From assembly GCA_013791885.1 (NCBI GenBank), contig VMSZ01000039.1, positions 1-40,648 on the forward strand: a DNA stretch of 40,648 nucleotides, in the 5' to 3' direction. Positions 1 through 40,648 of this stretch are shown here, in pieces. Positions within the stretch are counted from its first letter, which is position 1, and every line of letters begins with the position of its first letter. The notes below the pieces were generated by a model that was not told the DNA's origin, ran no database searches, and saw nothing but the letters and a program-made list of their open reading frames with translations. Both the position numbers and the translations under genes were made by a program. Source of the DNA: Sulfurimonas sp. (GTDB lineage Bacteria; Campylobacterota; Campylobacteria; Campylobacterales; Sulfurimonadaceae).

Positions 1-1
1 A

Positions 2-190
2 AAAGATGCTATAATAGACGAACAAGAGGGTTCAGACCACATAGTCAATGTTAAAAAGAAGATACCTGTCGTCATCAGATACATGACGGTGAGTGTTGAT
101 GGTGACAATCGTATCTTTTTTTATGATGACATTTATGGGTACGATGAACTTCAACGAGACTCTATAAAAGAGAACAGCTGGATGCTGTAA
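2..190 (+). CDS. L,D-transpeptidase (YcbB type), C-terminal end only
   Basis: Only the last 62 codons are present; the gene begins before the window. The frame is open from base 2 to the TAA at 188-190. The translated end contains a stretch reading VVIRYMTVSVDGDNRIFF followed by YDDIYGYD. This resembles the C-terminus of YcbB-type L,D-transpeptidases, which form 3-3 cross-links in peptidoglycan and end in a similar 'V-Y-L-T-x-x-V-D...D-I-Y-G-Y-D' block. The catalytic Cys lies upstream and cannot be seen. The next gene starts 25 bases downstream on the same strand and is also a cell-wall type protein. That matches the ycbB-ycbK order known in Gammaproteobacteria and supports the call. Confidence 0.7.
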   Translation, partial: KDAIIDEQEGSDHIVNVKKKIPVVIRYMTVSVDGDNRIFFYDDIYGYDELQRDSIKENSWML

Positions 191-215
191 AAAGTGTTAA
201 AAAGGGGAATTTATT

Positions 216-797
216 TTGCATGGACAGACAAAAATAATTACAAGAAGAGAGTTTTTAAAAACTTCTTCAGCCTTATGCCTCGGAGCTATTTTAATGCCCG
301 ATACCCTTTTTTCACAGGCTCTTATTCCTAATCCTTCTGCTGTAAACGACACTAAATCTCTCCAGTTTTTTAACATTAACACCAAAAAATATCTTGATGT
401 GACTTACTTTCAAAACGGCGCCTATATTGAGAAAGCACTTTGCGACATTAACGCTATTATGGCGGACAGAAGGTCGGGGAAAAGTACCGATATGGACATA
501 GCCTTGATTGATACGCTTCATACAATCCGCTCTCTTTCAGGGTCTAAAGAGCCCATAGATATTATATGCGGATACCGCTCACCCAAAACAAATTCAAAGC
601 TCAGCCGTTTAAAAAAAGGTGTTGCCAAACACAGCTACCATACACTCGGTCAAGCAGCAGATATTAGGATAGACGGAGTCTCTTTGTCCCATGCCCGTGA
701 AATTGCGAACTCTTTAAACGCAGGCGGCGTAGGGTATTACCCGCGTTCAGGATTTCTCCATGTAGATGTAGGTCCTGTACGGACATGGAGAGGATAA
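216..797 (+). CDS. YcbK-like DUF882 / M15-family peptidase-like protein, Tat-exported
   Basis: 193 residues from a TTG start at 216. The start is supported by an AAGGGGAA ribosome binding site at 202-209, and no in-frame ATG precedes the signal sequence. The N-terminus carries a twin-arginine motif (RREFLK, about residues 10-15) and a hydrophobic stretch, so export by the Tat system is likely. The C-terminal half has the DUF882/peptidase M15 zinc-ligand pattern: KHSYHTLGQAADIRI gives His and Asp, and GFLHVDVG gives the last His. The family is related to D-Ala-D-Ala carboxypeptidases and is usually assigned a role in peptidoglycan remodelling. It follows the L,D-transpeptidase gene by 25 bp and is probably co-transcribed. 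The substrate is inferred only. Confidence 0.85.
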   Translation: MHGQTKIITRREFLKTSSALCLGAILMPDTLFSQALIPNPSAVNDTKSLQFFNINTKKYLDVTYFQNGAYIEKALCDINAIMADRRSGKSTDMDIALIDTLHTIRSLSGSKEPIDIICGYRSPKTNSKLSRLKKGVAKHSYHTLGQAADIRIDGVSLSHAREIANSLNAGGVGYYPRSGFLHVDVGPVRTWRG

Positions 798-925
798 GCT
801 ACGGTTAGTTAGAAATTTTTATTTTTTCGTTAAGTAAAAGTTATTGTTTTCTATAATAGTTTTTTCCTTTTGTACAAGATTCTTAAATTTTAGTTACTTT
901 TTAAGAATAAAGCAAAAATGTTCAT

Positions 926-2209
926 TTAAATTTTTTTTATAATTTTTTTCAATATAAAAAATAAAATAAGAATAGACCCTAATATTCCAACTAAAACTTC
1001 TGTTCTTGTTAAAAACTCTATTTTAACATTATGCTCATTTGAAAACTCAGCTTTAGCAAACTCTATAATATCTTTAGAAACAGAGACAATTGTTAATAAA
1101 GTAAGTGCAGTTAAAACATATTGAACTATTCTATTCGCAGAAGTTTTCTCATTCGCTTCTACGGCGTTGTATACGTCATGAAATTTTTTTTCAGATTCTA
1201 AAAATGTTTCTTGTTGCATTTTAAACTTTTCTATTTCACGCTGAGATGTAACAAAATTATTAACATTTTCACTGAAAGAGAGCTCAGCTAGTTTATTTTT
1301 TTGTAAAAAATAACCATTGACTTTGTACATTTCAAATAAATCAGTTGATTTTATTTTAGAAATAGAATTTAAGTTAATTTCATACATTAAATCAGTATAT
1401 GTATATCCTGCAGTGTTGTAAACAACAATTTCATTCATTGTGTATGTATCAATATCTAAGAGATTTGAAAAATCATTTTGCAATGATTCTGTCTTCTCGG
1501 AATACCATAAAACAAAAGCCCAAAACAGACTGCCTTTAAAGCTCTTATGATTTGATTCAACATTGCATTCAATGTATCGAGTATCGTTGGAACTGTATTT
1601 TTTTTGAATAACAAGATAAGAATCTTCATTGGTGAGAAGTCTATGCACTCTAAGTAAATATGAATCTTGCATTTTTGAGAGATTTTTATTTTTATTATTT
1701 TCATTTTTTGCAAAAATATGAGGTATAAATTTATTTAAACCAAGGTCTTCTTCAGTGAGAGTTCCAAACTTATATGTATTAGAGAGCTGTAATATCCCCA
1801 GTTCTGACAAAATTTCATTTAATTTAAAGACTATTTTAAAAAGTTTTTCAGTATTGAGATTGGAGAACTGATCTATATCTTCATCAAATTTATCTACATT
1901 GTCATCGCGTAATTTAAAAAAGACTTCTGTAGATGTTATGCCATTTTTATGGATTTTTACAATAAAACTTTCTATTGCATATTTATTCTTGAAGTTATCA
2001 TCAATATTAAAATCATACCAATCGTCATTATTATTTTTTTGAATTGTGAACTTTAAATAGTCTATCCCATTATTGAATCTATTGAACCAATATGTTTGCA
2101 TTTCTAGTTCAATATTTTCAAATTTCTTTAAATTACTTTGGATGATGTGTTCATCAATATATTCTATTTTTCCACAAGTGAAGAAGACCCTATTCTCTAC
2201 TATATACAT
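926..2209 (-). CDS. hypothetical protein with coiled coil and C-terminal two-helix membrane anchor
   Basis: I do not recognise a family. The start is set at the ATG at 2209, which overlaps the TAA of the upstream GNAT gene (TAATG) and has an AAAGG ribosome binding site; a further in-frame ATG at 2251 lies inside the GNAT gene. The product is 427 residues, mostly polar and rich in Asn, Lys and Asp. A charged helical stretch (about residues 320-365) precedes two hydrophobic helices near 367-385 and 405-423, ending in a Lys-rich tail. A long soluble domain, then a helix, then two terminal membrane helices recalls CorA-like topology, but no GMN-type motif is visible. The DNA is clearly more AT-rich than the DUF2156 gene upstream, which suggests acquisition together with the GNAT gene. 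Confidence 0.75.
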   Translation of the reverse strand: MYIVENRVFFTCGKIEYIDEHIIQSNLKKFENIELEMQTYWFNRFNNGIDYLKFTIQKNNNDDWYDFNIDDNFKNKYAIESFIVKIHKNGITSTEVFFKLRDDNVDKFDEDIDQFSNLNTEKLFKIVFKLNEILSELGILQLSNTYKFGTLTEEDLGLNKFIPHIFAKNENNKNKNLSKMQDSYLLRVHRLLTNEDSYLVIQKKYSSNDTRYIECNVESNHKSFKGSLFWAFVLWYSEKTESLQNDFSNLLDIDTYTMNEIVVYNTAGYTYTDLMYEINLNSISKIKSTDLFEMYKVNGYFLQKNKLAELSFSENVNNFVTSQREIEKFKMQQETFLESEKKFHDVYNAVEANEKTSANRIVQYVLTALTLLTIVSVSKDIIEFAKAEFSNEHNVKIEFLTRTEVLVGILGSILILFFILKKIIKKI

Positions 2210-2664
2210 TATAAACCTTTTGTTTGTTTTGTCATTCTTAGTGCGCTGCATCCATCAGGATAATAGTTTTCCAACTCTTTCCAAATAGAATATCCCATAT
2301 TTTTATATCTTCTGTGCAAAGCTTTATTGTCTTTTCTTATCTCTAATATAATAGTATTTAAGTGCAAGTTCTTAGATGTAGTTTCAATTATATTAAATAG
2401 CGTTTTTGCAGCATCAGTACTTTGATACTCTTTTAAAACAGCCAAAGAATTAAACCATATAGCTTTTCTATTGATAATTATACCCAGTGAATATCCTACA
2501 GGCATATTTTTTTCATTACAGTAAACGTATAGATAGGTGGATTTTTTACTTAATAGTTTATTAATTTCTTTTAAACTAAGTCCACAGTAAATAGAGTCAT
2601 CAAACATTGCTTTTTCTATTGCATAAATTGCTTCAGCATCATTTTTAGTAGCTAATCTAATCAT
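2209..2664 (-). CDS. GNAT-family N-acetyltransferase
   Basis: 151 residues with a RimI-like arrangement: an N-terminal MIRLATKNDAEAIYAIE strand-helix, a central region with 'GYSLGIIINRKAIWFNSLAV', and the typical C-terminal 'LEIRKDNKALHRRYKNMGY' block. The last two are where GNAT enzymes bind acetyl-CoA and end their fold. The acetyl-CoA loop, normally R/Q-x-x-G-x-G/A, is degenerate here (EYQSTDAA), so activity is uncertain. It lies 11 bp after the DUF2156 gene and its stop codon overlaps the next start, so the three minus-strand genes look like one operon. The substrate is unknown. Close coupling to the membrane protein suggests the two act together. Confidence 0.8.
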   Translation of the reverse strand: MIRLATKNDAEAIYAIEKAMFDDSIYCGLSLKEINKLLSKKSTYLYVYCNEKNMPVGYSLGIIINRKAIWFNSLAVLKEYQSTDAAKTLFNIIETTSKNLHLNTIILEIRKDNKALHRRYKNMGYSIWKELENYYPDGCSALRMTKQTKGL

Positions 2665-2675
2665 TTATTTCAACC

Positions 2676-3656
2676 TTATTTTTGGTAAATGGTATACTTT
2701 GGAACAAGTTTAAACGGACGGTAGGACATTTTCACTTTACGAAGATTTTCAAATCCCATGTCATCGCCGACATTGATGTAGGTAACCCCATAATGCTCTT
2801 TGAGCATTTTAGAAAATTCTCGGAAAATATACTGAGCGCATCCAAGTACCTCAAAGTCAGTTTTTTCTATGATAACAGTGGCAGTTGTCTCGTTAATTCT
2901 CTCACCTGCCGTAAAGCCTTTAAGCTCACCGTTAATGTAAATAACAAGCCCGATAAGACCGAGTGCATCAAAATGTTTGAGCATTTGCTTGATTGCAGAG
3001 CGCTCTTGGTGAATTCCCTCTAAAAAAACTTCCGCTTCTTCTTTTGGCATATATCGCACTCTGTCAGAAACCCATTTGTTAAAAAGTCCCATAATCTCAT
3101 CTTTATGTTTTGCGCTCTCAAGCGGCTCAATAGTATGGTCCGAGTAAGATTTTGTAAATTTGTTTATCTCCGTGCGTTTAGTATGGTAGCTGTTTCCGCG
3201 CAACTCAATCAAGCTCTCTACCGAATAAATGTAATCAACAAGTTTTTTCTCAACGATGTAATGCTCAAGCATCTCAAACATACTTTCCGCTTCGTCAGCC
3301 GACTGCACAAACTCGTTTATCATATCTCCATGCACATAATCAATACGCGCATAGTAAGGAGAAGAGTTGTTTGCGTTCATAATTTCAAAACATCTTATGA
3401 TTGCATCGGTTACATATTTTTTCTTTCCCAAAGGAGGCAACAGCATTGTGAGCTCTCCGCCAGTCATAACAAAAAGACAAAAACATTTATTTATAATGGC
3501 ATAAAATCCGCTGCTATTGGCAAGCCAGATGTAATTTGCGGCAAAAGTGTAATCACTGAGGTCAGTGTTGAGTTTTGTAAGGTGCTTCTCCATAATAGGT
3601 TTTGAGTCAAGTGTAAAAGGCTTGAGTATCTGTTTTTTTACGGTGAGATTAGCCAT
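2676..3656 (-). CDS. DUF2156 domain protein (lysyltransferase-C-like / GNAT fold)
   Basis: 326 residues with an AAAGGA ribosome binding site just upstream of the ATG. The sequence has the features I associate with DUF2156, the double-GNAT fold also found in the C-terminal part of MprF-type phosphatidylglycerol lysyltransferases. These are an N-terminal 'DYTFAANYIWLANS' region, 'PPLGKKKYVTDAI' in the middle, and a C-terminal 'YINVGDDMGFENLRKVKMSY' block ending near 'PFKLVPKYTIY'. Stand-alone members of this length are common in Campylobacterota and are annotated without defined function. No membrane segment is obvious, unlike full MprF. It is the first gene of the minus-strand group and has normal base composition compared with the AT-rich genes after it. 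Confidence 0.8.
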   Translation of the reverse strand: MANLTVKKQILKPFTLDSKPIMEKHLTKLNTDLSDYTFAANYIWLANSSGFYAIINKCFCLFVMTGGELTMLLPPLGKKKYVTDAIIRCFEIMNANNSSPYYARIDYVHGDMINEFVQSADEAESMFEMLEHYIVEKKLVDYIYSVESLIELRGNSYHTKRTEINKFTKSYSDHTIEPLESAKHKDEIMGLFNKWVSDRVRYMPKEEAEVFLEGIHQERSAIKQMLKHFDALGLIGLVIYINGELKGFTAGERINETTATVIIEKTDFEVLGCAQYIFREFSKMLKEHYGVTYINVGDDMGFENLRKVKMSYRPFKLVPKYTIYQK

Positions 3657-3809
3657 TTGAATCCTTTAGTTGCGTGAATATAAATGAAATAATACATCCT
3701 TTTGTAAATTTTACAGCAGGAATTTTTAAAGAACTTTTAGTTTCGTTATTGATGCAAATGAGCTATGAAAATGTTACTGTTAAGATGTTGTTTTTTGGAA
3801 AAAATAAAT

Positions 3810-3837
3810 GTTGCACCTTGATAAAAGAAGGTGCAAC
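3810..3837 (-). terminator. Rho-independent terminator of the exported-peptide gene
   Basis: A perfect 10-bp stem, GTTGCACCTT (3810-3819) against AAGGTGCAAC (3828-3837), encloses an 8-nt loop. On the minus strand it is followed by a T-rich run (ATTTATTTTTT). It lies 32 bp after the stop codon of the small gene at 3870-4004. No T-run follows on the plus strand, so it acts for the minus strand only. Confidence 0.85.
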
Positions 3838-3869
3838 AATAAGGGGGAGGGAGTAGTTTAGAGGAAGTC

Positions 3870-4004
3870 TTAGAATACCATATCTAAATGTGGAGAATCC
3901 GCAGGAATATTAATACCAGCATCTTCATATACTGCCATATGGTGTGCAAATGCACTTGAAGCTAAAGCTGCTGCTAGTAACGCTATTGTAAGTAATTTTT
4001 TCAT
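3870..4004 (-). CDS. 44-residue exported peptide
   Basis: The start at 4004 is chosen because an AAGGAAAC ribosome binding site sits just before it and a clean Sec signal peptide begins there. The signal is MKK, a Leu/Ala-rich core, then ASSAFA with cleavage before HH. The longer frame upstream has no signal and no Shine-Dalgarno sequence. The mature peptide would be only 24 residues, beginning with His-His and containing 'AGINIPADSPHLDMVF', which is acidic and has a third His. I do not recognise a family. The His pair and acidic residues could bind metal, but that is a guess. It is monocistronic: it has its own terminator, and the neighbours are separate. Confidence 0.75.
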   Translation of the reverse strand: MKKLLTIALLAAALASSAFAHHMAVYEDAGINIPADSPHLDMVF

Positions 4005-4172
4005 TTTGTTTCCTTGTTTTGAAGTGTGGTATTGTAACGGTAGAATGTTAGCCCAGTGTAAGTTGTCATGAAGCTGTGCAAATAGAAACATTTTAATTTT
4101 TGTAATGCGTTTAGGTGCTAAAATAGCGTTAGAAGTTACGAGCTTAGTATTTCTTATGAGTGTAGAGGAAGG

Positions 4173-5390
4173 ATGATGTTTATTGTGAGATTAGTTCTAC
4201 CGCTGGGTTTAATGGGTTCATTAGTCTTGAACGCGGCAGAGTTGGAGAGTTTACTTGGCAGTGAAAAACAAGATGTGCAGAAATATAAACAAACGCTGCT
4301 TGAGACAACATATGAAAAGCAGAAATACAGTTGGATAAATCCTCTGGGTGTGGCTCTGGAATATAACACAAATGAGTCTGCACAGTCAAACGCAGTCGGT
4401 GAGAGCAAGAGTGCCTATGTAAATTTCAATCAGGATGTTTTTCGCTCCGGTGGAATTTACTACAGTATGGACTATGCCCAAAGCCAAAAAAACTATAGTC
4501 AGATTTCTTTAGATGAAGAAAACGCAGCCCTGAGCCAAGAGATTTATCAGACACTGCTGAGTATGTCGCGTTATGACAAACAGATAAAACAGAGTGAATT
4601 AAAAATCGACAATTATGAAATAGAAATTTTTCTCAAACGCCAACAATATGAAGCCGGAGATGTAGATATCACACTTCTTAATAATGCGCTTATGAACCGC
4701 AACCAAGAGTTAAAAAATTTAATGAGCTTGAAAACTTTGCTCAAAAACAGCAGAATAAATTTGGCAAAAATGAGTGACCTCAAAGAAGAAGAAATACCCC
4801 TACCGCGTTTCACTCTTGTAGATGAGGCTGCGTTTTTAGAGTACAACTACAACATTGACAAGCAGGCAAAACAGGCCTTAGTTTTAAATGATCAGTATAA
4901 AATTACCCATTCAAATTATTTGCCTAAAGTCAGTCTAAATGCTCAGTACGGAATTACAGAATACGACAATAATGACTTGAGAGTGAATTATGACGGCGAT
5001 TACTACAGTGCGGGTTTAAAAGTGAGTATGCCGCTTGATTTTAATCGTGGGGCAACGGTGGAAGAAGCAAAGATTACTTACCTTAAAAGCCAGGCAGAAA
5101 TGCTGGAGCAAAAAAGAGAACAAAATGCGTATTACAAACAAATTCTTAGTAATATTGAGAGTTTTGAGGAATACATAAAACTGACGCAAAAGAATCTTGT
5201 ACTGTATAAAGAACTGCTTGATGTGACAAGCAAGGCAGTAAACGCAGGCTACAAAGCAGGGTATGATTTAAAAACGCTGCAAAACACAAACGCAATAGAC
5301 GAGTATGAGATAAGCATTAATGAAATAAACATTCAACTGGAGTTGGTAAAACTTCACTTTATAGTAAGAGAGGGCGGTTATGAGAAGTAA
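4173..5390 (+). CDS. TolC-family outer-membrane efflux protein
   Basis: About 405 residues, the length of a single OEP/TolC protomer. A signal peptide (FIVRLVLPLGLMGSLVLNAAE) is followed by long amphipathic coiled-coil stretches in two repeats and Tyr/Asn-rich strands that would form the outer-membrane barrel ('YNTNESAQSNAV...AYVNFNQD' and 'DYYSAGLKVSMPLDF'). Two ATGs occur in tandem at 4173 and 4176. The GAGGAAGG element at 4165-4172 is better spaced for 4176, so the true start may be one codon later. It overlaps the adaptor gene by 11 bp and heads a four-gene operon. It should form the outer-membrane exit duct of the tripartite exporter; the substrate is unknown. Confidence 0.9.
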   Translation: MMFIVRLVLPLGLMGSLVLNAAELESLLGSEKQDVQKYKQTLLETTYEKQKYSWINPLGVALEYNTNESAQSNAVGESKSAYVNFNQDVFRSGGIYYSMDYAQSQKNYSQISLDEENAALSQEIYQTLLSMSRYDKQIKQSELKIDNYEIEIFLKRQQYEAGDVDITLLNNALMNRNQELKNLMSLKTLLKNSRINLAKMSDLKEEEIPLPRFTLVDEAAFLEYNYNIDKQAKQALVLNDQYKITHSNYLPKVSLNAQYGITEYDNNDLRVNYDGDYYSAGLKVSMPLDFNRGATVEEAKITYLKSQAEMLEQKREQNAYYKQILSNIESFEEYIKLTQKNLVLYKELLDVTSKAVNAGYKAGYDLKTLQNTNAIDEYEISINEINIQLELVKLHFIVREGGYEK

Positions 5391-6573
5391 TGAAACGCAA
5401 GGCGATGAGATTAAAAAAACATTGGATATAGAGAGTTCTAAAAAAAGTAAAAAAACTTGGATTTGGTATGTGTTACTCCTCTTTTTACTTTTAGCCGGAG
5501 CTGTCTATTATGTAATGTTTCAAAAGAGCCATGAACCGGTGAAATATATAACAGACACAATTAAAAAAACCGACTTACTCATCAGTGTATCTGCAACGGG
5601 AAATATAGAACCGACGAACACCGTCGATGTGGGTATTGAAGTCTCCGGAACTATTTTGAATGTCTATGCAGATTTCAACCAGCATGTTAAAAAAGGCGAA
5701 GTACTTATTCGTCTCGATACTACGAAACTTGAATCCAAAGTTGTAAACGCAAGAGCTGCTCTGCTTGTTGCAAAGGCAAATCTTTCAGAACGCAAAGTCG
5801 CTTTGGATGATGCAAAAAATGAGCTTGAACGCGGAATAAAAATGTACAACTCAACACACAAAAACTACCCTTCAGACAAAGAAATGGATGCTCTTCGAAA
5901 TAATCACGCCAAAGCTATTGCAAGCTATAAAGCTTCAGAGGCCGGGGTAACACAGGCAGATGCCCAACTCAAATCTAATGAGGACGATTTGAAAAAAGCG
6001 CTTGTACAATCACCAATAAACGGCGTAGTCCTGGATAGAAAAGTTGAAGCGGGGCAGAGCGTTGTTGCTGCTATGACAATTCCTGTTTTGTTTACTTTAG
6101 CAGAAGACTTAACAAAAATGAAAGTTGTTTTGGGTGTTGATGAGGCAGATATCGGTCAAGTCAAAGAGGGTCAAAAAGTAGAATTTTCGGTGGACGCTTA
6201 CCCTGAAAAAACATTTCACGGAATCATAACGCAGGTGAGGTTTAATTCGGTCATTCTTAACGGTGTCGTGACGTATGAAACAGTGGTTGAGGTAAATAAT
6301 GAAGAGTTGCTGCTTAGACCCGGGATGACCGCAAGCGCGGAGATCATCACAGATGTGATTCAAGATACTTTTGTTGTCCCAAACGCAGCACTGCGTTTTA
6401 GCTTGGAAAATAATGAAAGCGTAAAGGGTGATAAAATCTGGATTTTGCAAAACAGCGTTCCAAAAGCAGTAGCGGTGAAATCTTCTAAAACTAACGGCAT
6501 TGTTACTTCTGTAAGCGCAGAGGGCTTGCAAGAAAATATGCAGGTCATCATTAATAAAGAAACGAAGAAATAG
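5380..6573 (+). CDS. macA: MacA/HlyD-family periplasmic adaptor (RND-MFP)
   Basis: 397 residues. A short charged cytoplasmic tail precedes one membrane helix (about residues 28-48, 'TWIWYVLLLFLLLAGAVYYV'). Then come a split biotinyl-lipoyl domain ('VSATGNIEPTNTVDVGIEVSG', completed by 'VQSPINGVVLDRKVEAGQSV'), an alpha-hairpin of about 85 residues between the halves, and a beta-barrel region with 'LRPGMTASAEI', the usual end of the MFP core. It overlaps the TolC-like gene by 11 bp, and the ATPase gene starts 2 bp after it. The adaptor would bridge the inner-membrane MacB-type permease to the outer-membrane channel. The name macA reflects family and operon order; a different substrate from E. 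coli MacA is possible. Confidence 0.9.
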   Translation: MRSNETQGDEIKKTLDIESSKKSKKTWIWYVLLLFLLLAGAVYYVMFQKSHEPVKYITDTIKKTDLLISVSATGNIEPTNTVDVGIEVSGTILNVYADFNQHVKKGEVLIRLDTTKLESKVVNARAALLVAKANLSERKVALDDAKNELERGIKMYNSTHKNYPSDKEMDALRNNHAKAIASYKASEAGVTQADAQLKSNEDDLKKALVQSPINGVVLDRKVEAGQSVVAAMTIPVLFTLAEDLTKMKVVLGVDEADIGQVKEGQKVEFSVDAYPEKTFHGIITQVRFNSVILNGVVTYETVVEVNNEELLLRPGMTASAEIITDVIQDTFVVPNAALRFSLENNESVKGDKIWILQNSVPKAVAVKSSKTNGIVTSVSAEGLQENMQVIINKETKK

Positions 6574-6574
6574 T

Positions 6575-7282
6575 ATGTCAAACGCAACTCCCTTCATTGA
6601 ATTAAAAAAAGTCGTAAAAGTATACGGGCAGGGTGAGGCTCAGTCTTACGCACTTAAAGGAGTTGACCTTAACATTGCACAGGGTGAATTTGTTGCCATT
6701 ATGGGCCCGAGCGGTTCGGGGAAGTCTACCTGCATGAACATCATCGGATGTTTAGACAATCCAAGCAGCGGAGCCTTCTTTTTTGAAGGTATCAATGTTA
6801 CTGAACTCAGCCGTAAACAACAGGCCTTGCTGCGACGTAATTATCTGGGTTTTATTTTTCAGGGTTTTAATCTTTTAGGAAGAACTTCAGCTCTTGAAAA
6901 CATAGAACTGCCTCTTGTCTATAAAGGGGTTCCCTCAAAAGAGAGAAAAGCATTAGCTATGGATGCTCTTGAAAAAGTCGGTTTGACAGATGTCGCCAAG
7001 CATACTCCGGCTGAACTCTCAGGAGGACAACAGCAGCGTGTTGCGATTGCCAGAGCCATTGTTACAAGTCCTTTAGTTTTGTTGGCAGATGAGCCTACGG
7101 GAAATCTCGACAGTGAGAAAAGTAAAGAAATTATGGAACTGCTGCAAAAATTTAACAAAGAGCAGGGTATTACCGTCATAATGGTTACACATGAGGAAGA
7201 TATGGCAAAATATGCAGACAGAGTTATCCGTTTTAAAGATGGCTTGATTGAAACACAAGCTTCTCAAAGAGAGGATTACTAA
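6575..7282 (+). CDS. MacB/LolD-type ABC transporter ATPase
   Basis: 235 residues, a stand-alone nucleotide-binding domain. Visible motifs are Walker A GPSGSGKST (44-52), Q-loop FIFQGFNLL (about 93-101), the signature LSGGQQQR (148-155), Walker B VLLADEP (168-174) and a switch His in 'VMVTHEEDMAKYAD'. The 'GFIFQ.FNLL' and 'IELPLVYKGV' sequences are typical of the MacB/LolD/FtsE group of mechanotransmission (type VII) ABC systems. It starts 2 bp after the adaptor gene, and its stop overlaps the permease start. In E. coli MacB this domain is fused to the permease; here the two are separate genes. Confidence 0.95.
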   Translation: MSNATPFIELKKVVKVYGQGEAQSYALKGVDLNIAQGEFVAIMGPSGSGKSTCMNIIGCLDNPSSGAFFFEGINVTELSRKQQALLRRNYLGFIFQGFNLLGRTSALENIELPLVYKGVPSKERKALAMDALEKVGLTDVAKHTPAELSGGQQQRVAIARAIVTSPLVLLADEPTGNLDSEKSKEIMELLQKFNKEQGITVIMVTHEEDMAKYADRVIRFKDGLIETQASQREDY

Positions 7283-8493
7283 TGTATTTGAATGCTTTTC
7301 TTCTTGCTATTCGGGCAATTAAACGCAATATTATGCGCTCTATTTTGACGGTTCTTGGAATTGTGATTGGAGTCGCTTCGGTCATTGCTATGGTCATGCT
7401 CGGCGATGGGACAACGGCTTACGTCACCCAAAATATCTCTAAACTTGGAAGTAATATGCTGATTGTCCTGCCAGGGCAGGACAGACATGGGCCTTCAAGT
7501 CAGTCTCTTACTGCACCGCTGTTCAAGATGAGCGATGTAGAAGCGATTAAACGCGAAATTTACGGGATTAGAGCTGTTGCTCCGGTGACTTCTAAAGGAG
7601 TAAACGCAGTCTATGGAAATAAAAATTACTCTACTTCCATTAATGGGAGCAATAATGAATATTTTATTGTAAAAGATTGGGGCTTTTCAGATGGAAGAAA
7701 TTTTTACCAAAATGAGCTGAAGTCCGGAAAAGCGGTTTGTGTTATTGGCGAAACTATACAAAAAGAACTCTTTGGTGATGAAAACAGCTTAGGTCAAAAA
7801 ATTCGTTTAGAAAAATTTTCTTGTCAGGTCATCGGCGTACTCAATCCTAAAGGTGCTTCTAACTTTGGAACCGACCAGGACAGCATCATAATTGTGCCTC
7901 TTAAAATGTTTCAAAGACGCATAAGCGGAACGCAGGACATAACTATGATGCAAGTCTCGGCAAACGATAATGTCTCTACTACTCAAGTTAAAGAAGAGTT
8001 GATAAGACTTTTTAAAGAGCGTCGCAATATACGACAGGGAGTAGAAGACGATTTTTATGTGCGGGATATGAAAGATATCATTGCAACAGTAAGCTCAACG
8101 ACAAATATGCTCACACTTCTGCTCGGGGCAGTCGCGGCCATAAGCCTTCTTGTGGGTGGAATCGGTATTATGAACATCATGTTGGTTTCAGTCACGGAGA
8201 GAACGCGTGAGATAGGCATACGTTTGGCTATCGGTGCTTTAGAGAGAGAAGTTTTATTGCAGTTTTTGATTGAAGCCATCGTACTTTCGTCTATGGGCGG
8301 AATCATAGGTATTGCCCTAGGCATAGGTATAGCTGCGGTTGCTACCGTGATGTTTGAAATCCCTTTTATTTTTAACCAAAACATTATCTTCATTGCGTTT
8401 TTATTTTCCACGCTTGTGGGCATTGTTTTTGGCTATTTTCCGGCGAAAAAAGCGGCGAAACTTGACCCGATTGAAGCCTTGAGACATGAATAA
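7282..8493 (+). CDS. macB: MacB-type ABC permease (FtsX-like)
   Basis: 403 residues with the four-helix MacB/FtsX layout. The first membrane helix is at about 15-40 ('SILTVLGIVIGVASVIAMVMLG'), followed by a large periplasmic domain to about 270. Three C-terminal helices follow, beginning at 'LTLLLGAVAAISLLVGGIGI'. The family hallmarks 'VSVTERTREIGIRLAIGA' and the C-terminal 'FPAKKAAKLDPIEALRHE' are intact. It is the last gene of the TolC-MacA-ATPase-permease operon and should turn ATP hydrolysis in the cytoplasm into movement of the periplasmic domain. Substrates in this group include peptides, lipoproteins, macrolides and siderophores. Nothing in the sequence decides among these. Confidence 0.93.
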   Translation: MYLNAFLLAIRAIKRNIMRSILTVLGIVIGVASVIAMVMLGDGTTAYVTQNISKLGSNMLIVLPGQDRHGPSSQSLTAPLFKMSDVEAIKREIYGIRAVAPVTSKGVNAVYGNKNYSTSINGSNNEYFIVKDWGFSDGRNFYQNELKSGKAVCVIGETIQKELFGDENSLGQKIRLEKFSCQVIGVLNPKGASNFGTDQDSIIIVPLKMFQRRISGTQDITMMQVSANDNVSTTQVKEELIRLFKERRNIRQGVEDDFYVRDMKDIIATVSSTTNMLTLLLGAVAAISLLVGGIGIMNIMLVSVTERTREIGIRLAIGALEREVLLQFLIEAIVLSSMGGIIGIALGIGIAAVATVMFEIPFIFNQNIIFIAFLFSTLVGIVFGYFPAKKAAKLDPIEALRHE

Positions 8494-8536
8494 ACTCAGC
8501 CAGGCAAAATAGATTGGTTTTTTTAAAGAAAGAGCC

Positions 8537-8542
8537 TATAAT
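8537..8542 (+). promoter_or_regulatory. -10 box of a probable leaderless promoter
   Basis: A perfect TATAAT is followed by exactly 7 nt (TTGCGCT) and then the ATG at 8549. There is no Shine-Dalgarno sequence. Transcription would begin at or next to the A of the start codon. Confidence 0.55.
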
Positions 8543-8548
8543 TGCGCT

Positions 8549-8764
8549 ATGAAAATATGGATTTCCGATACACAAACCCCGACCCATCGCCTTGTGCGAC
8601 TTAACTGTGAAGAGCACAGTGATTATGTCTACCTTGGCGATTTGGATGATGATGCAGTGCGTAATTTTTTTGTAGAAATAAAAGATGACATGGATGTCGA
8701 GAAAAACCTGAAACTTTTAAAGTATTACGGTTATCTGCATCTTTTCGTCATAGCAAAAAAGTAA
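8549..8764 (+). CDS. 71-residue hypothetical protein
   Basis: A small soluble protein with no signal peptide or membrane helix. It is acidic in the middle ('YLGDLDDDAVRNFFVEIKDDMD') and ends in 'LLKYYGYLHLFVIAKK'. The strand-helix-strand pattern suggests a compact alpha/beta fold. I do not recognise a family. The start is the only ATG in a suitable position, with a TATAAT box 7 nt upstream and no ribosome binding site, so the message may be leaderless. It sits between the efflux operon and the convergent c-di-GMP gene, with only 7 bp to the latter's stop codon. The even codon use and promoter argue that it is a real gene. Confidence 0.7.
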   Translation: MKIWISDTQTPTHRLVRLNCEEHSDYVYLGDLDDDAVRNFFVEIKDDMDVEKNLKLLKYYGYLHLFVIAKK

Positions 8765-8771
8765 CTTTTTG

Positions 8772-11700
8772 CTAGAGAACAGTCGAAGCATTTATTTTTA
8801 TAAACTTTAAAAACTCTTTTGCACAAAGCGGTTTGCTGAAATAATAACCTTGGACTTCATTACAGCCGTGTAAACGTAAAAATGAGAGCTGTTCAGAAGT
8901 CTCAACTCCTTCTGCGATTGTGCGCAAGCCTAGGTTGTTTGCCATGTCAATGATGGCGCTTACTATGGCACGGTCTTCCGAATCATCAGTAATATTACGA
9001 ATAAAAGATTGATCAATTTTGAGTTTATAAACTTTAAACTGCTTGAGATAACTCAGCGATGAATATCCTGTTCCAAAGTCATCAATTGACATGCGAATAC
9101 CTTGCCCATGAAGAGTATTCATAACATCAATGGCAACTTTTGGGTCAGACATAGTAACGGCTTCAGTGAGTTCTAACTCCAAGTACTGCGATGGTAATTT
9201 AGTTTCATTGAGAATATTTGTAATGAGCTGCGTCAGGTTTGTCTGTCTGAACTGTACGGCAGAGATGTTGACCGCTATAATCATAGGGCCAAAGCCCTCA
9301 TCGAGCCATTGCTTCATTTGAAACGCTGCGCTGCGAAGCACCCATTCTCCGATTTCAATAATTTGACCGCTATCCTCAGCTATAGGGATAAACTCAGCCG
9401 GAGAAATCATCCCGAGTTCAGGATGATTCCATCGCAGGAGGGCTTCTGCTCCTATTATATGTCCATCTTCTATAGAGATTTGCGGTTGATAATAGAGTTC
9501 GAGTTCCTTGCGTTTGAGTGCTTGTCTCATAGCGTTTACCAACTGCAGGTTACGTGCGAGGTGTTGCTGCATCTCTTGTGTAAAGAAATTAAAGCTGTTG
9601 CGACTGTCGTTTTTTACTTGATACATGGCGGTATCGGCGTTTTTCAGCAATGTTTCGAAATCTGCGCCATCATTCGGATAGACGGCAATTCCTATGGAAG
9701 GAGTGATGGTCAGCTCATGATTTTCTATGATAGAGGGTTTTGAAACAGCTTCAATCAGTTTGGTTGCGATATGCATAGCTGTATTAGCATCCGTGTCCGG
9801 AAAGAGTAAAATAAACTCATCTCCTCCGAGTCTTGAGACAGTGTCTTCATCTCTAATTGCCATTTTAATGCGTTTAGCTACGGCTATGAGAAGCTGATCT
9901 CCTGCCGTATGCCCCAAGGTGTCATTGATATTTTTGAAATGGTCAAGATCCAAAAACATGACACTCAAAGGTTCATTATTGCGCTGTGCCATATTCAAAA
10001 GATAGGTAACGCGGTCGTTGAGCATAATACGATTTGGCAAGCCGGTAAGCTGATCAAAATGGGCGAGATTTTCGATGCGTTCTTCAGCTTTTTTCTTTTG
10101 AGTAATGTCTTCTTTAATGGCTACATAATTTGTTATTGTTCCATCTTCTTGCTTTACGGGAGAAATTGTGGCTGATTCGATGTAGGTAGTTCCGTCTTTT
10201 TTACGATTGATAAGTTCACCGTTCCAAATTTTACCGCTTGTTAAATGCGTCCACATCTCATTATAAGTTGACGGCAGCGTTTCATCTGATTTTAGAATTT
10301 TTGGGTTTTGGCCGATTGCTTCATCAAAGCTGTAACCGGTTACGGTCGTAAACATTTTATTGACATATTCTATGTTGCCGTTAATATCTGTGATGACAAT
10401 GGAGTTGGGACTTTGTTCAACTGCCAGTGACAGTTTTTGCAAAGAGCTTGAGGATAATTTACGCTCTGTAATATCCTGTATTGTCCCTATCATTCTTAGT
10501 AATTTTCCATCTGCGTCAAATTCAAGTTTTCCTAAACCGTGTACCCATCGTTCAGAAGAGTCATTCTGACGTATGATGCGGTATTCCTGGTTAAAAGGTT
10601 TCTTTTGAGTAATCACTTCATTTTTGAAATAATGATCCATTCTTGCCCAATCATCAGGATGAATCAGTTTTTGCCAACCTTCGATAGAGCGAGAATATTT
10701 ATCATCGATGCCAAAGAGTGAATCGAGTACAGCTGAACTCGTCCAGATTCCGGTTTGCATATTAAGAACATAACTTCCCAAGCCGGCAATGACTTGAGAC
10801 TCATGTAAAGAATCTTCTATTTGTTTACGCTGTGTAATATCTTCGGAAATTCCCAAGAGATAACTAGGCTTTCCATCTGCATCTTTTAAAGTTAATTTTT
10901 TGGTATGAAGGATTCTGGTTCCCGTAGGTGTGTCAATCTTCTCCTCAGCAATATCTAATATCCCGCCATTACCTAAGATTTCTTTATCTTTTTGTATAAA
11001 AAAATCGGCTTGCTCTTTTGGGAAAAATTCATAATCATTGTGTCCCAAAAGCTTCTCACGGCTAAAACCTGTCAGCTTCTCTCCAGCTCTATTAAAGAGT
11101 GCATAACGCAGGTCTGAGGCATGTTTTAAAAAAATCATATGCGGAATGTTCTCTATGATACTATCAAGCAATTGATTCTTATCATGAAGCTGTTTTTGAG
11201 ATTCATGTAACTCCTGATAAGGTCTTTCAATGGCAGTTACAAAAATGGCACGGTAAATAAATACATAGGCGATTGCTTTGTAGATATGGCCTAAAATATT
11301 ATACATATCAGTTAAATCAAAATACAAAGTGAATAAAAACTCACTCATCGCCATCATACAAACAGCACCAAATAGTGCGGCTATTTGGTAAGCATGCGTT
11401 TTTTTCATTTGTTTGTATAAGAGAATTGCAGTGACAAGATTGATGATGATTAAAGAATATTCGCTGTAAATCTTAAGCGGCGTCAAACCTTGTCCAGGAA
11501 TGAAAAATATGTTTATAAGCCAATCATCGTGAAAAAATAATGGCCAGTGAAGGAGCGTTACAAGTACGAGCATAGAGAAAAAGAAGATGTAGCGTAATGT
11601 TTTAGATTTCAATGCAGAAAATAAAAAATAGGCAAAAATAAGCAGGCCTACACTTGAGAGAAATCGGGCGTTTAACCAGAAATAAATTGCTTTGTCCGGA

Positions 11701-12068
11701 CCGCTCGGTGTAAAAAACGCAGGCATTCCTACATATGAGAGAAGATGCGTAAAGTCGAGTATAGCAACACCGAAAAATACAGAAGAGAGAAAGACTATGT
11801 TGGCAGAAAATTTATGTTGATAGGAATTCCATCCAATCCCCGATACCTGCATAGCAATGACGATAGAGACGGTTTCAAGTAAAATATGTAAAGGCAGATA
11901 ACCGTCGTTATCCATGTTTGGAATGTTAAAAAATAGGGGAGCTACCCAAAATAGAATTACAATAAATGCAAACAGCATGAGTATACGTATGACACGACCG
12001 AAAGATTCTTGATGGCTTGGATGAATCTGAAAAAAGTTTTTTGATTCTAAAGACATACTCTTATCCAT
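8772..12068 (-). CDS. MASE3-PAS(x3)-GGDEF-EAL c-di-GMP signalling protein
   Basis: 1098 residues. A MASE3 membrane sensor of several helices occupies about 20-285. Three PAS domains follow (about 295-415, 420-545 and 550-670), each ending in a PAC-type 'GISEDITQRK', 'GTIQDITERK' or 'AIKEDITQKK' sequence. A diguanylate cyclase domain (about 675-840) has an intact RLGGDEF motif and an upstream RxxD inhibitory site (RDED). The EAL domain (about 850-1090) has 'GAEALLRW', 'DDFGTGYSSL', 'IAEGVET' and 'QGYYFSKP', so both catalytic halves look intact. It could make or degrade c-di-GMP depending on its input, probably redox, ligand or oxygen sensed by PAS. The ATG at 12068 has AAGGA 8 nt upstream. It is probably monocistronic. 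Confidence 0.95.
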   Translation of the reverse strand: MDKSMSLESKNFFQIHPSHQESFGRVIRILMLFAFIVILFWVAPLFFNIPNMDNDGYLPLHILLETVSIVIAMQVSGIGWNSYQHKFSANIVFLSSVFFGVAILDFTHLLSYVGMPAFFTPSGPDKAIYFWLNARFLSSVGLLIFAYFLFSALKSKTLRYIFFFSMLVLVTLLHWPLFFHDDWLINIFFIPGQGLTPLKIYSEYSLIIINLVTAILLYKQMKKTHAYQIAALFGAVCMMAMSEFLFTLYFDLTDMYNILGHIYKAIAYVFIYRAIFVTAIERPYQELHESQKQLHDKNQLLDSIIENIPHMIFLKHASDLRYALFNRAGEKLTGFSREKLLGHNDYEFFPKEQADFFIQKDKEILGNGGILDIAEEKIDTPTGTRILHTKKLTLKDADGKPSYLLGISEDITQRKQIEDSLHESQVIAGLGSYVLNMQTGIWTSSAVLDSLFGIDDKYSRSIEGWQKLIHPDDWARMDHYFKNEVITQKKPFNQEYRIIRQNDSSERWVHGLGKLEFDADGKLLRMIGTIQDITERKLSSSSLQKLSLAVEQSPNSIVITDINGNIEYVNKMFTTVTGYSFDEAIGQNPKILKSDETLPSTYNEMWTHLTSGKIWNGELINRKKDGTTYIESATISPVKQEDGTITNYVAIKEDITQKKKAEERIENLAHFDQLTGLPNRIMLNDRVTYLLNMAQRNNEPLSVMFLDLDHFKNINDTLGHTAGDQLLIAVAKRIKMAIRDEDTVSRLGGDEFILLFPDTDANTAMHIATKLIEAVSKPSIIENHELTITPSIGIAVYPNDGADFETLLKNADTAMYQVKNDSRNSFNFFTQEMQQHLARNLQLVNAMRQALKRKELELYYQPQISIEDGHIIGAEALLRWNHPELGMISPAEFIPIAEDSGQIIEIGEWVLRSAAFQMKQWLDEGFGPMIIAVNISAVQFRQTNLTQLITNILNETKLPSQYLELELTEAVTMSDPKVAIDVMNTLHGQGIRMSIDDFGTGYSSLSYLKQFKVYKLKIDQSFIRNITDDSEDRAIVSAIIDMANNLGLRTIAEGVETSEQLSFLRLHGCNEVQGYYFSKPLCAKEFLKFIKINASTVL

Positions 12069-12203
12069 GCATAAAATCCTTACATTTGCGATTTAATGTA
12101 GTTTAGCTTAATAAGCGAAAAATGACAATTTAAAAACACAAATATGTGACAATATTTATTTTTGCGTAAGAACATGACAACTTCAAACAGCTGCTTTTTG
12201 GTA

Positions 12204-12809
12204 TTAAAGAACGCGGTAAAAGAGACGTTTTGAACTGCTTTCATGAGGGAGGAGTAATTTTTGCAGTTCCGCAGAGACTTTGGTATAGTAAGCATTTCCG
12301 CGTTTACTTCCATTGTATGCGCTGATTGTTTTATAATTGGTACGGTTTTTTTTGTAGCATTCCCATAAAATTCCGGCAGCAACATTGAGATTGGTGTCTT
12401 CATTCAAAAGTGTATGAAGCGATATTTTATGCGTTTTAAGGGTCTCTTTGTGAATATTGTTTATTTGCATCAGTCCGATGTCAAAACTGGCGTAACGGTT
12501 GGTATCCAAAAAATTAATCACTTCTTCAGCTTGGGAAATATTTTGGTTGTCAATTTCAATTACTTTTGTAAAAGTGTGGTAAGGAATTCTTTTGCTTTGA
12601 AGCATGCCATAAAGTTTATCACGCTGCGTTTTGGTAATTTTTGTAAAGTTGACGGAGACTACAAGCGGGCGAAGGTTGCTTTCCACTTTTGAGATTGCGT
12701 AAAGCAGTCTCGGCTCAATGCCATAAGCCTGGCCGGTTCGAGCCCACATATTTGTTGCGGCATGAACACCGACTACCAACAGTACCAATAACAAACATAC
12801 CCTTTTCAT
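12204..12809 (-). CDS. SLT-family lytic transglycosylase
   Basis: 201 residues with an N-terminal signal peptide (MKRVCLLLVLLVVGVHA). The Slt domain shows the catalytic Glu in 'LLYAISKVESNLRP', the 'SFDIGLMQINNIH' block and 'NVAAGILWECYKKN' with 'TISAYNGSKRGNAYY', the standard signature of family 1 lytic transglycosylases. An insert of about 50 residues between the catalytic Glu and the GLMQI motif is longer than in minimal enzymes of this type, such as those of conjugation systems. Such proteins cleave the glycan backbone of peptidoglycan in the periplasm, often to make room for machines crossing the wall. An AAGGAA ribosome binding site precedes the ATG. No secretion genes lie nearby. Confidence 0.88.
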   Translation of the reverse strand: MKRVCLLLVLLVVGVHAATNMWARTGQAYGIEPRLLYAISKVESNLRPLVVSVNFTKITKTQRDKLYGMLQSKRIPYHTFTKVIEIDNQNISQAEEVINFLDTNRYASFDIGLMQINNIHKETLKTHKISLHTLLNEDTNLNVAAGILWECYKKNRTNYKTISAYNGSKRGNAYYTKVSAELQKLLLPHESSSKRLFYRVL

Positions 12810-12953
12810 TGTTATTGATTCCTTGAGGTAGAATTATTTATATTGCAATTAAAGCAAAAATAGTTCCTACTTATACAAAATAGAATTTAATTAGTATTTC
12901 ATATAACTTTTATTTATATATAAGTATATTCATTAAGAAGTCTGACGAATACT

Positions 12954-12973
12954 AAATGTTTGTACATACATTT
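12954..12973. promoter_or_regulatory. 20-bp imperfect palindrome upstream of the zapB-like gene
   Basis: AAATGTTTGTACATACATTT is nearly its own reverse complement, with mismatches only at one symmetric pair. It lies in the 242-bp divergent gap between the lytic transglycosylase and zapB-like genes, about 80 bp before the latter's ATG. This geometry fits a dimeric regulator's site, but no regulator is indicated. Confidence 0.3.
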
Positions 12974-13051
12974 AAAACTTTTTTCTTATTCGCATTCGTG
13001 ATTATGAAAAGTGTGATAGAATTATGATTATATTCACTCATAGGGACATTT

Positions 13052-13279
13052 ATGGACAACCGAACAAGCTTAGAAAAACTTTCAGATCAAGTATCTCAGA
13101 TACTCCAAACAAATAGCTCTTTAAAAGAAGAGGTCGGTATGCTAAGAACTGAGGTGATGACTCTAAAAGCGGAGAAAGAGCTGACAAAAACTGAAATGGA
13201 TAGACTCGTAGAAGAGAATCTGAAAAAAGATATAGAAATTGAAGAGATAGTCAATAAAATAGAGATGATTTTAGGCTAA
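13052..13279 (+). CDS. ZapB-like short coiled-coil protein
   Basis: 75 residues, almost wholly heptad-repeat coiled coil. It begins 'MDNRTSLEKLSDQVSQIL' and continues with regular Leu/Ile/Met spacing to 'IEEIVNKIEMILG'. It has no signal peptide or membrane helix. The length and composition match ZapB, the small coiled-coil protein that bundles with ZapA at the FtsZ ring in other bacteria. Direct homology is uncertain because coiled coils are low in information. The call rests mainly on the ZapA-like gene starting 7 bp after its stop. An AGGGAC ribosome binding site precedes the ATG. It is transcribed divergently from the lytic transglycosylase gene. Confidence 0.65.
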   Translation: MDNRTSLEKLSDQVSQILQTNSSLKEEVGMLRTEVMTLKAEKELTKTEMDRLVEENLKKDIEIEEIVNKIEMILG

Positions 13280-13285
13280 GTTCTG

Positions 13286-13510
13286 ATGAGCAAAAGAATA
13301 GGATTACATATTGGCGGTCGGAGATTTGATGTAGATGTAGAAGATGGGTTTTCCGTCTATCTGCAGGCACAGATGACAAAAGATTTTAATATAGACGGTA
13401 ATAATGATTTGAAATTATTGCTCCAAGCTTATGTAAGAAAAAATCATGAACTCTTCTTGCAGGAGCAAAAACTCCAGGAAGTTTTAAAAAAAATAGGTAG
13501 CGAGCTTTAA
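13286..13510 (+). CDS. zapA: ZapA-like cell division protein
   Basis: 74 residues. The N-terminus 'KRIGLHIGGRRFDVDVEDGF' matches the beta-strand head of ZapA, whose usual form is a V-x-I-x-G-x-x-Y/F-x-I pattern. The C-terminal part is a helix ('LKLLLQAYVRKNHELFLQEQKL') that would form the coiled-coil dimer. ZapA binds and cross-links FtsZ filaments at the division site. The protein is shorter than the roughly 100-residue E. coli ZapA, as is common for Campylobacterota. It follows the ZapB-like gene by 6 bp and precedes the tRNA-Arg gene, which has its own promoter. Confidence 0.8.
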   Translation: MSKRIGLHIGGRRFDVDVEDGFSVYLQAQMTKDFNIDGNNDLKLLLQAYVRKNHELFLQEQKLQEVLKKIGSEL

Positions 13511-13537
13511 TTTTAGGAAAAACTAAGTTAAAGCAGC

Positions 13538-13543
13538 TATAAT
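13538..13543 (+). promoter_or_regulatory. -10 box of the tRNA-Arg gene
   Basis: A perfect TATAAT lies 27 bp before the mature tRNA 5' end, directly after the zapA-like gene. No good -35 element is seen, as is usual for vegetative promoters in Campylobacterota. Confidence 0.6.
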
Positions 13544-13570
13544 TTCGTCCTCTCAACTAAGAGATGGTGT

Positions 13571-13647
13571 GCGCTCGTAGCTCAGCTGGATAGAGCACTG
13601 GTTTGCGGTACCAGCGGTCACATGTTCGAATCATGTCGGGCGCACCA
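13571..13647 (+). tRNA. tRNA-Arg(GCG), CCA encoded
   Basis: A 77-nt cloverleaf can be folded by eye. The acceptor stem is GCGCTCG (13571-13577) with CGGGCGC (13637-13643), and discriminator A and encoded CCA follow at 13644-13647. The D arm is GCTC/GAGC. The anticodon stem CTGGT/ACCAG encloses loop TTGCGGT, and the T arm is ACATG-TTCGAAT-CATGT. The anticodon at 13605-13607 is GCG, reading CGC and CGT codons (Arg). Many bacteria use an ACG anticodon edited to inosine for this box, so GCG is less usual. Confidence 0.95.
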
Positions 13648-13753
13648 TGCTTTCTTATAAAATTCCCATTTAAATACACTTAATTAATCTTTTCACTAAT
13701 GAATAACAAAACTAGACAATGTAGTCCATCAAACTTCTTTTAAGGTTTATATT

Positions 13754-14143
13754 ATGAGCATATTCGCTTTACAGTCACCAGCCGGTGGTTTTCTAGATGA
13801 AGGTTTAAGGCACTTTAACAAAACATTTGATGATTGGTGCGTTCAGTTTGATAACTACGAAGATGCCAATACTCTTGCTCTTAGTTTTAACAAAAGAAAA
13901 AGTATAGAGATTGTTGAAATTACACCGCTGAGCTATCCAAAATATTTTTTTCATAATCTTCAGGGCAATATCCATGCGACACGACAGCTTGAAGATAAAA
14001 TCATCTGTATCGTAGAGCCCTTTATGGGCGCTAATTTTCGTATAGCAGTCTGTGATTTAAAGACAAAACATGTAAGAATGTTGGCGACACACTATAAAAA
14101 TGTTTTGAGTGTTGAAGGCGCTTTTGCGAATTTTGTGCTTTGA
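13754..14143 (+). CDS. hypothetical protein, 129 residues
   Basis: A soluble protein with no signal peptide, beginning 'MSIFALQSPAGGFLDEG'. It alternates strands and helices; the middle reads 'IEIVEITPLSYPKYFFHNL' and the C-terminal part 'IVEPFMGANFRIAVCDLKTKHVRML'. Two Cys residues are present but no metal motif. I do not recognise a family. An AAGG element lies about 9 nt before the ATG. It stands alone between the tRNA and the SPOR-domain gene, about 75 bp from the latter, and codon use matches the neighbours, so it is probably a real core gene. Confidence 0.7.
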   Translation: MSIFALQSPAGGFLDEGLRHFNKTFDDWCVQFDNYEDANTLALSFNKRKSIEIVEITPLSYPKYFFHNLQGNIHATRQLEDKIICIVEPFMGANFRIAVCDLKTKHVRMLATHYKNVLSVEGAFANFVL

Positions 14144-14220
14144 TTTGGCAGTAATCGGATGTTTTATTTTAAGGTAAGATATATGCAATTGGTTAGTATA
14201 AGCTTTATTATGGAGATTAT

Positions 14221-15171
14221 TTGAAAACAATATTGATGGCATTTTTATTGATTATAGTTTCCTATACATCGCTTTACGCAAAAAATCTTTATATAAAAGT
14301 AATGGCGATCTCGTATGCTGATGCCTTGTTTAGTGTCCAACATGATTTAGATGAGTTGGGGTATAAGATGTATGTTTCAGAATATGAAAACTGGTATAGA
14401 GTTTATACAGGGCCTTTTAAAAGCCAAGAAGAGGCAAATAAAGCTCTCTCTAGAGTTAGGAAATTTATTTCAAAAGATGCTTTTATAACAACACTTAATG
14501 TCTCTCAAGCCAAAGTAATACCAAGTAAACCAGAACTAATCATTACTAAAAACACAAATTTCTATGCAGATATTGCCAAAGAGAAGAAAAATGAGGTACC
14601 AACTAGTAGTAGTGAAAACTTCCACACTGCCTCTAAAAACAAATATAGTAAGAATGCTTTTGTAGGATTTACAGCAGGAATTTCAAAATTAAGTTTCAAA
14701 GAAAACAATATTAATGGTGACGTGCCTCTCAATTTTGAACTCAAAGATTCCGGAGTAAACTACGGCATTGAAGCTGGTTACGGCTTTAGTAAAAATATTT
14801 TTATGACAATTAACTACCAACGAACAGATTTAGAAAATATTGCGTTTAACCATGCTTTTTCAAGCCTGAATTACAAGTGGAATGAATTCAAATTTATGGC
14901 ACCATACTTCGGTGTTTTAGCTGGCTATAGCAGCATGACATGGAAAAACAGTCCAATAGACGCTACAACTTCAACGCCTTGTGCTTCTTCGTTTATTAGC
15001 GGTGTACAAGTAGGAAGTGAAATTCCAATTTATTATGATTTTACAATGGTGATTTTTTATAGATACTTTATGATGGATTACACAACAAACATCAAGACAA
15101 GAAGTGGAGAAAAAGAGATTACGCATAACGGCGAGCAAAATCTTAATATGGGGATAAGATATAACTTTTAG
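14221..15171 (+). CDS. SPOR-domain protein with C-terminal outer-membrane beta-barrel
   Basis: 316 residues from a TTG start at 14221, with GGAG 5 nt upstream. A Sec signal ('MAFLLIIVSYTSLYA') is followed by a SPOR-like domain at about 22-95 ('LYIKVMAISYADALFSVQ...WYRVYTGPFKSQEEANKAL'), which typically binds denuded peptidoglycan glycans. After a Lys/Ser-rich linker comes a barrel of about 170 residues with alternating aromatic strands, ending 'LNMGIRYNF'; a terminal Phe is the usual signal for BAM-dependent barrel assembly. The combination would tether the outer membrane to peptidoglycan at septal or remodelled sites. The GH16 gene begins 30 bp downstream. Confidence 0.8.
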   Translation: MKTILMAFLLIIVSYTSLYAKNLYIKVMAISYADALFSVQHDLDELGYKMYVSEYENWYRVYTGPFKSQEEANKALSRVRKFISKDAFITTLNVSQAKVIPSKPELIITKNTNFYADIAKEKKNEVPTSSSENFHTASKNKYSKNAFVGFTAGISKLSFKENNINGDVPLNFELKDSGVNYGIEAGYGFSKNIFMTINYQRTDLENIAFNHAFSSLNYKWNEFKFMAPYFGVLAGYSSMTWKNSPIDATTSTPCASSFISGVQVGSEIPIYYDFTMVIFYRYFMMDYTTNIKTRSGEKEITHNGEQNLNMGIRYNF

Positions 15172-15201
15172 CGCTATATTTATTAATTGAAAAGGAATTT
15201 T

Positions 15202-15960
15202 ATGTTTAAAAATACATTCTATTTTATGCTTTTGTCTATTTTTTTATTTGGCTGTGGCGAGGAAAGCTCATTTAATCAAGAAACAACTGCAGAAGAGTTT
15301 AGAACGCTTCTTTTAGATGATTTTACTGAGAACAATCAAACACTTTGGCAAAAAGCAGACTGGGCAAATGGTGATCCTTTTTATAGCGCTTGGTGTCCTG
15401 AACAGATAGATTTTAATGAGAGTTTGTTGACCATTACATTGGAACAAAAAGATTGTCATGCATACACGCACGCTTCAGGAGAGTATAGAACACTCAATAC
15501 CTACAAATATGGTAAATACACAGCCAAATTTCAAGCCTCAGATGTGAATGGAACAATCAGTTCATTATTTGTCTACACGGGAGTATCTGAAGGTACTGAG
15601 TGGGATGAAATTGATATTGAGATTTTAGGTAAAGATACAACAAAGGTTCAGTTTAACTACTGGAGAAATGGACATGAACATCCAATACTCTTTGATTTAG
15701 GTTTTGATGCCTCTTTGGCTACGCATACATACTCATTCGTTTGGCATCAGGATTATATAAAATGGTATGTTGATGATCAGCTTATACATACAGTTACCGA
15801 AAACAATAACAGCGATAATGACTCTCTTCCTATAAACGCAGGAAAAATAATAATCAATTTATGGGCAGCCACAGGTATTGACAGCTGGAGTGGAACCTAT
15901 ATTGACAATAGTACGGCAAAAGCTTATTATGATTATGTTAAGTATGAGGAATTTAGATAG
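15202..15960 (+). CDS. GH16-family beta-glucanase-like lipoprotein
   Basis: 252 residues. The ATG at 15202 is chosen because AAAAGG lies 6 nt upstream; a TTG five codons earlier is the only longer option. A lipoprotein signal ends in the lipobox LFGC with Cys18. The catalytic GH16 motif is intact as DEIDIE (135-140): nucleophile Glu136, Asp138 and acid/base Glu140. It sits in a jelly-roll-like sequence with 'GEYRTLNTYKYGKYTAKF' and 'WHQDYIKWYVDDQLIHTV', typical of lichenase/laminarinase relatives. It should cleave beta-1,3 or mixed beta-1,3/1,4 glucans at the cell surface or in the periplasm. The substrate is unknown. Such an enzyme is unexpected in a mainly autotrophic lineage. Confidence 0.88.
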   Translation: MFKNTFYFMLLSIFLFGCGEESSFNQETTAEEFRTLLLDDFTENNQTLWQKADWANGDPFYSAWCPEQIDFNESLLTITLEQKDCHAYTHASGEYRTLNTYKYGKYTAKFQASDVNGTISSLFVYTGVSEGTEWDEIDIEILGKDTTKVQFNYWRNGHEHPILFDLGFDASLATHTYSFVWHQDYIKWYVDDQLIHTVTENNNSDNDSLPINAGKIIINLWAATGIDSWSGTYIDNSTAKAYYDYVKYEEFR

Positions 15961-15980
15961 ATAGCTCGAAAATTAGCTAT
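15961..15980. terminator. possible bidirectional terminator between the GH16 gene and trpA
   Basis: A 6-bp stem ATAGCT/AGCTAT with an 8-nt loop lies between two convergent stop codons and is followed on the plus strand by a T-rich stretch (TTATCTCATTTTT). The stem is short, so efficiency is doubtful. Confidence 0.4.
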
Positions 15981-16713
15981 TTATCTCATTTTTAATGATG
16001 CTTGCGAGTTTTGAGCACTCTGTAATTTTTTGTGAATAGTTTAAAGCATCATTTAAAAGTATATTTACAAAAGCACTTCCGACTATAACACCATCTGCAC
16101 CTTTTACTTTGTCTTTTGCAGTTTTTTCATTCACTCCAAAACCTACATATACAGGTGTTTTTGTGTATTTTTTGGTAGATTCTAAAAACGGCTGTAAATC
16201 CTCAGCAACGCCAGAACCTGTAATACCCGCGTATGCGACCATATAGATAAACTTTTGAGAAGCTGTAACTATCTCTTTAATTCTCTCTTCAGAGTCCGTT
16301 GGGGATACAAAGCTAATGTTTGCAACAGTGTTTCCTTCAAAAAGTTTTTTATATGCCAGTGCCTCTTCATAAGGAAGGTCAGGAATGATAAGGCCGTTAA
16401 TTCCTATCTCTTTAGCAAGAGGAATAAGTTTGTCCATATTCTGCTGGTAAAAACTGTTGAAGTATCCCATCCAGAGTGTGTCAACGTGCGGAGCCACAGC
16501 TTTAGAGATTTCCAAAAGATGAGAAAATTTAAAGCCAAGTTCAAGTGCTTTGTGATTTGCTTTTTCTATAAGCGGACCATCAGCAACAGGATCAGAAAAT
16601 GGTACGCCAAGCTCAAGAGTGTCTACTCCGTTTTGCCCCAGTGCAAGCGCTAAGTCGATGCTGAAAGATTTTTCCGGGTATCCGGAAGTAATGTAAGCTA
16701 CTAGTTTTTTCAT
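15973..16713 (-). CDS. trpA: tryptophan synthase alpha subunit
   Basis: 246 residues, close to the usual 250-270. It cleaves indole-3-glycerol phosphate to indole and glyceraldehyde-3-phosphate, passing indole to TrpB in the cytoplasm. The signature 'LELGVPFSDPVADGP' carries the catalytic Glu34 and Asp45, equivalent to E. coli Glu49 and Asp60. The phosphate-binding 'GFGVNEKTA' and 'ADGVIVGSAFV' segments are present. The N-terminus is a little shorter than in E. coli. It stands apart from other trp genes in this window and lies 4 bp after an HPt-domain gene, with which it is probably co-transcribed. Confidence 0.96.
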   Translation of the reverse strand: MKKLVAYITSGYPEKSFSIDLALALGQNGVDTLELGVPFSDPVADGPLIEKANHKALELGFKFSHLLEISKAVAPHVDTLWMGYFNSFYQQNMDKLIPLAKEIGINGLIIPDLPYEEALAYKKLFEGNTVANISFVSPTDSEERIKEIVTASQKFIYMVAYAGITGSGVAEDLQPFLESTKKYTKTPVYVGFGVNEKTAKDKVKGADGVIVGSAFVNILLNDALNYSQKITECSKLASIIKNEINS

Positions 16714-16717
16714 AAAT

Positions 16718-17119
16718 TTATTGTTCCAAATCAGGTAATTTTAGTAAAGAGAAATTTATTTTGCTAAGTTCATTGTCCATTTTTATATCTTCTTTCCATT
16801 TTGCGAACATGTCACTAATATCCAAGAGCCAGTCAATTGTCTCTTGGGTAATCGGATTTTCTGAAGTTCTTAACTCTTCAAGTGCATCTTCTACAAAAGA
16901 AGCAAGCTTATTCATGGATGTAAGTTTGAGATAGCCAGAAGCAGATTTAATATTGTGAAAGACTCTAAAAAGTTCGTCAATACTTCTTCTGTGCATACTA
17001 GGTTTAGATAAATCAATTATCATAACTTCCATGCTTTCAACCATCATTGAATAATGGTCATAGAATTCATCGACTATTTCAAAATCAAACGAAGCATCTA
17101 AATCACTTCTTACGCCCAT
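16718..17119 (-). CDS. HPt (histidine phosphotransfer) domain protein
   Basis: 133 residues, soluble and helical. The phosphoacceptor motif is 'LFRVFHNIKSASGYLKL' with His55, closely matching the H-x-x-K-(G/S)-(S/A) pattern of HPt/CheA P1 domains; the hydrophobic helices around it would make the four-helix bundle. It has no kinase or receiver domain, so it would relay phosphate between other proteins, or act as a single-domain partner of a hybrid kinase not in this window. An AGGAG ribosome binding site lies before the ATG and a TATAAT box at 17146-17151. It is transcribed divergently from panB and just before trpA. Confidence 0.88.
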   Translation of the reverse strand: MGVRSDLDASFDFEIVDEFYDHYSMMVESMEVMIIDLSKPSMHRRSIDELFRVFHNIKSASGYLKLTSMNKLASFVEDALEELRTSENPITQETIDWLLDISDMFAKWKEDIKMDNELSKINFSLLKLPDLEQ

Positions 17120-17145
17120 AAAATAATTCTCCTATAATGGTTTGG

Positions 17146-17151
17146 ATTATA
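17146..17151 (-). promoter_or_regulatory. -10 box for the HPt gene (and probably trpA)
   Basis: TATAAT on the minus strand, 26 bp before the HPt ATG. On the plus strand a second TATAAT at 17133-17138 may serve panB, so the divergent gap holds two facing -10 boxes. Confidence 0.5.
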
Positions 17152-17207
17152 GCAGTTTTTAGTTAAAATTCTTTTTACTAAAATTTTTTACTAAAAAGAG
17201 CTCTTTG

Positions 17208-17999
17208 ATGACTAAAAAAATGACCATAACTTCCATACAAAAAACAAAAGGTGTAAGACCTTTGGTTATGATAACGGCTTATGACGCACTTTTTGCTTCA
17301 CTTTTGCAGGAGAGTTCAGATATCTTGCTTGTTGGAGATAGTTTAAATATGAGTTTTGCCGGAAGGGCAGATACATTGAGTGCTACAATGGATCAGATGA
17401 TTTACCATACAAATGCAGTCTGTATGGGGGCAAAGAATAGCTTTGTAATCTGTGATATGCCTTTTGGCTCTTACACAACAAAAGAGACGGCACTCTTAAA
17501 CGCAATAAGAGTTTTTCAGGAAACGCCGGCAGACTGTGTGAAGATAGAAGGCGGAGCAGATAAGGCACACATTGTAGAATATTTGACAAGTAGCGGCATT
17601 GCTGTTTGCGGACACATTGGACTTTTACCACAATCTGTACGAAGCGAAGGCGGCTATAAAGTTAAAGGCAAAACGCCAGAGGAAGAGGCGCAACTTCTCA
17701 AAGATGCACAAGCGATAGAAAAGGCAGGAGCTTTTTGTATAGTTATAGAAGGGGTAAAAGCTGAGGTTGCTACTGAGGTTGCAAAAGCGGTAAAAGTACC
17801 TGTTGTAGGTATTGGCGCAGGAAGCGGAGTGGATGGACAGGTTCTGGTTTTTTCAGATATGCTTGGCCTGTTTGAAGCTTTTACGCCCAAATTTGTAAAA
17901 AAATATCTTGACGGGGCAGCCTTAGTAAAAGATGCCATCAAAAACTACTCAGATGAAGTAAAGTCAAGAGAATTTCCGCAAGAAATTCACACATACTAG
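17208..17999 (+). CDS. panB: 3-methyl-2-oxobutanoate hydroxymethyltransferase
   Basis: 263 residues, the usual length. It transfers a hydroxymethyl group from methylene-tetrahydrofolate to ketoisovalerate to give ketopantoate, the first committed step of pantothenate and coenzyme A synthesis. Visible hallmarks are '[13 protein letters not shown]', the metal-binding '[13 protein letters not shown]' and '[10 protein letters not shown]', 'CVKIEGG', the catalytic Glu region 'CIVIEGV' and '[21 protein letters not shown]'. The ATG at 17208 is used because an AAAGAG element lies at suitable spacing; a TTG one codon earlier is less likely. ruvB begins 13 bp after the stop codon, so the two are probably in one transcript. 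Confidence 0.97.
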
Positions 18000-18012
18000 T
18001 GATTGGAAAAGA

Positions 18013-19026
18013 ATGGAAAGAATAGTAGAGATAGAGAGATTTAGTTCAGAAGAAGATACTGCTGAAGTCACTCTACGCCCAGATGCCTGGAATGAATATA
18101 TAGGACAAGACCAGATTAAAAAAAATCTCGGCGTTTTTATAGAAGCAAGTAAAAAACGCCAAGAAGCACTCGACCATGTTCTTTTTTACGGTCCTCCAGG
18201 CCTTGGGAAAACGACACTCGCACTTATTATTGCAAATGAAATGCACACAAATATCAAAGTAACAGCCGCACCGATGATAGAAAAAAGCGGAGATTTAGCT
18301 GCAATACTGACAAATCTCGAAGAGGGTGATATTCTTTTTATTGATGAGATTCACCGTCTTTCACCAGCCGTTGAAGAAATTCTTTACTCCTCAATGGAAG
18401 ACTTTCGCATAGATATTATTATAGGCAGCGGACCGGCTGCACAGACGGTTAAAATTGATTTGCCGCGTTTTACGCTCATAGGTGCTACAACACGTGCCGG
18501 AATGCTCTCAAATCCTCTGCGGGACAGATTTGGCATGAGTTTTAGAATGCAGTTTTACTCTTCGGATGAACTGGCAAAAATCATTTTTCAAGCCTCGGTA
18601 AAGTTAAATAAAGAGATAATTCATCAAGCAGCGCTTGAAATTGCCAAACGCAGCAGGGGCACACCTCGTATTGCACTGCGTTTACTCCGTCGCGTAAGGG
18701 ACTTTGCAGATGTTGCAAACGAGAATGACATTCAACAGCATCGGACACAATATGCACTTGATGAACTAGGCATAAACTCTCATGGTTTTGATGAAATGGA
18801 CCTAAGATTGCTTGCGCTATTGGCATCGGCAAACGGCAGAGCAATGGGTCTGAGTACTATTGCAGCAGCTTTGAGCGAAGATGAAGGAACTGTTGAAGAT
18901 GTGTTAGAACCTTATTTGTTGGCAAACGGTTATCTGGAACGTACCGCAAAAGGGCGAAAAGCGACAAGAGCTACTTATGATGTTCTCAACATAACACTTC
19001 CACAAGATGAGGGGAAACTTTTTTAA
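18013..19026 (+). CDS. ruvB: Holliday junction branch-migration helicase RuvB
   Basis: 337 residues, full length. It is the hexameric motor that drives Holliday junction migration with RuvA in recombinational repair. The AAA+ core shows Walker [10 protein letters not shown] (60-68), Walker B ending DEIH (113-116), sensor 1 'LIGATTRAG' and arginine finger region 'LRDRFGM'. The C-terminal winged helix includes '[19 protein letters not shown]' and '[16 protein letters not shown]'. A GGAAAAG element precedes the ATG. The stop codon overlaps the start of the AI-2E transporter gene by one base, so the two are translationally coupled. No ruvA or ruvC is nearby, as is common in this phylum. Confidence 0.98.
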
Positions 19027-20066
19027 TGAAACCACAATATTTTGTTGCAATACTTTTCGCGACGTCGCTTTATTGGATGTACCTTTTGTATGCGCCATTT
19101 TTACTTGGCATAACTATTGCCGCATTACTCGCTATTTCCACAGCTAATATTCAAAACTTTTTTGAAAAAATTTTTAAGTCAAAATTTATAGCGGCTCTTG
19201 GTTCAAGTTTTTTACTTGCAGTTTTATTTTTTGTTCCACTTGGCTATTTTTTGGCTACATTGACGATAAAGCTTAACAGACTCGACCCGCAGGTATTTGT
19301 CAATATGGAGCTTATGATTCGTGCTTTTATAGAAACGCCGCCGGAGTATTTGCTATTTCTGAAGCCATACGCTTTAGATATGATGAAAGATATAAATATA
19401 AGTAATATTGCAACAAATGCTCTCTCTCTTACGGGCCAAATAGGAGCTTTTAGTGCAGGCTATCTTAAAAATGCATTTTTGGTAATTATCTTTTACTTTT
19501 TTGCTCAGTATAACGGTTCATTCGTAGTTGAATTACTTAAAAGAGTTGTTCAAATGTCCGTGGATGAGACAACAACACTTATTAAAGAGCTTACATCAGT
19601 CATGAGCGTTGTTTTTTATTCCATTATTGTCAACGCAATGCTTCAGGGTGTTTTATTTGGAATTGCAATCTCTTCTATGGGCTACAACGGACTTTTATTT
19701 GGTGTGATGTATGGATTTGCTTCTCTTATTCCCGTTGTTGGCGGTGCACTCATGTGGCTTCCGTTTATGCTGTATGAGTTCTCGGCGGGCAATAATTCGG
19801 GAGCAATATTTATAGCAGTTTATTCTGTTGTTGTTATTTCGGTAATTGCAGACACTTTTGTAAAACCGCTTATTATTAAAGAGATAAACAAAAGATTGCT
19901 CAAAGAAGATGATGCAAGAATGAATGAATTGGTAATATTTTTCTCAATCATTGCAGGACTTGCAACTTTCGGGTTTTGGGGAATGATATTGGGGCCTGCA
20001 ATTACTTCGTTTTTCTTAACGATTTTAAAACTCTTTGAGGCAAGAACCAAAGAGTGTGCGACTTAA
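19026..20066 (+). CDS. AI-2E family transporter (PerM/TqsA-like membrane protein)
   Basis: 346 residues with about seven or eight hydrophobic helices and the family layout: two N-terminal helices ('FLLGITIAALLAISTANI'), a soluble segment of about 70 residues, then 'FLVIIFYFFAQYNGSF', 'GLLFGVMYGFASLIPVVGGAL' and a C-terminal 'GFWGMILGPAITSFFLTILKL'. The 'ASLIPVVGG' and 'FGFWGMILGPAI' segments are characteristic of the PF01594 family. Members have been linked to AI-2 export or to Na+/H+ antiport, so the real substrate is open. The start overlaps the ruvB stop codon. It converges with lpxL with no clear terminator between. Confidence 0.9.
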   Translation: MKPQYFVAILFATSLYWMYLLYAPFLLGITIAALLAISTANIQNFFEKIFKSKFIAALGSSFLLAVLFFVPLGYFLATLTIKLNRLDPQVFVNMELMIRAFIETPPEYLLFLKPYALDMMKDINISNIATNALSLTGQIGAFSAGYLKNAFLVIIFYFFAQYNGSFVVELLKRVVQMSVDETTTLIKELTSVMSVVFYSIIVNAMLQGVLFGIAISSMGYNGLLFGVMYGFASLIPVVGGALMWLPFMLYEFSAGNNSGAIFIAVYSVVVISVIADTFVKPLIIKEINKRLLKEDDARMNELVIFFSIIAGLATFGFWGMILGPAITSFFLTILKLFEARTKECAT

Positions 20067-20067
20067 G

Positions 20068-20952
20068 TTATTTTTTGTAGATTTCTGGATGCTCATTTTT
20101 CCAGCGTCTATGAAGCCAAAACCAAAACTTTGGTTCTTTTCTTATGACAGACGTGAGCCAATCTGCCTGAAGTTGGGTTGCGTTTAGTATGTCAGCCGCT
20201 TCATCTTCTGTTTTTTGCACGGGAATTTCATCAAAAATCATCAGTGTATAATTTTCTTCATCATCTGTACGTATAGTCACAGGAATAACAGCAGAGTTAA
20301 ATTTGCGTGCCAAATAGGCAGGAGTTGAGGTTTGGCGAATAGTTTTACCCATAAACATAACTTCTACGCCCTCTCTTTTGTTTATGTTGGTATCAATGAG
20401 AATACCGCAGGCGATTTTATTTTTTATCAGTTTTATGAGCGGCTTTATGACGTTGGATTTTTCAAGGTTAATGTTTCCAAAATGTGCACGAGATTCTAAA
20501 ACCCAAGCCTCATACTGCTCGTTATTCATTTTTTTATAGACAGCTCCAAGCGGCTCGATAAGGGCGCTGATGGAGGCACCGCCTAATTCCCAAGAAGAGT
20601 AGTGCGTGGTGATATAAATAACACTTCTCCCTTGTGCATGGACTTTTTTTACGGCTTCTAAATTATGAATTGTTACCTTGCGTTTTAGCTCATCGACACT
20701 CATATGACGTATTTCCATAAGATGTAAAAAGTTTAGCAGAAGGTTTTTGAAACTGTATTTTGTAATCTCCGTAATCTCTTTCTCACTCAAACTCTTGTCA
20801 AATGCGAAGTCAAGATTCTGTCTGACTACTTTACGGGAGTTTGCAGAAACATAATATGCAAGGTTTCCTAGAGCAACAAAAAAAGCTTTACGCACTTTTT
20901 TTGGAAGCAGCATTAAGAAGTTTTCTAAAAGTAAAAAGAGTTTAAATCCCAT
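20068..20952 (-). CDS. lpxL: lipid A late acyltransferase (LpxL/HtrB family)
   Basis: 294 residues. It transfers a secondary acyl chain to the lipid A precursor at the inner membrane. The N-terminus has a hydrophobic anchor ('LFLLLENFLMLLPKKV'). The catalytic H-x4-E motif is present as HYSSWE within 'VIYITTHYSSWELGG', and the C-terminal 'EPKFWFWLHRRWK' motif is typical of the family. It overlaps the end of waaC by 11 bp, so core heptose addition and lipid A acylation are encoded together. Whether it is the lauroyl (LpxL) or myristoyl (LpxM) type cannot be told by eye. Confidence 0.9.
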   Translation of the reverse strand: MGFKLFLLLENFLMLLPKKVRKAFFVALGNLAYYVSANSRKVVRQNLDFAFDKSLSEKEITEITKYSFKNLLLNFLHLMEIRHMSVDELKRKVTIHNLEAVKKVHAQGRSVIYITTHYSSWELGGASISALIEPLGAVYKKMNNEQYEAWVLESRAHFGNINLEKSNVIKPLIKLIKNKIACGILIDTNINKREGVEVMFMGKTIRQTSTPAYLARKFNSAVIPVTIRTDDEENYTLMIFDEIPVQKTEDEAADILNATQLQADWLTSVIRKEPKFWFWLHRRWKNEHPEIYKK

Positions 20953-21946
20953 TTTTTAAAAGTTCCTTTGCTTTTTGGACTATTGTCAGAGGCGCAATTT
21001 CTTTGATGGAAAAATCATTTTTATCAATTTTGAGAATGTTTACTTTTGAAGGTGATTTTATACCAATATTTTTCGGTGTTTCATAAATCATTCTTGAAGT
21101 TGTCGGTCCCAAAAGAGTGATTGAGGGAACATTCTGCGCCCATGCCATATGTGTCGGTCCCGTATCATTACCAATCAGTAGGTCCATTTGGGATATATAT
21201 GAGACAAGTGCATCAAGACTAAGCTTTGGAGCAAGTGAGGCAAACGCAGAGTGCTCGGCAATAAACGCAGCTTCTTCTCTCTCTGCTTCATTTCCCCAAA
21301 TTAGAAAACAATTTTCTCTAAGTTCATTACAGACTTTCGTTACAAGCTCTTTAGGGTATTTTTTTGATTCCCATGAAGCCCCTATGACAAACGCAATATT
21401 CTTTTTATCTTTAGAAAAATTATACTGATTCGTAATTGGAAAGATTGGCTTTTTATTTAAAATCATCGCATCATTTATCTCAAAACCTAATGCGTCAGAG
21501 ACTAAAAAGCAGTTGCGTTTTACGATATTTTCTTCATAAGGGACGAAAGAATTTGTTTTATAAAAGAGACTTGAAAGAGCTTCTCTGGAAGAATTTTTAT
21601 CAAAACCATGTGTATTTTTTCCTAAAAGTCTTGCAACAATGGCAGACTTTAGAAGTCCCTGCATATCCATAATAATGTCAAAATTTCCTAAAGAACGCAG
21701 ATGAGAAATTGTCTCTTTAAGAAGGGAAAGTTTTTTCTCTTTTTTTAATTTTTTGAGGTTAATAGAATGAACTTTGGAAATAAGCGGATGGTTTTGTAAA
21801 AGAGGTGCAAAGAGTGCCTCTGTAACCCACTCAATCTTGGCATTTGGATAATGCTGATGAATGAATTGGAGGACAAGGGCCGTGTTAACAATGTCGCCAA
21901 GAGCCGAAAGTCTGACTATCGCAATTGTGTTTATATCTCTTTTCAT
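20942..21946 (-). CDS. waaC: lipopolysaccharide heptosyltransferase I
   Basis: GT9-family enzyme of 334 residues from the ATG at 21946; an ATG three codons earlier (21955) overlaps the -10 box and is unlikely to be transcribed. It adds the first heptose to Kdo in the LPS inner core. Hallmarks are N-terminal 'IAIVRLSALGDIVNTALVL' and the C-terminal ADP-heptose site 'LLIGNDTGPTHMAWA' followed by 'ITLLGPT'. No ribosome binding site precedes either ATG. A TATAAT 7 nt before the chosen start suggests a leaderless transcript. It is followed by lpxL with overlapping ends. waaF cannot be fully excluded, but the conserved N-terminus fits waaC better. Confidence 0.88.
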   Translation of the reverse strand: MKRDINTIAIVRLSALGDIVNTALVLQFIHQHYPNAKIEWVTEALFAPLLQNHPLISKVHSINLKKLKKEKKLSLLKETISHLRSLGNFDIIMDMQGLLKSAIVARLLGKNTHGFDKNSSREALSSLFYKTNSFVPYEENIVKRNCFLVSDALGFEINDAMILNKKPIFPITNQYNFSKDKKNIAFVIGASWESKKYPKELVTKVCNELRENCFLIWGNEAEREEAAFIAEHSAFASLAPKLSLDALVSYISQMDLLIGNDTGPTHMAWAQNVPSITLLGPTTSRMIYETPKNIGIKSPSKVNILKIDKNDFSIKEIAPLTIVQKAKELLKNGI

Positions 21947-21953
21947 GAATGAC

Positions 21954-21959
21954 ATTATA
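21954..21959 (-). promoter_or_regulatory. -10 box of waaC, probably leaderless
   Basis: TATAAT on the minus strand followed by 7 nt (GTCATTC) and the ATG at 21946. This is the same spacing as at 8537-8549, again with no Shine-Dalgarno sequence. Confidence 0.5.
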
Positions 21960-21991
21960 CTGAAGTAAACTTATTGTTATTTACCCTTTGC

Positions 21992-21997
21992 TATAAT
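21992..21997 (+). promoter_or_regulatory. -10 box for the PDC sensor-hisH-hisA cluster
   Basis: TATAAT with a T-rich upstream region, 35 bp before the ATG at 22033. An AAAAGGGAA ribosome binding site lies between. It faces away from the waaC promoter 33 bp upstream. Confidence 0.6.
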
Positions 21998-22032
21998 CAC
22001 TCTCAAATTAAATAAAAGGGAACGTACAAGCT

Positions 22033-22938
22033 ATGAATGCATCAGACATTAGGGATTTCTCAGAAGGCCGTACAAAGGCGAGAGCCTATTTTTGTTATCT
22101 GTTTTCTAAAAACATTCCAAACAGACTTCCTTCCCTGTCACAAGAGATGATTATCCCAAATTTGTTAAAGATAAAAGCAGATTTGGAGAATTGTGAAGGT
22201 GTTTATTTGCTCGATAATCGAGGTGTTCAAGTTTCACCTACCTATGCTGCAAACAAACAGATTGATGAGGATATTGGAAAAATCCGTGCGGATAGAGCGT
22301 ATTATTATAGAGCCGTCAGAGAAGCAAGATGTACTATTACAGATCCGTACCCTTCACTAATAACGCATGAATTAACTGTTACAGCTTCGGCTCCTATTTA
22401 CTGTGAAGACGGAAATTTGAAGTATGTTGCTTGTTTGGATATGCCATTGGCGGATGTTCTTGTAATCTCGCATCTCAACACATTTGATACACTTTTTAAT
22501 AACTTCTTCAAGTATGCATACGGAGTATTTGCTCTTGCACTCGTAGCTGTGGCGCTTTTGCTATTTCTAAACGGTATTCAGAGCTTCTTACTGTATGAAA
22601 TTTCCGTTTCAAATTTTGAGGCGAAGAATGTTTTTGAAGCAACCATCCTTATAACTTTGGCGTTGGCTATTTTTGACCTTGCCAAAACGCTCATAGAAGA
22701 GGAGCTTATAGGCCGTACCAAGGAAAACAATATCTCCGGCCCGCATAAAACAATGGTGAAGTTTTTGGGTTCGATTATTATCGCTTTATCAATTGAGGCG
22801 CTCATGCTTGTATTTAAGTTTGCAATAACAGACCCGGCGCAGCTCATGTACGCCATGTTTATTATCGGCGGCGTTGCACTGCTTCTTGTGAGCTTAGCGA
22901 TTTATATAAAATTTACAAAATTAAAGATTGAAGAATGA
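22033..22938 (+). CDS. PDC/Cache sensor-domain membrane protein of unknown output
   Basis: 301 residues. The N-terminal ~150 residues look like a PDC (Cache-type) sensor: 'CEGVYLLDNRGVQVSPTY', 'RADRAYYYRAVREARCTITDPY' and 'LTVTASAPIYCEDGNLKYVA'. This is the pattern that binds small ligands in chemoreceptors and kinases. Four hydrophobic helices follow (about 160-180, 200-220, 240-260 and 270-293), then a short Lys-rich tail. There is no kinase, HAMP, GGDEF or methyl-accepting domain. No signal peptide precedes the sensor domain, so its side of the membrane is unclear. Its stop overlaps the hisH start (ATGA), so it is translationally coupled to histidine biosynthesis. Confidence 0.8.
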   Translation: MNASDIRDFSEGRTKARAYFCYLFSKNIPNRLPSLSQEMIIPNLLKIKADLENCEGVYLLDNRGVQVSPTYAANKQIDEDIGKIRADRAYYYRAVREARCTITDPYPSLITHELTVTASAPIYCEDGNLKYVACLDMPLADVLVISHLNTFDTLFNNFFKYAYGVFALALVAVALLLFLNGIQSFLLYEISVSNFEAKNVFEATILITLALAIFDLAKTLIEEELIGRTKENNISGPHKTMVKFLGSIIIALSIEALMLVFKFAITDPAQLMYAMFIIGGVALLLVSLAIYIKFTKLKIEE

Positions 22939-23546
22939 TAGCAATAGTTGATTATAACATGGGAAATTTGGCAAGTGTGAAAAATGCATTTGCCAAACTT
23001 GGCAAAGATACGGTAGTTGAGAGTGACCCGGCAAAATTTAAAGACTACGATAAACTGATTCTACCAGGTGTCGGCGCTTTTGGAGATGCCATGGAGCATT
23101 TAAAAGAGCGAAATATGGTAAACGCAATCAAAGAGTTCGCAGCGAGCGGCAAATATGTTTTGGGTATCTGTCTTGGAATGCAACTACTTTTTGAGAGCAG
23201 TGAAGAATTCGGTCATCATGAAGGACTTGGTCTCATAAAAGGAAAAGTTGTTGCGTTTGATGAAAGTAAATTCTCTGAGCCTTTAAAAGTCCCGCATATG
23301 GGCTGGAACAGAATGTTTACGACAGATCATCCTTTGTTTAAAAACTTGGATGAAGAGCATTACCTCTATTTTGTGCATACCTATCATGCTGTTTGTGCAA
23401 ATAAGGAAGACATTATAGGTACAACAAATTATGGTTACGATTTTGCATCTGCAGTGGCACATGATAATGTCATGGGAATACAGCCACACCCGGAAAAAAG
23501 CCATAAAAATGGGCTTGCAATTTTAGAGAATTTTATCAATTTATAG
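22935..23546 (+). CDS. hisH: imidazole glycerol phosphate synthase glutaminase subunit
   Basis: 203 residues, full length. It is a class I glutamine amidotransferase that supplies ammonia to HisF for the ring-closing step of histidine synthesis. The catalytic triad is visible: Cys79 in 'VLGICLGMQLLFESS', and His185 and Glu187 in 'GIQPHPEKS'. The start overlaps the upstream stop codon by four bases. hisA begins 12 bp downstream. hisF is not in the window, so the HisH partner is encoded elsewhere, as I would expect for Campylobacterota where his genes are scattered. Confidence 0.97.
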   Translation: MIAIVDYNMGNLASVKNAFAKLGKDTVVESDPAKFKDYDKLILPGVGAFGDAMEHLKERNMVNAIKEFAASGKYVLGICLGMQLLFESSEEFGHHEGLGLIKGKVVAFDESKFSEPLKVPHMGWNRMFTTDHPLFKNLDEEHYLYFVHTYHAVCANKEDIIGTTNYGYDFASAVAHDNVMGIQPHPEKSHKNGLAILENFINL

Positions 23547-23558
23547 GAATTTAACAAT

Positions 23559-24269
23559 ATGACTTTATACCCGGCAATAGATTTAAAAGATGGAAAAGCA
23601 GTGAGACTTACAAAAGGTCTTATGGACAGTGCGAAGATTTACTCGGATGAACCGTGGAGTCTGGTGAAAAAATTTGAAGAGATGGGCGCTGAGTGGGTGC
23701 ACTTGGTTGACTTAAACGGTGCCTTTGCAGGTGAGCCTAAGAATCTTGAGCAAATTATAAAAATCAGACAAAACTGCAATGTAAAGTTGGAACTCGGCGG
23801 CGGTATCCGTGATGAAGCGACGATTCAAAAAATGCTTGAGATTGGAATTGACAGAATTATATTGGGTTCAATTGCCGTTAAAGACCCGCAGTTTGTAAGA
23901 GACATGGCTTCAAAGTACCCAATCGCAGTGGGCATAGATGCAATTGACGGTTATGTTGCGGTTGAAGGCTGGGGCGAAGTAAGCACAATGAAGGCAACTG
24001 ATTTGGCAAAAGAATTTGCAAATGCAGGCGTCGAAGCTATCATATGCACGGACGTAGGCAAAGACGGAACGCTCAGTGGAGTGAACGTTGAATTTACTCT
24101 GGATATAGCAAGAGCAAGCGGTGTGAGCACAATTGCAAGCGGCGGAGTAAAAGATGAGAATGATATTATGGCGCTTATAAAAACTAAAGAAGTGGACGGC
24201 GTTATTATAGGAAAAGCCTATTACGAGGGTACCCTTGATTTAGAGAAGATGTTTAAACTGCTGGATTAA
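23559..24269 (+). CDS. hisA: phosphoribosylformimino-5-aminoimidazole carboxamide ribotide isomerase
   Basis: 236 residues, a (beta/alpha)8 barrel. It isomerises ProFAR to PRFAR, the step before HisF-HisH. The N-terminal catalytic Asp8 lies in '[14 protein letters not shown]', the second catalytic Asp in '[15 protein letters not shown]', and the phosphate-binding ends are '[12 protein letters not shown]' and '[12 protein letters not shown]'. It is shorter than E. coli HisA by about ten residues, which is normal. It follows hisH closely in one operon; cheY starts 68 bp later with its own ribosome binding site. Confidence 0.97.
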
Positions 24270-24337
24270 TAGAAAAACAAACAGATTTTTGATATTATAT
24301 TCGGATTAATTTTAAAAATATTTATAAAGGATTTCAT

Positions 24338-24712
24338 TTGAAATTACTTGTTGTTGATGACAGTTCTACGATGCGTCGTATTATTAAAAATACTTTAGCT
24401 CGCTTGGGATATAACGATATTTTAGAGGGTGGAGACGGTCTTGAAGGTTGGGCTGCAATAGATGCAAACCCTGATGTGGAGATGTTGATTACAGACTGGA
24501 ATATGCCAGAGATGAATGGTTTGGAACTTGTTAAAAAAGTTCGTGCTGACGCACGTTTTAAGGACTTGCCAATTATTATGGTTACGACAGAGGGTGGAAA
24601 AGCAGAAGTTATAACAGCACTTAAAGCCGGTGTAAATAATTACATTGTAAAACCGTTTACTCCTCAGGTTCTTAAAGAAAAACTGGCTGCAGTTATGGGT
24701 GTTTCAGAGTAA
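24338..24712 (+). CDS. cheY: chemotaxis response regulator CheY
   Basis: 124 residues, a single receiver domain. It starts at TTG (24338), with AAAGGA seven nt upstream and no usable ATG. Conserved residues are the acidic pair Asp7-Asp8, phospho-Asp53 in 'LITDWNMPEMNG', Thr83/84 in 'IIMVTTEGG', and Lys105 in 'YIVKPFTP'. Phosphorylated CheY binds the flagellar switch to change rotation. The order cheY-prmA-ftsH matches the cheY1 locus of Helicobacter pylori as I recall it, supporting this as the main motility CheY. The stop overlaps the prmA start by one base. Confidence 0.95.
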   Translation: MKLLVVDDSSTMRRIIKNTLARLGYNDILEGGDGLEGWAAIDANPDVEMLITDWNMPEMNGLELVKKVRADARFKDLPIIMVTTEGGKAEVITALKAGVNNYIVKPFTPQVLKEKLAAVMGVSE

Positions 24713-25539
24713 TGCAAGAGCATTATTTTGAGCTTATAGTTAAAGTTTCATCTCACCACGCGCTTTATTCAGATTTTTTAGTTGATACTGTTCCCGTCGG
24801 TTTTGAAGAGACGGAAGATGGTTTTATTATAAGAAGTGATGAAGAACTGGAAACTATAGTTTGGGGACTCGAGCAGTTTACTGAAGCCCTGCAACGTGCA
24901 CTTGGAATAACAATAGAACTTGAATGCACACAGACTAAACAAAATAACAGTGACTGGGTTGGCATATATCAAAAAAGCATAGAACCTTTAGCTATAGATA
25001 ACTTTTACATTCATCCGACCTGGAATGAACCAAATCCTGATTTGATTAATATCGCTATTGACCCTGCTCTTGCGTTTGGTACAGGGCACCATCCGACGAC
25101 AGCATCTTCGTTGCGAGCCATAGGAAGATATGTTAAAGAAGGTGACAGCGTTATAGATGTAGGCTGTGGAAGCGGAATACTCGGTATTGGGGCTATGAGA
25201 CTTGGCGCCATTGTTGATGCCTGTGATACAGATCCTGTTTCGGTTGAAAACAGTATAGGAAATGCTCTTTTAAATGATTTGGAATTTATGAATATTTGGG
25301 AAGGTTCTTGCAGTCTCAGCGAGTCCCAGTATGACATTGTAGTGGCGAATATAGTTGCAGATGTCTTGACATTTATAGCAAAAGATTTAAAAAAAGCACT
25401 CAAAGATAATGGAATCTTAGTACTCTCTGGAATTTTAGATAAGTATGAAACTAAGGTTCTAAATTTTTATAAAGATTGCAGTATAGTCGAAAGAATTGTC
25501 CAAGATGAATGGGTAACTTTAATTCTCAAAAGAAAATAG
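24712..25539 (+). CDS. prmA: ribosomal protein L11 methyltransferase
   Basis: 275 residues. It is an S-adenosylmethionine-dependent enzyme that trimethylates ribosomal protein L11. The SAM motif is 'VIDVGCGSGILGIGAMRLGA' (147 onward). The preceding family block 'IDPALAFGTGHHPTTASSL' and the later 'YDIVVANIVADVLTFI' are diagnostic for PrmA. The N-terminal substrate-recognition domain (about 1-75) is present, though shorter than in E. coli. It is coupled to cheY by a one-base overlap, and ftsH follows 12 bp after its stop. Confidence 0.95.
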   Translation: MQEHYFELIVKVSSHHALYSDFLVDTVPVGFEETEDGFIIRSDEELETIVWGLEQFTEALQRALGITIELECTQTKQNNSDWVGIYQKSIEPLAIDNFYIHPTWNEPNPDLINIAIDPALAFGTGHHPTTASSLRAIGRYVKEGDSVIDVGCGSGILGIGAMRLGAIVDACDTDPVSVENSIGNALLNDLEFMNIWEGSCSLSESQYDIVVANIVADVLTFIAKDLKKALKDNGILVLSGILDKYETKVLNFYKDCSIVERIVQDEWVTLILKRK

Positions 25540-25551
25540 GAAGAGATAAAT

Positions 25552-27555
25552 ATGTCAAAAAAAGAACAGAACAATAATGATAGCAATAATAACTTTTTTA
25601 ATAAAAATCCGCTCATAACGTTTGCCATTTTTTCTATTGTAATTATTTTACTTTTTAAAGTTGTGATAGGAGAGGGTGGCGGTTTGGACGGCTCTGCCGC
25701 TGTAAACGCAAAAACGAAACAGGTAAGCTACTCCGAATTAAAAAACTTAGTCGCTGCTAAAGAAGTGCGAAAAGTAGAAATCGGTCAAACATATATAAAA
25801 GCACTCTCAAGCGACGGAGCTACAGTTTACACAACTAGAATTGTAAAAAATGATTCACAACTTACAGAAGAACTGGATAAACAAAAGATTGAATATGCGG
25901 GATTCAGTGAAACAAATTGGTTTACAGAGATGTTTGGCTGGTTGTTTCCATTTTTAATCATTATCGCTATTTGGATGTTTTTTGCGGGACGTATGCAAAA
26001 AAGCATGGGTGGCGGTATTCTTGGAATGGGTAATTCCAAAAAAATGGTAAATTCAGAAAAACCAAAAACAAAGTTTGATGATGTTGCCGGTGTTGAAGAA
26101 GCTAAAGAAGAAGTACAAGAGATAGTTGACTTTTTAAAATATCCGGCACGCTATGTGGAGATTGGAGCAAAAATACCAAAAGGTGTTCTTTTGGTGGGAA
26201 GTCCGGGAACAGGTAAAACATTACTTGCAAAAGCTGTTGCAGGGGAAGCGGATGTGCCATTTTTCTCAGTAAGCGGTTCAAGTTTCATTGAAATGTTCGT
26301 CGGTGTTGGTGCTGCTCGTGTACGTGATTTATTTGAGCAGGCAAAAAAAGATGCTCCGAGCATAATCTTTATTGATGAGATAGATGCCATAGGTAAAAGC
26401 CGTGCTGCGGGTGCCATGATGGGTGGAAACGACGAAAGAGAACAAACTTTGAATCAACTTCTTGCAGAGATGGACGGTTTTGGTACTGATATTCCCGTTA
26501 TAGTTTTAGCAGCGACAAACAGACCTGAAATTCTTGACCAGGCGCTTATGAGACCGGGACGTTTTGACAGACAGGTTTTGGTTGACAAACCTGACTTTCA
26601 AGGACGTGTAAAAATTCTTAAAGTACATATGCGAAATGTTAAAATGGATGATGACGTTGAGATTGAAGAGATAGCTCGTCTTACAGCTGGTCTTGCCGGA
26701 GCAGATCTTGCAAACGTTATCAATGAAGGGGCTCTTTTAGCGGGTAGAAAAAGCCAAAAAACAGTTAAACAAAGAGATTTGTTTGAAGCAGTTGAACGTG
26801 CTATTGCAGGACTTGCGAAAAAATCCCGCCGTATAAACCCTAAAGAGAAAAAAATAGTAGCGTATCACGAAAGTGGGCATGCTCTTATGGCTGAAACTAC
26901 TGTGGGTGCTAAAAAAGTATCTAAAGTATCTATTGTTCCTCGTGGTCTTGCAGCACTTGGCTATACTTTGAATAAGCCTGAAGAAGATAAGTTCATGATG
27001 CAAAAACATGAATTATGGGCGGAAGTTGACGTACTTCTAGGAGGACGTGCTGCTGAACAAGTTTTCATAGGTGAAATTTCAACCGGTGCCGGAAATGATC
27101 TTGAACGTGCGACAGATATTATTAAATCAATGGTGCAAACCTATGGTATGAGTGATGTAGCTGGACTCATGGTTTTAGAAAAAAGCAGACACTCATTTCT
27201 AAGCGGTGGTCAACAAGCAAGTAGAGAGTACAGCGACAGTATGGCTGAAAAAATGGATGAGTTTATTAAAACTTCACTTCAGCAAAGATATGAAGTTGTT
27301 GTAGCTAGACTTGAAGAGTATAGAGATGCTATTGAGGCTATGGTTGCCTTGCTTTATAAAAAAGAAAATATTGAAGGTTCAGAAGTAAGGGACATTATTA
27401 TAGATTTTGAAAAAGCTAACGGCATGGAGTCTAAAGTGTCTCAAGCAGTCAATGAAATTGAAGAAGAGTTAAAACAAGACGCCACGATGTCCCATAAAAA
27501 AAGTGACATAAAAAATCCATCGGCAGAAGACGGAGAGCAAGAAGATGAGAAATAA
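25552..27555 (+). CDS. ftsH: ATP-dependent zinc metalloprotease FtsH
   Basis: 667 residues, full length. It is a hexameric membrane protease that degrades misfolded membrane proteins and regulatory substrates such as LpxC in other bacteria. Two membrane helices (about 21-39 and 128-146) flank a small periplasmic domain. The AAA+ core has Walker A GSPGTGKT (216-223), Walker B IIFIDEID (271-278) and the second region of homology '[20 protein letters not shown]'. The zinc site is HESGH (439-443). The N-terminus carries an Asn-rich run. The gene overlaps the psd-like gene by 11 bp. Confidence 0.98.
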
Positions 27556-28177
27556 TCTTTTACCGGTTTTAAAAGAGGGTTGGAATTTTATAGCTTGGGC
27601 GTTTGCTCTGTTTGTGATTTTTGCATTACTTGATTGTGAAATATTAGAATTTTTATCTTTTGTTGCGTTTGCAGCTTTAATTTATCTTTACAGAAATCCG
27701 GAAAGAGAGTTGCCTTTATTCCAAAACTCTAGCGTAACAAGCCCCGTAGATGGAACAGTCCTTTCCATTGAAGAGCTTGAAGATAGTGAGTATGGATATA
27801 AGATAGAAATAGAGAGCGATTTCTCAAATGTTGCTGTTTTACGTGTACCAATGAGCTCTGTTTTAAATGAAATAGAACATGTACAAGGGACGAGACTTTC
27901 AAAAAAGAGTCCGCTTTTTTCGAAAACAAATGAAAATACACGATTGGTATTTGAAAACATTGATGGTAATAAAGTCAAAATTGTTCATACATGCAAACAA
28001 AGTTTTGACGGCATACATACTGATATTATAAAAGCGCAAAATTTACCACAATCTTACAGATACGGAACGATGATTAATGGGGTTACTACACTTTATCTGC
28101 CTAGAAATTTCAGATTAAACATTAATGTTGCAAATGAACTTAGTGCTTCTGAAACACTGATAGGGTACTTTTCATAA
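27545..28177 (+). CDS. phosphatidylserine decarboxylase-related protein
   Basis: 210 residues, the short PSD-like class. A hydrophobic N-terminal segment ('FIAWAFALFVIFALLDCEI', then 'FLSFVAFAALIYLYRNPER') anchors it. The conserved 'SPVDGTVLSIEE' and 'RVPMSSVLNEIEHVQG' blocks match the PSD-related family, and the next gene is pssA, giving a phosphatidylserine to phosphatidylethanolamine context. At the expected self-cleavage position the usual Gly-Ser appears as Gly-Thr ('YRYGTMINGVTTLYLP'), so formation of a pyruvoyl group is doubtful. It may be inactive, use an unusual maturation, or act only with a second PSD elsewhere. The position between ftsH and pssA is conserved in Campylobacterota. 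Confidence 0.82.
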   Translation: MRNNLLPVLKEGWNFIAWAFALFVIFALLDCEILEFLSFVAFAALIYLYRNPERELPLFQNSSVTSPVDGTVLSIEELEDSEYGYKIEIESDFSNVAVLRVPMSSVLNEIEHVQGTRLSKKSPLFSKTNENTRLVFENIDGNKVKIVHTCKQSFDGIHTDIIKAQNLPQSYRYGTMINGVTTLYLPRNFRLNINVANELSASETLIGYFS

Positions 28178-28181
28178 AAAA

Positions 28182-28907
28182 ATGAAAAAATCCCCTTCAA
28201 ACCTCCTTTATATACTTCCTAATTTTTTTACCGCTTCATCTATTTTTTCCGGTGTTTTCAGTATGATAAGTGCCGTTGATGGAGATTTTACAAAAGCTGC
28301 CTGGCTCATCATGCTTGCACTCATCTTTGATGGCCTTGACGGAAGAGTCGCAAGGCTTACAAACACTTGCTCAAAGTTTGGTATAGAGTTTGATTCACTC
28401 GCAGACGTTGTTGCGTTTGGAGTAGCTCCTGCACTGCTTATATATCTTTTTATAGGGCATGAATTTGGAAGATTCGGCATAGTTGTCTCTGCTTTATTTG
28501 TCATGTTTGGAGCTATTAGACTCGCACGGTTTAATGTGATGACTTCTCACAGCGAGCCTTCTGTATTTATAGGTATTCCTATCCCTACAGCAGCTGTTTT
28601 TATCTCATTGCTCGTTTTACTTTTTGAAAAGTACAACATGAAATTAGAGTATGGAATTTCTATTTTGATTTTTGCTATTTTAGTGTCTCTTTTAATGGTA
28701 AGCAATATAAGATATCCAAGTTTCAAAAAAATTGATTTTACGCCAAAGCATGTTATGAAGCTTTTTGTATTTATTCTGTTTCTTGCTTTGAGTGTGTTTG
28801 TGTTTCCGATTGAGGGTTTTACTCTTTTATTTGTGGGTTACATCTTATATGGACCGTTAAGAATTTTAGTACTTTTTGTGAAGTTTCTACTTAAAACAAA
28901 GAGATAA
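28182..28907 (+). CDS. pssA: CDP-diacylglycerol-serine O-phosphatidyltransferase
   Basis: 241 residues, a membrane CDP-alcohol phosphatidyltransferase of the type II PssA class. It makes phosphatidylserine from CDP-diacylglycerol and serine. The family motif D-G-x2-A-R-x8-G-x3-D-x3-D is seen as 'FDGLDGRVARLTNTCSKFG' followed by 'IEFDSLADVVAFG'. About seven hydrophobic helices are visible. It is the last gene of the long plus-strand cluster, 4 bp after the psd-like gene, and its stop codon lies within the terminator hairpin. Confidence 0.96.
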   Translation: MKKSPSNLLYILPNFFTASSIFSGVFSMISAVDGDFTKAAWLIMLALIFDGLDGRVARLTNTCSKFGIEFDSLADVVAFGVAPALLIYLFIGHEFGRFGIVVSALFVMFGAIRLARFNVMTSHSEPSVFIGIPIPTAAVFISLLVLLFEKYNMKLEYGISILIFAILVSLLMVSNIRYPSFKKIDFTPKHVMKLFVFILFLALSVFVFPIEGFTLLFVGYILYGPLRILVLFVKFLLKTKR

Positions 28908-28915
28908 GCTCTTTG
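28897..28915. terminator. shared terminator between pssA and the TPR gene
   Basis: A perfect 7-bp stem CAAAGAG/CTCTTTG with a 5-nt loop overlaps the pssA stop codon. It is followed on the plus strand by CTAATTTTCTTT and on the minus strand by GTTTTAAG, so it can end both convergent transcripts, better on the plus side. Confidence 0.65.
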
Positions 28916-31267
28916 CTAATTTTCTTTACTTTGCTTCTCAAAGAGAAGTTTATCTACGTCAATTTCAAAATCAAAATATTCTGAGACGAAACCATTGTCT
29001 CCAATTTTGGAGAGCTGTATATTGGCACCTTCATTGTTTTGCACTTCCATGTATAAAAGACCAAGGGCATAGCGGCTCTCTAAAAAGTTTGTGTCTTTCA
29101 TTTTGGAGAGTTCTAAAAGTGCAATAGCATTTTCATGATGTTCAGCTGCGGTTGAAGCTACGGCACCTAAAAACAGTGTGAGTGCATCTCTGACTTTATA
29201 TTCATCAATAAGGTTGTTATAGAGTGTATAGGACTCTTCGTAAGCTTTGTCATAGAGTGACGCCAGAGCAAGTGCGCTGGTAATTTCTTGTGTATTTCTA
29301 TCACTAGAAGCAAGAGCTTTTTTTAACTCTTCTCTCAAAAAGTAAAGTTTCCCAATAAAAAGATTTTGCTGGACATATAAATATCTTGTAATATAGGGTC
29401 CATAATATAAATCTTCAAAGTTGAATTTTTGTTCTTTGAGATAATTTAATGATTTATTTGCATACTCTTTAGCTTTTAAATTACCATAATGGGTATCAAT
29501 ATACATCATATGCGGAAGAATATCCTCCGGCAATAAAAGAGTGAGTTTCAAAGCAGAACTTTGAGCAGCATCAAGTTTATTTATATTGAGTCCAAGAATT
29601 ACATCAAGAGCAAGATAAAGCGGTTGTTGTTCATACTTTCTGTCAAACCATTCTATCGAAGAAAGCATATTATTATCTGCAATGTTAAGCAATGTTTTAT
29701 AGAGTACAATCTCTTCATTCTGTGCTTCATTCATGACAGAGTCTTTAACAATAGAAGCTAACTTAGAGCTGTCTTTACCTATAAGTTGGCTTGTCATAAT
29801 AGCGAAGATACCCGAAAGATAGTTTTTTGCATCAAGATGGTAGGAACGTACGAAGTGAGCCTGTGCGTTTACCATATCACCAAGTTGAGCATAGGTTAAG
29901 GCAAGATTGTAGTGTAATATGGAGTGTTTAGGTTGTATTTCTACCAATTTCTGGAGCGCTTCGTTAGCTTCTCTTGTTTGAAAATCAAGTGCTTTTTTTA
30001 TTGCTTTTGTAATGCCATAATTGACATTCGATGATGATGCCCCGGTCTGAAGGTACTCTTTAGCGGCACCTATATTGTCAATGTAAATATTTGCCGTACC
30101 CTTTCTGATGTAGTTAATGGTTTGATTCGCATTAAAAACTTTATAGGGTGAGAAATAAAAAATTTTCTGATAGATAGTAGATTTTGAATTTTCTATTTTT
30201 TCTCTGTAGTGATTTTGTGCTTTTAGCGGATCAAAAATAGCATCTTTAAGTTTTACTCTAAGCGGGTAGTGCTTGTAGACCTCTTCGGGAAACATATCAG
30301 TTGCATTTTTTATCTCATTACTTCCGGAGCTCACTCTTCCGGCTTTAATCTTAACAAGTCCAAGGGCTAGTTGAGATTTGACAGGTTCTATATTCTTTAT
30401 AATCGACTCTTCTAAATGGTTTATTGCAAGAGCATAATCTCCAACTCTTGCATAAAGTAAAGCTATGCTGAAATCGTCTAGATAATTGAATTCTTTTTCA
30501 ATTGCTTCAAGCGCCTCATAATCATTTCCAAAAAGAGCATCTATTTTGGCACTTAAATGTTTCTGTACATTTGGGTACTCTTGTGAGCTGGGATTTTTAA
30601 GTGCGCTGAGTGCTTCAAGATAATTTCCTTTATAGTAGCTGATGAGAGCATAGTAGTAAGAGTATAAAGGAGAATCCTGTTCGTACGCGAGGTAGGCATG
30701 GGCAAGATCTATATAGTATTTGAAATTCTCGGGATTGTTTAAATGCAAAGAACAAACAGCTGCGTTTATGGCACTTACACACCTTTTTTCATCGTTTTGT
30801 ATTGCTTTTTGAAAGGTTGAAAATGCTTGTTCGTATTGCTTGTCTTTGAGTTGTGCTACACCGAGATTATATTGAGAGATAGCTTCGCTATACAGAGCAA
30901 TTTTTTCATATAAAAAAAGAGCTTCTTGTTTGGAGCCGCTAGAGTAAAGATAATTCGCCTTGGCTATCATATTTTCAAGTTGACTTGGTTCAATTGGAAT
31001 GGTATTGTTTTGTTCGAGTTTTTCTTCGATAAAGCTCATAGAGAGTGGACTTTCCACCGCAGATTTTTTAAAAACAAGAAGAAGAACAAAGGCAATTATG
31101 AGCAAGAGAACAATAAGAGCAACACCAATAATGATAATTTTTTTCTTTTTAGCGTCATCCTCGGACTCTGAGGAGTTTCTATTAGCTTCATGAATATCGG
31201 AAATGTTATCAAATGCAGCGGCTTCGTTGTCTTCAATGATAATTATATCTTCTTGTGGCTCTGCCAT
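28916..31267 (-). CDS. membrane-anchored TPR-repeat protein
   Basis: 783 residues from the ATG at 31267, which has AAGGG five nt upstream; a GTG two codons earlier is less likely. An acidic N-terminus ('EDIIIIEDNEAAAF') precedes one membrane helix (about 43-67, in 'KKIIIIGVALIVLLLIIAFV'). The rest, probably periplasmic, is a long array of TPR-like helix pairs, for example 'SQYNLGVAQLKDKQYEQAFS' and 'ILHYNLALTYAQLGDMVNAQ'. No enzyme motif is present. TPR arrays act as protein-binding scaffolds. The partner is unknown. It is monocistronic, converging with pssA. Confidence 0.85.
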   Translation of the reverse strand: MAEPQEDIIIIEDNEAAAFDNISDIHEANRNSSESEDDAKKKKIIIIGVALIVLLLIIAFVLLLVFKKSAVESPLSMSFIEEKLEQNNTIPIEPSQLENMIAKANYLYSSGSKQEALFLYEKIALYSEAISQYNLGVAQLKDKQYEQAFSTFQKAIQNDEKRCVSAINAAVCSLHLNNPENFKYYIDLAHAYLAYEQDSPLYSYYYALISYYKGNYLEALSALKNPSSQEYPNVQKHLSAKIDALFGNDYEALEAIEKEFNYLDDFSIALLYARVGDYALAINHLEESIIKNIEPVKSQLALGLVKIKAGRVSSGSNEIKNATDMFPEEVYKHYPLRVKLKDAIFDPLKAQNHYREKIENSKSTIYQKIFYFSPYKVFNANQTINYIRKGTANIYIDNIGAAKEYLQTGASSSNVNYGITKAIKKALDFQTREANEALQKLVEIQPKHSILHYNLALTYAQLGDMVNAQAHFVRSYHLDAKNYLSGIFAIMTSQLIGKDSSKLASIVKDSVMNEAQNEEIVLYKTLLNIADNNMLSSIEWFDRKYEQQPLYLALDVILGLNINKLDAAQSSALKLTLLLPEDILPHMMYIDTHYGNLKAKEYANKSLNYLKEQKFNFEDLYYGPYITRYLYVQQNLFIGKLYFLREELKKALASSDRNTQEITSALALASLYDKAYEESYTLYNNLIDEYKVRDALTLFLGAVASTAAEHHENAIALLELSKMKDTNFLESRYALGLLYMEVQNNEGANIQLSKIGDNGFVSEYFDFEIDVDKLLFEKQSKEN

Positions 31268-31390
31268 TCGCACCCTTGCTACAATTTTAAGTAATAGTAT
31301 TTAAGCAAAAAAGATACCATTGTTTTTGTAAGATTTTACAATAATTGCTACGCTTAAGCAAGAATTTGATGAGATTTACTATCTGTAACT

Positions 31391-31413
31391 TAGTATTGGT
31401 TGAATCAATACTA
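31391..31413. promoter_or_regulatory. inverted repeat upstream of the energy-taxis pair
   Basis: A perfect 8-bp inverted repeat, TAGTATTG (31391-31398) and CAATACTA (31406-31413), with a 7-nt spacer. It lies 22 bp upstream of the -10 box of the cetB-like gene, where an activator or repressor could bind. It is not followed by a T-run, so it is not a terminator. Confidence 0.4.
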
Positions 31414-31435
31414 CAAATTATTAAAACTTATAGAA

Positions 31436-31441
31436 TATAAT
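31436..31441 (+). promoter_or_regulatory. -10 box for the cetB-cetA-like operon
   Basis: TATAAT within an AT-rich tract, about 70 bp before the ATG at 31511, leaving a leader with an AAAAAGGAA ribosome binding site. Confidence 0.45.
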
Positions 31442-31510
31442 GTAAAAATTGTGATATCATACACGAATTTTCAAAACCGTACCTAAAAATACAAAAAGGA
31501 ACTTTTTCGC

Positions 31511-31894
31511 ATGCAAGAGTATATTTTAAAAAGTGACGACTTTCTCGTCTCCCAAACTGACGAGAAAGGGATAATTAAATTTGCAAATGATGATTTTTGC
31601 AAAGTGGCCGGATATACACTCGAAGAATTAGTCGGACAGCCGCACAGCGTAGTACGCCATAGCGATATGCCAAAGGCTGCGTTTAAGGATTTGTGGGAGA
31701 CTGTAAAGTCTGACAAGATTTGGACAGGATACGTAAAAAACAGAACAAAAGACGGTGGTTATTACTGGGTTTTCGCAACAGTATTTCCAAAATATGATAC
31801 AGCAACAAAAGAAAGATCCTATATCTCTTGCAGAAGAAAGCCCTCTGCAACTGAGATTCAAGAGATTCAAGAACTCTACAAAACAATGAGATAA
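31511..31894 (+). CDS. single PAS-domain protein, CetB/Aer-like
   Basis: 127 residues, one PAS domain and little else. The sequence '[35 protein letters not shown]' and '[26 protein letters not shown]' is closely Aer-like. The conserved Trp and 'VRHSDMP' segment are typical of FAD-binding PAS sensors that report redox or respiratory state. There is no membrane or signalling domain, so the output must come from a partner. The next gene, 11 bp downstream, is a receptor without a periplasmic sensor, giving the split arrangement of Campylobacter jejuni CetB and CetA. FAD binding is inferred. Confidence 0.88.
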
Positions 31895-31905
31895 GGAAGA
31901 GATAT

Positions 31906-33018
31906 ATGAACAATATTCAAAAAAACATTATACTGGCAGTATTATTTACAGTCTTAATTGCGGCACTTTTTTTAACTAGCTCTACCATCATCCATGTTGT
32001 TTTAGCACTTATAGCTTTTGGAGCAAGTATTGGTCTTCAAATGTTTCAAATAACTTCAGAGAAAAACGTAAAACTTTTGGATGAACTTTTAGAGCTTTTA
32101 GAGTTTAAAAGAAATAAAATAAAACTCAATGAGTCTACGGAAGATAAACTGGAAATAGGTTTGAACCATCTAGTCAAACAGTACCAAAACAGTGTCCTGG
32201 AAGATACGCAAGTTGCAGGAGAGATGGTTCTCTTAGCAGATAGAGTTTCAAAGGGCCATTACTCTTGCCGAGTGACAGCGGATACGAAAACACCTTATGT
32301 CCATGTGTTAAGAAACAGTATGAATAATATGATTCACTCTTCTGAGAAGAATCTTGAAAATGCCATTGTTACTTTACAAAATTTTTCTCAAGGTAATTTT
32401 AATGCAAGAAGCATTATCAATGTTGAAGCAAAGATGGCTGACTTGCTTAATAATATTAATCAACTAGGAAAGTCCCTTCAAGATATGGAGCAAAACAACA
32501 AAGAGTCTCAAGCTAAGATTGTTGACTCATCAAGTAAGCTAAACCATACTATCGGCAACATTACAAATACAACCATTATTGAGCTTAAAAACATGATAAA
32601 TAAAGCAGTAGAGCGCATACATGAAGTCTCTGCAAAAGAAAATGAGATGGTCGGAAATCTCCAAGTTCTGGTAACTAATGCGAATGATACTAAAGCTATT
32701 CTATCTACAATCGGTGATATTGCAAACCAGACGAACCTTCTTGCGCTAAACGCAGCAATTGAGGCTGCTCGTGCAGGTGAACATGGCCGTGGATTTGCTG
32801 TTGTTGCAGATGAAGTAAGAAAACTTGCAGAGATTACACAAAAAAGTTTGGCTGAGATATCTGCTACGACAAACGTTCTTATTCAATCAATTTCTGAGAG
32901 CTCAGATTCTTTAAATAGCAACGCTAATGAGGTCAACAATATCTCTGAAGAGGTCAATAAAATCAGCGAAAAAATTGATGAAATCATTGATACGTTAAAT
33001 ACCCTGGCAGAAGCTTAA
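31906..33018 (+). CDS. methyl-accepting chemotaxis protein without sensor domain, CetA-like
   Basis: 370 residues, short for a receptor. Two close hydrophobic helices at about 7-24 and 27-46 form a membrane hairpin with almost no periplasmic loop. A linker and HAMP-like region ('[20 protein letters not shown]') is followed by a signalling domain. The hairpin tip that contacts CheA/CheW is intact: '[21 protein letters not shown]' overlapping '[17 protein letters not shown]'. Without a ligand domain, it must take input from the upstream PAS protein, as in CetA. An AAGGAAGAG element precedes the ATG. Confidence 0.9.
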
Positions 33019-33081
33019 GGTGTTTGCTTTAGAATAATTTATCAGTAACTCAAAGAGTTAATTTGAAATGTTAGGAAAAGA

Positions 33082-33477
33082 ATGAAATTAAGCTTTAACT
33101 TAGAGGACGCAAGCCAAGTTGCTATCGGTGCTTTTGTTTTAGCTGTTCCGATTTCATTCTCTGAAGAGGCTTGGAAGTTAGGTGAAACGCTTCCTTTCGC
33201 TAATCTCTTGCTAGTATTTATTTTATCTCTATTATTCTTAGGTATTTTCGCATATGAAAGCGTATTTCAAGGTAATATTAAAGACAGAATCCCTGCTTTT
33301 TTGTGGCGTATAGCTATCGCTTATACAATTACAGCCATAGTTGTTTGCTTAGTGCTGCTTTCATTAGATAAATTCCCCTTGCTTACAGATACACTTGTTG
33401 CGTTTAAACGACTGATAGTAATTGCAATGCCTGCTTCTATGGGTGCTATCATTGTAGATAGCTTTGATAAAGAGTAA
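33082..33477 (+). CDS. DUF2391 integral membrane protein
   Basis: 131 residues with four hydrophobic helices: '[19 protein letters not shown]', '[19 protein letters not shown]', '[20 protein letters not shown]' and '[18 protein letters not shown]'. The '[18 protein letters not shown]' start and '[17 protein letters not shown]' end are what I recall of DUF2391 (TIGR02587-type) proteins. Their function is not known. It follows the CetA-like gene by 63 bp. It is the last clearly core gene before the accessory region at serS. Confidence 0.8.
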
Positions 33478-33617
33478 ACGTCTGATAATAACATTAACGA
33501 TTCATTGGTCTGCGTTTAAGACAATTTTATATTCATTATCGATAAACCCAACTCGAAAAGCAGCCACTTCAATGACAGCATGAATAGTTGCCGAGTTTAT
33601 TTCAAAGTCCAAAATTA

Positions 33618-33887
33618 TTATTTACTATTCTCATTATTAAGTACAAACCAATTTTTCTCATTACCAGCTGGCGCATCTTTTTTACTTGTCGCATCCATTA
33701 GTTGTTTCATTACAGTAGCATTTTTCATGATTTTACTTATGGGCTCTATTTGAGATAAATTAACATCTATTTTGGTATTTGATTTTGAAGTTTGAGTTTT
33801 ATTGAGTGGTTCTATTTCAATCCACTTCTCATTTGCTGATATTTTTACAGTGATAAATATTAGTAGTACAAGCGACATCATTTTCAT
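33618..33887 (-). CDS. small exported hypothetical protein
   Basis: 89 residues with a likely Sec signal (MKMMSLVLLIFITVKISA, cleavage before NEKW). The mature part is polar, rich in Lys, Asn and Thr ('LNKTQTSKSNTKIDVNLSQ'), ending 'KKDAPAGNEKNWFVLNNENSK'. I do not recognise a family. No clear ribosome binding site precedes the ATG, so it is a weaker gene call. It lies at the left edge of the accessory region, next to the first serS fragment, and may belong to that region or be an old core gene. Confidence 0.5.
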   Translation of the reverse strand: MKMMSLVLLIFITVKISANEKWIEIEPLNKTQTSKSNTKIDVNLSQIEPISKIMKNATVMKQLMDATSKKDAPAGNEKNWFVLNNENSK

Positions 33888-34042
33888 AACGACATCATAT
33901 CAAGATAGTATTTAATTCATCGTATTAGTCTATCGCAAGCGGAGAGTTGTGACACACTATAAAAATTGAAGTATCAAATAAATATTATGGCGCTTGTTGT
34001 CTCTTCAACTCAATGAATTTGCAGTAATTTAAAATTTTGAGT

Positions 34043-34126
34043 AAAGAAGAGCCGTTCAGCGTGTGAACAAGCGTGTTTTGTTTTCCGTTTTTAAAACGTA
34101 TTTTGCGCGTTTTGCTTTAAAGTCTC
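34043..34126 (-). pseudogene. serS internal fragment (copy 1)
   Basis: On the minus strand this reads as part of seryl-tRNA synthetase near its C-terminus, equivalent to '[18 protein letters not shown]' and '[10 protein letters not shown]' of the intact gene. It differs by a one-base deletion in the 'RAKIRF' region that breaks the frame, and by several substitutions. It includes the shared core (34046-34098) plus about 28 bp of the upstream serS body, but not the last ~35 codons. It is therefore a degraded remnant of serS, not a gene. Confidence 0.8.
34046..34098 (-). repeat. serS core direct repeat, copy 1
   Basis: About 53 bp matching the same core at 37926-37978 and in the intact serS at 39275-39327, all in the same orientation. 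The stretch GTGTGAACAAGCGT is identical in all three. Probable attachment-site remnant. Confidence 0.7.
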
Positions 34127-34225
34127 CTGCTCTGAGAGGGGTTTAACTTGGATTAATTACAAAGGGAGTAAAATTTATTTGGTTTTTAAATAATCAATCT
34201 CTTTAGAGAGATAGGATGGCTTTAT

Positions 34226-35854
34226 ATGGAAAATTCCATTAAACGGTTTTCGGTTTTGTTTTCACTCTTCTTAGGTACTTTTTGCTATGCAGACATAAAT
34301 ATTGAGATTAACAATGCTCACTTATTGCTCTACCAAGGCAAGTATACACAAGCCGAACAAGCTTATACCCAACTTATGATCCCGGCCGCTGATGAGTTTA
34401 TTGTCGGTGCTGTTTTGGTTGATACACTCCATATTAACAGAGCCATCGCGCGATTGGTACAACACAAAATAGAGCTTGCAAATGAAGATATCGAAATGGC
34501 TTTTCATCCCAAAAGCAGCTTTATGTATGATGACTCCGGGTATATGTTGCGCGCTAGAGTGCGTTTAATGCAAGGAGATGTAAAAGGCGCTTTAGAGGAC
34601 TATGACCAGCAAATTAAAAATTCTGAAAAAGGGTCGCTCAATGGATATCGTTTTGCTTCGGGCATGGCACAACGCGCTTGGGCACATCTTGTACTAGGGG
34701 AAGCAGAAGCGGCAAAAAATGACTTTCTCACCGCAATTTCTACTGATACAAAAATTTTGGGAATGGATCCTAATCCTCTGCAAAAACCTTTTTGGCAAGC
34801 CGTCGTCAATGAGGTCGTGCCTTTAGTTGAAAAAAAAGACAGCACAGCTATCTATCAAACAATCGATGCAATTTTGCAAAGGCAAAATATCAAGGCATAT
34901 CCATTTTCCGCGTCCGCCAGTATTGAGCAGAAAAACTTTGCCAATACAATCTTGCTCTATGAAATCTACGGTCCGGCTTTTCTTTTAAGAGAAAAAGCCC
35001 AGCAAGAAAAAATGAAAATGCACCGTGAAAATGTCAGCACACTCTTCAGTTCAGCTCAACAAGCACTTTTAAAAGGGGATAAACAGGGTGCTTTTGTCTT
35101 ATTTGTGAATGCTTTTAAAAGTGCCGTCAATGAGGATAGAGCGAGTCGTGACAGTGCTCTGCAAGGTATTTCGGGACTTTTTAATTCCGGCTTTACTCCA
35201 CCGTTAATGAATGAAAAAGCACGCCGTCTTGCAATTGAAGCACAGGTGGTGGCTCAAGAGAAGAATTACCAAGAAGCTATTCAGATTTACTGGAGAGCCA
35301 TTAACGAAGCACCTTGGGTAGCTAATCTGCATTATGACTATGCATTGCTTATTGCAGAAGCAGCGCAAACGCAGGATGACTTTAACACGGCTATCGTTGA
35401 AATGAAGCGTTTTATTATGCTTTCAAAAAACAGTGCAGAAACGAGAGAAGCACAGGACCGCATCTACTTATGGGAAATAAAACGCAATAGAAAAGTTGCT
35501 CCAAATCCAGTCCCGCAACCTCATGTAGTAAGTAGTGCAACAGCAGGTGCTAGTGATTGTTTTATTGCAACTGCCGCTTATGGTTCGTTTTTAGATCCAC
35601 ATGTTCTGACATTGCGAGTATTCCGTGACCAGTATCTTTTAACTAATTCTCCTGGACAATGGCTGGTGGAACACTATTATCACTATTCACCTTCTATTGC
35701 TGATATCATCAGAGAAAATGAGTGGTTACGCATGATTGTACGAATTGTCCTGACACCGATTATTTTTAGTATAGAGTATCCTTTGATGATTCTTCTTGTT
35801 TTGTTGTCGATACTGTCATTTAAAAAAACAAGACAATGGTCTCTCCTCCGATGA
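34226..35854 (+). CDS. TPR-like protein with CFI-box C-terminal domain
   Basis: 542 residues. A signal peptide (about 1-23, '[16 protein letters not shown]') is followed by TPR-like helical repeats ('[20 protein letters not shown]' and, later, '[20 protein letters not shown]'). A spacer with Pro residues leads to '[18 protein letters not shown]', the CFI box, then '[20 protein letters not shown]', '[12 protein letters not shown]' and a final membrane helix at about 506-532 ending in basic residues. This C-terminal module is known as the CFI-box-CTERM domain and has no established function, though a sorting or processing role has been suggested. It is the first of three genes with overlapping ends. 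Flanking serS fragments mark it as accessory. Confidence 0.85.
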
Positions 35855-37041
35855 AAACACGATTAAGAGATGTCGCAATTACAATGTTTTGTATCGCTTC
35901 AATACTTCAGGGTGATAGTGCACTGCAACAGCTGTACGATGCCGGAGGGCAGCCTCGGAATGTTCCTATGCCGCCAACGCCGACAAGAGTGTATAACAAG
36001 AGTTCCGATTCTTCACAATCATCACAAAACACTCAAAGCAGCAGGCCTTCCAAAAGCTACCGCGCGCCAAGTACTTCTGCCATGGTGGGTGCAACAATTT
36101 TTGGAACTCTTTTAGAAAATGTTTTATTTGATTCTCCAGCCTCAAATCAGCCAGATCCTGAAACACTGCGACTTCAAGCAGAACAACAACGTCTTGCACA
36201 GGAGGAAGCGGAGCGAAAAGCAAAAGAACGGCAGATTCATCATCAAAAGCTAATGGGCTCTTTTAAAAGTGTTCCTTCTACAAGCAGTACAACCGAAGAG
36301 ACATCTGCATCGCATTTGGCATTTAAAACCGCTCAAACAAGCGATGTTTCTAAAATCGATACCAGCTCAGATGAAGCGCTAAGAGAGTCCGCATCAAGAC
36401 CATTTGACGGAGGCGGATCACATACAGTTTTTGCCGAGCGTTTGAACCCCACTCCTTTAAGTAAAACATCTCTTTCTATACCCAGTGCTGTTCCACTGTG
36501 TCAAAATGGCAATTGTTCTTGGCCGACAAAAACTAATTCTGTTGTCACTACACTCCCTAAGGCTCAAATTTACACCAAAACAGTAAACCTTTCTAAGCTA
36601 AGCAATGGCTCGATTCCAAATCCAAAAGAGTTTATTTATAGTATTTTGGGAGATTATGAAACAAAGAGCGACAAGCGCTATCTTGTCCTCAATCGATTGA
36701 GCTATCTTACACGCGAAATAGGCAAAGAACTATTGATAAGTATTACTATGAAAATCATTGAATCAACCTCAATGGGGGATAAACTTTCACTTATTAAAGA
36801 TGTTCATGACCTTGCTGTGGACGATATGGAAAATGCTATTAAAGTAGCTTCTTGGCTAGGCTCAACCCAGCTGGACAATCCTCCTGAGATCACCTCCGTG
36901 TCTGAAGCTGCTAAGCCTTTTTTATTGAAAGCCATGGGTACTTCAGAATCTTTTGAAGAAATCGCTAGTCTAATCAGCGGTACGAGTGAACTATTTGGAA
37001 TGTCTGCAAAATTATCTACTATCATTAAGGAGATGCCTTGA
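35851..37041 (+). CDS. exported hypothetical protein with low-complexity N-terminal half
   Basis: 396 residues from the ATG at 35851, which overlaps the upstream stop codon (ATGA); a start 15 bp earlier is possible. A short signal-like segment ('[18 protein letters not shown]') is followed by Ser/Gln/Pro-rich sequence, a glycine-alanine segment '[18 protein letters not shown]', then a charged coiled-coil run ('[20 protein letters not shown]'). The C-terminal ~150 residues are more ordered and helical ('[20 protein letters not shown]'). Three Cys occur, two of them as 'LCQNGNCSW'. I do not recognise a family. It is the middle gene of the CFI-box operon and probably works at the membrane or in the periplasm. 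Confidence 0.75.
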
Positions 37042-37814
37042 AAATTGTTTATATATGGATTTTGGCATATTTAATGGCTTATGCTGCTCCCATTGATATA
37101 GCACCGAAACTTAAAATTTATAGTATGCCAAATGCTTTGACAAGTAAAATAGATTGGCGCTCTGATACCCAGCTGTATGTCTCTTCTTTGGGACTTTGGA
37201 TTTCTGCGGAAAAAAATATCTATAGACTAGACAAACCTTCTAAAGCACTCACGATTCCTTTGCATGTAAGCTCTTTTACGCTTGCCAAAAGTGGTCATCC
37301 CGTTGCCATTGTTGATGAACAGCTAGGTCTAATAAATCATGGATTTTTTCTCCCCAGCCTTAAGCTTCCTATGGCTGGATATTCACTCGCAGAGGGCCCA
37401 AATGATACACTGTACCTCTACAATTCGACAATAGCGGCACCCATTTACCATTTTGATGGAAATATGATAACTCCGATGGCACTTCCAAGTGAAGCTGTTC
37501 AATCCTTGACTTATGCGGGCAGTGCCATCATTTTTGCTACAAAAGAGGGTATTTTTTCATTAGAATCCGGCAAACCGTTAGGATTAATCATGCCTTTACC
37601 GGATTTTGCAACTATTCTTTCGATTGCCGTAAATCCCGATACGGCAGAATTATTTGTAAGTACACATGATACTGTTTACAGTCTAAACAATGGGCTTATG
37701 ACACCTCTTGTCACAGGTGTAGGAGGAGCAGTCGCATTTTATGATAATTGTTTATGGATAGCCGATTCACTGCGACAACAAGTGTATATTATAATGCCCA
37801 ATCAACTTAAATAA
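37038..37814 (+). CDS. exported beta-propeller-like hypothetical protein
   Basis: 258 residues from a TTG start at 37038, with AAGGAG five nt upstream and a four-base overlap with the preceding stop codon (TTGA). A signal peptide ([16 protein letters not shown], cleavage before APID) precedes repeated short strand patterns, such as 'IDWRSDTQLYVSSLGLWISA', 'GPNDTLYLYNSTI', 'NPDTAELFVSTHDTVYSLNN' and 'FYDNCLWIADSLRQQVYIIM'. These look like NHL or WD-type propeller blades. No catalytic motif is seen. It ends the three-gene operon, 10 bp before the second serS fragment. Confidence 0.75.
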   Translation: MKIVYIWILAYLMAYAAPIDIAPKLKIYSMPNALTSKIDWRSDTQLYVSSLGLWISAEKNIYRLDKPSKALTIPLHVSSFTLAKSGHPVAIVDEQLGLINHGFFLPSLKLPMAGYSLAEGPNDTLYLYNSTIAAPIYHFDGNMITPMALPSEAVQSLTYAGSAIIFATKEGIFSLESGKPLGLIMPLPDFATILSIAVNPDTAELFVSTHDTVYSLNNGLMTPLVTGVGGAVAFYDNCLWIADSLRQQVYIIMPNQLK

Positions 37815-37824
37815 TACTGTCGGC

Positions 37825-38187
<363 letters not shown>

Positions 38188-38238
38188 ACTTTTATTATTT
38201 ATAGTATCATTATCATAGTTAAAGGATGTGGAGTAAAT

Positions 38239-39105
38239 ATGTTATATCATTACACAAGCTTACAGGGTTTGATGGGAATAATTAATAGTAAGAGTATATG
38301 GGCGAGTAATAGTGATTATTTAAATGATCATAGTGAGTATTCTCATTTATTTAATTTAGTGAGTGATTATATAAACAAAAACTATTTTGATGATGATTAT
38401 TTATCTCCTTATTCCTTTAGTGTACAAATGAATCGCCCTAAGTATGGAAACAAAAATCCTCAGGTCTTTATTGGTTCATTTAGTGAATCATCTGATTTAT
38501 TAAGTCAATGGAGAGGTTATTGTCCAGAGTCTGGAGGTATATGTATTGGTTTTAATCGTGAAAGTTTAGAGCGTATGGTCAAAGCATCTGGCTATGAATT
38601 AAAAAAATGCATTTACTTAGAAGAAGAACAAAATAAGATTGTTGCAGAAGTTGTTGAAAAGTCAATTCTAGAATTCCCTAAATTGGTTGAGGATCGTTCA
38701 GTATATGTAAAATTACCTGATAGAGAACAATGGCAAAAGGCAAATGAGCTAAATGAGTATGTATCTAAAGGGGAAGGAAAAGTTCAAGCGGATAAGGTAG
38801 TTTCTGAACTATATACATCAATTAGTGGGCTTGCTCCACTAATTAAGCACACATCTTTCAAAGAAGAAGTGGAATGGCGAATAATTTGTAAAAATCCAAA
38901 TACTAAAACAATGTTTAGAGAAGCAAATACATATTTAGTTCCGTATATCGCATTAGATATAGAACCTGATTTTATTTCAGAGATTATAATTGGACCTAAT
39001 GCTAATAGTGAAAGATGTTTAAAGTCAGTGAAAGACTTTTTAATGTTAAATGGATTTGAAAATATAAATTATAAAATATCAGAAATACCACTTAATAGTT
39101 GGTAA
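38239..39105 (+). CDS. DUF2971 family protein
   Basis: 288 residues. The N-terminal 'LYHYTSLQGLMGIINSKSIW' followed by 'ASNSDYLNDHSEY', the central 'FIGSFSESSDLLSQWRGYC' and 'GGICIGFNRESLERM', and 'HTSFKEEVEWRIICKNP' near the end are the hallmarks of DUF2971. These proteins have unknown function and are sometimes labelled Abi-like; they are common in islands. A GGAG ribosome binding site precedes the ATG. The gene is more AT-rich than serS and lies between two serS tails, so it is best seen as element cargo. A role in phage defence is possible, not shown. Confidence 0.85.
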   Translation: MLYHYTSLQGLMGIINSKSIWASNSDYLNDHSEYSHLFNLVSDYINKNYFDDDYLSPYSFSVQMNRPKYGNKNPQVFIGSFSESSDLLSQWRGYCPESGGICIGFNRESLERMVKASGYELKKCIYLEEEQNKIVAEVVEKSILEFPKLVEDRSVYVKLPDREQWQKANELNEYVSKGEGKVQADKVVSELYTSISGLAPLIKHTSFKEEVEWRIICKNPNTKTMFREANTYLVPYIALDIEPDFISEIIIGPNANSERCLKSVKDFLMLNGFENINYKISEIPLNSW

Positions 39106-39171
39106 AAAAAGAAGCAGCTAATAGGCAGTTACTTTAAAATAAATCTGCCCATTGAGATAAAAAGAAAAAAT

Positions 39172-40422
39172 TTACATTCCCATATAAGGTTTTAAAACCT
39201 TAGGGATATCTATACTTCCATCTTCATTTTGAAAGTTTTCCATGATGGCTACCATAGTTCTGCCAACCGCCAATGAAGAGCCGTTTAGCGTGTGAACAAG
39301 CGTGTTTTGTTTTCCGTCTTTAAAACGGATTTTTGCGCGTCTTGCTTGGAAATCTCTTGTGTTTGAAACAGAAGAGATTTCTCTATAAGTTGCTTGCCCA
39401 GGTAACCAAACTTCAAGGTCTACAGTTTTTGCAGCGCCAAAACCTAAGTCTCCAGTGCATAATGTAACAAGTCTATGCGGGAGTTCAAGCGCGGTTAATA
39501 AGTCTGAAGCACAGGCAACCATTTCTTCAAACATAGCATCGCTTTGCTCAGGTTTTGTCATAGCAACAAGTTCTACTTTGTGAAATTGGTGTTGTCGTAT
39601 CATTCCGCGAGTGTCGCGTCCTGCGGCTCCGGCTTCTTTTCTAAAACATGAAGTGTAAGCGGTCATTTTGATTGGGAGTTGATCTTCGTTTAAAATCTCA
39701 TCTTGGTAAAGATTTGTAACAGGAACTTCAGCTGTGGGGATTAAAAACAACTCTTGCCCGTCTATCTTGTATAAGTCATCTTCAAATTTAGGAAGTTGCC
39801 CGGTTCCCTCAAGTGCCGCACGGTTTACAAGCGCCGGAACACTTACTTCGTCAAAGCCGCGTTTAGAGTTAAAGTTGAGCATAAAGTTAATAAGTGCGCG
39901 TTCAAGTTTCGCACCCATTCCAAAACAGACACTAAAACGGCTTGTGGCAAGTTTTACGCCGCGTTCAAAGTCTATCCAGCCATTTTGCTCTGCAAGTTCC
40001 CAGTGCTCTTTTGGTGTGAAGTTAAACTCTCTTGGTGTGAGTACTTTTTTTATCTCAATGTTGTCATTTTCATCCGCTCCATCCGGAACACTATCGTCCG
40101 GAAAATTTGGAATGGACATTGCAATGTTTTCAAGCTCTTCTTGCTTGATTCTTTGCACTTCTATGGCATCTGCAACCTTGAGTTTATTAGCATCAACTTT
40201 TGCTTTAAGTTCTGTGACATCTTTTTTCTCACGCATAAGCTGGCCGAACTCTTTACTCATTGCGTTTTGGTCTGCTTGAAGTGTTTCGTATGCTGCTTTT
40301 GCAGATTTGAGTTCTTCGTTTTTATTTTTTAAATTTTCTATGAGAGCGGCATCTACACCCTTTCTCATAAGCTTTGTATTGACTGTGTCAAAATCTTTTT
40401 GAAGTAGTTTTAAATCAATCAT
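39172..40422 (-). CDS. serS: seryl-tRNA synthetase
   Basis: 416 residues, full length. It charges tRNA-Ser with serine. The N-terminal two-helix coiled-coil arm that grips the tRNA long arm covers about 25-105. Class II motif 2 is visible as '[20 protein letters not shown]', and motif 3 in the region '[20 protein letters not shown]'. The C-terminal ~50 codons contain the core repeat of the nearby fragments, and the tail differs from the displaced tail at 37825. The functional gene thus seems to carry a tail brought by an integrated element. It has a GGATC element close before the ATG. Confidence 0.98.
39275..39327 (-). repeat. serS core direct repeat, copy 3 (in the intact gene)
   Basis: The intact-gene copy of the core, encoding part of '[19 protein letters not shown]'. 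Presumed current attachment site. Confidence 0.7.
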
Positions 40423-40573
40423 GAGGATCCTAAATTATAAGTAATGCGATTATAGCAAAATAGATACTGTAAATATAGTTATAAGAAAAATACATAGACT
40501 GTAGTTAATACTATTAGGATAATATTACGCCATTTTAAAGTAAAGAGTTCTGAATAAAAAAGAAGGAAATAGT

Positions 40574-40648
40574 TTGATTACATTTCCTGGTGCTTTGTTT
40601 CCGAATAACTTCAAGGAATTGGAAGAATTTAAACATGGCGGTTTTTAT
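40574..40648 (+). CDS. start of an unidentified gene, cut by the window end
   Basis: Twenty-five codons are open from a TTG at 40574, with AGAAGGAAA a few nt upstream. The product begins 'MITFPGALFPNNFKELEEFK'. It is too short to assign a family. It is divergent from serS across a 151-bp gap. Confidence 0.5.
   Translation, partial: MITFPGALFPNNFKELEEFKHGGFY

Follow-up and report, generated by a model that had tools for sequence, protein, structure and literature searches.

Evidence for repeated integration at the 3' end of serS in Sulfurimonas, with displaced gene ends and a broken recombinase

Small cargo carriers such as tycheposons rebuild the end of a tRNA gene, replacing the gene end on insertion, and integron cassettes are short units of cargo that a tyrosine recombinase inserts at a single place in the chromosome. 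The elements described here can be likened to tycheposons by description only and differ from them in having a protein-coding target. The closest counterparts are the ICEs of streptococci, for which lysS is a known 3'-end site. In the part of PMC4701971 available to us, these elements share with the present ones a tyrosine recombinase, use of the conserved 3' end of an essential protein gene (lysS, rpsI, rplL, rpmG or guaA) and restoration of that gene. A second likeness is to CIMEs and accretion arrays, in which recombinase-less remnants keep their attachment ends and later elements insert in front of them (PMC5704250, available in part).

The window, that is, the whole 40,648-nt stretch of Sulfurimonas sp. 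DNA analysed (contig VMSZ01000039.1), carries one intact serS and two serS fragments near its right end. The features are given below, with surveyed loci and genomes of the genus numbered L and G; L041, in genome G096, holds the complete recombinase used for comparison.

39172..40422, minus strand: intact serS, seryl-tRNA synthetase, 416 aa (PF00587, PF02403)
39172..39411, minus strand: serS 3' end, 79 codons plus stop, probably element-borne by homology with L031, L032, L037, L041 and L042
39113..39129, minus strand: tail motif ACTGCCTATTAGCTGCT, a putative element end marker directly behind the serS stop (0.01 expected by chance)
38239..39105, plus strand: cargo ORF, DUF2971 protein (Pfam PF11185, E 3e-14; weak PADLOC PDC-S31 match, E 1.5e-9)
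37965..38187, plus strand: C-terminal remnant of a putative serS-targeting tyrosine recombinase (80% nucleotide identity to the L041 recombinase over 222 nt; 67% amino acid identity; PF00589)
37825..37964, minus strand: fragment B, displaced serS 3' end (approximately codons 364-416 plus stop), probably joined to the recombinase by a deletion that took away its upstream part
37038..37814, plus strand: 258-aa ORF between the displaced ends, probable cargo of an older element (no Pfam or NCBIfam match)
35836..37041, plus strand: 401-aa ORF between the displaced ends, probable cargo (no Pfam or NCBIfam match)
34226..35854, plus strand: 542-aa ORF with TPR and a CFI-box C-terminal domain, probable cargo (NF041770, E 4e-30)
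34043..34137, minus strand: fragment A, degraded displaced serS 3' end (approximately codons 353-384), probably from an older insertion (repeat, tblastn and nucleotide matches)

A preliminary description of this locus had recognised three direct copies of an approximately 53-bp serS segment (34046-34098, 37926-37978 and 39275-39327), the last inside the intact gene. We recovered all three, at 34043-34104, 37925-37986 and 39272-39333 (repeat family D2; 82% and 94% identity to the reference copy), and the third does lie within the 416-aa frame. Both fragments proved to be serS and not something else. Against the window's own SerS, the middle copy matched at 79% over residues 364-416 (tblastn, E 2e-21; nucleotide match, E 1e-38) and the left copy at 69% over residues 353-384 (E 2e-7; nucleotide match, E 3e-27). 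The middle fragment extends to a serS stop at 37825 (80% over 167 nt, repeat family D1), while the left fragment is truncated at either end and its reading frame is interrupted by stops. The right end of the middle copy is recombinase sequence: the alignment to the intact recombinase starts at 37965, the serS match fades past approximately 37960, and the switch from one to the other falls around 37960-37969, in a T/A-rich stretch common to both. The truncated tyrosine recombinase said to lie next to the middle copy, with its H-x-x-R and Tyr region, is indeed there (PF00589, E 1.3e-6; HTLRH and NHRDINQILRYAK readable). Among 135 genomes, the 542-aa ORF had a whole-length match only in G000, with C-terminal matches in three others.

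Relatives of this locus were surveyed across the genus; contig-edge loci (G013, G049, G070, G101) and some further genomes were left out, and 10 of 107 loci were dropped for lack of a serS alignment of 100 residues or more reaching the gene end. A second serS 3' end was found downstream of serS in nine of the 95 loci with at least 300 bp of downstream sequence. Five of the nine (L031, L032, L037, L041 and L042) share one start nucleotide, position 34 in the last 270 sense nt, which corresponds to VWLPGQ, 79 codons before the serS end; these untruncated ends lie 1.9-9.4 kb past the intact serS. The other four (the window, L033, L038 and L043) start later and are truncated. Two additional junctions at the same point, L045 and L049, are on contigs without their genome's intact serS, and the matches in L096, L098 and L106, 18-33 nt long, were too short to be accepted as displaced ends. 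Judged from sequence, the VWLPGQ start is the crossover, and the 53-bp segment, which had been proposed as the attachment core, is simply what both fragments still retain. The fixed junction lies approximately 85 bp deeper into the gene, and in the intact serS of the window it falls between 39411 and 39412. This position was placed by homology since the element terminus of the window has been deleted and the crossover cannot be seen there directly. The target gene appears restored, with intact serS frames in the window and beside L031, L032, L037, L041 and L042.

Many of the genomes are metagenome-assembled and fragmented, and the second serS copies of G018 and G084 may be binning or contig-end effects. 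An assembly or binning artefact is nevertheless extremely improbable as an account of the whole, as the structure is present in the single-contig assemblies G052 and G043 and the window copies are diverged (82-94% identity), unlike chimeric duplicates.

The putative elements also share their ends. The P repeat ACTGCCTATAYMCTGCY occurs at five sites in five of 135 genomes, always at a distance of 87-89 nt on the outer side of a junction, and one of the five is at the recombinase-bearing L041; the exact repeat is absent from L032 and L049. The terminus GTCAAACTATTGTATACTAACACTT, with up to three mismatches, was found at three sites in three of the 135 genomes, every one at a junction, and its reversed control gave none. 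Neither P repeat nor terminus was found in the window. The tail, GGCAGN(4-18)ACTGCCTATTNNNNGCC, has nine sites in eight of the 135 genomes, all behind serS 3' ends: seven directly behind the serS stop and two behind the displaced ends of G043, which are interrupted by an IS256-like insert. The window is missing from these exact sites because the last base of its ACTGCCTATTAGCTGCT deviates from the pattern, and L031 has no tail behind serS. When up to two substitutions were allowed, the tail was present in 23 of 96 loci, namely seven of nine with a displaced end versus 16 of 87 without (Fisher p 5e-4); it was absent from all 23 loci with a TPR neighbour beginning no more than 300 bp from serS. 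Relatives thus do vary in the presence of an element, where a uniform arrangement would have spoken against integration. A loose form of the pattern was found behind serS in 19 of 96 loci, versus 4 of 87 two kb away, 2 of 96 on the reverse strand and 0 of 96 in shuffled controls.

The comparison with related genomes that had been suggested yielded an empty site and an intact element. With the insert skipped and its flanks joined, L042 aligns with the empty locus L088 across the crossover and into the downstream DNA, and L041 has a full recombinase beside serS. The nearest relative of L041, L125, is empty; the far flank of L041 has no TPR gene in the stretch that was fetched. The fixed junction, the L041 recombinase, the shared ends and the empty L088 support the original proposal of repeated integration at the serS 3' end, which left displaced ends and a broken recombinase.

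Similar structures could arise if foreign DNA with a serS end, taken up by natural transformation, duplicated the gene end by homologous or illegitimate recombination with no site-specific recombinase. Similarity among serS 3' ends is sufficient for recombination, and the tail-bearing ends are more alike than would be expected from their 5' parts (a value as high arose in 18 of 5000 label permutations, with the tail-less L031 among the labels). In this comparison the change-points (expected boundary, 1012 of 1248) were taken from pairs that the statistic itself had selected. Such recombination would not, however, predict seven junctions at one nucleotide and a repeat 87-89 nt from five of them, and we regard it as very unlikely. 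An unsupervised genus-wide scan for mosaic serS genes gave no change-point peak at the crossover, a point against either reading; mosaic structure is therefore not independent support for either integration or homologous recombination.

L041 encodes a complete 428-aa tyrosine recombinase (PF00589, PF22022) that ends approximately 90 bp from the serS stop. It is the one complete recombinase found beside serS and comes from a metagenome-assembled genome. A search of the surveyed loci with this recombinase found L041 itself and remnants in the window and L077, and nothing else. Two genomes besides G096 have such remnants, both C-terminal, in the window and G065. In the intact element the gene adjoins the serS stop, at the opposite end from the displaced copy, and this serS-side position rules out recombinase beside fragment B as the original layout; the recombinase now abuts the middle copy because of a deletion. 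Among named genomes the one true relative was the G096 contig itself (JAPLGO010000034.1, a Campylobacterales metagenome-assembled genome), with two distant ones at 26% and 37%. No match was found in the order at E up to 1e-55, a weak result from a draw that held no positive control, and IMG/VR gave no recombinase relative, no P-arm match and one tail match inside an unrelated ORF. Among 298 genomes of the order (280 outside the genus), more than one serS-end match was seen in G236 and G186, among the matches listed; in the stretch fetched, G236 has only a divergent second serS, upstream. Phage (21) and plasmid (95) records with serS C-termini were, by the listings looked at, annotated serS genes, unannotated or chromosome-sized records.

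Four of the five on-contig elements (L031, L032, L037 and L042) have cargo and no recombinase of the L041 family, so their link to the recombinase rests on the shared ends. Another, unrecognised enzyme might insert the elements, with the L041 recombinase as a passenger; the recombinase-less majority would fit this. However, relatives above 60% identity in the genus (L041, the window and G065) all lie beside serS with the gene's 3' end toward it, and the P repeat and tail of L041 are the same as those of other elements, which makes a passenger role very unlikely.

We consider it very probable, on what can be read from the DNA, that the VWLPGQ codons of serS are where circular DNA is integrated by a family of tyrosine recombinases belonging to this genus. 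The incoming element would bring its own last 79 serS codons, stop and tail motif, so that serS is restored and the old 3' end is pushed downstream, and further elements inserting at the same point would let displaced ends accumulate. For the window, with its two displaced ends, an older element would have supplied the present fragment B and three cargo ORFs, leaving A. A later, recombinase-bearing element would have supplied the present serS end, tail and DUF2971 gene, leaving B. Deletions after that would have taken away the element terminus and the greater part of the recombinase, leaving B joined to the C-terminus that remained, and would have shortened A.

The recombinase-less elements may have decayed only, each having arrived with its own recombinase and lost it as in cis-mobilizable remnants, so that movement in trans is unneeded; we consider this slightly more likely than not. 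Recombinase decay is in progress in the window and G065. A search for relatives of the L041 recombinase at E up to 1e-20 gave none in G006, G019 or G140 and just two distant ones in G052 (33% and 29%). Such decay and accretion have also been described (PMC5704250, in the available part). On the other side, L031, L037 and L042 keep the junction and P repeat, and L037 and L042 also the tail, with a few cargo genes in the 1.9-4.4 kb between the ends, yet none has a recombinase remnant at E up to 1e-3. It is possible, if doubtful, that serS is a landing platform for integrase-less cassettes of one to few genes, with a serS 3' end, tail and P repeat, which the recombinase of rarer autonomous elements moves in trans.

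The four recombinase-less elements resemble CIMEs in having kept attachment ends and lost the recombinase; as a group, the serS elements differ from CIMEs and accretion arrays in that they are commonly recombinase-less, with varied cargo and common terminal motifs. They differ from streptococcal ICEs in their target, serS at 79 codons from its end, in their size (1.9-9.4 kb), in the rarity of the recombinase (absent from four of five on-contig elements) and in that no relaxase or conjugation family was found by Pfam in the nine larger L041 ORFs that were scanned. Nor were phage structural or packaging genes found in the ORFs scanned by Pfam. In contrast to integron cassettes, the genus-wide tail pattern is found only behind serS ends and not between cassettes, and the L041 recombinase scores 44 bits against the integron-integrase model TIGR02249, for which the cutoff is 265. 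The preliminary description had called serS a notable alternative to tRNA sites. The serS target is supported; an aminoacyl-tRNA synthetase gene as target has a precedent in lysS (PMC4701971, available in part), so the kind of element is known. No source in the literature searched, which covered few subscription papers, named serS as a mobile-element site, and the serS site and the common ends on recombinase-less elements appear new within it.

serS, an essential translation gene, would join the protein-coding targets of tyrosine recombinases. One genus offers a compact comparative system, with an autonomous element, recombinase-less elements that share its ends, remnants and an empty site, which makes testable both the movement of recombinase-less elements in trans and the use of a conserved coding site with the gene kept functional. 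Should serS be a landing platform, chemoreceptor, transporter, toxin-antitoxin-like and restriction cargo would be shuffled into one essential gene in an integron-like manner, and the integrity of serS would itself select for correct insertion. The site may also serve as a native insertion site for the genus.

The three direct serS copies claimed for the window in the preliminary description are real: the two fragments match at nucleotide E values of 1e-38 and 3e-27, far beyond chance. The serS gene itself is indeed intact. The middle fragment (B; 37825..37964, minus strand) is followed by the C-terminal portion of a tyrosine recombinase. Fragment B reaches as far as the serS stop. Only about codons 353-384 are left in the left fragment (A; 34043..34137, minus strand), in a frame broken by stops.

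The serS C-terminus was used as the query in 135 genomes of the genus and was matched in 123; by row count, 15 of the 135 had two or more matches, though in two of these, G018 and G084, contig ends or binning may be the cause. With the window, the 106 serS-related loci fetched (L031-L056 and L058-L137) gave a set of 107, of which 97 allowed orientation by a serS end and 95 of these had at least 300 bp downstream. A second, displaced serS 3' end lies downstream in nine of the 95 (L031, L032, L033, L037, L038, L041, L042, L043 and the window). Outside the genus, 280 genomes were sampled; among the matches listed, at least two of them had more than one for serS, in one case a divergent serS copy. 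This is L150 (G236, another family), in which a second serS-like gene (34% identity piece) lies directly upstream of serS. Among the loci of the genus, the serS alignment of L052 (G146) falls into four pieces in different frames, from real damage or assembly error.

In L031, L032, L037, L041 and L042 the displaced end begins at one and the same nucleotide. Counted within the last 270 sense nt it is nt 34, where the valine codon of VWLPGQ starts. This junction lies 2136, 3898, 4404, 9443 and 1907 nt, respectively, from the serS end. The remaining four displaced ends (L033, L038, L043 and the window) start later and are truncated. The junction was also found in L045 and L049, on contigs without the intact serS of their genome. 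Two further displaced ends elsewhere in the G043 chromosome start at the same valine codon; the DNA outside them differs from that at other junctions, and an IS256-like insert lies within them. At two places far from serS (L151 and L152), G043 has a ~4.2-kb stretch (94% identical) in which an IS256-like insert splits a displaced serS end.

Relatives were to be checked for an empty site and for an intact element with a full integrase beside serS, and both were found. With its flanks joined in a script, L042 aligned with the insert-free L088 over 1-1526, spanning the crossover (nt 1012) and the stop, and then over 1613-3604; unjoined, the alignment stops at 1250 and picks up again with nt 1012. 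Such a match to an empty relative was obtained for L042 and not for the far flank of L041. It is L041 (G096; JAPLGO010000034.1, a Campylobacterales MAG) that carries the full integrase, a recombinase of 428 aa (domains Phage_integrase and Phage_int_M) whose gene has its 3' end some 90 bp away from the stop of serS. Upstream of this complete gene, at downstream coordinates 1617-1706, a 30-aa stretch of the recombinase N-terminus is present a second time (73%). Relatives with more than 60% identity in the genus are the remnants in the window (67%) and G065 (68%), both adjoining serS, and no further surveyed locus had a relative at E <=1e-3. Elements are called recombinase-less here when they contain no relative of the L041 recombinase, the family that the systematic search covered; they may have recombinases of other families. 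Of the four genomes with such elements on the contig, G006, G019 and G140 had no relative at E <=1e-20 and G052 had two distant ones. The order-level search returned none at E <=1e-55, in a draw that held no positive control.

Common motifs mark the element ends. The P repeat, ACTGCCTATAYMCTGCY, lies outside the junction in L031, L037, L041, L042 and L045, its end being 88, 89, 88, 87 and 88 nt away, respectively; genome-wide, the pattern occurred in the 135 genomes at exactly those five sites, and it was absent from L032 and L049. Just inside the P repeat of L031, positions 6205-6276 contain another short serS end (codons 393-416 plus the stop), as though the element end had itself been derived from an earlier serS end with its tail. 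A second terminus motif (up to 3 mismatches) was found in 3 of 135 genomes, always at a junction, and the control gave zero. The serS stop is followed by a tail, GGCAG-N(4-18)-ACTGCCTATTNNNNGCC. Its exact sites number nine, from 8 of 135 genomes; seven of them follow serS and the other two follow the displaced ends of G043. When two substitutions were allowed, 23 of 96 loci had the tail, the window among them:

39113-39129, tail of the window, two substitutions allowed

At this stringency the tail occurred in 7 of the 9 loci that have displaced ends versus 16 of the 87 that lack them (p 5e-4), and in none of the 23 loci whose usual TPR neighbour starts less than 300 bp from serS versus 23 of the 73 others. 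No tail was found behind serS in L031, and neither P repeat nor terminus in the window. P repeat, terminus and tail are putative recombinase binding sites. In tests for a mosaic serS, 18 of 5000 label permutations reached the observed value, with the tail-less L031 among the labels, and an unsupervised scan gave no change-point peak at the crossover.

Cargo of the elements
L041: AEP-TOTE primase-helicase; cytosine methylase with Bse634I-type endonuclease and Vsr; AAA protein; RelB; YafQ
L031: chemoreceptor
L032: 1150-aa protein with TSP_3 repeats
L037: universal stress protein; CitMHS transporter
L042: AAA/zeta-toxin-like protein; DUF4258
G065: Mrr-type helicase
Window: DUF2971 (weak PADLOC match); TPR protein with CFI box

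By reading, the tail-bearing loci L136 and L041 have similar RelB/YafQ-like gene pairs, with Pfam support for the L041 pair only. The three ORFs at window positions 34226-37814 share one orientation, and the first has TPR repeats and a CFI-box C-terminal domain; the second and third matched no Pfam or NCBIfam model.

Reading from serS, the window contains the element-borne end, tail, DUF2971 gene, recombinase remnant, B, the three ORFs and A, with DUF2391, chemoreceptor and PAS genes beyond. In G130, relatives of the chemoreceptor and PAS genes (80% and 87%) precede the TPR gene in unchanged order, which suggests resident DNA. The equivalent of the junction is at 39411/39412; the element terminus of the window is lost. 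The change from serS to recombinase sequence falls at about 37960-37969: a deletion has taken the N-terminal part of the recombinase, the element terminus and the first codons of B. The order of events is inferred.

The 3' ends of protein-coding genes are already known as insertion targets, and PMC4701971 lists lysS, rplL, rpsI, rpmG and guaA. Restoration of the target gene by islands is often seen (general background in PMC12884075), and the serS-related site in PMC3274448 is only an engineered one adjoining the gene in another species. Decay of elements to CIMEs and accretion are described in PMC5704250. In the window and its relatives the target is serS, likewise at the 3' end of a protein gene as for lysS and the others.
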